A stretch of 42,475 nt of DNA from Candidatus Yanofskyibacteriota bacterium (lineage in GTDB: Bacteria; Patescibacteriota; Minisyncoccia; 2-02-FULL-40-12; GWA2-44-9), in contig JACOZW010000025.1 in NCBI GenBank assembly GCA_016181145.1, positions 1 to 42,475 on the forward strand, read 5' to 3'. A program made the translations under genes and the position numbers. The notes beneath the pieces are model-generated. The model searched no databases. It was given only the letters and a program-made list of their open reading frames with translations, and had not been told where the DNA came from. This document shows positions 1-42,475 of the stretch, piece after piece. Position 1 is the stretch's first letter; each line of letters starts with the position of its first letter.

Positions 1-507
1 ATAAAAACCGACAAGATTATCCAGACCCCTAGCGAACTCGATAACATAATCAACCCATCTTTTCTTTTCACCCATTTCTGCCCGAATTGTGTTTATTAGT
101 CTTTTATCCGCCAAAGCTTCTCCGCAAAAATCTCCCTGCCATGTATTTCTAAAGAAAACATTATTCTGAAAACAATCTATATGTCCCAAAACATGGTAAA
201 AAATCATCGTATTCATCCAGTCCGGATTGTTGTCGTTATAGTAGGATATTGCGGGCCTAGTATTGATAACGGTTTCATAAGGATTATGGGGATAAGCGTC
301 ATAAATCCATTTATTCTGGATAACCTCAATATCGTCAACCCAGTAGTCGTAAAGAGTGGGTATCATTACTTTCGGACTGAGCTCTAATAAATCTCGGTTA
401 GTAACAATATACTCCAAAGTTTCACCATCGATATTTAACCCGAAAGCTCTTGCTCTTGCCCTACATCTCTCCATTATTGCTTTGGTTCCCTGGCTTATAA
501 GCTCCAT
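1..507 (-). CDS. spoVR: SpoVR family protein, N-terminal part (cut by window edge)
   Basis: The frame stays open from an ATG at 507 to the window edge (169 codons), so the C-terminal part is missing. An AAGAAGGG Shine-Dalgarno lies just upstream of the ATG. The translation holds a SpoVR-like stretch, HVLGHIDCFQNN, followed by VFFRNTW, and is rich in Trp, Tyr and Asn as in this family. SpoVR/YcgB proteins are encoded with the PrkA/YeaG kinase and YeaH (DUF444) in many bacteria, and exactly those two genes lie upstream here. The molecular function of SpoVR is not known; sporulation is not implied. A hairpin terminator separates it from yeaH, so it probably has its own promoter; a TATAAT at 557-562 is a candidate -10. 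Family assignment is fairly sure because motif and context agree. Confidence 0.8.
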   Translation of the reverse strand, partial: MELISQGTKAIMERCRARARAFGLNIDGETLEYIVTNRDLLELSPKVMIPTLYDYWVDDIEVIQNKWIYDAYPHNPYETVINTRPAISYYNDNNPDWMNTMIFYHVLGHIDCFQNNVFFRNTWQGDFCGEALADKRLINTIRAEMGEKKRWVDYVIEFARGLDNLVGFY

Positions 508-602
508 TTTTACCCTTCTTGGTTTTATTTTTAAAGTTCTCGTACTAATCTACAAAATTATAGATAAAATACAACCCTACATACCCAAACTGTCTAATTA
601 AA

Positions 603-627
603 AAACGGACGATAATATCGTCCGTTT
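603..627 (-). terminator. Rho-independent terminator after yeaH
   Basis: An 11-bp perfect stem (603-613 with 617-627, loop of 3) is followed on the minus strand by a run of T. It starts 9 nt after the yeaH stop and would end the prkA-yeaH transcript before spoVR. Confidence 0.8.
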
Positions 628-635
628 ATCCTTCG

Positions 636-1793
636 CTAATCTTGAGCTAACAGCTTTTTTATAGCTTCTTCGTTCTGCTCGTCGCTGACATTTCGATTCG
701 GCATAGTAAACATTCGAAAAATATGTTTTCTATCAGAAAAACCACCAATTTCTATATATTCCTCGAAGCTGGTTTCTCGGTCGCTTCCCTTAAATAGGGT
801 AACGCCCATCCGGTTAGTGTAAGTTAATATCTCCTCAATCTCAGGAATTGCAATCTCACCATCATCTGCATCATCTCCATCAGTGCCCTGAAAGACATAG
901 ATATTAAAGTTTTTAGCAAGCCCCTCGCCATCGACTATCTCATTTATTTTTTTGTAAGCTGCAGGAATAAAAGTGCCACCACCAGACCTTGCGCTAAAAT
1001 AGACTCTAGCTGTTACTTCCCTCGCCTCGGTATCATGGAGAATAAATCTTGGCGTAACTAGCTTCTCATACTGGAACAAAATAGTAGCATAGAGCATAAG
1101 GTGCTGGTTTAATATAGCCTGGGTCGGATCTCCCGACATAGAGCCAGAATAATCTCTCACAAAGAATATCATCGCCGGAGATTTCCATACTTTTTCCATA
1201 GCAAGGATCCGATAAATCTTATCCTGAGGACCAACAACAAATTTAGAGGTATCAACTTTTTTAATATCAAGACGACCAAGAGCTATATTACTCTTTACGA
1301 TCCTCTTCAGCGTTGCCTTTTTATCCAAGAGCTGGCCTGAACCGCGATGCCTATCAGTTAAATCATAGACATATTCATTTGTAGGCACCTTTTTGCTTTT
1401 ATCTTTTAGGTTTGGGAGCTGAAACTTTTCAGAAAGTTCTTTGCCCAATTGATAAGCTTCGGCTTCAGCTCCATGCTCACCCTCACCATCGCCAGCCTGA
1501 CCGCTATCATCTTCGTCATCACCATCACCATCACCATCGCCCTCACCTCCCGAAAGGGGTATCTCGGCTATTATATCTCCTACCTCGCCCTTGCCATGTC
1601 CGGCTAAATCTTCGCCATGTTCACCAGTCGGCTCAAAATCTCCATGGATCAACTTTTCTTCCTCAACATAAGGAACTGAGATGACTTTTTTAGGACCCGC
1701 CAGTATCCTTCTTATTTTTATCTTCCTAGGAAACCCGTCTTTTTCCCTTTGCTCATCTCTCTTTAGTAATTCGTCAAATGATTCAATAGACAT
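636..1793 (-). CDS. yeaH: YeaH/YhbH family protein (DUF444), VWA-like
   Basis: A 385-aa member of the DUF444 family, the usual partner of the PrkA/YeaG kinase. The C-terminal half has a von Willebrand A-like fold with the MIDAS-type motif DYSGSMSG (about residues 215-222). The N-terminal half carries a low-complexity acidic Gly-Asp-Glu tract (about residues 80-112), encoded by near-repetitive GAT/GGT codons. The start ATG has a GGGGAG Shine-Dalgarno. It lies 20 nt after prkA, so the two are almost certainly one operon. In E. coli yeaG and yeaH are co-transcribed in starvation; that role is known there and only inferred here. The acidic linker is longer and more repetitive than I would expect. 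Confidence 0.9.
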   Translation of the reverse strand: MSIESFDELLKRDEQREKDGFPRKIKIRRILAGPKKVISVPYVEEEKLIHGDFEPTGEHGEDLAGHGKGEVGDIIAEIPLSGGEGDGDGDGDDEDDSGQAGDGEGEHGAEAEAYQLGKELSEKFQLPNLKDKSKKVPTNEYVYDLTDRHRGSGQLLDKKATLKRIVKSNIALGRLDIKKVDTSKFVVGPQDKIYRILAMEKVWKSPAMIFFVRDYSGSMSGDPTQAILNQHLMLYATILFQYEKLVTPRFILHDTEAREVTARVYFSARSGGGTFIPAAYKKINEIVDGEGLAKNFNIYVFQGTDGDDADDGEIAIPEIEEILTYTNRMGVTLFKGSDRETSFEEYIEIGGFSDRKHIFRMFTMPNRNVSDEQNEEAIKKLLAQD

Positions 1794-1813
1794 TAGAATA
1801 CTCCCCTATTGTG

Positions 1814-3862
1814 TTAACCTTCATCTTCTTTCTCACAGAAGTATTCAATTGTTTTCTGAGCACAGGTCAAACAATAACCCATCTTCAACATAGTATCGAG
1901 CATCCGGTTATAGATTTTGAGATTTTCGTCGTTAGTTCTATTGGCTAATGCGCCGACCAAACTTCCTGCTCCGGCAACATCTGATTCTAACCTTACATCG
2001 GTTACTGCCTTAATCAGCTCTTGATTATCCATAAAGTCATAATTTGGATCCACCGACACTCGCTGACCATAGATTTTACGAATAGTATTGCGGAACGACT
2101 CTTGTCTCTCATTATTAGAAAGACCCAGCCGATTCTCAACGCCATTAATATAATTTGCATCTATTTTCATCGACTTAATCTCGCCAGTTTGGGGATCTTT
2201 ATATTTCCATAGCTTATCAGGACCCAAATTTTCTGCGTCCATCCCAATAATCATATTGATATAGGCCATAACATCCTTGCGAACAGCCCGCGGATCATCC
2301 CGATAAGCATTAAAGATAGAAGTTCTCACCTGCTCCCGATAAAGTCTTCTGGCTATTTTTATATCCTTCATATATTTATCACGATCTCCGGCTTCTGCAA
2401 CATAATCTAGAATTACCCGCTCAAAGGCCTTAAAGATATCCTTGGCAAACATGCACCTACCCTCATTGCTCTCGGGCATAGCCTCTAGAATTTGCAGGAT
2501 TCTACCTTCATTACGATGACCTAGGCCTTTTTGTCCCCATCTCTTAGTAACATCAGGGTTGGCGTTTCTTGTCTCTTTATCTTCTATGAGGGTTTTGACA
2601 CCCTTTTCACCAGCCGTCTCTCCAGCCTCAAGCTTCATCATCTCGATAGGCGTTAGCTTCTCTGAGTGTGGAAGCCGAGTCAAGACTACGCCGACAGAAA
2701 CAGAAAAATTCAAATTAGGATCTTCGTGCATTTCTTCGCCTAATATTGTAGTCCTTTTCTGACTACCCAAAGAATAACTAGTTAGTGTTCTCTGAAGATT
2801 GTAATCCGTATTATGACTGACATAGCAAATCCGGCATCTATCCTTAATGGGACCTTCACTTCCTTCAGCCACAAATTCGTTATAGGCATCGCTATTACTA
2901 GTAGCAATAATCAAAGTATCAATAGGCCAAATATAACCGTCTAATTCTATATTCCGATTCTGAATAACCTGTAAATAAATCTGGACTAGGTCCTTTTTGT
3001 TTCTGAAAAGTTCGTCAGAGAAATGGATACCGGAACCCGCTACCCTAGCTAAAGCACCTCGACGCAAATCAAATTTATTGGGATCGCCAAGGCGCAGTAA
3101 TAGGAGATTCTGTAAAGATTCTTCTCCCAAAAGATCGACAGAAGAAGAAGTTATCTTATCCCTTGCCGAATACTTTCCTGTAGTAGTTCCCAAACTCTCT
3201 CTCATGGGTACCGGAATCACCTGAACAAACTCAAGCGCTCTTTGAATATCACCGCCAAAATGAGAGACCAGCTCATACCACAGATATTCCGTAGAAGCAC
3301 CCAGGGGGCGCCTATTAGCGTATAGGGTCTCGGCTACATTATCCCTAAAGCCTCTCTCGGTAAGAAATTTTTTATTCTCGTCCGGACTCTCAAAAAGATT
3401 CATTGCCAGCATCATTGGATCTTCAAAGGTTAGAGAATGCATCTCTGCAACCTTTTCATCATAGCCAAGTGCCTTATCTAAACCAACAAACTTGAAAGTA
3501 TATTTACGGTTATCCGGTCTAGTTAGAAACTGGCGATACTTAGCACAGATATAATCCACGAAAAAGGTTTTTCCATTGCCGGGATCTCCAACAAGGACAA
3601 ATGCCATTTCCTTAGCTGATCCTCTTTCAGAAGCGTTCTTAACAAAATGGACAAATTCATTTATTTCATCGTACCAGCCAATAATATGGCGTGGACCCTG
3701 GCGGAAAAATTCGAAATCATAGATAGTTCTCCCAGCACGAGTCTTTTTATCAACCCTCTTTTCCAAAATCATCCTAGATACGCTTTGAGCAGCAGTCTCA
3801 AATCTTACTTGTCCATCCAAAACCATTTGGATATGAGAAAACAGTGTACCTTGCTCAGACAT
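1814..3862 (-). CDS. prkA: PrkA/YeaG-type serine protein kinase (AAA+ N-domain)
   Basis: A 682-aa PrkA homologue. The N-terminal AAA domain has the Walker A GDPGNGKT (about residues 92-99), and the C-terminal part has the PrkA kinase-like domain. In E. coli YeaG is a cytosolic Ser/Thr kinase of the stress response. I place the start at the ATG at 3862 (MSEQGT...), because AGGA sits 6 nt upstream; an in-frame TTG at 3880 would overlap the promoter region. A good promoter (TTGACT, 17 nt, TACTCT) lies at 3896-3924. It heads a kinase-yeaH-spoVR cluster, the classic neighbourhood. Length is normal for the family (about 640-690 aa). Confident in family; phosphorylation targets unknown. Confidence 0.92.
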   Translation of the reverse strand: MSEQGTLFSHIQMVLDGQVRFETAAQSVSRMILEKRVDKKTRAGRTIYDFEFFRQGPRHIIGWYDEINEFVHFVKNASERGSAKEMAFVLVGDPGNGKTFFVDYICAKYRQFLTRPDNRKYTFKFVGLDKALGYDEKVAEMHSLTFEDPMMLAMNLFESPDENKKFLTERGFRDNVAETLYANRRPLGASTEYLWYELVSHFGGDIQRALEFVQVIPVPMRESLGTTTGKYSARDKITSSSVDLLGEESLQNLLLLRLGDPNKFDLRRGALARVAGSGIHFSDELFRNKKDLVQIYLQVIQNRNIELDGYIWPIDTLIIATSNSDAYNEFVAEGSEGPIKDRCRICYVSHNTDYNLQRTLTSYSLGSQKRTTILGEEMHEDPNLNFSVSVGVVLTRLPHSEKLTPIEMMKLEAGETAGEKGVKTLIEDKETRNANPDVTKRWGQKGLGHRNEGRILQILEAMPESNEGRCMFAKDIFKAFERVILDYVAEAGDRDKYMKDIKIARRLYREQVRTSIFNAYRDDPRAVRKDVMAYINMIIGMDAENLGPDKLWKYKDPQTGEIKSMKIDANYINGVENRLGLSNNERQESFRNTIRKIYGQRVSVDPNYDFMDNQELIKAVTDVRLESDVAGAGSLVGALANRTNDENLKIYNRMLDTMLKMGYCLTCAQKTIEYFCEKEDEG

Positions 3863-3895
3863 TTTCATTCCTATTTTCAAGGATCAATTGTAAAA

Positions 3896-3924
3896 AGAGT
3901 AGTTTAAAAAAAATGCAAAGTCAA
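3896..3924 (-). promoter_or_regulatory. Predicted sigma70-type promoter of prkA
   Basis: TTGACT (3919-3924), 17-nt spacer, TACTCT (3896-3901), read on the minus strand; the prkA ATG follows about 30 nt downstream with its AGGA ribosome site between. Confidence 0.6.
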
Positions 3925-3947
3925 CTACCCTAAAAGATGTTTCTACC

Positions 3948-4898
3948 CTAAGCAACTAGGCTATATAGAGAATCCTCCAGATCAATTCTACCCATCTTAA
4001 AACCTGTATCTATAGAGAGAAGACGGCCGTATATCTTAGCCGCCTCTTCCGAATTAAAAGGATTGTTAATAGACTTTTTAACCGCGAAGGGATGGATCTT
4101 TGTCTTTCTGCTTATCTCGCCCTCAGAATAACCCTGCTTATGCAGATCTTTAACGGCCAGCATATTCCTAAATTGGTAGACTATCATGGTCAAAATATAG
4201 TATGGGTCCTGACCGGTCTTGATTTCTTGATAAAGCAGTTTCAGGGCATTACTCTTATTTTTTTGAGCAATCGCGTCGATTAAATTAAAAATATTCATAT
4301 CAATGTTTTTATTCACTAAAGTATCGACATCAATACCGGTTATTTTTTCATGATCCTTATATCTCGCAAGCTTCTCTATCTCGTTACTAAGCCTCCAGGT
4401 ATCGTTGCCGGCAATACCGACAAGCCTGCGGATGGCCGTAGAATCCGTGACGCAGCTCCGAGATCTGAACTCCTGCTGAATCCACTTCTCAAGCTCCTCA
4501 CCCTGCAATAAGTCTATGTTTTTTACCAAACTGCTCTTGCTTGAAAGGAGCCCGAACAATTCCTGGAGTTTACCGGCAAGTTCTTTGCCCGAACCATCTT
4601 CTGCTACTAATAGAGTAACGTTCTTGGCTGTAGTAAGATCATAATTATTGATATATCTCAGAATAGTCTCCGCTTGCGATTTCTTTGAAAAAACATTTTT
4701 TAACGCTATCAATTTGTGCTCACCGAAAAAAGATAAGCTCCTTATAGCATCCACCAATAAATCAAGAGGGGCGCCACCTGAAACATCAAAATCAATAAAA
4801 TTTAATCCGCTTGGATATTTAGATTTATGGCTCTGAATAACCTCATCTCTCGCCTGTTTCAGGCGGTAAGAATCTGGACCGTATAGAAAAATCAGCAT
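3948..4898 (-). CDS. holA: DNA polymerase III delta subunit (clamp loader)
   Basis: A 316-aa HolA homologue. The N-terminus MLIFLYGPDSYRLKQ and the following segments (FIDFDVSG, SLSFFGEHKLIALKNVF) are typical of the delta subunit, which opens the beta sliding clamp within the clamp-loader complex. Domain III helices (FNLIDAIAQKNKSNALKLL, ILTMIVYQFRNML) are also recognisable. Delta has an AAA+ fold without a working Walker A, and none is seen here. There is no Shine-Dalgarno before the ATG. It follows the DUF3048 gene on the same strand by 28 nt, across a stem-loop that overlaps the upstream stop. Length is close to the family norm (about 330-340 aa). Confidence 0.92.
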   Translation of the reverse strand: MLIFLYGPDSYRLKQARDEVIQSHKSKYPSGLNFIDFDVSGGAPLDLLVDAIRSLSFFGEHKLIALKNVFSKKSQAETILRYINNYDLTTAKNVTLLVAEDGSGKELAGKLQELFGLLSSKSSLVKNIDLLQGEELEKWIQQEFRSRSCVTDSTAIRRLVGIAGNDTWRLSNEIEKLARYKDHEKITGIDVDTLVNKNIDMNIFNLIDAIAQKNKSNALKLLYQEIKTGQDPYYILTMIVYQFRNMLAVKDLHKQGYSEGEISRKTKIHPFAVKKSINNPFNSEEAAKIYGRLLSIDTGFKMGRIDLEDSLYSLVA

Positions 4899-4913
4899 AT
4901 AATTTAAAATTCA

Positions 4914-4934
4914 CAAACCAGCAATGCTAGTTTG
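4914..4934 (-). terminator. Hairpin overlapping the DUF3048 gene stop
   Basis: A 9-bp stem with one G-T wobble (4914-4922 with 4926-4934) contains the TAG stop of the upstream gene and is followed on the minus strand by an AT-rich run without a long T tract. It could be a weak terminator or a 3' end stabiliser before holA. Confidence 0.4.
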
Positions 4935-5958
4935 TTATTATTTCTACCCAAATTTTGCCAGGCGCAAGCTCCATCTCCTGACCATCGGAATTATAAAAAT
5001 ATAGTTTACTGCCAAGCGGGTCAGCATCTTTTTTCCACCGCCCCAGTATTTTGATGCCGTTTTGATATACCTCTAAATCGCCCTCGCCAACCGTGATAAT
5101 GTTGACATAGTCTTTGCTTATGTAATTAGATGATGTTTTTAGTACCGCTACCACTCCAACAGAAACCTGCTCATTCGTATTTCTGTCAATTTCAGGCTCA
5201 CCGCCCCTAGATCTTTTATAGGAATTTTTGACCTGATCATATTTCCACGCAACATTAAACGGCTGAGGGTAGTCAATAGTGATTGAGTCGGATAAATTAC
5301 TGATATTCTTAGCTGGTTTTTTATCGGCATGAATATATCCCTTAAATAAGTTATCGGCACCATATTCTAATTCCTCGGCTCCCTTCCATAGCTTCTCAAA
5401 ACTAGCAAAACCGTTGTGCGGCTGCCTAACTCCCGCTTTACGATAAAAATATTTGGTCTCATATACCATCGCGTCTATATTATCCATAACGCGAGCGTTA
5501 AGCTTTTTAAGGGCCTCTCTCTCCCCTCCCCAGTGAGCGTAAATAGCGCCCAGCCCAGCGGCCAGCGGAATAAAATCTTCGCGGGCCGATCTTATTGAGC
5601 CGATTTCTATGGGTGACTCGCATTGGTAAACCGCCATCATCCTTGTTACTCCGTTAGGAGTGACCGGCATTTCAAAAACAATATCCGCCTGCCCGATACC
5701 GGAAATAGGACGGGTGATGGGGTCGGATGCAAGCATCACGGCCAGTAGTCGACGATCAGCTCTTTCGCAAGGGAGACCGGTGACAAGACTTTTCTGAGAC
5801 TCGCCCGTGATAATTTTAGTCCCGTCTTCGTTATTTATAATAATATCATTCTGCCACCAGACAAAGAAAGAAATTACAAAAACAAATGCCAAAGACATAG
5901 CTCCTATTACTACTTTGTTTATATCCAAATTCAAGTTAAATTTTAGTTTGGTAATCAT
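4927..5958 (-). CDS. DUF3048 (YerB-like) membrane-anchored protein
   Basis: 343 aa with one N-terminal membrane segment (about residues 16-34, VVIGAMSLAFVFVISFF), then a DUF3048 domain. Recognisable stretches are GLPCERADRRLLAVMLASD, the conserved IGSIRSAR and a following AIYAHWGG. The bulk should lie outside the membrane. B. subtilis YerB belongs to this family, and the function is not established. There is no lipobox cysteine: anchoring looks like a plain helix rather than a lipoprotein. The ATG overlaps the mutM stop (ATGA), indicating translational coupling. DUF3048 proteins are common in Parcubacteria. Family sure, role unknown. Confidence 0.88.
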   Translation of the reverse strand: MITKLKFNLNLDINKVVIGAMSLAFVFVISFFVWWQNDIIINNEDGTKIITGESQKSLVTGLPCERADRRLLAVMLASDPITRPISGIGQADIVFEMPVTPNGVTRMMAVYQCESPIEIGSIRSAREDFIPLAAGLGAIYAHWGGEREALKKLNARVMDNIDAMVYETKYFYRKAGVRQPHNGFASFEKLWKGAEELEYGADNLFKGYIHADKKPAKNISNLSDSITIDYPQPFNVAWKYDQVKNSYKRSRGGEPEIDRNTNEQVSVGVVAVLKTSSNYISKDYVNIITVGEGDLEVYQNGIKILGRWKKDADPLGSKLYFYNSDGQEMELAPGKIWVEIITN

Positions 5959-6833
5959 GCTATTCTTTGATGTTTCGGACAGAAATGGGCTGATCGCTGT
6001 CCGATTTTAATCCTGGTTATAACTCCGCCATCTTTCCTGGCGCATTTTTTTCCGGTTTGTTGATAGGCTTTCTGAATGTTTTGATATCCACCCTTCTCAC
6101 CCGAAGGCAACCTATAGTCATCCATGCTGTCGCCCTTATATCTGATTGCCAGTCTCAATATTTTTCGGGTTGATTTAAAAATCCTATTTATATCATCTTT
6201 GCTTAATTTGTCAATCTGACTGAGCGGGTGGACGCCCGCATCCCACAATATTTCATCAGCATAAATATTGCCAATTCCAACTATAAAAGTCGGGTCCATT
6301 AGTACCGGCTTTATTTTGCCCTTTTTAGCTCGAAATAGCCTGCCGAAACTCTCAGCATTCAGCTCTAATGGTTCGGGCCCCAGGTCCCTAATTTCTTTAA
6401 GACCCGAGACATCTTTATCTCTGACTAAAATTATCCGGCTAAAACGCCTCACATCAGACATAGCCAGTTGATAGCTGTTATTAAATATCCAGATATAACG
6501 GATGTATTGATTCTGCCGGTCCTCTTTGAGCGGGCCGGAAAATTTGCTTACCCATTGGCCGTTTTTTTGCTCCCATTTGCCATACATCAAATGGCCGGAT
6601 ATTTTTTGGTGAATAAACATTGTCTTATCTCCATCAATATCAATGACAATAAACTTTGCCCTGCGGACAACACTTAAAACTTTTTTGCCCTGAATTTCTT
6701 TTTTGAATTTAGTCACACCGCCAGCCTGATGTACCGGCTTTTCTTTGTCCGACCAAAAATCGATTATCTTTAGGCCGATAATTTTTTTTCTTAATTCACG
6801 AACGATCGTTTCTACTTCAGGAAGTTCAGGAAT
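5955..6833 (-). CDS. mutM: Formamidopyrimidine-DNA glycosylase, probable ATT start
   Basis: A 292-aa Fpg/MutM, which removes oxidised purines such as 8-oxoguanine and cuts the strand. The catalytic N-terminal proline must follow the initiator residue directly. The sequence reads ATT-CCT-GAA-CTT-CCT (I/M-PELPEVETI), so the true start is most simply the ATT at 6831-6833. It lies one nucleotide past the polA TGA, with GGAG about 10 nt upstream. The ATG at 6854 would add MTWSQPD and bury the proline. The lysine and helix-two-turn-helix regions are present (DPTFIVGIGNIYADEILW). The C-terminal zinc finger is altered: the first pair reads CARK and the second CPKH, so two of four Cys are replaced (one by His). 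The finger arginine is kept (GQRSAHF). Function is very likely; metal binding is doubtful. Confidence 0.88.
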   Translation of the reverse strand: MPELPEVETIVRELRKKIIGLKIIDFWSDKEKPVHQAGGVTKFKKEIQGKKVLSVVRRAKFIVIDIDGDKTMFIHQKISGHLMYGKWEQKNGQWVSKFSGPLKEDRQNQYIRYIWIFNNSYQLAMSDVRRFSRIILVRDKDVSGLKEIRDLGPEPLELNAESFGRLFRAKKGKIKPVLMDPTFIVGIGNIYADEILWDAGVHPLSQIDKLSKDDINRIFKSTRKILRLAIRYKGDSMDDYRLPSGEKGGYQNIQKAYQQTGKKCARKDGGVITRIKIGQRSAHFCPKHQRIA

Positions 6834-6834
6834 A

Positions 6835-9522
6835 TCAGGTTGACTCCATGTCACTCCAATTATTGCCGCTTTTTACGTCAACAATTAATGGAACATCGAG
6901 CTGGTGAACATTTTCCATAATATTTTTTATCTGAGGTGAAACTTTTTCAATCAGACTGTTCTTAGCTTCAAACAAAATCTCATCGTGAATCTGTAGAAGC
7001 ATATTAATATCACCTTCGCCGTATTCCTTATGAATCAGGTCGTTAATCCTTATCATGGATATTTTAAGCAGATCAGCTTCAGTCCCCTGCACCGGCATAT
7101 TTATTGCCATTCTTTCGGCCTGAGCTACCAATTGAGGCATGCCGGAATTTATCTCCGGCAGATACCTCCTTCTGCCAAAAATAGTCTCAACAAAGCCTTC
7201 CTTCCTGGCTTTTAATCGCATTTCTTCCATATATTTTGCAATTCCGCTGAATTCATTCATATACCGATCGATAAACTCACGAGCCCGATCGCGTGAAACA
7301 CCGGAAGCCCTTTGAAAGCCTAGCAAGCCCATTCCATAGAGCAATCCGAAGTTAAGAGTTTTGGCTTCACGACGCATTGATGGAGTAACATTTTCAGGAG
7401 CAACTTCAAATATCTCGGCCGCTGTGCGAGTGTGAATATCCTCTCCTCTCTTAAATGCTGCGGTCATCTTTTTATCACCAGAAATATGGGCTGCAATTCT
7501 TAACTCAAGCTGGGAATAATCAAAGGAAATTAATTTATATCCCGAGGAGGCAATGAATGCTTTTCTGAACTCCTGACCCAGCTCTGTTTTAACAGGTATA
7601 TTCTGCAAGTTGGGATCCTGGCTCGAGAGACGCCCCGTAACGGTACCGGTTTGGTTAAGAGTCGTATGCAAGCGTTCGGTCTTTGGATCAACCAGCCTAG
7701 GGAAGGGTTCAATATAAGTAGTTCTGAGTTTTTGGAGCTCACGGTATTTTAAAATTAAATCAATGATCGGATGTTCTGCTGAAAGTTTTTCAAGCTCCGG
7801 AGCCGCCGTCGAGAGGGCGCCCTTGCCGGTCTTGCGGACCTTGCCCTTCAGCTGAAGCTTTTCAAAAAGTACATCCTTCATCTGGGCCGGAGAGTTAATA
7901 TTAAACTCGATCCCCGCCAATTTATATATTTCCTTCTCGAGTTTTGCCGCCTCTTTATTCACCAATTTTGAGAGTATTTTCAGTGAATTAAGATCAATTT
8001 TTATTCCTACCAGCTCCATTTCGGCCAGAATTTGAACAAGAGGCATTTCTATTTCTTCAAAAACTTTAACGAGATTGTCGCCCTTAAGCCTTTCCCATAA
8101 ATGACCCTTAAGCCTCCAGACGGCCTGAAGCCTCGACTCCATATCTAAGCCGAGTTCTTCGTTAATCTCATTGAAATATAAATCCCGCAATTCATAATCT
8201 TTTCTATCAGCTTTTATTAAATAGGCGGCAATTTTTGTATCAAAATTAACCCCTTGAATATGCACGCCCTTTTCAATTAATACTTTGGATAGGTTTTTTA
8301 AATCATGGCCGTATTTTAGGATTTTTTCATTTTCAAATATCGTCGCGAAAGTTTTCCAAAACCTATCACTGCCTGCCTGCGCAGGCAGGCCCTTCTTGGA
8401 TTTCTTGAGATCTTGTAAGTCAAAACTGATAAAATTTTTGCCATCATTAGTAAATCCAAATATCCCCTCTCGAATATCAAAGGCTAACTCCCTAGACTTA
8501 GCCATTACATCCAGTGCGCCTTCTATATCTGCCTGAGTCGTCATAGCCGGAGATGCTATTTCTTCCTTAGCTTTTTCAATACCCAAATCGAGAGTAAGGG
8601 GCTTGTCCTGACCAGCTAGATTCGTTCCCCTCTCCATCTCGTCGAATCTCTTAACAAGACTGTAAAAACCTAGCTCCTTAAGCGTTTTTTCGAAATCTTG
8701 GCGGCTTAGATTCTTCCTCCAGTCAGATTTTTCGAGACTAAAACCGATAGGAACATCTCTTATGATGGTCGATAATTTCTTTGAAAAAATAGCCAAATCT
8801 TTATTCTCGATCAATTTTTCTATCAACTTGGGACTTAGCTTTTCTTTATTGCCGGTTTTCTCCAGTTTTTTATATAATCCTTCTATGCTTCCGTATTTCT
8901 GAACAAGCATTGAAGCTGTCTTATCCCCTATCCCCGGGACTCCCGGAATATTATCAGAAGGATCGCCCTTTAACCCTTTATAGTCTACGACTTGGTCAGG
9001 ATTAAGTCCGTATCTTTTTCTTACTTCTTCCTCGTTATAAATCATGGTGTCAGTCAAACCCTTGCGCAATGTAAAAACAACTACTTTCTCGCCATCAACC
9101 AGCTGAAGAGTATCCAAATCTCCTGTTACAATCACGACTTGGATATTTTTTTCCTTTTTGCCAAGTTCGGCCAAAGCTCCAATCACATCATCGGCCTCAA
9201 AACCCTGTTTTTCGTAAATCGGTATGCCAAATGCCTTAAGGACTTCTTTTGTCAGCGGTATTTGAGCATAAAGTTCGTCTGGCGCCTTTTCTCTATGAGC
9301 CTTATATTCGGCAAACTCCTCGTGCCTGAATGTAGGTCCGGCTAAATCATAGGTCGCTGCGATATAGTCAGGCTTTAAGTCCTTGATCATTTTCAACAAT
9401 ACAGAAGTAAAGCCGTAAACTGCATTAGTCAAAACACCCTTGGGTGAGGTAAGGGTTGGTGGTAGAGCATGGAATGCTCGATGCACTAAGGCATTACTGT
9501 CAATTAATACAAGCTTTCGCAT
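6835..9522 (-). CDS. polA: DNA polymerase I (5' exonuclease and polymerase)
   Basis: An 895-aa PolA. The 5' nuclease domain (about 1-300) shows DSNALVHRAFHALP, GDLDTLQLV and GDPSDNIPGVPGIGDK. The middle domain aligns with the 3'-5' exonuclease fold but has lost the catalytic acids: the DTE motif reads DIR (AFDIREG), and the second motif reads GHDLKNLSKVL without the Asp, so proofreading is probably absent, as in many Pol I enzymes. The polymerase domain keeps motif A (SFDYSQLELR), motif B (RREAKTLNFGLLYGMG) and motif C (QIHDEILFE). A palindromic repeat is inserted in frame around residue 380 (GLPAQAG). There is no Shine-Dalgarno at the ATG. The stop is followed one base later by the mutM start. 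Confidence 0.96.
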   Translation of the reverse strand: MRKLVLIDSNALVHRAFHALPPTLTSPKGVLTNAVYGFTSVLLKMIKDLKPDYIAATYDLAGPTFRHEEFAEYKAHREKAPDELYAQIPLTKEVLKAFGIPIYEKQGFEADDVIGALAELGKKEKNIQVVIVTGDLDTLQLVDGEKVVVFTLRKGLTDTMIYNEEEVRKRYGLNPDQVVDYKGLKGDPSDNIPGVPGIGDKTASMLVQKYGSIEGLYKKLEKTGNKEKLSPKLIEKLIENKDLAIFSKKLSTIIRDVPIGFSLEKSDWRKNLSRQDFEKTLKELGFYSLVKRFDEMERGTNLAGQDKPLTLDLGIEKAKEEIASPAMTTQADIEGALDVMAKSRELAFDIREGIFGFTNDGKNFISFDLQDLKKSKKGLPAQAGSDRFWKTFATIFENEKILKYGHDLKNLSKVLIEKGVHIQGVNFDTKIAAYLIKADRKDYELRDLYFNEINEELGLDMESRLQAVWRLKGHLWERLKGDNLVKVFEEIEMPLVQILAEMELVGIKIDLNSLKILSKLVNKEAAKLEKEIYKLAGIEFNINSPAQMKDVLFEKLQLKGKVRKTGKGALSTAAPELEKLSAEHPIIDLILKYRELQKLRTTYIEPFPRLVDPKTERLHTTLNQTGTVTGRLSSQDPNLQNIPVKTELGQEFRKAFIASSGYKLISFDYSQLELRIAAHISGDKKMTAAFKRGEDIHTRTAAEIFEVAPENVTPSMRREAKTLNFGLLYGMGLLGFQRASGVSRDRAREFIDRYMNEFSGIAKYMEEMRLKARKEGFVETIFGRRRYLPEINSGMPQLVAQAERMAINMPVQGTEADLLKISMIRINDLIHKEYGEGDINMLLQIHDEILFEAKNSLIEKVSPQIKNIMENVHQLDVPLIVDVKSGNNWSDMEST
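8371..8390. repeat. 20-bp perfect palindrome inside polA
   Basis: GCCTGCCTGCGCAGGCAGGC is fully self-complementary, much more GC-rich than the surrounding gene, and adds the peptide GLPAQAG in the degenerate exonuclease domain. It looks like a small palindromic element tolerated in frame. Confidence 0.7.
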
Positions 9523-9619
9523 AATTAAAAAGTCAAAAGTAAAAATTTAAAATTACAATCTAAAATCTGATAATTTTCTGAACTTTTTGATTTTGAATTG
9601 AAATTTTGCATTTTAAATT

Positions 9620-10123
9620 CTAACTTTTTACTTCAATCTTTCTCACATTTTTATCGATATGATCAATGTGGATTTTTATGTGCTTCTTCGGCAGTATTTT
9701 TTTAACTCTATCAGACCATTCAATTAGTACTATATTCCTAGGGTCGTTCAAGATCTCTTTACTACACAGTATCTCTAAATCCTTATGGTCACGCAAGCGA
9801 TAGCAGTCAAGATGATATAGATTATTAAATTTACGGATTGCGGATTGCGGATTGCGGATTACTTTTCTAATTCGTAATTCGTAATTCGTAATTGGATAAT
9901 TCTTAATTAGGGTAAATGTAGGGCTTTTGATTTTAGCTTTAATCTTCAGTGCTTTTGCCAGTCCTTGGACAAGCGTAGTTTTCCCAGCACCTAACTCCCC
10001 TTCCAGGGCAACAACTAAAGCCTTCTTCGATATAATTTTGGAAAATTTACCCAACAAAAAACCCGCTAACTCCTGAGTTTCTTTCGGGCTTTTAGTAACA
10101 TAAATCATAATGTATTTTATCAT
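9620..10123 (-). CDS. tsaE: tRNA t6A ATPase TsaE with repeat-encoded insertion
   Basis: 167-aa TsaE, the P-loop ATPase of the complex that makes N6-threonylcarbamoyladenosine at position 37 of ANN-decoding tRNAs. Walker A is GELGAGKTT (about residues 42-50), followed by the family motif SPTFTLIKNY. Later come LYHLDCYRL and IVLIEWSDR, the usual metal and nucleotide signatures. Between the KNY motif and the LYHLD motif about 25 extra residues (ITNYELRIRKVIRNPQSAIR) are encoded by tandem heptamers at 9834-9889, not a normal part of TsaE. The start is uncertain: ATG at 10123 or at 10108 (MIYVTKS); neither has a Shine-Dalgarno. It lies upstream of polA with a 97-nt AT-rich gap. Confidence 0.92.
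   Translation of the reverse strand: MIKYIMIYVTKSPKETQELAGFLLGKFSKIISKKALVVALEGELGAGKTTLVQGLAKALKIKAKIKSPTFTLIKNYPITNYELRIRKVIRNPQSAIRKFNNLYHLDCYRLRDHKDLEILCSKEILNDPRNIVLIEWSDRVKKILPKKHIKIHIDHIDKNVRKIEVKS
9834..9896. repeat. Two 7-bp tandem repeats inside tsaE
   Basis: Four copies of CGGATTG (9834-9861, the last ending in A) and, after 7 bases, three copies of AATTCGT (9869-9889) plus a partial fourth. On the coding strand they give NYELRI and NPQSAIR-type peptide. Confidence 0.85.
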
Positions 10124-10125
10124 TT

Positions 10126-10146
10126 ATGGTGAGCTTGTCGAACCAT
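10126..10146. repeat. Imperfect palindrome at the tsaE 5' end
   Basis: ATGGTGAGCTTGTCGAACCAT has inverted ends (ATGGT/ACCAT) and sits directly upstream of tsaE. I remember similar GGTTCGACAAGCTCACC units as dispersed repeats in many uncultured bacterial genomes; only one copy is seen here. Confidence 0.35.
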
Positions 10147-10170
10147 TTTTCCTCTATTTTTCAATTGAAA

Positions 10171-10215
10171 AACCGCGTTTTCGATGTCCGCCAGGAGGCG
10201 GGTGAAAACGCGGTT
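10171..10215 (-). terminator. Terminator of the GC-rich island operon
   Basis: A 12-bp perfect stem (10171-10182 with 10204-10215) encloses a smaller CCGCC/GGCGG hairpin and runs into a short T stretch on the minus strand, 19 nt after the end of the 169-aa gene. Confidence 0.65.
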
Positions 10216-10233
10216 GAGTGGAGATCGGGTGAT

Positions 10234-10743
10234 CTACTTGCGTAGCACCCAGGTCTCACACTTTCGAAGCTCGCGACTGACTTTGCCAGCGCAAGGCTTC
10301 GACTGCCGGGGAGGCGTCGCCTCCTCAGCAGTATTCTCGACGACGACCGGTGGCGGGCATTTCGGCTTCGCCTTGGTCGTCGTTTTCTTTCTCGGCACTA
10401 CCGGTGCCTGCGGAGCAGGCACCGGCTTGAGTTCACCGAGCCGGTAATCCAACACTGTAGCGAGGCCACGAATGGCCCCGGCCACCTCGTTGGACCGTGG
10501 CTGCTCCGGTAACACCGGAGCAGCCACGACAGCAGAGGGATTCTTGGTGCATGTGTAGCACCCCCAACCTCCCCACCAATAAGCGGCCCAGACAATCCAA
10601 GCCAGAATGGCGATCGCGCCAAGCAACGCCATCACGGTCTTGACCCTGTTCCAGAGCCAAGACTCAATCGCCCTCTCTTCGGGTAGCTTGAACTCCCGAG
10701 CACCGATCGTGGCCGACGTTTCGAATTCAATCTTCTTCGCCAT
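10234..10743 (-). CDS. Hypothetical single-pass membrane protein (GC-rich island)
   Basis: 169 aa, not recognised. A short charged N-terminus precedes one hydrophobic segment (about residues 36-58, VMALLGAIAILAWIVWAAYWWGGW), then a Cys pair (CYTC) and a long Pro/Lys/Ala-rich tail (PVPAPQAPVVPRKKTTT) with further cysteines. The tail is probably disordered. A strong AGGAGGGGAG Shine-Dalgarno precedes the ATG, and the gene starts 2 nt after the 330-aa gene, so the two form an operon closed by a terminator. GC content and codon choice (GCC, CCG, CGG) differ sharply from all neighbours, suggesting recent transfer. No function is proposed. Confidence 0.7.
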   Translation of the reverse strand: MAKKIEFETSATIGAREFKLPEERAIESWLWNRVKTVMALLGAIAILAWIVWAAYWWGGWGCYTCTKNPSAVVAAPVLPEQPRSNEVAGAIRGLATVLDYRLGELKPVPAPQAPVVPRKKTTTKAKPKCPPPVVVENTAEEATPPRQSKPCAGKVSRELRKCETWVLRK

Positions 10744-10745
10744 TA

Positions 10746-11696
10746 CTACTGTCTCCCCTCCTGAGCCACTGCGGGCTCGATGAAAGTCCAGCCGGAGTCG
10801 CCCGGCTCGACTTCAATTTCGTCTTTTGAAAGTCCGCCCCTCCTATTCGGAATCAGAGCGAAGCCCCGATACCGATCCTTTGGCGGTCCTACCGCCAAAG
10901 TCGCTCCGGCCGACATCCGGCCGATGTATGTCTGGCCGTCATAGGCCTCGACATACATGCGAGTCGAGTTGGAGAGCTCGAACTCACCAACTCCAGCATC
11001 GACAGCCGCCGGTCCTGCGATCGGAGCCGTCGGCTTCACGACCGGCGAGATCGTCGTCTCAGGCTCATCCTGATCTGGCGGTTCTACCTCCAGATCAGAC
11101 GATCGAGCCACCCTGGGCTCAATCGTGAGACAGCTATCGTGGCTACGCCGTGAAGCGAGCCATCCCGCCAGCAGACCTCCGCCAATGGTGCTTACAGCAC
11201 CGATGGCATTGGCCTTGTTACGATTCCGCATATTGCGCGTTGAACCGTAACCAGCAAGAGCACCAGCACCGGCACCAAGGGCGCCAGCTTCCATTGTCCC
11301 CAACCGACGATTCGTGTCGTCGAACGGGCGGAAGTGGATCTTTCCTTTCAGGGGATGGATAGACCCCAGAATCCCGTCGGGATTCTGGGCCGTCATCTGA
11401 ATCGCGTCTGCCGTCTTGATGACCGATTTGCACGACACGACCACCAAGGTGGAGAAATCCACCTGACACGATGCCAGTCCATCAGGCAGACTCAACATCT
11501 GCTCGATGGTAGCTGGGTCTAGGTAGTACCCCCCGCCATAGCCACGACGGCCGAGACTGCCACGGTCATAACGACCGCTGTCCCAGCCACCGCCAATCCA
11601 GCCACCGCCGCCACGACGATACTGTGCCTCGGCCGAAACGACCGTGAACAGAACCGCGCACACGGCAAGAAGCACCAGCGAAGCGAATCTCTTCAT
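10746..11696 (-). CDS. Secreted Gly-rich protein with glycine-zipper segment (GC-rich island)
   Basis: 316 aa from the ATG at 11696, chosen because AAAGGGA lies 6 nt upstream and the protein then begins with a clean Sec signal peptide (MKRFASLVLLAVCAVLFTVV, cleaved near AEA-Q). A 14-residue upstream extension is possible but unlikely. The mature protein opens with a Gly/Arg/Tyr-rich stretch (RRGGGGWIGGGWDSGRYDRG). A central glycine-zipper pair follows (GALGAGAGALAGYG ... GAVSTIGGGLLAGWLASRR), a pattern that can insert into or span a membrane. The C-terminus is acidic and Pro-rich. Not assigned to a named family. First gene of the high-GC two-gene operon. Confidence 0.7.
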   Translation of the reverse strand: MKRFASLVLLAVCAVLFTVVSAEAQYRRGGGGWIGGGWDSGRYDRGSLGRRGYGGGYYLDPATIEQMLSLPDGLASCQVDFSTLVVVSCKSVIKTADAIQMTAQNPDGILGSIHPLKGKIHFRPFDDTNRRLGTMEAGALGAGAGALAGYGSTRNMRNRNKANAIGAVSTIGGGLLAGWLASRRSHDSCLTIEPRVARSSDLEVEPPDQDEPETTISPVVKPTAPIAGPAAVDAGVGEFELSNSTRMYVEAYDGQTYIGRMSAGATLAVGPPKDRYRGFALIPNRRGGLSKDEIEVEPGDSGWTFIEPAVAQEGRQ

Positions 11697-11765
11697 TTTT
11701 TCCCTTTCTATACCCCAACGAAGGGGCGCTTTTGTCAAGTTGCTTTACATCAACTGTGTACCTAT

Positions 11766-11794
11766 ATTATATCAAATTTTAACCATTTTGTAAA
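11766..11794 (-). promoter_or_regulatory. Predicted promoter of the GC-rich island operon
   Basis: TTTACA (11789-11794), 17-nt spacer and a perfect TATAAT (11766-11771), read on the minus strand. The leader of about 60 nt can form two small hairpins (AGTTG/CAACT and a CCCC/GGGG pair) before the AAAGGGA ribosome site. Confidence 0.7.
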
Positions 11795-11816
11795 GCCCCA
11801 AAAAACAAGCTAAAAT
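11788..11816 (+). promoter_or_regulatory. Weak divergent promoter towards the rod repeats
   Basis: TTGTAA (11788-11793), 17 nt, TAAAAT (11811-11816) on the plus strand, overlapping the -35 of the opposite promoter. If used, it would transcribe the large inverted repeats at 11853-12377. Scores are only moderate. Confidence 0.35.
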
Positions 11817-11852
11817 CAGGGCTACTTAATCAGTGTTCCGCACGAAACTTCT

Positions 11853-12065
11853 AACTCAGGGATAATCTAATTTTATCAGGATTCCTCATGAAATACTCAT
11901 ATAAATAACTTCTCATGTTCTCTGACCAATTAGGGAACCCGACCTGGCCATGCGGCCGAAGGGCCGTTCCAGGATCACCCTAATTGGGTCCCAGGAACAT
12001 TTCAAAGTTATTTATTGAGTATTAATCATTCGTGCATATTGATAAAATTAGACCATCCCTGAGTT
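11853..12065. other. Rod-like inverted repeat 1 (213 nt), candidate structured RNA
   Basis: Gene-free. The outer arms 11853-11878 and 12040-12065 pair over about 24 of 26 positions. Inside, further arms pair in register: AATACTCA...TAAATAACTT with AAGTTATTTA...TGAGTATT, then CCAATTAGGG with CCCTAATTGG, then CCTGG/CCAGG around a GC-rich tip. The whole folds as one long rod with bulges, in overall shape like 6S RNA, but I see no 6S sequence signature. No T tract on either strand. It has no open frame worth calling. Confidence 0.65.
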
Positions 12066-12084
12066 GGGTCGTATATAAGCATAA

Positions 12085-12377
12085 GCCAACTCCTCCCCAT
12101 TTTGCAGACCGTCTTTTTTCGAGGAGCACACAATAGTTAAATTAACCGATAATTTAGTTATTCAACAAATTTGGGAGTGAGGCTCGGTATTTATTATTGA
12201 TTTTATTAAATCAATAATATGTCCGAAGGACTGTCGAGCGGGACCCATAATTTGTTAATTAAATTGAGGTTAATTTAACTATTTGTCTCAAGGCGAAGGT
12301 TTTAGGAGCGTGCTTTAGCCGCTCCTGGAATCGCCTCCGAAGATAAAAAGCAGGTCGAAAAATGGGGAGGAGTTGGC
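12085..12377. other. Rod-like inverted repeat 2 (293 nt) abutting yraN
   Basis: Gene-free. The perfect 19-bp outer arms are 12085-12103 and 12359-12377. Inner arms pair in register: GACC/GGTC, CTTTTT/AAAAAG, then a perfect 15-bp pair at 12133-12147 with 12268-12282. At the tip is a perfect 11-bp hairpin with a TATT loop at 12193-12218. The right side carries an extra side hairpin (AGGAGCG/CGCTCCT type). It starts 2 nt after the yraN stop on the minus strand. No terminator-type T run follows. Candidate structured RNA or foldback element. Confidence 0.65.
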
Positions 12378-12379
12378 GG

Positions 12380-12748
12380 TCAGGCATCAATATTCTTAAA
12401 GTGTTTAATTTTGGCCACTCCCCTATTTTGATCGAGTGTCAATGCGACGACGTCGATTTGCCATTCTTGGTCAGAATCATATTTTTTAGCCGCAAGATAT
12501 GTTTGAATCGCTCGCATAAGCCTGCGTAATTTTTCTGGACTAACTCGATTCTCGGGCTCAAAACCAATAATATCATCCTTACTAGCCTTAACTTCAACAA
12601 AAACCAAAATCCCTTCTTTTTCTGCAATAATGTCAATCTCGCCCCAAGATTTTCGATAATTATTTTCTATAACCTCGTAACCTTTAGTTATTAGATATTG
12701 TGCGACACGATCTTCGGCCCAATTTCCAAATTCTGATTTGATAGTCAT
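12380..12748 (-). CDS. yraN: YraN family (UPF0102) endonuclease-like protein
   Basis: 122 aa from the ATG at 12748; an in-frame TTG at 12775 would add nine residues but has no better ribosome site. The family core is clear: FGNWAEDRVAQYL, then GYEVIENNYR, WGEIDIIAEKEG and VFVEVKAS, giving the Asp and Glu-x-Lys of the PD-(D/E)xK nuclease fold. The cellular role of UPF0102 proteins is not settled; they are predicted Holliday-junction-resolvase-like nucleases. The rod repeat 2 begins directly after its stop. It is divergent from the LysM-M23 gene. Confidence 0.88.
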   Translation of the reverse strand: MTIKSEFGNWAEDRVAQYLITKGYEVIENNYRKSWGEIDIIAEKEGILVFVEVKASKDDIIGFEPENRVSPEKLRRLMRAIQTYLAAKKYDSDQEWQIDVVALTLDQNRGVAKIKHFKNIDA

Positions 12749-12793
12749 ATGAACCCAGACTCGCAAGTTGTTCAAAAAGTGTCAATAACTAAT

Positions 12794-12823
12794 TTGACTA
12801 TACTTGACCAAATATGCTAAGAT
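12794..12823 (+). promoter_or_regulatory. Predicted promoter of the LysM-M23 gene
   Basis: TTGACT (12794-12799), 18 nt, extended -10 TGC-TAAGAT (12818-12823). A small hairpin (AATTCTC/GAGAATT, GNRA-like loop) followed by TTTTTGTGTTTT comes at 12832-12860 and could attenuate the transcript. Confidence 0.5.
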
Positions 12824-12991
12824 TTACGAGTAATTCTCGCGAAGAGAATTTTTGTGTTTTAGCTAAGATATGTCATTTTTTCTGGGCAAAAACTGACTTA
12901 TTTAACTCCTATTAGTACTAACCATAAAAATATTGATAGCTCAATTCTCAGAAACACAGCCAGAATCTCTCGGATTAAAAAAATAGCCGAC

Positions 12992-14056
12992 TTGTTAAAA
13001 GGTGAAAGTTTTGGGTTATGGGGAACTCTTGTTTTTGTTTTCATGCTCTTAGCTCTTAAAGGATCCCTCGGAGAGGGCCAGCCGACTTTATTTAGCAACT
13101 TACTAAAAGAAACTATAGAGGAAACGCCGACGTCTTTGGCAGCCTACACGCGACCATCAGCTCAGTTAGCCGACATAAGCTCAATCGTTTCATTAAACAC
13201 AGATAGTTTTGGCCAGGGAGGGCAAGAACCTCTGGCTAGTATTCCCCCTACTATTAACGATAATTCCATTCTTGCACATACACCCACCAGCACAGACTAC
13301 ATAGAGACAAGCGGGTATAGGCGCAGTCAAATAACCGAGTACACGGTTCAGGCCGGAGATCTCTTATCTTTCATAGCTTCGGACTATGGAATCAGTATGA
13401 ATTCTATTATTTGGGCTAACGGCCTAAAAAACGCTGATAGTATAAGTCCCGGGCAAATATTGAAAATTCCACCCGTATCGGGCGTAATCCACCAAGTCAA
13501 AAAAGGGGATACTATTGCCTCTATAGCCAAGAAATACGCAGCCGAAGAAGCAAAGATTATAGAATTTAACAGTATTTCCAAGAGCGGCGAGCTTCAGACT
13601 GGAGATGAGATTATAGTTCCTGACGGGGAACTGAGGACATCCGTAGCTATTGCTACATCCGTAGCCGCTAAAAACGGAGTTCGGCCATTTTCTTATCTCC
13701 CAGATATGGGGAACTACTTTATACAACCGACGAGCGGTCGTAACTGGGGAAGAATTCATGGCAGAAATGGCGTAGATGTAGCTAATTCCTGCGGTACTCC
13801 CGTTTATGCGGCGGCAGAAGGTTCAGTATCTGTCGCTGATAGTAGCGGTTATAACGGTGGATTTGGCAAATATATAAAAATAGCTCACCCAAACGGCACG
13901 GAAACGCTTTATGCCCACTCAATGAAGCTTTTAGTCTCTTCCGGCCAAACAGTGAGCAGGGGACAGCAAATTATGCTTATGGGGACCACGGGACGTTCCA
14001 CCGGATGCCATCTGCACTTTGAAGTCCACGGCGCCCGCAATCTCCTAGCTAAGTAG
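12992..14056 (+). CDS. LysM-M23 peptidoglycan endopeptidase, membrane-anchored
   Basis: 354 aa from a TTG; no ATG or GTG lies upstream in the open frame, so the start is uncertain and could be earlier. Order: N-terminal membrane segment (LWGTLVFVFMLLALKG), linker, two LysM domains (EYTVQAGDLLSFIASDYGIS... and HQVKKGDTIASIAKKYAAE...), then a C-terminal LytM/M23 zinc peptidase. The metal motifs are RIHGRNGVDVA (H and D) and HLHFEVHG (H-x-H). Such proteins bind peptidoglycan through LysM and cut peptide cross-links outside the cell. The last residues (GARNLLAK) end soon after the HxH motif, slightly early for the family. Confidence 0.9.
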   Translation: MLKGESFGLWGTLVFVFMLLALKGSLGEGQPTLFSNLLKETIEETPTSLAAYTRPSAQLADISSIVSLNTDSFGQGGQEPLASIPPTINDNSILAHTPTSTDYIETSGYRRSQITEYTVQAGDLLSFIASDYGISMNSIIWANGLKNADSISPGQILKIPPVSGVIHQVKKGDTIASIAKKYAAEEAKIIEFNSISKSGELQTGDEIIVPDGELRTSVAIATSVAAKNGVRPFSYLPDMGNYFIQPTSGRNWGRIHGRNGVDVANSCGTPVYAAAEGSVSVADSSGYNGGFGKYIKIAHPNGTETLYAHSMKLLVSSGQTVSRGQQIMLMGTTGRSTGCHLHFEVHGARNLLAK

Positions 14057-14119
14057 CCTTGCAATATTTCGATCAAAATGTTAAAAAACCTTAGCTCTTG
14101 CCTGAAAAAAGGTTAGGAA

Positions 14120-14620
14120 ATGACTGAAAGACACATCGTTGGTTATACACATGCTTTTACATGTGGCCATAACTATGGCGAAAGATTTGATAGACTTAAG
14201 AATTGTTGTGAAAAATTCCAGGCCTGGTTTACTCAAACCGGTAATACTAAACATAGAAGCTTTAATAGTCGTTATCCGGAAGAAAGGGCAGGAATTAATC
14301 TTGTTCAACGTGGTGGCATAAGCCTAGTATTGCGATTAACAGATCCTGCCTACGAAGATGATCTTAATTTCTGCCCATTTTGTGGAGCAGAGATAGTATT
14401 GAAATGCACAAAAAGTGTCGAATTAAGGCCTAAAACCAAACAGGTTCCCGATGGTTACGAAGAGATCATAAGGCAGCAAAGTCCCGACCAGACCACCCAT
14501 ATAAAAGCAGAGCTAACCCAGGAAAGTGACAATAGGCTGGATTATGGACAATCCAAGGAGGAGGGCGATAGACGAAAGGAAATTGGCAATAGAATAGATG
14601 AATTGGTTGCAAAGCGCTGA
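14120..14620 (+). CDS. Hypothetical zinc-ribbon protein
   Basis: 166 aa, not recognised. It has scattered metal-binding Cys/His residues: HAFTCGH near residue 10, a CC pair near 31 and a clear CPFCG ribbon half near residue 90 (NFCPFCGAEI). The C-terminal third is charged and probably disordered. AAAGG lies about 9 nt before the ATG. The gene follows the M23 gene on the same strand and ends in its own terminator, whose stem contains the TGA. Coding status is supported by the ribosome site, terminator and Cys pattern. Confidence 0.7.
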   Translation: MTERHIVGYTHAFTCGHNYGERFDRLKNCCEKFQAWFTQTGNTKHRSFNSRYPEERAGINLVQRGGISLVLRLTDPAYEDDLNFCPFCGAEIVLKCTKSVELRPKTKQVPDGYEEIIRQQSPDQTTHIKAELTQESDNRLDYGQSKEEGDRRKEIGNRIDELVAKR

Positions 14621-14633
14621 CAAATAGCGCTTT
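14611..14633 (+). terminator. Terminator of the zinc-ribbon gene
   Basis: 8-bp stem AAAGCGCT (14611-14618) with AGCGCTTT (14626-14633), followed by TTATTTTG; the stop codon lies in the stem. Confidence 0.75.
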
Positions 14634-14644
14634 TTATTTTGTAT

Positions 14645-14660
14645 TGTTTCGCGCGAAACA
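14645..14660. promoter_or_regulatory. parS-like 16-bp palindrome
   Basis: TGTTTCGCGCGAAACA is a perfect palindrome matching the ParB-binding parS consensus TGTTTCACGTGAAACA at 14 of 16 positions. Related sequences lie at 15217-15232 (inside comM) and 11834-11849. No parB gene is in the window, so this is a candidate only. Confidence 0.4.
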
Positions 14661-14671
14661 AAAAATCAGGA

Positions 14672-14864
14672 GCGAATCCTTTCCATAGCATTTTCGAGAC
14701 CGTTGCGGGAGGGATAGTAACAAACAAGGCTTTATAAACCGACAGGAAAGCCGAAACTGACTGAATTCTGATGAAGGAATTTCGGATGGTGTTCCGGAGG
14801 TTTTAAAGCCATTGTTTGTCTATCCCGGAGCACAGGCAGAGAAAATGATACGGAAAGGATTCGC
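14672..14864. other. Rod-like inverted repeat 3 (193 nt) abutting comM
   Basis: Perfect 13-bp outer arms 14672-14684 and 14852-14864, then CATTTTC/GAAAATG, then GGGATAG..CAAACAA..CTTTA pairing with TAAAG..TTGTTTG..CTATCCC, and a tip with CCGAAA/TTTCGG-type pairing. It begins one base after the comM stop on the minus strand, and a TTTTTT run follows the stem, so it may end the comM transcript. No open frame. Confidence 0.65.
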
Positions 14865-14865
14865 G

Positions 14866-16401
14866 CTAAACCACTTCATTATTAGCCCTGACTTTAAACG
14901 CTAATGCCTCGGCAATATGCTGTTCTTTAACGGTTTCCGACTCCTCCAGATCAGCAATAGTGCGAGCTACCTTAAGGGTCTTATGATAGGCTCTAAGGGA
15001 CATTCCGTGCTTATTTATAGCTTTTTTTAGCATTAACTTGGCGCTTTTCTCCGATAAAGCCAGCTTTTCCACATTTTTATAATTCATTTCTGAGTTGCTA
15101 AATATTTTCAATCCCCCAAAGCGATCGAGTTGGATTTCCTTAGCTTTTGCTATTTTTCTCTTAATTTCGGCCAATTTAGCACTATTCTCCTCGAGAACTG
15201 AATCGTCCTCATTAATTGTTTCGCGCGGAACAGTAACCTGAATATCTATCCTGTCGAGCAGGGGACCAGACACCTTTTTCTTATATTTCAAAACGTGGTA
15301 AGGCAGGCAAAGACATTCATTTTGACTGCCATAATTACCACAAGGACATGGATTCATAGCTGTAATAAGCATAAATTTGGCCGGTATTCGAACAGATCCC
15401 GATGCCCTTGCGATAGTGACCATACCATCCTCAAGTGGCTGCCTGAGGCTTTCTAGGACACTCCTAGGGAACTCTGGTAATTCATCCAGAAACAACACCC
15501 CGCGATGAGCTAAACTTATCTCGCCAGGCCTAGGATAGGATCCGCCGCCAACGACAGCGATGGCTGAAGTTGTATGGTGTGGATTCCTGAATGGTCTTTG
15601 GAAAGATAAGGGATCATTAGAATTTATCAAACCCAATGAACTGTATATTTTTGCCACTTCTATTGCCTCCTCCAGAGACATTATCGGTAGAATATCTACC
15701 AGTGCCTTGGCCAGAAGAGTCTTGCCTGAACCAGGAGGACCGTCCATAAGCATATTGTGACCACCCGCAGCAGCAATCACAAGCGCTCTCTTAGCGTATT
15801 CCTGGCCCTTTATAGAAACAAAGGAATCGCCCGCAATAACAGGCTTGCTCGCCTGTGTTTTATGCGTAGATGGTGCAATAATCGAGGTTTTATTGAGATG
15901 GGCAAGCACATTAGCTAACGTCTCCGCCCCAATCACCTTAACTCCATTAATTACCGCTGCTTCCCCAGTGTTAGCTAACGGAACAATAATCTCTTTGATA
16001 CCTCTTGCCTTAGCCAAAATAGCCATTGCTAAAATACCATTGGTTGGCTTTAATCTTCCGTCAAGCGATAACTCTCCGGCTAATAATCGACTCTCGGGAT
16101 CAAATTTGACTTGCTTGGTCTCAAAAAGATATCCGACGGCAATTGGCAAATCATAAGAAGGCCCCTCTTTTTTAACATCGGCCGGAGCAAGATTTACTAT
16201 AACTTTTTTAGTTTTTGATTTAGGCGGCAAAAAACCGCTATTTTTAATAGCAGATCCTATCCTCTCTTTTGATTCCTGCACCGCCTTATCAGGCAAACCA
16301 ACTATGCTAAAAGAGTGAATTCCTGGACTGGAATCCACTTCCACCTCAACGAGTTTAGCGTCTATACCGCTTAGAGATGCTGAAAAAATTCTAACTGACA
16401 A
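14866..16401 (-). CDS. comM: ComM/YifB family AAA+ ATPase (Mg-chelatase-like)
   Basis: 511 aa, full length. The N-terminal ComM-specific domain starts SVRIFSASLSGIDAKLVEVEV and contains GIHSFSIVGLPDKAVQES. A central AAA+ domain has Walker A GPPGSGKTLLA, Walker B GVLFLDELPEF and sensor RIPAKFMLITAMNPCPCG; the Cys-rich NPCPCG...CLCLPY motif is typical. The C-terminal helical domain is Mg_chelatase_C. In naturally competent bacteria ComM is a hexameric helicase that extends branch migration during DNA integration. The start is a TTG, with a strong GGAGGGGGAG 7 nt upstream. A parS-like palindrome lies in the codons for the VPRETI segment. Confidence 0.94.
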   Translation of the reverse strand: MSVRIFSASLSGIDAKLVEVEVDSSPGIHSFSIVGLPDKAVQESKERIGSAIKNSGFLPPKSKTKKVIVNLAPADVKKEGPSYDLPIAVGYLFETKQVKFDPESRLLAGELSLDGRLKPTNGILAMAILAKARGIKEIIVPLANTGEAAVINGVKVIGAETLANVLAHLNKTSIIAPSTHKTQASKPVIAGDSFVSIKGQEYAKRALVIAAAGGHNMLMDGPPGSGKTLLAKALVDILPIMSLEEAIEVAKIYSSLGLINSNDPLSFQRPFRNPHHTTSAIAVVGGGSYPRPGEISLAHRGVLFLDELPEFPRSVLESLRQPLEDGMVTIARASGSVRIPAKFMLITAMNPCPCGNYGSQNECLCLPYHVLKYKKKVSGPLLDRIDIQVTVPRETINEDDSVLEENSAKLAEIKRKIAKAKEIQLDRFGGLKIFSNSEMNYKNVEKLALSEKSAKLMLKKAINKHGMSLRAYHKTLKVARTIADLEESETVKEQHIAEALAFKVRANNEVV

Positions 16402-16429
16402 TAGATTGCTCCCCCTCCGAGGAGATTAA

Positions 16430-16702
16430 CTATTTACCATAAGTACCAGCCTTAACCTCACTCAGGACACGCACTATCTCCCTCCTTCTTTCTTCCAGTG
16501 AAGCTACTAGGGCTTGATTTCTGTCCAACTCACTAGCCTCCTCGGCCGTATCATCCGGAGAAGAGCCCAGATCCTCAACTTTAGCATAATAATCTCCCCT
16601 TACAGCTGGGTTTTCTGAAGCTACTCTCGACAGTTCTTCATCTATCTCTTTCAGCTCATTATTTAAATTAGTTATTAATTTTTGTGATTCTTCTTGATCC
16701 AT
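16430..16702 (-). CDS. DksA/TraR-like coiled-coil protein lacking the zinc finger
   Basis: 90 aa from the ATG at 16702 (MDQEESQKL); an upstream ATG at 16738 would add 12 residues. Two helices with heptad-like spacing resemble the coiled coil of DksA/TraR proteins. The end LEERRREIVRVLSEVKAGTYGK matches the point where DksA proteins normally continue into GTYGxCxxC and the zinc finger. Here a TAG follows GK, so the finger is missing. The segment SSPDDTAEEASELDRN is in the place of the DksA tip. It could act on RNA polymerase or be a degraded relative. A 15-bp inverted repeat pairs its start region with the leader. comM follows closely, preceded by its own ribosome site. Confidence 0.6.
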   Translation of the reverse strand: MDQEESQKLITNLNNELKEIDEELSRVASENPAVRGDYYAKVEDLGSSPDDTAEEASELDRNQALVASLEERRREIVRVLSEVKAGTYGK

Positions 16703-16818
16703 CCCGTTAGAGATAGTGCAAGCACTCCCTACCACCATACGGTGACAGAAATTACTAACGCTACCTAAACCTAAAACTTTCCATACAAACCCGCTAGGGT
16801 ATCTCTAACGGGATCCAT
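16685..16818 (-). promoter_or_regulatory. Leader stem that can mask the start of the DksA-like gene
   Basis: ATCCCGTTAGAGATA occurs in the 5' leader (about 16800-16815 on the minus strand) and its exact complement, TATCTCTAACGGGAT, overlaps the ATG at 16702. A 15-bp stem enclosing about 80 nt would hide the start codon. A competing small hairpin (AGTGC/GCACT) lies just upstream of the start. Confidence 0.45.
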
Positions 16819-17355
16819 AAGGCTAAGTTAACATAGTATATAAAAAATGAAAAGTAAAAACCATATACTTAAAAAATCACCCTATAAAATTCTATTAATA
16901 GGGAGCTACTTTTCGAAAGCGGGGAAAACAAAAAGGCCCGAACACCCAAATTAATTGACACTAAGAGTGCCGACTTGAGCTAGGGCCTTTGAATCCCTGG
17001 CGGAATAATCTCTCATACTATTTAATAAGAAGTTATTCCGCCAGGGATTCCTGAAAAAATTTGGCCAGCGATTATTAAACTCTTAATAAGCACCAGCAAA
17101 AGATCTACAACAATAATATCATTCTTAAATATCCAGTCAATTAAAAAAGTGGATAACTTGTCACCAAAATTATTAGTGACAAGTTATAGGTGTCACCATG
17201 ATAAAAGCTAGTTAAAACCTATATAAAATCAATGCGGTTGGTGACAAATAGTTTTTCTTGATCCGGCCATTTATCGCACTTATCAACACCATAGAAACAA
17301 AAATGTCACCAATCCGTCTTGGTGACATTAGGTAGGTGTAGACCTAGTAGACTAA
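16739..17355. other. AT-rich gene-free region with inverted repeats and TTGTCACCAA motifs
   Basis: About 600 bp without a credible gene. It holds: a perfect 18-bp inverted repeat (16991-17008 with 17033-17050, 24-nt loop); an AAAGGCCC/GGGCCTTT pair enclosing about 50 nt (from about 16930); a 12-bp hairpin ATAACTTGTCAC/GTGACAAGTTAT around 17154-17187; and six TGTCACC or GGTGACA motifs (starting 16741, 17159, 17191, 17240, 17304, 17321), several extended to TTGTCACCAA. DnaA-box-like nonamers lie at 17148-17156, 17271-17279 and 17280-17288. Its right end is the terminator of the next gene. Regulatory or replication-related function is only a guess. Confidence 0.55.
17303..17328 (-). terminator. 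Terminator of the TM protein gene
   Basis: 10-bp stem ATGTCACCAA (17303-17312) with TTGGTGACAT (17319-17328), followed on the minus strand by TTTTTGTTT. Confidence 0.75.
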
Positions 17356-18822
17356 TCAGAGACCGGTAATTTTCTCTATTGGAGAATACATCGATTCCCT
17401 TGAGTTAGTTATCACTAAATACTGCCGGCCTGTCGAAGAATAGACTATTGCATAATCTATACTCCTGTCTGGCAGAGAAAAATTCTTATATCTAATGGCT
17501 ACTCCTTTGTATTCATTGCTATTGAATGTCGTAGTTGTCGAATTACCAGGTTCGATATTAAACATGTATTTTAGATCTTCGGGCATGGTCAGCTCCCATC
17601 CACTCAGGATTGCAGTAGTCCTCGCAACATCCACAACCTCAACAATCATTACAATTTTCTTGCCAGCTAATCCTGAGTCAGGCAGAGAACCAATATCACC
17701 CAGTACTTCTCCCTGACCATATATAAAAACTGTGTTATTACCCATGATAACCTCTCTCAGTGCAGCAGGATATCGTACCGACAGCCTATCTAAGATGTCG
17801 GTGAACATAGCGCTCTGGCCCTGATTGTCAGCAAGAGTAAAGTTAATTCTTCTGAACTCCTTAACACCCATATCTGTCTGCTTAATCAGGGACTGGAGAT
17901 TGGCTATTGTCCCGACCTGATTAAGTGGCAAAGAAAAATTGACCGAGGCTATCCCCATGAAGATCGATCCGAGATAGTCGTATTCTGGTGTCTGCGTAAC
18001 CTGAACTGTAGCTGTCGGGCTAGGAGACTCAATTGGCTCCTCTGCGTTGAACACGAGTAAAGACAATACCAGATACGCCGCAACTGCGATGACCACTGTT
18101 ATTACTATTCCAGCGGTCATCCCACTCCCAATTACTCTAGCTAGGACACCATACTGAAGCTTCTCCTTAGCTATTTTCACATTCTCTTTGGGGACTGAGG
18201 CGCCAAGATATGCGGGTAACATATCTTCTAATTTGCCGGATGAAGTTTCTTGACGATACTGATCCTGAATATATCCAACAGGTGCTTTTTCTTTAGAAGC
18301 CGAGGATGGGGGCAGTAACCTCTCCCTTGAGCTGGGCAAACTCGGCGAAGGAGGGGCAGTTCGTATAGGCGGTCTTAATGGAGAGGCTGGATACGGTACA
18401 GAAGATTCTAATGGCATATCTATTGAGGGAGGAGGGGCAGTATCCTTATCGGCCGATACTGACGAAACAGAACTCTGCCTTTGAGGCAACGGACTTAAAA
18501 CCTTATTCACTTCAGCCGGAACAGGCTTCTCGCCCCTCTTAAGCCTCTCGATATCCTGCGCCATGGTCCTTATCGCAAGGGACATTTTTTCGGGCAAAGG
18601 AGCTACTGAACCAGAAGGTGCTTCCGGCTTTACGGCGGATTTAGATTCACCCCCTAGTACCGGTAATTTTACTCCACTCGAAGGCAATATTGACGGTTTT
18701 GATGAAAAGGGAAGGGGTGGAGTAGTTTTCTTCCCCAAATCCTGACCCTGAATAATAGAGGGCTTGGTCAGTTGATGCAGTATATCGTCAAAAGTTAATA
18801 TTTGCTTATTCTCTTCATCCAT
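17356..18822 (-). CDS. Hypothetical single-pass membrane protein with Pro-rich cytoplasmic half
   Basis: 488 aa, not assigned to a named family. Residues 1-215 are Pro/Ser-rich and probably disordered (many PPSPSLPSS-type runs). One membrane helix follows at about 232-258 (GIVITVVIAVAAYLVLSLLVF). The C-terminal half is a folded, presumably extracytoplasmic domain with Thr/Asn-rich loops. A short helix-like start (ILTFDDILHQLTKP) could be a docking site. The ATG lies about 3 nt from the expected transcription start, so the mRNA may be leaderless. It ends in its own terminator. The architecture recalls proteins near pilus or envelope genes in Parcubacteria, but no such genes are present. Confidence 0.75.
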   Translation of the reverse strand: MDEENKQILTFDDILHQLTKPSIIQGQDLGKKTTPPLPFSSKPSILPSSGVKLPVLGGESKSAVKPEAPSGSVAPLPEKMSLAIRTMAQDIERLKRGEKPVPAEVNKVLSPLPQRQSSVSSVSADKDTAPPPSIDMPLESSVPYPASPLRPPIRTAPPSPSLPSSRERLLPPSSASKEKAPVGYIQDQYRQETSSGKLEDMLPAYLGASVPKENVKIAKEKLQYGVLARVIGSGMTAGIVITVVIAVAAYLVLSLLVFNAEEPIESPSPTATVQVTQTPEYDYLGSIFMGIASVNFSLPLNQVGTIANLQSLIKQTDMGVKEFRRINFTLADNQGQSAMFTDILDRLSVRYPAALREVIMGNNTVFIYGQGEVLGDIGSLPDSGLAGKKIVMIVEVVDVARTTAILSGWELTMPEDLKYMFNIEPGNSTTTTFNSNEYKGVAIRYKNFSLPDRSIDYAIVYSSTGRQYLVITNSRESMYSPIEKITGL

Positions 18823-18831
18823 ATCATTTTC

Positions 18832-18860
18832 ATTCTAGCATATTGGCGCATGTTTTTCAC
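18832..18860 (-). promoter_or_regulatory. Predicted promoter giving a near-leaderless mRNA
   Basis: GTGAAA (18855-18860), 17 nt, extended TGC-TAGAAT (18832-18837) on the minus strand; the ATG at 18822 is 9 nt past the -10. Confidence 0.5.
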
Positions 18861-18864
18861 TCGG

Positions 18865-18910
18865 ATAATAATTAATGACCCCCGTATAGACGGGGGTCAT
18901 TAATTATTAT
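18865..18910 (-). terminator. Terminator of pnp
   Basis: A 21-bp perfect stem (18865-18885 with 18890-18910, ATAG loop) with GACCCCCGT at its apex and AT-rich base; it follows the pnp stop by 17 nt. It would work on either strand. Confidence 0.8.
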
Positions 18911-18927
18911 TGATCTTACTCGGGTTA

Positions 18928-21027
18928 TTATCTTTGCTTCATCGTCAGGTTAGTGCGTCCCATATCGTCAACATTCTTAACGGTAATATTTACGGACTGG
19001 CCAACCTTAAGAATATCCGATGGATGCCGGACTCTCTCGGTCGACATTTCGGATACATGAACCATGCCTTCTTTACCGGGTAAGTACTCTACAAAAGCCC
19101 CGAAATCCAATATTTTAGTAACCTTGCCCTGGAATTTATCGCCGGGCTGAGGTTCATAAGTAAGATCTTTTATCATTTGTAGGGCCTTATCCATCCCCTC
19201 AGAGGAAACACAGGTAATGAATACTGAGCCATCGTCCTCGATATCTATATCAGCACCGGTCAAGTCAATTATTTTATTTATAGTCTCGCCACCTTTGCCT
19301 ATAACGGCTCCTATTTTGGCGGGGTCTATTTTTATGGTCTGAACTCTAGGAGCAAAAGGGGAAAGCTCTTTACGGGAAGAGCTAAGAACCTTATTCATTT
19401 TATCTAATATCTCGAGTCTGGCTTTTTTAGCTTGCTCGAGAGCCTTTTCGAGAACATCCCCATCAATACCCTCAATCTTAACATCCATCTGCATGGCCGT
19501 TATACCATCTTTAGTTCCGGCAACTTTCAGGTCCATATCTCCGTGATGATCTTCGGGTCCCTGGATATCGGTAAGAATTTTGAATTTATCTCCCTCCTTA
19601 TTAAACATAAGTCCCATCGCAATACCTGCCGCTGGACTTTTCATTGGCACACCACCGTCCATCATAGCTAATGATGATCCGCACACGGAAGCCATAGAAG
19701 AAGAGCCGTTTGAAGCCAGGATTTCTGATACCACCCTAATCGTATAGGGAAAATCTTCTTTTGACGGAATAAGTGATTCAAGGGCCTTCTCTGCCAAGGC
19801 ACCATGACCTATCTCTCGTCTGCCAGTAAAACCAATGCGTCCAACCTCTCCCACGCTAAAAGGCGGAAAGACATAGTGGTGCATAAATCTTTTCTTAGTC
19901 AGGTCAATTTCCATCGTCTCAATCCATTGCTCCATGCCAGGGGCGGCAAGAGTAAGAATAGAAAGAGCCTGAGTAGTTCCGCGATTAAATAGTCCTGTTC
20001 CGTGTGAATGGGGGAGTACGCCGACCTCGGCACTAATATCACGCAGTTCATCAAGCTTTCTACCATCAGGACGTTTCTCATGCTTGAGAATATTGTCATG
20101 AACAACCCTATCCACCTCTTCGTCAAAGACTACAATAGCTTCTTTAGATTTTTTACCAGCATCAGGATCATCTTTATATTCTGTTTTAATATGTTCCCGA
20201 AGATCTTCTTGAATTTTTCTCATGCCCTCCACATAATCATTCTTATCAGTCACATATATTACTTTTTCCAGTCTAGGCGCAATGAATTCGGATACTTTTT
20301 TAACCAGATTTTCATCGTGATCAGCCACGCTAAGAATCTGCTTGGCTTTGCCTAGCTCTTTAGCAATTTTATTCTGGAGCTGGATAAGTTTTTGAAATTC
20401 CCCAAAGCCATCCTTAATTGCTCCGGCAACCTCTTTCTCAAGAATCACAACCGCTTTTCCTTCAATCATGTTTATCCTCTGAGCAGTCCCGGCTACTACA
20501 ATATCAAAGTCACTAACTTTTCTTTCTGCATAGGTGGGATTAATTACTATCTTGCCGTCGACCCGTCCAACCCGAGCAGAAGCAACCGGTCCGTTAAACG
20601 GTATATCAGATACCATTAAAGCCAAGGAGGCGCCAAAAAGCGCCGGCATATCCGGGTCGTTTTGACCATCAAAAGACAAAACCGTCGCAACAACCTGAAC
20701 TTCATTTCTTGTCTTGTTATTAAAGCGCGGGCGTAGCGAACGATCGATCAGACGGCCGCATAAAATTGCCTCTTCGGAGGGGCGACTTTCTCTTTTTATC
20801 CACTTAGAACCCTTAATTTTTCCAGCTGCATAATATTTTTCTTCGTATTCAACTGAGAGCGGAAAATAATCCACTTCTTTAGCATTTTTCCCCATTGTGG
20901 CTGTAACCAAAACGGCTGTTTGTCCGTATTGGACATAACAGGAACCGTTAGCCAGGCCAGCTAAACGGCCAAATTCTATCACCAGAGGCTTCCCGGCAAA
21001 CTCCTCCTCATATCGATTAATTTTCAT
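18928..21027 (-). CDS. pnp: Polyribonucleotide nucleotidyltransferase (PNPase)
   Basis: 699 aa, full length. PNPase degrades RNA 3' to 5' using phosphate, and can add tails. Domains in order: RNase PH 1 (about 10-140), all-helical linker, catalytic RNase PH 2 (about 310-540, with FPPFSVGEVGR, GRREIGHGALAEKAL and DIQGPEDHHGDMDLKVAGT), KH (about 555-615, GAVIGKGGETINKI) and S1 (about 625-695, GAFVEYLPGKEGMVHVSE). No Shine-Dalgarno precedes the ATG. A 95-nt hairpin sits 14 nt upstream, like the RNase III-cut leader that controls pnp in E. coli. The gene order rpsO-NYN-pnp differs from the usual rpsO-pnp by one inserted gene. Confidence 0.97.
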   Translation of the reverse strand: MKINRYEEEFAGKPLVIEFGRLAGLANGSCYVQYGQTAVLVTATMGKNAKEVDYFPLSVEYEEKYYAAGKIKGSKWIKRESRPSEEAILCGRLIDRSLRPRFNNKTRNEVQVVATVLSFDGQNDPDMPALFGASLALMVSDIPFNGPVASARVGRVDGKIVINPTYAERKVSDFDIVVAGTAQRINMIEGKAVVILEKEVAGAIKDGFGEFQKLIQLQNKIAKELGKAKQILSVADHDENLVKKVSEFIAPRLEKVIYVTDKNDYVEGMRKIQEDLREHIKTEYKDDPDAGKKSKEAIVVFDEEVDRVVHDNILKHEKRPDGRKLDELRDISAEVGVLPHSHGTGLFNRGTTQALSILTLAAPGMEQWIETMEIDLTKKRFMHHYVFPPFSVGEVGRIGFTGRREIGHGALAEKALESLIPSKEDFPYTIRVVSEILASNGSSSMASVCGSSLAMMDGGVPMKSPAAGIAMGLMFNKEGDKFKILTDIQGPEDHHGDMDLKVAGTKDGITAMQMDVKIEGIDGDVLEKALEQAKKARLEILDKMNKVLSSSRKELSPFAPRVQTIKIDPAKIGAVIGKGGETINKIIDLTGADIDIEDDGSVFITCVSSEGMDKALQMIKDLTYEPQPGDKFQGKVTKILDFGAFVEYLPGKEGMVHVSEMSTERVRHPSDILKVGQSVNITVKNVDDMGRTNLTMKQR

Positions 21028-21041
21028 ATCGAAAAAGATAA

Positions 21042-21136
21042 CTAGGCTATGAGTAACGAGGTTTTCCCCTCAAACCGGAAGCTTATCTTCCAAATTAAGG
21101 GGAAATCCCCATTGACCTTGTTCCTCATCCGCTTAG
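21042..21136 (-). promoter_or_regulatory. Structured leader hairpin of pnp
   Basis: Arms starting at 21042 and ending at 21136 pair as an irregular rod: CTAGGC-TATGAG with CTCATCC-GCTTAG, then AACGAGGT/ACCTT-GTT and TTTCCCCT/AGGGGAAA, with a small inner hairpin. It fills the interval between the NYN gene and pnp, and CTTTTTC follows. Probably an autoregulatory or attenuating leader. Confidence 0.55.
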
Positions 21137-21152
21137 ATTATGCTTTAATTAT

Positions 21153-21680
21153 TTAATGTCTTTTTTGTGACCTTAATAAAACTTTTCCCAAGTGCTCTTC
21201 CAGATCGGTGAAATTATTAACTACATCAACCAGCTTAGCACTTGTACTCCTGCGGAAACTAACCGCCTCTACTACCAATCCGCTGAATTTCAGATACTCC
21301 ACTAGCGGTTCAAAATCTCCATCACCCGAAACAACAACTACTACGTCCAATTGTCTGGACAGGCTTATCGCATCAATCGCCAGACCCACATCCCAATCAC
21401 CCTTTTTCATACCTCCCGGGAAAATTTGAAGATCCTTGCTCTTCAGCTCATAGCCTGCCTTTTCCAGGGCATCAAAGAATGCCTTTTCCTCTTCTGTGTC
21501 GGACTTTACCACGTAAGCGACTGCCCTTACGAGCTCCCTCTCCGCCACGGCAATTTTTAAAAGTTCCTTAAAATTAACTCTCGCCCCATGAAGGTTTTTA
21601 GCTGAATGATACATATTCTGAACATCTACAAAAACACCTACTCGATGGTTCTTTCTTTGTGGAATTGAGAGCTTACTCAT
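21153..21680 (-). CDS. NYN-domain (PIN-like, LabA-type) putative ribonuclease
   Basis: 175 aa. The NYN fold is shown by VGVFVDVQNMYHSAKNLHG (first conserved Asp), the middle GDWDVGLAIDAISL and VVVVSGDGDFEPLVEYLK with its acidic cluster, ending in FRRSTSAKLVDVVNNFTDL. These Asp residues bind the metal in PIN/NYN nucleases, so an RNA-cutting activity is likely; LabA/DUF88 is the nearest group. It starts 6 nt after rpsO and is followed by pnp, so it sits between a ribosomal protein and an exoribonuclease. The substrate cannot be read from the sequence. Confidence 0.88.
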   Translation of the reverse strand: MSKLSIPQRKNHRVGVFVDVQNMYHSAKNLHGARVNFKELLKIAVAERELVRAVAYVVKSDTEEEKAFFDALEKAGYELKSKDLQIFPGGMKKGDWDVGLAIDAISLSRQLDVVVVVSGDGDFEPLVEYLKFSGLVVEAVSFRRSTSAKLVDVVNNFTDLEEHLGKVLLRSQKRH

Positions 21681-21686
21681 TAAGTA

Positions 21687-21950
21687 TTATTTGAGTCCAA
21701 GTTTCTTAACTAAAGAGGCGTGTCTTTTGGGGTCCTCGCGCTTTAGATAATCCAAGAGTCTCTTTCTTTTTGCGACCATCTTCAAAAGACCGAGACGAGA
21801 GCTATTGTCCTTACCATGCTTTTTGAGATGTTTGGTTAAACTCTCAATCTCCTTAGTAAATAAAGCGACCTGAGCCTCCGGAGAGCCAGTATCTTTATCA
21901 TGAGTCCTAAAATCAGACAGTATTTTAACCTTTTGTTGGGTAGTTAACAT
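21687..21950 (-). CDS. rpsO: 30S ribosomal protein S15
   Basis: 87 aa, normal S15 length. S15 binds the central domain of 16S rRNA early in 30S assembly. The signature is complete: FRTHDKDTGSPEAQVALFTKEIESL..., LKKHGKDNSSRLGLLKMV and KRKRLLDYLKR. The ATG lies about 3 nt beyond the expected transcription start of a good promoter (21960-21988), so the mRNA is probably leaderless. First gene of the rpsO-NYN-pnp group. Confidence 0.97.
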   Translation of the reverse strand: MLTTQQKVKILSDFRTHDKDTGSPEAQVALFTKEIESLTKHLKKHGKDNSSRLGLLKMVAKRKRLLDYLKREDPKRHASLVKKLGLK

Positions 21951-21959
21951 AGTACGTAT

Positions 21960-21988
21960 ATTCTAACATAAACCCGGTTTTTTTACAA
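21960..21988 (-). promoter_or_regulatory. Predicted promoter of rpsO
   Basis: TTGTAA (21983-21988), 17 nt, TAGAAT (21960-21965) on the minus strand; the rpsO ATG starts 10 nt after the -10. Confidence 0.6.
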
Positions 21989-22037
21989 ACATGTGCACGA
22001 AATTGCCTCTTTTCGACTATAGTAGTATCCTCAATAT

Positions 22038-22250
22038 ATGAACATAGTTAAGTGGCTTTTGTATATCACGAATAACGAGAACCGGTCTCGGCATGAGGAA
22101 ATTTTCGATGTGCTTTTCTTCGTAATCAACACGCTGGCACTAGTGTTTGGCGTCGTAATGTTTGTCATCCACGACGAGCCTCAATGGATTCCGGTCCTTG
22201 TCATAGAATACACCTGGGCGCTGGACAATATGAGGCATAATAGGCCCTAA
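22038..22250 (+). CDS. Small hypothetical membrane protein
   Basis: 70 aa, not recognised. It has a hydrophobic stretch at about residues 24-44 (VLFFVINTLALVFGVVMFVI) and a second weaker one (WIPVLVIEYTWAL), with charged ends. A TATAGT about 15 nt upstream would give a very short leader; there is no Shine-Dalgarno. The next gene starts 13 nt later on the same strand. Coding status rests on spacing and the plausible membrane protein, so it is moderate. Confidence 0.5.
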   Translation: MNIVKWLLYITNNENRSRHEEIFDVLFFVINTLALVFGVVMFVIHDEPQWIPVLVIEYTWALDNMRHNRP

Positions 22251-22262
22251 CCAAACAAGTTC

Positions 22263-23183
22263 ATGGCTGATGTTAAAGATCTCAAAATTCAATATTTAGA
22301 GTATTTGGAGATAGAAAGAAACAGGTCGCAAAAAACTCTTGAAAACTACGGACGCTATTTGGACAGATTTTTAAGCTTTGCAAAAATTAAAAATATCAGT
22401 CAGCTAGATGAAGATCTCATCCGCCAGTACCGGTTATATTTAAACCGGTTAAAAAATGATGATGGCGAACCGCTTAAAAAAGTAACTCAAAATTATCATA
22501 TAATCGCACTACGAACGTTTTTGAAATACCTTGCCAAGAGAGGTGTTAAAAGCGTAGCCGCCGAACGGGTTGAATTAGGCAAACAGGAAGACCGAGAGGT
22601 TACGTTCCTTGAGCCGGATGAACTCGAGAGACTCCTAGCTGCCTCCGAAGGTGCTTCGCTAGGCTCCTTGCGAGATAAAGCAATACTTACTATGTTATTT
22701 AGCACCGGTATGCGTGTATCAGAGCTATGTTCTCTCGACAGGGATAGAATCGACACCAAAAGAGGGGAGTTATCTATACGCGGTAAGGGAAGCAAAATCA
22801 GAATGGTTTTTTTATCAGATGAAGCGAGAAAAAACATCCAGGACTATATGTCTAAAAGAGCCGACGCTGACGAGGCGCTATTTATACGCATTCCAAAAAA
22901 CGAGGAGTTCTCAAAAGACAGCGACCTAAGACTCACGCCCAGAAGCATTCAAAGAATTATAAAAAAATATTCGGTAAAAGCCGGTATCGTCGGTAAGCAC
23001 GTATCGCCACATACCCTTCGCCATTCATTTGCTACTGATCTTCTGCGCGGGGGAGCCGACATCCGTTCAGTACAAGCAATGCTTGGCCACGCCTCAGTTA
23101 CAACCACCCAGATATACACTCATGTGACCGATAAACAACTTCGAGAAGTTCATAAAAAATTCCACAATAAAAAAGACCGATAA
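22263..23183 (+). CDS. xerC: Tyrosine recombinase, XerC/XerD type
   Basis: 306 aa with an N-terminal SAM-like domain (YLEYLEIERNRSQKTLENYGR) and a C-terminal catalytic domain. The catalytic set is present: Arg in STGMRVSELCSL, Lys in the beta-hairpin (IRGKGSKIRMVFL), HTLRHSFAT (H-x-x-R), GHASVTTTQIYTHV (His and the nucleophilic Tyr). Xer recombinases resolve chromosome dimers at dif; many CPR have one enzyme doing both roles. There are no mobile-element genes around it, which favours the housekeeping function over an integrase. XerC versus XerD cannot be settled by eye. Confidence 0.9.
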   Translation: MADVKDLKIQYLEYLEIERNRSQKTLENYGRYLDRFLSFAKIKNISQLDEDLIRQYRLYLNRLKNDDGEPLKKVTQNYHIIALRTFLKYLAKRGVKSVAAERVELGKQEDREVTFLEPDELERLLAASEGASLGSLRDKAILTMLFSTGMRVSELCSLDRDRIDTKRGELSIRGKGSKIRMVFLSDEARKNIQDYMSKRADADEALFIRIPKNEEFSKDSDLRLTPRSIQRIIKKYSVKAGIVGKHVSPHTLRHSFATDLLRGGADIRSVQAMLGHASVTTTQIYTHVTDKQLREVHKKFHNKKDR

Positions 23184-23185
23184 AA

Positions 23186-24103
23186 TTATCGGCCAATATA
23201 TTTGTTATAGCTCTCTATAAAAGCTATCGGGTCAACATTAACGCCATTCACCTTAACCATGAAGTGTAGGTGCGGGGGAGTCCCTCGAGGGGTTGCCCCG
23301 GTAAAAGCGACTGTCTGGCCACTTTTCACCAGATCACCAACACCAACTGTAAATTTAGATAAATGGAGGTACAGAGAAAGAATACCGGAACCATGATCAA
23401 TTACTAGCAGATTACCCTCAGTACCAGAAAGAGAAAAATTATGAGCCAAAAGAACTTTCCCGGAGTTGATGGCCATAACCGGCAATGGAGTTTTAGCCCT
23501 AAAATCAACTCCGCCATGAGGCACTTCCCTTTTCACTATTATCCTCTTGGTTCTTCTGCTGTACGATCCGTACAGGCGAGAAACGCCAAAAAAATCAGTT
23601 ACTTCAATATTATCTAACGGATAGATGAACTGGTCAGAAGTGTAATCTTCATATTTTTCAGCTAAGTCATAGGCAGCACGCATCAGAGCTACTTCTTTAA
23701 TGCGACGATCCTGAACGGCTTTGCTTGGCACATTGGCCGGACCCGCATACCATGGAGTTCCGAAATCTTTTTTAATAACCTCCAGCTCACCATATTGCCA
23801 ATTCAATCTTACTCCACGGCCGCACTCTACTAGATAAACCGGGTATTTAAGGGACATTTCCCGCGTGTTAGTAGGCTCGGTATTTACTGCTACACCAATA
23901 TAGACATAGCCGTACCTATTGGGTATATATTGTTTTTCAAAGGCATGAACGCATACCATAGGTCCCTGCCATTGAGGGTTAACTCTTACTATAACTACGC
24001 CTCCCTGATAAATCTGGGGATTAACAATCTCAAAAGGACTGATCTGAGCTCCACTATTTTGACCCCAAAACAAAACACCCAACAGAAATAGAATTATTTT
24101 CAA
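23186..24103 (-). CDS. Secreted M23 family peptidase
   Basis: 305 aa from a TTG at 24103, chosen because AGGAAAAG lies 4 nt upstream and the protein then opens with a signal peptide (LKIILFLLGVLFWGQNSGAQ). A longer frame from TTG 24163 would overlap the promoter. The N-terminal half is a beta-rich domain (FEIVNPQIYQGGVVIVRV), as in IPT/TapA-like modules before M23 domains. The C-terminal M23 domain has VPHGGVDFRA (H and D), then LYLHLS and HLHFMVKV (H-x-H). It is expected to cut peptidoglycan peptides. The pair with the other M23 gene at 13 kb is not adjacent. The gene ends 2 nt from the convergent xer stop. Confidence 0.9.
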   Translation of the reverse strand: MKIILFLLGVLFWGQNSGAQISPFEIVNPQIYQGGVVIVRVNPQWQGPMVCVHAFEKQYIPNRYGYVYIGVAVNTEPTNTREMSLKYPVYLVECGRGVRLNWQYGELEVIKKDFGTPWYAGPANVPSKAVQDRRIKEVALMRAAYDLAEKYEDYTSDQFIYPLDNIEVTDFFGVSRLYGSYSRRTKRIIVKREVPHGGVDFRAKTPLPVMAINSGKVLLAHNFSLSGTEGNLLVIDHGSGILSLYLHLSKFTVGVGDLVKSGQTVAFTGATPRGTPPHLHFMVKVNGVNVDPIAFIESYNKYIGR

Positions 24104-24134
24104 GGTTCTTTTCCTACAAAAATCTCTTGAGAAT

Positions 24135-24163
24135 ATGCTAACACAAAAAATGCGTTTAGGCAA
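24135..24163 (-). promoter_or_regulatory. Predicted promoter of the secreted M23 gene
   Basis: TTGCCT (24158-24163), 17 nt, TAGCAT (24135-24140) on the minus strand; it supports the downstream TTG start. Confidence 0.45.
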
Positions 24164-24203
24164 TGACGATCGAGGATATACACGAAAAAAAACGAATGTC
24201 CCG

Positions 24204-24743
24204 TTACTTGTAGCTAGGATACTTCTCCTTTTTATTTCTCGATTCCCATCTGGCTAAAGCAAAAAATAAACTTGATAAGCGATTCAGATAAACCCTGATC
24301 CCAGGATCCAACTTACCTGCTGCATCCGATCTTAAAACGCTTCGCTCGACGTTTCTCGACTTGGCCCGAAGCAGATCGAGCCAAGCCGACAGATGGGTTG
24401 TGCCGGATATGACAAATTTTTTGGCTGGATTTAGTTTATTCTCTATCCGCTCGATTATTGCTTCGATCCTTTCTACCTTGATCGGTTCAAGGAGGGGAGG
24501 GGTTCTTTTTTCTTTGAGCATCAGATATGCTAAGTTTGCCTGAATAATGAAAAGTGACTCCTGTACTTCATGCAGTGTGCCTGCTAAGTCCTTCTTGACC
24601 TTCGTGCTCTTAAGCACCCCCAACATACTATTTAACTCATCAAGCTGGCCCAGGGCCTCAACAAAAGGATTCGTTTTTTGGATCTTCTTTTTTCCAACAT
24701 GGCTCACACCTTTATCGCCTTTTCCGGTATAAAATATGGGCAT
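24204..24743 (-). CDS. PduO-type cob(I)alamin adenosyltransferase
   Basis: 179 aa. The family motifs are YTGKGDKG near the N-terminus (ATP binding), the helix VISGTTHLSAWLDLLRAKSRNVERSV and the end NRLSSLFFALARWE. It transfers adenosyl from ATP to cob(I)alamin to give coenzyme B12. CPR cells usually lack B12 synthesis, so the enzyme would service imported cobalamin, for example for a B12-dependent ribonucleotide reductase; no such gene is in the window. There is no Shine-Dalgarno; the promoter at 24750-24778 places the transcript start essentially at the ATG. Confidence 0.9.
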   Translation of the reverse strand: MPIFYTGKGDKGVSHVGKKKIQKTNPFVEALGQLDELNSMLGVLKSTKVKKDLAGTLHEVQESLFIIQANLAYLMLKEKRTPPLLEPIKVERIEAIIERIENKLNPAKKFVISGTTHLSAWLDLLRAKSRNVERSVLRSDAAGKLDPGIRVYLNRLSSLFFALARWESRNKKEKYPSYK

Positions 24744-24749
24744 CTATTG

Positions 24750-24778
24750 AGTATAAAATAATACTTAGAATGTGTAAA
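24750..24778 (-). promoter_or_regulatory. Predicted promoter of the adenosyltransferase gene, inside the repeat stem
   Basis: TTTACA (24773-24778), 17 nt, TATACT (24750-24755), on the minus strand. The -35 lies in the outer left stem of the dispersed hairpin element, and the ATG is 7 nt past the -10. Confidence 0.6.
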
Positions 24779-24933
24779 AGAAATCCATATCCTACTGCAA
24801 TTGCAGAATTTCGGCTATAAAATCGTCATATCTCATCTGAATAGTGCCTAACTATTCTTCCTCAATCTGCCGATTTTCTATCTCGAAATTCTGCAATTTC
24901 GTGACGAAAGAGACTTCTCTTACACATTCTTAG
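24764..24933. repeat. Dispersed hairpin element, copy 1
   Basis: The core 24785-24912 is over 90 percent identical to 40135-40261. It folds as: AATTGCAGAATTTCG pairing with CGAAATTCTGCAATT (15 bp), AAAATCG with CGATTTT, and the tip GAATAGT/ACTATTC with a 5-nt loop. The outer arms (24764-24785 and 24912-24933) pair over about 19 of 22 positions, but their sequence is unrelated to the outer arms of copy 2. It lies between the adenosyltransferase gene and a candidate sRNA. Confidence 0.85.
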
Positions 24934-24952
24934 AGATATCCACACATTAGTT

Positions 24953-24980
24953 TTGACTAATGCAAGGTGATTGCTATAAT
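24953..24980 (+). promoter_or_regulatory. Strong promoter of the candidate sRNA
   Basis: TTGACT (24953-24958), 16-nt spacer, extended -10 TGC-TATAAT (24975-24980) on the plus strand. Confidence 0.7.
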
Positions 24981-24986
24981 ACAGAT

Positions 24987-25062
24987 AGTTCGTTGTCGAG
25001 AGCCTCGGCTCTCAAACCGAACGCAAGTTCGGAAAAGGTCCTCCCCGGAGAGACCTTTTTCT
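24987..25062 (+). ncRNA. Candidate small RNA with C-rich segment
   Basis: About 76 nt between a strong promoter and a T-tract terminator, with no open frame and a convergent gene beyond it. Three stem-loops follow one another: GAGAGCC/GGCTCTC; CCGAAC-GCAA-GTTCGG (GNRA tetraloop); and the terminator AAAAGGTC/GACCTTTT, whose upper part holds GTCCTCCCC. The C-rich CCTCCCC is complementary to Shine-Dalgarno-type GGGGAGG, as in C-rich sRNAs of Gram-positive bacteria. I do not recognise it as SRP RNA, 6S or tmRNA. Confidence 0.6.
25033..25062 (+). terminator. Terminator of the candidate sRNA
   Basis: 8-bp stem 25033-25040 with 25052-25059, inner CTC/GAG, then TCTTTT. Confidence 0.75.
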
Positions 25063-25075
25063 TTTGCTAAATTTA

Positions 25076-25639
25076 TTACTTTTCAAAAATATAAGTTCTG
25101 TTTTGAGTAAGGTATCTGATCATCTCTTTGGTAATCACTGTATCTGGCCTGCTGTGCAGGTCGTGAATCAAGTCGTTTTCATGGATATGCAGGTGCTTAA
25201 TCTGCGAGCTTCTTTCATTAAAAATAGCTATAATTCTTTTCTGTGCTTCCTCAATTGACCGAGCCCCCAGCATCTCATGTCCGACATCAAAACAAAGCGG
25301 AATATTTTGGGGAACTAGTCTCCAGTCTATCTGTCCGTGTTTTAAATTAAAAGGTCCGTAATTTAAAAGCGGCGCATTCTCCCAGTATAATTTCACTCGG
25401 AAAAAGGCCGCTGTAATTTGACCGAAATTTATTAATTTAGTCCCAGTCTTCATATTTTCTGCATAGATATTATGCTGTAATTCCAAGGGTAGATGAGTTG
25501 TTAGGCTCTTATAGCAAAAGAGACGGCATGCCAATATACTCCAGAACAGGTACGCAAAATGTTTCCATGAAACTGTTTCGTACAAACACCAGGCATGCAG
25601 GTGTCCGCCGTCAACTTGGTTTTTATTGATAAATATCAT
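25076..25639 (-). CDS. Xylose-isomerase-like TIM-barrel protein, short
   Basis: 187 aa. The C-terminal two thirds resemble the AP-endonuclease-2/xylose-isomerase barrel: KLYWENAPLLNYGP, then the metal-binding pattern IPLCFDVGHEMLGARSIEEA and IKHLHIHEND. Such barrels act as sugar isomerases, epimerases or endonucleases; which one cannot be told. At 187 aa it is well short of the usual 250-290, so the first strands of the barrel are poorly represented or lost. The ATG overlaps the stop of the kinase-like gene by 4 nt (ATGA), so the two are translated together and probably act on related compounds. Confidence 0.65.
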   Translation of the reverse strand: MIFINKNQVDGGHLHAWCLYETVSWKHFAYLFWSILACRLFCYKSLTTHLPLELQHNIYAENMKTGTKLINFGQITAAFFRVKLYWENAPLLNYGPFNLKHGQIDWRLVPQNIPLCFDVGHEMLGARSIEEAQKRIIAIFNERSSQIKHLHIHENDLIHDLHSRPDTVITKEMIRYLTQNRTYIFEK

Positions 25640-26397
25640 TTAATCAGAGACTTGAGGGTAGTAATTTTATTATGATAAAACCCGTCATTTTCTTCTTTTA
25701 AATAATCCTCCAGAGTTACCGTCGCAAGAAATTCAACGCATTTAAGGACCAGAAATGAATTGATCATTTCTTGGTCCGGCCTGATACCATAGCCCCTCCA
25801 AAAATCATGCTCTGAACCTGAGAATTCACGAAATATCCACAGATCAACAATCGCAAAATCCTCATATGGCGACCCCACTCTTGAGAACTCCCAATCTATC
25901 ACTTTTGGATCCTCTCCTATTTTACCGATAATATTACCTAGCCAGAAATCGCCATGTACATACCTAACCCCCTGTTCATATATTATATCCCAAGCGACTT
26001 CAAAAACCGGGGATATCTGCTCCAGCTCCAGTATGGGACGCGTATACTCGACGGCCCTTCGGAATCTTCCCAGATAATAAGGCGGGAGCGTACGGTCAGG
26101 AAATTGAAATCTATGAATTTTTGCCAAGATGCGGCCGGCAGCTTCAAAAACCTCCTCCCTCCGCCTAGCCATAGTCTCATAAGATTCGCCCTCGATAAAT
26201 TCCTGACGCAAAACAACGCCTTGGCTGGATATCAATCTTGGCGCCAGAGTTCCGCCAAAAATACTTAACGCCCTTCTTTCTCTTTCAAGCCGCTCATACG
26301 AAGACATGCCGACAAGTCCATCATTACTGAATACTTTGACAACAATACCATCCTCAAGAAACACATTATTAATGAACCCGCCCTCGAGCCTTCTCAT
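25636..26397 (-). CDS. Aminoglycoside-phosphotransferase-like small-molecule kinase
   Basis: 253 aa of the APH/choline-kinase fold. The nucleotide loop is at the N-terminus (GGFINNVFLEDGIVVKVFSND). The catalytic loop YVHGDFWLGNII carries the HGD-x-x-x-x-N pattern, followed by the metal site PKVIDWEFSRVGSPYEDFAIVDLW. APH-fold enzymes phosphorylate hydroxyls of sugars, choline, amino alcohols or antibiotics; the substrate here is unknown and resistance should not be assumed. It leads a two-gene operon with the TIM-barrel protein. Confidence 0.85.
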   Translation of the reverse strand: MRRLEGGFINNVFLEDGIVVKVFSNDGLVGMSSYERLERERRALSIFGGTLAPRLISSQGVVLRQEFIEGESYETMARRREEVFEAAGRILAKIHRFQFPDRTLPPYYLGRFRRAVEYTRPILELEQISPVFEVAWDIIYEQGVRYVHGDFWLGNIIGKIGEDPKVIDWEFSRVGSPYEDFAIVDLWIFREFSGSEHDFWRGYGIRPDQEMINSFLVLKCVEFLATVTLEDYLKEENDGFYHNKITTLKSLIK

Positions 26398-26433
26398 GAA
26401 ATCCTGTCATTAAATCAGCTAGAAGTTGGGCTT

Positions 26434-26461
26434 ATCGTATCAAATATATCAATTATTACAA
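26434..26461 (-). promoter_or_regulatory. Possible promoter of the kinase-like gene
   Basis: TTGTAA (26456-26461), 16 nt, TACGAT (26434-26439) on the minus strand. Confidence 0.35.
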
Positions 26462-26490
26462 ACCGCTTGAAATTCCCGAAAGTTTAATAC

Positions 26491-26574
26491 TGGTGCCCGG
26501 GGTGGGACTCGAACCCACAAGCCTTACGGCACACGATTTTAAGTCGTGCGTGTATACCATTCCACCACCCGGGC
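26491..26574 (-). tRNA. tRNA-Leu (anticodon TAA)
   Basis: Full cloverleaf: acceptor GCCCGGG/CCCGGGC, anticodon stem CACGA/TCGTG with loop CTTAAAA, a long class II variable arm and T arm GTGGG-TTCGAGT-CCCAC. Discriminator A and an encoded CCA at the 3' end. Confidence 0.95.
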
Positions 26575-26597
26575 TTAATAACCATTAATTTTAAAAT

Positions 26598-26625
26598 AAA
26601 ATCGGCTCTTTTTCAAGCCGATTTT
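26598..26625 (-). terminator. Terminator of the rml operon
   Basis: 10-bp stem AAAATCGGCT (26598-26607) with AGCCGATTTT (26616-26625), containing the rmlA stop region and followed by TTATTTTA on the minus strand. Confidence 0.75.
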
Positions 26626-27368
26626 TTACTTGCCGTCCTTGTGTCTCTAGCCTGATCGAGGGAAGCTCGCTTGAAGGCCCAGTTCGAGGCCTTTAGAAGC
26701 GAGTCAAATGTTCCGGCATCTATCCACTCACCCTTGACCATATCTACCCTCAATTCACCCTTATTTAGATACCAATTATGCAAATCAGTAATTTCAAGTT
26801 CTCCTCTGGCTGAAGGCTTCAAACCCTCAGCTGCTTCTACAACCCGGCTATCATAAACATATAATCCGGTTACGGCATAAGAAGATAAAAATTTCTTCGG
26901 CTTTTCCTCTATCTTTACAGCTCTGCCGTTTTTATTGAATTTAACCACACCAAACCTCTCAGGATCAGATACTTTCTTAGCAAATACCTGTCCTCCGGAT
27001 TTAAATTTTTTTATGGTCTTACTGAAATCATCTTCAAAGATATTATCACCCAAAATCAATGTTACATTGTCTTTCCCGATAAAATCGGCCCCGATAATAA
27101 AAGCTTGGGCTAGACCCGCCGGCTTATCCTGTATCTCATAGGTAAACTTAGCTCCGAATTCCTTGCCAGACCCCAGAAGCTTTAAAAAATCACCAGGATG
27201 ATCCGGAGAAACTATAATCAATATTTCTTTTATCCCGGCTCTCAAAAGAGTGTTGAGGGGATAAAAAATCATTGGCCTGTCATAAACCGGCAAAAGCTGT
27301 TTCGATGTTATTTTTGTAAGAGGGGAGAGGCGAGTACCTCCGCCACCGGCTAAAATTATTCCCTTCAT
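26613..27368 (-). CDS. rmlA: Glucose-1-phosphate thymidylyltransferase
   Basis: 251 aa. It makes dTDP-glucose from dTTP and glucose-1-phosphate, the first step to dTDP-rhamnose. The nucleotide-binding start is GIILAGGGGTRLSPLTKITSKQLLPVYD, followed by QDKPAGLAQAF, LILGDNIFEDD and GEWIDAGTFDSLL; all are classic RmlA. It belongs to the short class (about 240 aa) without the full C-terminal extension of long RmlA. The ATG overlaps the upstream rmlD-like stop (ATGA) and has no Shine-Dalgarno, so translation depends on coupling. Last gene of rmlB-rmlD-like-rmlA. Confidence 0.93.
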   Translation of the reverse strand: MKGIILAGGGGTRLSPLTKITSKQLLPVYDRPMIFYPLNTLLRAGIKEILIIVSPDHPGDFLKLLGSGKEFGAKFTYEIQDKPAGLAQAFIIGADFIGKDNVTLILGDNIFEDDFSKTIKKFKSGGQVFAKKVSDPERFGVVKFNKNGRAVKIEEKPKKFLSSYAVTGLYVYDSRVVEAAEGLKPSARGELEITDLHNWYLNKGELRVDMVKGEWIDAGTFDSLLKASNWAFKRASLDQARDTRTASKKSA

Positions 27369-28234
27369 GATTGTTTTAAGCTGGATTTATAGACTCTCAT
27401 TACATCCTCAATTCTTTTATCTGTCAGTTTTGGCATCGATATGCCCAGACTTTTTGCTTTTTTCATTGATAACACGCAGTTACTTCTTTTTGCCTTAATT
27501 ATTCCGTTGGAACCTTCAAGCTGTTCGAGACTTATTAATTCATACTCATGGCCGGGGTCTACTATTTTTTTATAGGCTTCCAGTATCTGCTGATGCTCAA
27601 CATATCCTTCATTAGTAAGGTTCAATATGCCAAACGGCCGAGTCTCGATAAGATGCCCTAGAGCAGGCCACAAATCTTCAATCAGAGTCACGGAATTAGG
27701 GATAGAAATGACTCTGGAATATGAAACTATCTTATTGATGAGATTCCTTGGGTGGTCAGACTTGGATATGGGCATTCTAATTCTTGCATATAATACCGGC
27801 AGTTCATTCAGTATATCCTGTAATACTATCCTCATTCTGGAATAAAAACTTCCGTGAAAATTAGGCTCATCTTCTTCGGTAAATTCTCGTTCCGGACCGC
27901 CGTTATAAACACAGCCGGAAGAAATCTGTATTGGATATGCTCCTGCCTCAAGAGCCGCTAACATTACATTAGTAGCTCCTACCACATTCACCCGGACTGT
28001 TTCTTCTTTGTGATCCTCGCACCAGTCAATAGTCGGGTAGGCCTTAGCGCCGGTGAGATTTATCACAACGTCGGGCTTAACAGCACTAAAAGCATCTCTC
28101 ATGCCGGATGGATTCAGTATATCAACCCGATTGTCAAAGACCTGAAACCCCTGCAGGCGGAAATAGTCTGCACATCTTGAGCCCAGAAATCCGGAAGCTC
28201 CCAGGATATATATTTTGATTTTTTTTGTATCCAA
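27365..28234 (-). CDS. RmlD/NRS-ER-like NAD(P)-dependent reductase
   Basis: 289-aa short-chain dehydrogenase-like protein. The Rossmann loop is GASGFLGSR, followed by DVVINLTGAKAYPTIDWCE and SSGCVYNG. The segment EFTEEDEPNFHGSFYSRMR resembles the bifunctional 3,5-epimerase/4-reductase (NRS/ER, the RHM C-terminal domain) more than classic RmlD. The catalytic Y-x-x-x-K reads YSRMR, so Lys is replaced by Arg (codon AGG), which could weaken or change activity. The start is a TTG, with a strong GGAGG 8 nt upstream. It lies between rmlB and rmlA and probably completes deoxysugar synthesis. Confidence 0.75.
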   Translation of the reverse strand: MDTKKIKIYILGASGFLGSRCADYFRLQGFQVFDNRVDILNPSGMRDAFSAVKPDVVINLTGAKAYPTIDWCEDHKEETVRVNVVGATNVMLAALEAGAYPIQISSGCVYNGGPEREFTEEDEPNFHGSFYSRMRIVLQDILNELPVLYARIRMPISKSDHPRNLINKIVSYSRVISIPNSVTLIEDLWPALGHLIETRPFGILNLTNEGYVEHQQILEAYKKIVDPGHEYELISLEQLEGSNGIIKAKRSNCVLSMKKAKSLGISMPKLTDKRIEDVMRVYKSSLKQS

Positions 28235-28239
28235 TTTGC

Positions 28240-29244
28240 CTACCTCCAGGAGTTAGACTTAACCAATAATGGCTTCCACCATTGCGGGTTATTTTTATAC
28301 CAATTTACCGTCTCGGTCAAGCCGTCTGACCAGTTCTTCTGCGGCTTCCATCCAAGCTTGCTAATTTTTTTTGAATCTAAAAGATACCTGGAATCGTGAC
28401 CGGGACGATCAGGAACAATTTCTTTTAAATTCTTAGGCTTTTTCAAGACTGTTAAAATACCGTCTGCTATATCGGTAATAGTTTTTTCCAATCCAGTTCC
28501 GATATTATATGCCTCGCCGATAACTCCTTTTTCAAGAATCAGATCAATCGCCCGACAGTGGTCTAAGACATGTATCCACTCTCTTTTATTTCCGGCAGAT
28601 TTAAAAACAGGAAGCGGCTCATTTTGCAAAGCCTTAAGGGTAAATACCGGTATTACCTTCTCGGGGAATTGGTGGGTGCCATAGTTATTAGAACAATAGC
28701 TTATCGTAAGCGGAAAACCAAAGGTATGAAAATAACTTTTGGCAATCAAGTCGCCCGAAGCTTTACTGGCATTATAGGGTGTTCTAGGATTATAGGGTGA
28801 TTTTTCGGTGAATCTGAATTTACTCTTCAATGGAAGCTGACCAAATACTTCGCAAGTTGAGATGTGGTGAAACCTCTTTACTCCTACCTGTCGGGCAGCT
28901 TCCAAAAGAGTAGCTGTACCCAAGGCATTGGTTTTAGCAAAATCAAGAGGAGAATTGACCGCCTTATTATTATCTGATTCTGCCGCGAAATTAACTATAC
29001 AGTTAATTCTGTTGCTTTTTAAGATATGGCTCATTGCACCATAATCACCGATATCGGCTTTATAAAATTTATAGCGAGGATCCCTGGCAATATCTTTTAA
29101 ATTCTCCGGATTACCGCAATAGGTCAGGAGGTCAACATTGATAACCTTGATATTTTTATATTTACCCAGAAGATGACGAATAAAATGACTGCCAATAAAT
29201 CCACAACCTCCGGTAACTAAAATGTTTTTATAACTCCTGTCCAT
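28240..29244 (-). CDS. rmlB: dTDP-glucose 4,6-dehydratase
   Basis: 334 aa. It oxidises and dehydrates dTDP-glucose to the 4-keto-6-deoxy sugar. Rossmann motif TGGCGFIGSHFIRHLL, then NFAAESDNNKAVNSP, and catalytic YNASKASGD (Y-x-x-x-K). The helper motif usually written STDEVYG reads STCEVFG here, with Cys in place of the catalytic Asp, a variant I think occurs in some dehydratases. The rest (WIHVLDHCRAIDLILEKG, GEAYNIGTG, DRPGHDSRYLLDSKKI) fits well. First gene of the rml operon, starting 25 nt downstream of tRNA-Cys. Confidence 0.93.
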   Translation of the reverse strand: MDRSYKNILVTGGCGFIGSHFIRHLLGKYKNIKVINVDLLTYCGNPENLKDIARDPRYKFYKADIGDYGAMSHILKSNRINCIVNFAAESDNNKAVNSPLDFAKTNALGTATLLEAARQVGVKRFHHISTCEVFGQLPLKSKFRFTEKSPYNPRTPYNASKASGDLIAKSYFHTFGFPLTISYCSNNYGTHQFPEKVIPVFTLKALQNEPLPVFKSAGNKREWIHVLDHCRAIDLILEKGVIGEAYNIGTGLEKTITDIADGILTVLKKPKNLKEIVPDRPGHDSRYLLDSKKISKLGWKPQKNWSDGLTETVNWYKNNPQWWKPLLVKSNSWR

Positions 29245-29269
29245 AAACTATAAATCTTTTTATTATATC

Positions 29270-29344
<75 letters not shown>

Positions 29345-29347
29345 AAA

Positions 29348-30725
29348 TTATAGATTTCTTGCGATCTTTTCTTCTTCGTAGGCTTCGAGAGTGTCGCCTT
29401 CCTTAATATCCCATTCGGATGGGGTTATTTTCTCAAACTTCATACCGCATTCAAGACCCTCTTTCACTTCTACGGCATCGGCCTTATTATGCTGCAGCTG
29501 AGTAATCTTACCGCTTATGAGTTTAGCGTTATTTCTGGTCACATCAACCAAGGCTCCCCTCAGAATCTTGCCTGAAGTTACTTTGCCACCGATAATCTGA
29601 GACCTGGAGTCGGTCTTAAAAACAGCTAATATCTTAACCTTGCCCAGAAAATTCCTCCTGGTCTCTGGCTCCATAAGACTCTCTATCTCCTTGCGGATAT
29701 ATTCGATCAGATTATATATAATATCGAAAGTGTTTATCGAGATATTCTCCTTCTCGGCTAATTTTAGCTTCCAGGGAACTGGAAACATCGGACTTAAGTA
29801 TAATATTAAGAAACTTTTTGTTTTCATCATGAGTTTCAACAGTTCCTTTAAAAAATTCAAAGAGCGGAATAACTTCAGCGCTGCTGCCGGCCTTAGCCTC
29901 AGCCTCACTTTTAGATGATACGGAGTTAAATTCTTTTCCTATCGCCGGAGCTGAGTTCCAACCGGTAATCTGAACCGGCTGAGAGGGGACTGCCTGCGCT
30001 ACTGAGCCACCCAGAAAATCTTCCATGGATTTTATTCTACCGACAACATTCCCGGCTACAATCCAATCTCCGACCTTAAGTATTCCCTTATGGACGAGCA
30101 CGGTGGCTATATTGCCCCTTCTCTTATCCATATTAGACTCTATTATTACTCCTTGTGCCGGCGAAGAAAGATCTTCTTTGAGATCAGCCAGCTCTGCTAC
30201 CAGAAGAACCATCTCAAGAAGAGCATCTATATTCTGATTCTTTTTAGCAGATATCTCCACGACCGGAACCTGGCCACCCCAGTCTTCTACGATAATATTT
30301 TCGGCAGTGAGCTCCTGTTTTAATTTTTGAACATTAGCTCCCTCCTTATCCATCTTATTGATCGCCACAACGACCGGTATCTCCTCCTCTTGAATTATTT
30401 TTATAGCTTCTTTAGTCTGAGGCTTTACTCCCTCGTCGGCGGCAACCACCAAGATAGCAACGTCAGCAACTTTAACACCGCGCGATCTTATCGCCGTAAA
30501 CGCTTCATGCCCGGGCGTATCCAAAAATGTAATCAGCTGATCCTTTACTTTAACCTGATAAGCTCCGATATGCTGAGTAATACCACCCGACTCTTTTTCA
30601 ACTACGCTTGTATTACGAATAACATCAAGCAAGCTTGTCTTGCCATGATCCACATGTCCCAAAACAACCACTATCGGTGGCCGGTGATCATTTACGCCTG
30701 ATTTTTTTATATTATCATTTAGCAT
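29348..30725 (-). pseudogene. infB: Translation initiation factor IF-2, frameshifted with internal deletion
   Basis: Two frames together cover IF-2. The first (30725 to about 29760) has the G domain: [38 protein letters not shown] and the downstream SAKKNQNIDALL, then domain II. The second (about 29760 to 29348) resumes at KLAEKENISINTFDIIYNLI and runs to the normal end. The expected stretch between SSLEA and KLAEKE, roughly 50 residues or nearly all of domain III, is absent, and the joint shifts the frame. IF-2 delivers initiator tRNA to the ribosome and is essential, so either this copy is broken and another exists, or the assembly lost sequence here. The N-terminal extension of usual IF-2 is also missing, as in many CPR. 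Confidence 0.85.
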
Positions 30726-30760
30726 TGAGCTCTAAAATTCTAGCATTTTTCAACCAATTT

Positions 30761-30801
30761 TACAATTAAAAAATCTCCGCATTGGAGATTTTTTAATTGT
30801 A
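30761..30801 (-). terminator. Terminator between the tRNA cluster and infB
   Basis: Perfect 18-bp stem (30761-30778 with 30784-30801, loop GCATT) with T tracts on both strands; it ends the tRNA transcript before infB. Confidence 0.85.
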
Positions 30802-30803
30802 AC

Positions 30804-30888
30804 TGGCGGAGGGTAGAGGACTCGAACCTCTATGGGATTGCTCCCGCTGGTTTTCGAAACCAGTGCCATACCATTAGGCGAACCCTCC
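30804..30888 (-). tRNA. tRNA-Ser (anticodon CGA)
   Basis: Class II cloverleaf with acceptor GGAGGGT, anticodon stem CTGGT/ACCAG and loop TTTCGAA, a long variable arm, and T arm GAGG-TTCGAGT-CCTC. Discriminator G and encoded CCA. Confidence 0.94.
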
Positions 30889-30970
30889 AGTAATCTAAAG
30901 CTAACATCTACCCCTAAAAAACAAAAGCCCCGAACTGCTTTCACAATTCGGGAAGTTGCCACGCAAGAGG

Positions 30971-31047
<77 letters not shown>

Positions 31048-31056
31048 TAAGAGGGG

Positions 31057-31131
31057 TGGTGCACCGGGAGGGGATCGAACCCTCGACCCGCGGTTTAAAA
31101 GACCGCTGCTCTACCACTGAGCTACCGGTGC
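31057..31131 (-). tRNA. tRNA-Lys (anticodon TTT)
   Basis: Acceptor GCACCGG/CCGGTGC, D arm GCTC/GAGC, anticodon stem GCGGT/ACCGC with loop CTTTTAA, T arm GAGGG-TTCGATC-CCCTC. Discriminator A and encoded CCA. Confidence 0.95.
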
Positions 31132-31141
31132 ACGAAGGGTT

Positions 31142-31228
31142 TGGTGCCGGGGGCGGGACTTGAACCCGCACGTTCTTGCGAACACTGGGTCTTAAATCCA
31201 GCGCGTCTGCCAATTACGCCACCCCGGC
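31142..31228 (-). tRNA. tRNA-Leu (anticodon TAA, second copy)
   Basis: Class II cloverleaf with acceptor GCCGGGG/CCCCGGC, anticodon stem CTGGA/CCCAG (an A-C mismatch at the loop end) and loop TTTAAGA, giving TAA. Long variable arm with TTCGCAAGAA. Encoded CCA. Its body differs from the other tRNA-Leu(TAA) at 26.5 kb. Confidence 0.88.
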
Positions 31229-31257
31229 ACTAACTTTTTTTCGAAAGAACTTGTTCC

Positions 31258-31280
31258 ATCTACCCACAAGTGGGTAGATG
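31258..31280 (-). other. Hairpin between tRNA-Met and tRNA-Leu
   Basis: ATCTACCCAC/GTGGGTAGAT with an AA loop forms a 10-bp or longer stem overlapping the tRNA-Met 3' end; no T tract. Likely a processing or stability element of the tRNA transcript. Confidence 0.4.
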
Positions 31281-31356
31281 GTGGGCCCAGCAGGATTCGA
31301 ACCTGCGGTAGACCGCTTATGAGGCGGTTGCTTTAACCAGGCTGAGCTATGGGCCC
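31279..31356 (-). tRNA. tRNA-Met/Ile2 (anticodon CAT)
   Basis: Acceptor GGGCCCA/TGGGCCC, anticodon stem ACCGC/GCGGT with loop CTCATAA, T arm GCAGG-TTCGAAT-CCTGC, encoded CCA. The paired first base rules out the initiator. Elongator Met versus lysidine-modified Ile2 cannot be told with certainty. Confidence 0.9.
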
Positions 31357-31417
31357 CCACTTCATTATTCTAAAAATAAATAATAAAGCGGAGACCCATA
31401 AAACCTGCGCAAAGCCT

Positions 31418-32914
31418 CTACGACCCGAAAGCGCTGGTCTTTCCAATCGGCTCAAACGTTGATGGAATCTTTCTTGGATCAAATATATCCTCTTCATCCC
31501 GATTCTCAGTATTTTTTCTCATACGCACTAAACGAAACACTAGCAGGCCCATCATAGCAACTAAGATAATAGCAATCAGCCATAACACACCCGACATTCC
31601 GATAGACGAACTGATTGATGCCGAAAATGGAGCAGTGACACCGCTCACACGAATGATCATGTATGCCGTATTAGCCAACTGAACTCCTTTTGAATTCTTG
31701 TAGCCAAGAACAGAAGTAAATATCATATTTGTTCCAGGCTCTACCGTTTCTTTTACCTTGACTATAATAACAACGGCACCCTGTGACCTTGGAGAAATAT
31801 CGTCTAAATTAAATTCAACAATATTAGCCGAGATATTGCTCGGATCCCTATCTGAACCAATGTAATCAACCTGAACAGGGAGAATTATCTTTAAATTAGA
31901 TTCCCTAAAAATAGCTTCGGTATCATTTTTATAAACAATAGTATAGCTAAACTCCTCGCCAGGTTCTGGCATAATATCATCGGCAACTAAAACTAAAGAC
32001 CCGTCATTCCCGATAGAGTATTCGAGAGAGGCAAAAGAGGGACGCTCCTGCACGGTATTAGCTTTATTACTGGCTGTCTTTTTTATAGTTGAAGAATTAG
32101 TATTTCCAGAGCTTGATCCGCTAGTATTTATTCCGATGCCTCCATTACCATAAGTACTGCCTAAGACCTGGCCTCCGGCCTGACCGCCCTGAGTCGTAAA
32201 ATTTAAAATATTACCCCGAACAATCCCGGAACTGTTCCGAGCAGCAATACGATAATAGTAGATTGTGCCGGATTGAAGACCAGAAAGATCGCCGGTAGCC
32301 AACAGGCCCGAATTACTGATCCCAAACGATTGCACACTAGTAGTCTGACCTAATGCCGAAGTCTTACCGAATTCAAACCAGAAAGTGCCGGAAGAACCAT
32401 TGGGATTTATAGTCCCGTTGATTACAGCTGAATTACTCAATACCGATGCCGGCCCGTTGGTAAATACTGTCGGAAGATCGACCGTGTTTCCTGAGTTATT
32501 ATTATTGTTATTATTATTGTTGTTCGAAGAACCTCCGCTTGAACTTGTGATAAAAGTTTTAGTTTCCCCATTCACAACACGGCCGCCGGTCTGGGCAATT
32601 ATTCTGTAATAGTAGGTGGTATTCTCCCTCAGGTTTATAAATCCAAATTGAACATCAACCGGCGATGTTCCGTTACCAATCCATTGGGGACCATAAACAC
32701 GGCCAAAAGCAGTACTTGTCCCAATCTCGGCGCGGACATAAGTGCCCGAACCATTAGGATTGACTGATCCATACATAAAGCCAGAGCGCTGAGACTGAAG
32801 CATCACCGAGCCGGTTGTTACGCTAGGAACAGACTGGGCGCTGGCAGTAAAACCAAAAACAGACACAATTAGGGCCGTAACCAGAGAGATAGCTATAAAT
32901 GAGGTATTTTTCAT
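31418..32914 (-). CDS. Secreted surface protein with Fn3-like repeats and C-terminal anchor
   Basis: 498 aa, not a named family. Signal peptide (MKNTSFIAISLVTALIVSVF, cleaved near ASA-Q). Two repeated beta modules follow with the shared phrase VNPNGSGTYVRAEIGTSTAFG / INPNGSSGTFWFEFGKTSALG and the end TYYYRI, as in Fn3-like domains. A run of ten Asn joins them, encoded by an ATT-type trinucleotide repeat. A DUF11/SdrD-like segment comes next (PGEEFSYTIVYKND), then a C-terminal membrane helix (about 450-470, VLWLIAIILVAMMGLLVFRLV) and a charged tail. Probably an envelope-exposed protein. The promoter at 32966-32994 is good; no Shine-Dalgarno is visible. Confidence 0.8.
   Translation of the reverse strand: MKNTSFIAISLVTALIVSVFGFTASAQSVPSVTTGSVMLQSQRSGFMYGSVNPNGSGTYVRAEIGTSTAFGRVYGPQWIGNGTSPVDVQFGFINLRENTTYYYRIIAQTGGRVVNGETKTFITSSSGGSSNNNNNNNNNNSGNTVDLPTVFTNGPASVLSNSAVINGTINPNGSSGTFWFEFGKTSALGQTTSVQSFGISNSGLLATGDLSGLQSGTIYYYRIAARNSSGIVRGNILNFTTQGGQAGGQVLGSTYGNGGIGINTSGSSSGNTNSSTIKKTASNKANTVQERPSFASLEYSIGNDGSLVLVADDIMPEPGEEFSYTIVYKNDTEAIFRESNLKIILPVQVDYIGSDRDPSNISANIVEFNLDDISPRSQGAVVIIVKVKETVEPGTNMIFTSVLGYKNSKGVQLANTAYMIIRVSGVTAPFSASISSSIGMSGVLWLIAIILVAMMGLLVFRLVRMRKNTENRDEEDIFDPRKIPSTFEPIGKTSAFGS
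32495..32524. repeat. Trinucleotide repeat coding for poly-Asn
   Basis: A (TTATTG/TTATTA)n run encodes ten Asn residues in the linker of the surface protein; length variation between strains would be expected. Confidence 0.7.
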
Positions 32915-32965
32915 GGTTTTTGAATAATATTAAGACTCTCTGCCTATGTCTAGATATGTCCTTAT

Positions 32966-32994
32966 ATGATACCATATTTGGATAAATAAGTCAA
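32966..32994 (-). promoter_or_regulatory. Predicted promoter of the surface protein gene
   Basis: TTGACT (32989-32994), 17 nt, TATCAT (32966-32971) on the minus strand. Confidence 0.65.
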
Positions 32995-33050
32995 ATCCGC
33001 ATTTTTAGCGGATTTCCATGCCATGGAAGCGTAATACCGATTTACTATAG

Positions 33051-33066
33051 GCCCGCCTTCGCTAAA
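33051..33066. repeat. Half-copy of a palindromic repeat
   Basis: GCCCGCCTTCGCTAAA is the exact reverse complement of 36094-36109. A T-arm-like TCGGG-TGCAATC-CCCGA follows at about 33071-33087, so this may be the relic of a tRNA-linked insertion. Confidence 0.5.
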
Positions 33067-33110
33067 ACCTCGGGTGCAATCCCCGAAGAATTAGGAGATG
33101 GAAAAATCAA

Positions 33111-33139
33111 TTGAAAAAATACCATAAAAAGGCTATAAT
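33111..33139 (+). promoter_or_regulatory. Promoter of tRNA-Arg(CCT) and cca
   Basis: TTGAAA (33111-33116), 17 nt, TATAAT (33134-33139), plus strand, 18 nt before the tRNA. Confidence 0.75.
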
Positions 33140-33157
33140 TTCAAGATAAATTTAATT

Positions 33158-33232
33158 GCCCTCGTCGTTCAACGGATAGGACGGAGGTTTCCTAAACCTT
33201 AAATGGAAGTTCGATTCTTCCCGAGGGCACCA
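33158..33232 (+). tRNA. tRNA-Arg (anticodon CCT)
   Basis: Acceptor GCCCTCG/CGAGGGC, D arm GTTC/GGAC, anticodon stem GAGGT/ACCTT with loop TTCCTAA, T arm GGAAG-TTCGATT-CTTCC, discriminator A and encoded CCA. The cca gene begins 8 nt later. Confidence 0.93.
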
Positions 33233-33240
33233 GAAGTCAG

Positions 33241-34674
33241 ATGACTATTCCCCTAGAGATAAAGAAGATATTAGAGAAACTACAAGAAGCCGGATATGAA
33301 GGCTATGTTGTGGGCGGATGCGTACGCGACCTGATAATGAAAAGGGTACCGAAGGATTGGGACGTAACTACCAATGCTAAACCCGAGGATATACAGAGAT
33401 TATTCCCGGAGCATGTCTATGAAAACACTTTCGGTACTGTTGGCGTGAAAACTGGATCTGAAGATCCAATCATCTCAATCGTAGAAATTACACCCTACCG
33501 AATTGAAGGTAAATATACCGATAAAAGACATCCAGATGAGATTAAATTCGCTGATAAACTCGAGGATGATTTAGCACGTAGGGATTTCACGGTTAATTCT
33601 TTGGCTATGGATGTCAACGGTAAACTAATAGATTTATTTGATGGCCAGGAAGATATCAAGAAAAATATTATAAGAACAGTTGGTGAGCCCGAGGAACGCT
33701 TTTTAGAAGATGCCTTGAGATTATTGAGAGCGGTTCGCTTTGCCACGGTTCTGGATTTTAAAATCGAGGATGAGACCCTGACGGCAATAAAAAATAACGC
33801 TGAATGGCTAAAAGCTATCTCGAGGGAGAGAATCCGCGATGAGTTTATAAAGATAATCGAATCCGATAATGCCTATGAAGGCATCCTGCTTCTTGAGACA
33901 ATTGGTTTACTTGAATATATTATTCCGGAACTGCGGGAGGGAATAGATGTAAGCCAGAATCTTCATCATATATACACAGTCTGGGAGCATAATACCAGAA
34001 CGCTTAAATATACATCCGAAAAAAAATATTCTCTGTCCGTACGATTGGCGTCATTATTCCATGACATCGGTAAACCTCGTTCAAAGAGGGGAGAGGGGCT
34101 TCATTCAACTTTCTACGGCCACGAGGTAATCGGTGAAAAAATGGTTGCTCAGATAATGGAGCGCCTTAAATTCCCAAGCAATATTTCTGAAAAAGTCATC
34201 GGCATGGTCCGCTATCATATGTTCTACTATAATGTTGGGGAGGTAACGGAATCTTCAGTGAGACGGCTAATTGCCAATATAGGTCTAGAAAATGTTGAGG
34301 ACCTAATCAAAGTAAGAGAAGCAGACCGTATAAGTTCGGGACGACCCAAGGCCGTTCCCTATAAACTTCGCCACCTTAAATATATAATCGACAAAGTGTC
34401 TCACGATCCCATCTCGGCAAAAATGCTTGAGATTAATGGCGGGGATCTGATGAAAGAACTGGGAATTAAGCCCGGACCTAAAGTCGGACTGATATTAAAT
34501 TCGCTTTTAGCTGAAGTAATTGATGATCCCACTAAAAACACTAGGGAAAACCTGATCAAGCGCGTTCATGAGCTGGATAAAAAGTCCCCCGAGGAATTAA
34601 AGAAAGCTCTGGAGCGGATTGAAAAAGCAATCGAAGAAGAAGAAAAAGAAAGAATGAAAAAATACTATGTCTGA
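33241..34674 (+). CDS. cca: CCA tRNA nucleotidyltransferase with HD domain
   Basis: 477 aa. It adds or repairs the CCA end of tRNAs. The N-terminal nucleotidyltransferase has YVVGGCVRDLIMKR and PKDWDVTTNA (metal-binding D-x-D), then EERFLEDALRLLRAVRFA of the tRNA-binding neck. A C-terminal HD domain has LASLFHDIGKPRSK, typical of the CCA/poly(A) polymerases with phosphohydrolase activity. It is read from the same promoter as tRNA-Arg just upstream, and there is no Shine-Dalgarno. Two plus-strand tRNAs further on lack an encoded CCA and need this enzyme. The next gene overlaps by 8 nt. Confidence 0.95.
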   Translation: MTIPLEIKKILEKLQEAGYEGYVVGGCVRDLIMKRVPKDWDVTTNAKPEDIQRLFPEHVYENTFGTVGVKTGSEDPIISIVEITPYRIEGKYTDKRHPDEIKFADKLEDDLARRDFTVNSLAMDVNGKLIDLFDGQEDIKKNIIRTVGEPEERFLEDALRLLRAVRFATVLDFKIEDETLTAIKNNAEWLKAISRERIRDEFIKIIESDNAYEGILLLETIGLLEYIIPELREGIDVSQNLHHIYTVWEHNTRTLKYTSEKKYSLSVRLASLFHDIGKPRSKRGEGLHSTFYGHEVIGEKMVAQIMERLKFPSNISEKVIGMVRYHMFYYNVGEVTESSVRRLIANIGLENVEDLIKVREADRISSGRPKAVPYKLRHLKYIIDKVSHDPISAKMLEINGGDLMKELGIKPGPKVGLILNSLLAEVIDDPTKNTRENLIKRVHELDKKSPEELKKALERIEKAIEEEEKERMKKYYV

Positions 34675-35638
34675 AATAAAAAATCCGGAACAATCGGAAA
34701 AGACCTCGACAATATCAAAATTCATCGGGGACAGTCCCGAGCAGAATCGTAAAATGCGGGAATTACTGGAAGCACGGTTTAAGTCTGGCTACCTTGAGCC
34801 GGCAGAAAGAGAAAAAACAGAGGAAGAAAAAAAATTTTTAAAAGACATCAATGAGAAGATGGCTGTATTTATAAGACGCTATGGCGGCGACCCCATTGAA
34901 ATATCAGCAAACTTAATTAAATTTATTGACTGGTCAAAGTTATCACCTGACCAGGCTCAACTTTTTGCAACAAAATTTAAAGATGGTTTTTTCAGCTTAG
35001 ACGGCCAGAGGATAGTCATCTTTAAAGGCACGAATCCGGCCTATCCAAACAGAGTAGGCCTGGCTAATCTCGTCGGCCATGAACTAATCCATGCTAATTC
35101 CTTTCAATCACTAATAGTTAATCCGGATACAGATTTAAGTTCTCGGCATGAGCGGATAGGCTTATCCATAGCAAATGAAGGACCGGACATCTTTCAGGAC
35201 TTAAATGAGGCTATCACCGCAGAGCTAAATATAAGATTCCATAATGAGTTTTTGAAAGATATCGAATTTACCGTAGAGGAATTCAGAAAATTAAAAAAAC
35301 TTACCGAGGATATACAAACCCGCGCTAAAGATCCGTCCAAATTTAGTGATATAGCCTCTGTCCATCAGATCCCGCTACCAGATAAATCAACTAGGGTAAC
35401 CATCAGCCCGTTTGAATATGCGCAACAGCGACTTCAGTTTAATAAAATAATCGATAAAATAAATGAGTTAAATCCCGACATGTTCGGTGATCGGGAAGAA
35501 ATATTTAATATTTTTGCCAGAGCTATGCTAACAGGAGAAGTTAAACAATTAACTGAGCTTGTTGAGAATACTTTTGGTCGCGGGACCTTCAAAAAACTTG
35601 CTTCCACCCTAGATATATTCGAAGATGCAAAAAATTAA
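34667..35638 (+). CDS. Hypothetical HExxH zinc-metallopeptidase-like protein
   Basis: 323 aa, not a named family. The hallmark is GHELIHANSF at about residue 142 (H-E-x-x-H), and a conserved-looking DLNEAITAEL about 40 residues later could supply a third glutamate, as in gluzincins. No signal peptide or membrane helix, so it would act in the cytoplasm. The rest is helical and charged. It overlaps cca by 8 nt and dut by 14 nt, so it is translated as part of a tightly packed cca-X-dut operon. Peptidase activity is inference from the motif alone. Confidence 0.75.
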   Translation: MSEIKNPEQSEKTSTISKFIGDSPEQNRKMRELLEARFKSGYLEPAEREKTEEEKKFLKDINEKMAVFIRRYGGDPIEISANLIKFIDWSKLSPDQAQLFATKFKDGFFSLDGQRIVIFKGTNPAYPNRVGLANLVGHELIHANSFQSLIVNPDTDLSSRHERIGLSIANEGPDIFQDLNEAITAELNIRFHNEFLKDIEFTVEEFRKLKKLTEDIQTRAKDPSKFSDIASVHQIPLPDKSTRVTISPFEYAQQRLQFNKIIDKINELNPDMFGDREEIFNIFARAMLTGEVKQLTELVENTFGRGTFKKLASTLDIFEDAKN

Positions 35639-36059
35639 AATAAAACGATTCGATAAAAAATTGCCCTTACCCGAATACAAGACTGCGGGTGCAGTCGGTT
35701 TTGATTTAATGGCCAGAGAAACTACCAACATTAAGCCAGGTATGGTAGGCTACATACCGTTGAATATTGCAGTAGAAACACCCAAGGACCATATTCTACT
35801 CATCGCTGCCAGAGGCTCAACCCACAAACAAGGTCTGATGCCAGTTCATGGAATTGGCATTGGTGATCCTGATTTCAGAGGAGATGAAGACGAATACAAA
35901 TTTCCTGCATTCAATTTTACGAAAGATACCGTAGTTATAAAACGGGGGACTAGGATCGCCCAGGGAATTTTTATTAAATTCACAAAAGCAAAGTGGCAAG
36001 AAGTAAATAAAATGAAAAATAAGACCCGTGGTGGATTTGGGAGTACGGGAGAAAGATAA
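35625..36059 (+). CDS. dut: dUTPase
   Basis: 144 aa. Hydrolyses dUTP to keep uracil out of DNA. The trimeric-fold motifs are in order: AGAVGFDLMA (1), AARGSTHKQGL (2, usually PRSG), HGIGIGDPDFRGDE (3, with the substrate Tyr written Phe), RGTRIAQGIF (4) and TRGGFGSTG (5, the P-loop-like arm). Motifs 2 and 3 are divergent but their spacing is right. It overlaps the HExxH gene and ends 45 nt before tRNA-Pro. Confidence 0.9.
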   Translation: MQKIKIKRFDKKLPLPEYKTAGAVGFDLMARETTNIKPGMVGYIPLNIAVETPKDHILLIAARGSTHKQGLMPVHGIGIGDPDFRGDEDEYKFPAFNFTKDTVVIKRGTRIAQGIFIKFTKAKWQEVNKMKNKTRGGFGSTGER

Positions 36060-36081
36060 ATGTTATTGCTTTGACGGGCCT

Positions 36082-36109
36082 GCCCGCCGAAGCTTTAGCG
36101 AAGGCGGGC
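36082..36109. repeat. Palindromic repeat at the 5' end of tRNA-Pro
   Basis: GCCCGCC-GAAGC-TTTAGC-GAA-GGCGGGC forms a strong GC-rich hairpin; its right arm runs into the tRNA-Pro acceptor stem. Half of it recurs at 33051-33066. Confidence 0.7.
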
Positions 36110-36175
36110 TGGCGTATGACGGTGGTACACACGATTCGGGTTCGTGGTGACTGGGTTCAACTCCCAGCAGCCCGA
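36105..36175 (+). tRNA. tRNA-Pro (anticodon CGG), atypical core
   Basis: Acceptor CGGGCTG/CAGCCCG, D arm GTAT/GTAC, anticodon stem CACGA/TCGTG with loop TTCGGGT, T arm CTGGG-TTCAACT-CCCAG, discriminator A, no CCA. The C1-G72 pair and A73 fit Pro. The usual U8 and A14 are G here, and G9 is C; the aberrant bases coincide with the palindromic repeat. Confidence 0.65.
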
Positions 36176-36177
36176 CA

Positions 36178-36561
36178 ATGAAAATTTGGTTAGACGATCA
36201 ACTTAATACCGATATAAAGAATCGCCAAACTCCACAAGGCTGGGTTGGAGCGCAAAACTCTGAAGAATTTAAAAGACTGGTAGAGGAAGCGCATAAGACA
36301 GGGGAAGAAATTTTTGCTATAGATTGGGATAATGATCTAGGAGAAGAGCTTGAAGGCGTACATCTTTTAAAGTGGTATTGCGATACATATCCGGAAATGG
36401 CTATAAAAACACGGATGCTCGTACATACTGAGAATGAAACGGCCCGAAGAGAAATGGTTGCAATATTCAGAGATCTTAGAGAAAAACCTCAAGAATTTTT
36501 AGAAAAGAAAAATCGACCATCCTACGAAGAACTCTTCGGGGAGTTAGAAAAACCTAAGTAG
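36178..36561 (+). CDS. cREC (cyclic-phosphate-processing receiver) domain protein
   Basis: 127 aa. It resembles the cREC domain: KIWLDDQ at the start, TPQGWVGAQNSEEFKRLVEE, FAIDWDNDLGEELEGVHLLKWY in place of the usual SLDHDLG...GYDVLKW, and an HTENETARREM near the end. cREC was proposed by others to act on cyclic-phosphate RNA ends in repair contexts; this is a prediction, not proven. The ATG is 2 nt past tRNA-Pro and the stop codon shares its last base with the first base of tRNA-Ala, so RNase P and 3' tRNA processing would trim this mRNA. No Shine-Dalgarno. Confidence 0.6.
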   Translation: MKIWLDDQLNTDIKNRQTPQGWVGAQNSEEFKRLVEEAHKTGEEIFAIDWDNDLGEELEGVHLLKWYCDTYPEMAIKTRMLVHTENETARREMVAIFRDLREKPQEFLEKKNRPSYEELFGELEKPK

Positions 36562-36631
36562 GGCCTATGGTCTAGTGGTAGAACACGTCATTCGCATTGA
36601 CGAGACGGCGGTTCGATTCCGCCTAGGTCCA
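36561..36631 (+). tRNA. tRNA-Ala (anticodon CGC)
   Basis: Acceptor GGGCCTA/TAGGTCC with the G3-U70 wobble that marks tRNA-Ala, D arm GTCT/GAAC-type, anticodon stem CGTCA/TGACG with loop TTCGCAT, T arm GGCGG-TTCGATT-CCGCC, discriminator A. CCA is not fully encoded (ACCG). A CCGAGC/GCTCGG hairpin follows. Confidence 0.93.
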
Positions 36632-36659
36632 CCGAGCTAAGCTCGGTCCATCTGAGCTT

Positions 36660-36693
36660 AATAAAAATCAAGTCTTTAAACTTGATTTTTATT
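36660..36693 (+). terminator. Terminator after tRNA-Ala
   Basis: 13-bp stem AATAAAAATCAAG (36660-36672) with CTTGATTTTTATT (36681-36693), with a T run in the 3' arm. Confidence 0.75.
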
Positions 36694-36716
36694 TACCTCA
36701 AAGCTAAGCTTTGCTC

Positions 36717-36989
36717 ATGTATTACGTCTATATCTTGTTCAGTAGAAAAGATAATAATCTCTATATTGGCTACACGAGCGATCTACGGAGGAGGCTACGA
36801 GAGCATAAAAGTGGTCAAAGCATCGCAACTAGAAATAGGCTGCCCTTATTACTTATTCACTACGAATCCTATCTAAGCTGGTCTGATGCCAAACGCAGAG
36901 AAAAATTCCTCAAAGGTGGCAAAGGTAGGACTGAATTTAAAATTCAATTACAAGATATTCTAAAAGAGCTGGGCTATAAGCATTTGTAA
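36717..36989 (+). CDS. GIY-YIG nuclease superfamily protein (UPF0213-like)
   Basis: 90 aa, complete for the small single-domain GIY-YIG group. Start MYYVYILFSRKDNNLYIGYTSDLRRRLREHKSG shows the tyrosines, the catalytic Arg and the GIY variant (YVY...YIG). The end WSDAKRREKFLKGGKGR is also standard. The ATG at 36717 is preferred over the in-frame TTG at 36711. Such proteins are frequent in Parcubacteria; activity and target are not known. Confidence 0.85.
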   Translation: MYYVYILFSRKDNNLYIGYTSDLRRRLREHKSGQSIATRNRLPLLLIHYESYLSWSDAKRREKFLKGGKGRTEFKIQLQDILKELGYKHL

Positions 36990-37058
36990 AGAGTGGTTAT
37001 TAGTTGAGAGTTGGGGTGAGTTGAATTATCCAAAGTAGGTATTTGCTTAAAAAAAATA

Positions 37059-37084
37059 ATACGGGTACCAATAGGTACCCGTAT
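37059..37084 (-). terminator. Terminator of the Cys-rich protein gene
   Basis: 11-bp stem ATACGGGTACC/GGTACCCGTAT (37059-37069 with 37074-37084) followed on the minus strand by ATTTTTTTT, 2 nt after the stop. Confidence 0.85.
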
Positions 37085-37085
37085 G

Positions 37086-37328
37086 CTAAATTGGCTCACA
37101 GTCTTCGCCACACTTATTGCATCGTTCGTAGAGCCAGTAATCACAATCAGCATTCTCGTCGCCAAAGTTTGCGTGAATTAGACCACCGCACTTACATGGC
37201 TTTGGAAATTCATTTCCACACCATCCTGCGCTACAATTGGTATCACCAACATCGTGGGGCTCATCCGTGTCCCCAAAAATAAAAGTTGAGGTAGGATTAT
37301 CCTCGCCCCTTTCAGTCACATCAGCCAT
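37086..37328 (-). CDS. Small Cys-rich zinc-ribbon-like protein
   Basis: 80 aa, not recognised. Eight or nine Cys fall in pairs that suggest one or two zinc sites: NCSAGWCGNE, KPCKCGGLIHA, DCDYWLYERCNKCGEDC. The N-terminus is acidic and probably flexible. Coding status is well supported: AGGGG 8 nt before the ATG, a consensus promoter (TTGACA-17-TATAGT) and a terminator just after the stop, so it is a monocistronic gene. It may bind nucleic acid or protein; nothing more can be said. Confidence 0.75.
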   Translation of the reverse strand: MADVTERGEDNPTSTFIFGDTDEPHDVGDTNCSAGWCGNEFPKPCKCGGLIHANFGDENADCDYWLYERCNKCGEDCEPI

Positions 37329-37355
37329 TTTAGACCCCTATCTTATATCATGCAT

Positions 37356-37384
37356 ACTATAACAATATAATTAGAATATGTCAA
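37356..37384 (-). promoter_or_regulatory. Strong promoter of the Cys-rich protein gene
   Basis: TTGACA (37379-37384), 17 nt, TATAGT (37356-37361) on the minus strand; nearly consensus. Confidence 0.75.
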
Positions 37385-37482
37385 TTAATTGCCTCTCTCA
37401 AAACCATCTCATATACCCCGAAGATTTGTTTCTGGTTTTTGAAAAAACCTTTATTTATGCCATGTTTTAGATATTCGAACAT
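37381..37482 (-). CDS. Possible 33-aa small protein
   Basis: ATG at 37482 to TGA at 37381 encodes a basic peptide starting MFEYLKHGINKGFFKN. AGGGAG lies close upstream (3-4 nt, tight). It sits between the Clp terminator and the Cys-rich gene promoter, and its TGA is part of the TTGACA box. No homologue is recognised; it may be the remains of a longer gene. Confidence 0.3.
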   Translation of the reverse strand: MFEYLKHGINKGFFKNQKQIFGVYEMVLREAIN

Positions 37483-37498
37483 TGTCTCCCTAACTCCA

Positions 37499-37556
37499 CC
37501 CCGTAAAATAAAAATAAAAGCAAGCTCAACGGCTTGCTTTTATTTTTATCACGGGG
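37499..37556 (-). terminator. Long bidirectional hairpin after the Clp gene
   Basis: An 18-bp stem (37508-37525 with 37532-37549) of ATAAAAATAAAAGCAAGC type, extended by CCCCGT/ACGGGG. A second hairpin GGCCCGT/ACGGGCC lies between it and the Clp stop (about 37560-37592). Confidence 0.7.
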
Positions 37557-37592
37557 TAGGCCCGTGACGAGCATAGCGAGTTTTACGGGCCG

Positions 37593-40112
37593 CTATTTAA
37601 TCTCCTCGACTGTTAATGAGAATTCTTTTCCTTTTTTAATACTGCCGTCGAGAATTTTTCTGGCGATGGCATTTTCTATCTTATCTCTAATCACTCTTTC
37701 CATCGGCCGAGCCCCGAATTGAGGATCGAAACCAGCCTTAGCTACATAATCCGCTATCTCCGGATTAGGCTTAAAAATATAGCCCTGATCCTTCAGGCGA
37801 CTCGCCAGAGAGTTCAATAACAATTCGGTAATCTTACTAACCTGCTCCTGCGATAGGGGATGGAAAATCACAACCTCATCGAAGCGGTTCAGGAATTCCG
37901 GGCGAAAGTATCCTTCCTTAATTAGAACATCTATCATCTTTTCCTTCTCTAGCGAGGGGTCTACCTTTTCTTTTATCAGCTCCCGGACAAAATCAGCTCC
38001 AGCATTCGAGGTGGCAATAATTATATTCTGTTCAAAGTTTATCTTTCTGCCCGTTACGTCGGTCAGCCGCCCCTCGTCAAAAACCTGGAGAAATATATTC
38101 AGGATATTCCTATCTGCCTTTTCTATCTCATCCAGAAGGATAAGAGAAAAAGGATTATCATTTACTGCTGTAACAAACTGGCCCGACTCATTAGTCCTGG
38201 TCGAACCGATAAAACGATCCAATGACTCCGGATTCTGATATTCTGACATATCAAATCTGAGCATTTTATCAGCGGAGCCAAAATAACTCTTGGCTAAAAT
38301 TTTAGCGGTAAGAGTCTTGCCAACGCCGGTCGGACCGACGAACAGAAACACACCTGCCGGTTTACCGCGTTTAGACAAACCGGTGCGCAATCTCCTCATA
38401 GTTCCCGATACAACCTCAACTGCCCGCTCCTGACCAATCAACTCCTGATGCATCAGCTCTTCAAGTTTAACCAGTCTTTCCCTCTCTTCTCCGGCAATCG
38501 GACCAAGCGGAATACCGGTCTTCCGGTGAATTACTTCATTAACATCGCCAGCTTCTATAATCCGCTTTTTCTGAGCCACCGCGAATGAAACTACCTCCGA
38601 CATCAGATCAAATGCTTTTTCTGGAAATGGCGTTGTCCGGATAAATTTGTCCGCCCCCTCAACTATGCTCTTTATTGCGCCATAGGTTATTAAAACTCCG
38701 GAATGACTCTCTACGGCCGGTACCGCCTCTTCTATTATCTCAAGGGTTTGTGTCGGGCTTGGTTCAGAAACATTGATTCTCGTGAAAGCTTCTGTCAGCT
38801 CCGACCTAGTTTCTATGAACTTGTGGAAACTGGCCGGATTCGTAGTGGCAATAATTTGAATATGGCCGGACCCTAGGTAGGGGAGCAGTATTTCTGAAAC
38901 ATCCAGCCTGCCCATACCACTGATTTCACCTATAAAATCGTGAAGGCCCCTAATAATCAAGATGGTGTTACCCGACTTCGATGCTTCATTAAAAATCGAG
39001 AGTAAGATATTTTGCACATCCGTAATATCTTTGGAAGCGCCGGCAACTAAAGCCAAGTTGAGGTCAAAAACTTTTTTGTAATTAAGCTGGGGCAAAGCCT
39101 TGCCCTTGGCAATCAAATCGGCCAGATCAGTAATAATTCTGTCTTTTCCAACTCCCTCCTCTCCGACCAATAAAATGTTGTTCTCGCCGGCACGGGATAA
39201 AATCTGTTCAATTTGATTAATCTCTTTTTCCCTGGAAACTAAGCGCAACTCCGGAAAAGAAAAGCTTATTTTATCCGTCAGATTTACCGCGAAAGCAGCC
39301 AAATGAGGGGAGTAGCCGTAAACCCAGTCGCGGCCGATAGGCGGCTGCCTCAAAAGATTATCTAAACTCCAAAACTTCTTGAGCTCCCTCCAGAATTCCC
39401 AGATATGCTCATACCATTTGGCCAGCTCCTTCAGGTCATTCTTGCCCAAGTTCTGGCTGATTATGAATTGCTTAAATTCCTCCGAATGGTCAAAAAGAGA
39501 AGCCATTATATCCAGTACGGATATTCTCATACCGCCGTGTTCATCCCTCAAGATAAGAGCGTCTTCCAAAACTCCGAGAACCTCCGGCGATATTTCCTGG
39601 CTGGCAAATAATGAAAATTTTAATGAAAAATGCTTCGGCGCATTTAATGTTTCCCTCAGCTGCTTCTTTAGAGACCGGAAGCCCGGCATTATTCTAGTGA
39701 ACAGCTTTTCCATCACATTGTCTTCAATCATCGCGGCAAGAAGTGTTTTGGTCGAAAGATCTTTCTCTCCGAATGCCCTTGAAAGCTCAAAAGCCCGATC
39801 AAATACCTTAGCCGCCTCAAACTCCATCAACTCAGCTATATTATTAGTGCTTCTTATCTTCGGATATTTCAGATAATATTTCCCGAAAAGTTCAAAAAAT
39901 AAAACTGACACCGCAAGAGGCAGGACAATTAATGTCCATCCAACACTAAGACCAATTTGAGTCTCAAAAACATAGTCAACTACCGTCAATACGATCGGGG
40001 TAAGGCCGCAGACCAACAGCAATACCCTATAAAATCTTAAAATTCCAGCCGGGAAAATCCGATAGAAAATAACTGCTTTATAAATCTCAGATTTTTTAAA
40101 ATTAAAAATCAT
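37593..40112 (-). CDS. Membrane-anchored Clp-type AAA+ ATPase with degenerate first ATPase domain
   Basis: 839 aa. Two N-terminal membrane helices (about 26-45 and 57-75), a Clp_N-like helical region (about 95-230), then AAA-1 and AAA-2. AAA-1 is degraded: Walker A reads GEEGVGKD (317-324, Asp for Thr) and the Walker B region TILIIRGLHDF lacks the DE pair. AAA-2 is intact: GPTGVGKT (593-600), LILLDEIEKA (DE at 661-662), TSNAGA, FLNRFDEVV and the ClpB/ClpC C-terminal domain. It should be an ATP-driven unfoldase tethered at the membrane, using one active ring. The ClpP-binding IGF/LGF loop is not seen. It follows the 132-aa membrane protein, with a hairpin element between. Confidence 0.87.
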   Translation of the reverse strand: MIFNFKKSEIYKAVIFYRIFPAGILRFYRVLLLVCGLTPIVLTVVDYVFETQIGLSVGWTLIVLPLAVSVLFFELFGKYYLKYPKIRSTNNIAELMEFEAAKVFDRAFELSRAFGEKDLSTKTLLAAMIEDNVMEKLFTRIMPGFRSLKKQLRETLNAPKHFSLKFSLFASQEISPEVLGVLEDALILRDEHGGMRISVLDIMASLFDHSEEFKQFIISQNLGKNDLKELAKWYEHIWEFWRELKKFWSLDNLLRQPPIGRDWVYGYSPHLAAFAVNLTDKISFSFPELRLVSREKEINQIEQILSRAGENNILLVGEEGVGKDRIITDLADLIAKGKALPQLNYKKVFDLNLALVAGASKDITDVQNILLSIFNEASKSGNTILIIRGLHDFIGEISGMGRLDVSEILLPYLGSGHIQIIATTNPASFHKFIETRSELTEAFTRINVSEPSPTQTLEIIEEAVPAVESHSGVLITYGAIKSIVEGADKFIRTTPFPEKAFDLMSEVVSFAVAQKKRIIEAGDVNEVIHRKTGIPLGPIAGEERERLVKLEELMHQELIGQERAVEVVSGTMRRLRTGLSKRGKPAGVFLFVGPTGVGKTLTAKILAKSYFGSADKMLRFDMSEYQNPESLDRFIGSTRTNESGQFVTAVNDNPFSLILLDEIEKADRNILNIFLQVFDEGRLTDVTGRKINFEQNIIIATSNAGADFVRELIKEKVDPSLEKEKMIDVLIKEGYFRPEFLNRFDEVVIFHPLSQEQVSKITELLLNSLASRLKDQGYIFKPNPEIADYVAKAGFDPQFGARPMERVIRDKIENAIARKILDGSIKKGKEFSLTVEEIK

Positions 40113-40116
40113 ATTT

Positions 40117-40279
40117 AGTGGGTGTTTAGATATCCCATATTCTACTGCAATTGCAGAGTTTCGGCTATAAAATCGTCATATCTCGTCTGAATAGTATCGA
40201 CTATTCTTCCTCAATCTGCCGATTTTCTATCTCGAAATTCTGCAATTTAGTAACGAAAGAGGATATTCAAACACCCACT
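40117..40279. repeat. Dispersed hairpin element, copy 2
   Basis: Core 40135-40261, over 90 percent identical to copy 1 (24785-24912). One change turns an A-T pair into a G-T wobble, and the tip loop differs (ATCG), so structure is kept. Outer arms 40117-40135 and 40261-40279 (AGTGGGTGTTT..ATATCC) pair with each other but not with copy 1. The right arm overlaps the last codons and stop of the 132-aa gene; the left arm ends 5 nt before the Clp start. Confidence 0.85.
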
Positions 40280-40665
40280 TGAGAAACAATATTAACCCCC
40301 TTAATTATCAAGAATATCGCAATAGCCGGCCAAGCCAGCCAGGCGGCAAAAAGCAACAAAAAGAAAATCAGCAGAACAAACTCCCAGATAAGTCCGGCGA
40401 ATATGATCAATAAGCGGATAAGAGCCGCAATAATCCTGATATAGAAGTCGGCAATCTTGTCGAGAATTCTGTCGCTAAATGTTTTATTCTTACTGCCAAA
40501 ATCAGACGGATTCTGCCGATGCCACGGGGCAAACAATGTCTTAAAATGCTGAACAATTAAAAATCGATGCCAGTTGGCTTTTAAATAATTCCGCATTATT
40601 TGTAGGATCTCAAACGGAGCAACAGTATAGTGCCAATAAAAATATTCGAGAAATATAGTTACCAT
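40267..40665 (-). CDS. Hypothetical two-helix membrane protein next to Clp
   Basis: 132 aa, not a named family. A soluble N-terminal part with aromatic residues (FEYFYWHYTVAPFEILQIMRN, then LFAPWHRQNPSDF) precedes two adjacent hydrophobic helices (about 76-97 and 98-125). The pair with a membrane-anchored Clp upstream in the same direction suggests a shared membrane complex. I recall similar pairs in other Parcubacteria, but cannot check. Its stop codon lies in the outer arm of the dispersed hairpin element. Confidence 0.7.
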   Translation of the reverse strand: MVTIFLEYFYWHYTVAPFEILQIMRNYLKANWHRFLIVQHFKTLFAPWHRQNPSDFGSKNKTFSDRILDKIADFYIRIIAALIRLLIIFAGLIWEFVLLIFFLLLFAAWLAWPAIAIFLIIKGVNIVSQVGV

Positions 40666-40719
40666 AACTACAATATTAGCATATTTCTAAGCAGTCATGC
40701 CATTAGCTGAATCTATTCC

Positions 40720-40747
40720 TTGCTTTATTGGATATTTTTAGTATAAT
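40720..40747 (+). promoter_or_regulatory. Predicted promoter of the 106-aa gene
   Basis: TTGCTT (40720-40725), 16 nt, TATAAT (40742-40747) on the plus strand. Confidence 0.6.
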
Positions 40748-40782
40748 CTGGCAAGTACTTAACCTACTAGTGGAGCATGTTA

Positions 40783-41103
40783 ATGAGAGCTATCCTTGTC
40801 AGATTTAATCCTGGCAGCAAAACCATGTTTCGTGGAAATGCAGTTGTTATTCCCGAAGCAGACTACCTCACAATTACTAAGGGCAGGGGTAATGTACTTG
40901 TTGCAAAATATGCGAGCGAGGAAATACTGAAAAGGCATGCCAAAATACTGAAGGATATCGAAATTCCATTCACAACTCTCTGCCAGGCAGTTAGCTTAAA
41001 CCGCCTTCATAGTATGCTGACTAGCTTAACAGACGAGTACGTAGCTAGCTCAAAAGACCTCAGCGACAGCCTCACGAATCTATCCGGCACAAGCCTATTC
41101 TAA
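40783..41103 (+). CDS. Hypothetical 106-aa soluble protein
   Basis: 106 aa, not recognised. The ATG at 40783 is chosen because GGAG is 7 nt upstream; the ATG at 40777 is too close. The protein starts MRAILVRFNPGSKTMFRGNAVV, has an alternating strand-helix pattern and a Ser/Leu-rich end. It is a monocistronic gene with a promoter (40720-40747) and a terminator (41110-41126), between divergent and downstream genes on the same strand. No function can be proposed. Confidence 0.65.
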   Translation: MRAILVRFNPGSKTMFRGNAVVIPEADYLTITKGRGNVLVAKYASEEILKRHAKILKDIEIPFTTLCQAVSLNRLHSMLTSLTDEYVASSKDLSDSLTNLSGTSLF

Positions 41104-41109
41104 TCTTTC

Positions 41110-41126
41110 AGCGCCCCCAGGGCGCT
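41110..41126 (+). terminator. Terminator of the 106-aa gene
   Basis: AGCGCC (41110-41115) with GGCGCT (41121-41126), short loop, then ATTTAATTTT. Confidence 0.7.
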
Positions 41127-41176
41127 ATTTAATTTTCATACGGTCGTATTTAAAAAATTTTAAATACATTAAATTT

Positions 41177-42475
41177 ATGCTAGAGTTCGGTAAAATGTAC
41201 GACAGAATTTTCGAAAATTTGAATGAAAAACAAGCCGAAGCCGTTAGGGTTATTGACGGGCCGGTTTTGGTTATCTCCGGTCCCGGTTCAGGCAAGACAA
41301 GATGCCTAACCCATCGCGTCGCATACCTTATGTCCCAAGGAGTGCCATCCCAGGATATCCTTGCGGTAACTTTTACTAACAAGGCGGCCGGTGAAATGCG
41401 TGAAAGAATTTCCGATCTTCTTGGTCTCCAGATTCCAAAATCTAACTACCATCTTCAATATCACAACTTCCCGCTCATCGGAACTTTCCATTCAATCGGC
41501 CTAAGCATTCTCCGTCAAGAAATTCCCCAGCTGGACTATCGCCGAAACTTCAATATTTTTGACGAAGATGACCAGATCAGTTTAATTAAGCGGGTAATGG
41601 GTGATTTAGAAATCGACACCAAAAGTTTTAATCCTAAAATAATCCTCTATAAAATCTCTGAGCTTAAAACCAGCCTTGTCTTTCCCGAAGATCATCCGTC
41701 AGTCGGCGGACCGAGGGAGTTTTTCGCTGAAATTGTCGCCAAAGTATATAAAAAATACCAAGAAGAGTTAAAAAATCTAAATGCCGTTGATTTTGACGAT
41801 CTGATAGTTCTTCCGGTAAAAATATTTAAACAGAATAGTGAAACATTAAAAAAATACCAGGAATTGTGGAAATATATCCTAGTCGATGAGTACCAGGACA
41901 CTAGTCGTGACCAATATGTATTCATCAACCTTCTGGCCCAAAGATACCGCAATTTGTTCTGCATCGGAGATGATGCCCAATCAATTTATCAATTCCGCAG
42001 AGCTGATATCAGAAATATTCTAAATTTTCAGAAAGATTATCCTGAGGCAAAAATAGTTCTGCTTGAGCAGAACTATCGTTCAAGTAAAACTATTATCGCT
42101 GCCGCTCAGGAGATAATATCAAATAACAAAAACCAGTTACCCAAAGAGCTTTGGACGGAAAATGATCATGGAGAGAAAATAGTCATCACAGAAGCCATGA
42201 ATGAACGCCACGAAGCCAGTATCGTTGTGTCAAAGATAGAGGATCTAATGAAAAAGACTTATACGGCTAAGGACTTTGCGGTCCTCTACCGTACCCATGC
42301 CCAATCCAGAGCAGTGGAGGAGGCTCTTATACTAAGCGGATATCCTTATCAGATCATCGGCGGTCTTAAATTTTATGAGAGAAAAGAAATAAAAGATATT
42401 TTGGCTTATCTTAAATTGATAATTAATCCGACTGACTCGCTGGCCCTTGAAAGAATATATAACGTTCCAACACGG
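41177..42475 (+). CDS. UvrD/PcrA-type 3'-5' DNA helicase, N-terminal part
   Basis: 433 codons to the window edge; the C-terminal part is missing. SF1A helicase motifs in order: LNEKQAEAV (Q motif), Walker A SGPGSGKTR, Ia AVTFTNKAAGEM, II LVDEYQDTSRDQY (DEYQD), III IGDDAQSIYQFRRAD, and IV LEQNYRSSKTII. These unwind DNA in repair and replication restart. The start is either ATG 41177 or ATG 41195 (MYDRIFENL), neither with a clear Shine-Dalgarno. A hairpin (GTATTTAAAA/TTTAAATAC) lies just upstream. Named uvrD or pcrA by homologues; the exact orthology is unclear. Confidence 0.93.
   Translation, partial: MLEFGKMYDRIFENLNEKQAEAVRVIDGPVLVISGPGSGKTRCLTHRVAYLMSQGVPSQDILAVTFTNKAAGEMRERISDLLGLQIPKSNYHLQYHNFPLIGTFHSIGLSILRQEIPQLDYRRNFNIFDEDDQISLIKRVMGDLEIDTKSFNPKIILYKISELKTSLVFPEDHPSVGGPREFFAEIVAKVYKKYQEELKNLNAVDFDDLIVLPVKIFKQNSETLKKYQELWKYILVDEYQDTSRDQYVFINLLAQRYRNLFCIGDDAQSIYQFRRADIRNILNFQKDYPEAKIVLLEQNYRSSKTIIAAAQEIISNNKNQLPKELWTENDHGEKIVITEAMNERHEASIVVSKIEDLMKKTYTAKDFAVLYRTHAQSRAVEEALILSGYPYQIIGGLKFYERKEIKDILAYLKLIINPTDSLALERIYNVPTR

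Follow-up and report, generated by a model that had tools for sequence, protein, structure and literature searches.

Two hairpins in a Yanofskyibacteriota contig are very probably copies of a MITE-like element whose exchangeable ends enclose a conserved folded core

Bacterial MITEs derived from insertion sequences include Correia/NEMIS, RUP and ERIC (PMC10969869, PMC2229807), and their transcripts form stable stem-loops (both PMC10969869 and PMC2229807). Two hairpins in the window, the 42,475-nucleotide stretch of a Candidatus Yanofskyibacteriota contig analysed here, share with these MITEs that they are short, non-coding, multi-copy and intergenic, that they have TIRs and target-site duplications (TSDs), and that they form a long stem-loop. 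Unlike bacterial MITEs, the element has a single conserved core that is combined with several exchangeable classes of TIR and with differing duplication lengths, and it has a phylum-wide spread and a strand-specific wobble signature. The evidence for a mobile element is strong, and each hairpin is very probably a complete, non-autonomous, MITE-like DNA transposon of ~162 bp, dispersed in Patescibacteria, with exchangeable TIRs around a folded core. In the open literature we found no description of such a MITE for Patescibacteria or the candidate phyla radiation. A sequence-only reading of the window had called the element undescribed, which holds for the literature searched but not for the kind, as MITEs are already known; what is new is a phylum-wide MITE-like family with exchangeable ends and a conserved folded core. 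Bacillus cereus carries mobile structured repeats of ~155 bp, the bcr1-type repeats. The hairpin element can be likened to them in kind, as a mobile structured repeat, and we know of no exchange of ends in the bcr1-type repeats.

Both hairpins are present where the sequence-only reading had placed them (Table 1). Exact boundaries are 24768-24929 for copy 1, which with its TTA/TTA flanks reads TTA-GAATG...CATTC-TTA, and 40118-40278 for copy 2, with TTA/TTG flanks; the two are 161-162 bp long with no gene within. Core identity is 0.92, in line with the more than 90% first reported, and arm identity is 0.47 over 32 arm columns. The arms nevertheless pair over ~16-18 bp in copy 1 and in copy 2, so the observation that they differ between copies and yet pair was correct. 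Against shuffled sequence, the minimum free energy of copy 1 has a z of -6.8 as DNA and -8.2 as RNA, and that of copy 2 a z of -8.4 as RNA. The sequence AGAATGTGTAAAAGAAGTCC from the copy 1 left arm, or a 1-mismatch form of it, is present in the congeners G003 and G002.

Table 1. Coordinates of the two hairpins and their parts in the window
Feature	Position	Strand	Sequence or remark
Copy 1, span in the sequence-only reading	24764-24933
Copy 2, span in the sequence-only reading	40117-40279
Copy 1 TSD, left	24765..24767	no strand	TTA
Copy 1 left TIR (outer arm)	24768..24785	+	GAATGTGTAAAAGAAATC, class I
Copy 1 core cassette	24790..24909	+	TCCTACTGCAATT...TTTCGTGACGAAA; nested stems, conserved internal loops
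Copy 1 right TIR (outer arm)	24912..24929	+
Copy 1 TSD, right	24930..24932	no strand	TTA
Copy 2 TSD, left	40115..40117	no strand	TTA
Copy 2 left TIR	40118..40136	+	GTGGGTGTTTAGATATCCC, divergent class I
Copy 2 core cassette	40140..40258	+	0.92 identity to copy 1
Copy 2 right TIR	40260..40278	+	contains final codons of - strand ORF 40267-40665
Copy 2 TSD, right	40279..40281	no strand	TTG, probably a decayed TTA

Next to copy 1, positions 24953-25067 hold a good sigma-70-like promoter (TTGACT-16-TATAAT, extended -10), followed by GC-rich hairpins and a T-run. This stretch is a candidate small RNA or leader, and a comparison with Rfam gave nothing above threshold.

The search of relatives with the core that the sequence-only reading had proposed brought up further copies in the window's own genome, in the class and in the phylum. 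A DNA search matched 17 of 143 genomes, the own genome included, a count that takes in short weak matches; two of the further copies in the own genome lie at contig ends (C51, C49), places at which repeats break assemblies. A covariance model of 166 positions, built from 25 copies, matches 104 of 384 class genomes and 54 of 380 phylum genomes, often with at least seven matches per genome. The element is thus found in about a quarter of the sampled class genomes, often in multiple copies, yet our searches found few transposases in these small candidate-phyla genomes. When GTDB genomes were scanned with a pattern, full-length elements were found only in Patescibacteria records (Parcubacteria, Sungiibacteriota, Portnoybacteria, Spechtbacteria and Doudnabacteria) and a few unnamed MAGs; the remaining matches were chance matches to the pattern. 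No Rfam family matches the element. Viral contigs gave no exact match to the core or the class III TIR pattern, and the class II TIR pattern occurs in seven of them, none containing the element.

From the outside in, the element begins with a variable arm of ~18-20 bp, which a conserved junction (TTCTRCTGCAAT / ATTTCGYRACGAAA) separates from a variable stem. A second junction (GGCTGCAA / TTTTCGCTCG) follows, and beyond it lie inner stems, again variable, and a tip hairpin. Some copies are shortened, with the inner part deleted (L058, G082:162305), and L161:845-921 has class III ends around an unrelated short interior. Split matches that could have represented an autonomous, full-length form carrying the core at its ends (L058, L063, L036) proved to be shortened or repeat-interrupted copies. 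A sub-family (L261-L276 and G082:C1:335577-335758) has CTCACCGC...AGCTTGTCGGCTG / CAGCTCGACATGAGATT in place of the first junction; its second junction is retained, as is an AGARCCTGTTCAAAATCTC-type end.

The arms belong to recurring types common to unrelated loci: class I is like GAGCCTGTCTGAAAAGTCC, class II like AGACCTGTTGCGTAATAA and class III like GGGTCTGTTGCCGAATGCC, and the same arm types (e.g., TAGACCTACTGCGNAAAGAT and AGAGCCTGTTGAAAAAGTC) are found at unrelated sites within and between genomes. Class II copies have 3-bp TSDs of the form ANT (20/40 versus 3.7 expected) and class III copies 5-bp TSDs (5/16 versus 0.44 expected), whereas the 3-bp TSDs of class I, of the form TNA and mostly TTA or TAA, are modestly above chance (11/50 versus 4.5 expected); expectations assume independent pairing of left and right flanks, and the excesses are somewhat optimistic, as boundary offsets were picked among 49 combinations per class. 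Duplication length varies between IS5 subgroups.

Autonomous elements with ends like those of the hairpin element occur in the same class, for TIR class I only. They comprise IS5-family elements (NCBIfam NF033580, two-ORF; L216 in G187, L215, L209, and L213 with an IS5_3 transposase) and the IS1182 element L237, with like TIR types (GAGCCTGTTCAAAATC, GAGACC...); those with element-like ends are of the IS5_3 and IS1182 types (L216, L213, L209, L237). L216 is 842 bp long and has two transposase ORFs, the TIR AGAGCCTGTTCAAAATCT / AGAGCCTGTTCAAAATCTTTT and the same TTA/TTA flanks as copy 1. These IS5 and IS1182 elements have transposase genes and no core, whereas the hairpin element has the core and no gene. 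Of the ends of the hairpin element, 10.4% match IS TIRs at no fewer than 15 of 20 bases, compared with 0% of shuffled ends and 0.09% of random 20-mers from the same loci. With PF01609, PF13340 and PF05598 we found no autonomous IS for TIR classes II and III, which in draft genomes is weak evidence. In the own genome (G000), also a draft in which absence is weak evidence, we found no transposase of these three families and hence no partner for the two copies.

The outer arms are TIRs. From the similarity of the ends and the target duplications, we infer that they are recognised in trans by DDE transposases of the IS5/IS1182 superfamily, which would place the element mainly in intergenic sites and create duplications of 3 or 5 bp. 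The element exists with several TIR classes, each probably fitted to a different transposase, which would explain why the arms differ between copies; as both ends must match the same enzyme, the arms would always pair. The cassette between the TIRs is conserved and consists of nested stems, whose asymmetric internal loops are conserved too.

We found 24 pairs of copies with a core identity of at least 0.84 and a TIR identity of at most 0.6. Identity rises at TTCT on the left and drops after GAAA on the right, symmetrically; the pairs were selected by these core and TIR identities themselves, but six columns that separate the left arm from the core, and that lie outside the selection, switch sharply too. 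Some pairs combine class II (3-bp TSD) with class III (5-bp TSD) in one genome (e.g., G243). The same cassette is carried inside different TIR classes, which suggests that ends and core evolve as separable modules. The most likely routes are recombination or conversion between co-resident copies via the core, or else a rapid turnover of TIRs driven by transposases. No hybrids with unlike arms were seen, the lowest arm pairing being 11/16. The family offers a natural experiment in which non-autonomous transposons appear to change transposase, TIR class and duplication length switching around a constant core.

The covariance model and covariation test of the outer arms, also proposed by the sequence-only reading, showed that all 16 outer pairs covary across the 25 diverse copies. 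In this set, 93.3% of cells are paired (74.3% when shuffled), 186 cells are double changes (52.6 when shuffled), and 32 of 39 pairs, including 16/16 arm pairs, are altered on both sides; among 106 copies, a mean of 15.1 of 16 outer pairs is formed. The suggestion that the differing arms reflect covariation in a structured RNA is partly supported, in that pairing is kept and covaries and the strand-specific wobbles favour a constraint on one folded strand, but the diversity of the arms is mainly a diversity of transposon ends.

In every case the score of the model strand far exceeds that of its complement, so the polarity of the core is fixed. Mismatches were counted in a palindrome alignment that scores all of them alike, once per genome and position. 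The arms have 81 A-C versus 24 G-T mismatches on the model strand, corresponding to 81 G-U versus 24 A-C on the complement. For mismatches flanked by Watson-Crick pairs, the A-C to G-T ratio on the model strand is 63:18 in the arms (P1; p 5e-7) and 39:11 in the second stem (P2; p 9e-5), the p-values being indicative because copies are not independent. Inner stems show the opposite (12 A-C versus 30 G-T on the model strand), mainly from one conserved pair. Both transition types add to the wobble excess, and as RNA the complement has the more stable fold in 126 of 131 copies (arms alone, 115 versus 15). Insertion orientation relative to genes is unbiased (+E+ 30, -E- 30), and since both orientations are equally frequent, the strand bias must originate in the element.

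This bias points either to selection that acts on one particular strand in its folded state or to damage to a strand exposed in fixed polarity. The complementary strand probably acts as a folded single strand, which is likelier RNA than DNA, and the arm mismatches that persist would be mainly those that form G-U wobbles on it. Tentatively, the core may be a selfish cassette of structured RNA or single-stranded DNA, read from the complement, that survives throughout the phylum by acquiring new transposon ends again and again. If so, the folded molecule and not the transposase would define the lineage. The element also makes it possible to test whether selection acts on a mobile hairpin as a folded single strand with a fixed polarity. 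A rather improbable account of the same mobile element is that palindrome template-switching or gene conversion between the arms maintains the pairing without selection, and that the wobble asymmetry stems from strand-specific deamination. Near-perfect arms (15.1/16 pairs) in a long quasi-palindrome fit this account, and the changes in excess, which on the complement are C>T and A>G, are likewise those expected from deamination of an exposed strand. However, the asymmetric internal loops are conserved throughout the phylum and have not been corrected to a perfect palindrome, and with insertion orientation random, the strand bias has to come from the element.

The strong covariation, the folding z of about -8, the strand-specific wobble excess and the greater stability of one strand would also be expected of a host structured RNA gene, cis- or trans-acting, whose outer stem is under ordinary RNA selection without mobility. 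We consider such a gene very unlikely, as copies lie at unrelated intergenic loci in both orientations, independent of the neighbouring genes, and have TSDs and IS-like TIRs, while an orthologous site is empty and Rfam gives no match to the element. A role in neighbouring mRNAs was dropped, as orientation relative to genes is random.

The empty site is that of copy 2. Its right arm had been noted to match the 3' end of the adjoining gene, and this small gene does extend a few codons into the TIR, with the stop of the - strand ORF (40267-40665) at 40267-40269, inside the right TIR. The proposed comparison of sites with and without the element succeeded here: in the congener G001, and likewise in G010, the small gene and an AAA+ ATPase gene meet at an orthologous junction that has neither the element nor the arm. 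A comparison site for copy 1 was sought and not found. On the gene strand, the trinucleotides flanking copy 2 are CAA and TAA, for which the simplest history would be insertion at the TAA stop and a later change of TAA to CAA. Elsewhere in relatives, the copy 2 arm has five 3-mismatch matches, no better than a reversed-pattern control and none beside a core. The other proposal of the sequence-only reading, that each site supplies its own arms through an insertion that copies local target sequence in inverted form, would suit the differing arms of the two copies and the overlap of the copy 2 right arm with the gene, but it can practically be discarded because identical arm types (TAGACCTACTGCGNAAAGAT, AGAGCCTGTTGAAAAAGTC) recur at unrelated loci, the arms match IS TIRs, the TSDs lie outside the arms, and the empty congener junction is armless.

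Several copies have conspicuous neighbours. Two copies occupy the same place in genomes of different families (L012:1478-1644 and L013:1478-1642), after GATATAGTCC and just before a tRNA-like 3' half, so that a tRNA intron is suspected; an insertion in a group I intron, suspected from GATATAGTCC, had no Rfam support at the gathering threshold. The copy at L017:1392-1551 (G016) lies directly upstream of the apparent 5' end of a 23S rRNA gene. Some copies have nested in them a second dispersed repeat (CCCCGTTAGAAGTC...GACTTCTAACGGGG; L063:6110-6318, L141:204-388, L005:80-100), apparently another mobile hairpin of Patescibacteria, which in the window's own genome also adjoins one copy. Several copies in genome G243 carry an insertion of a third repeat (GACGCGAGGCGATTTCG...CGCCTCGCGTC; L036:723-771, L036:3783-3860, L141) at the right-hand core junction.
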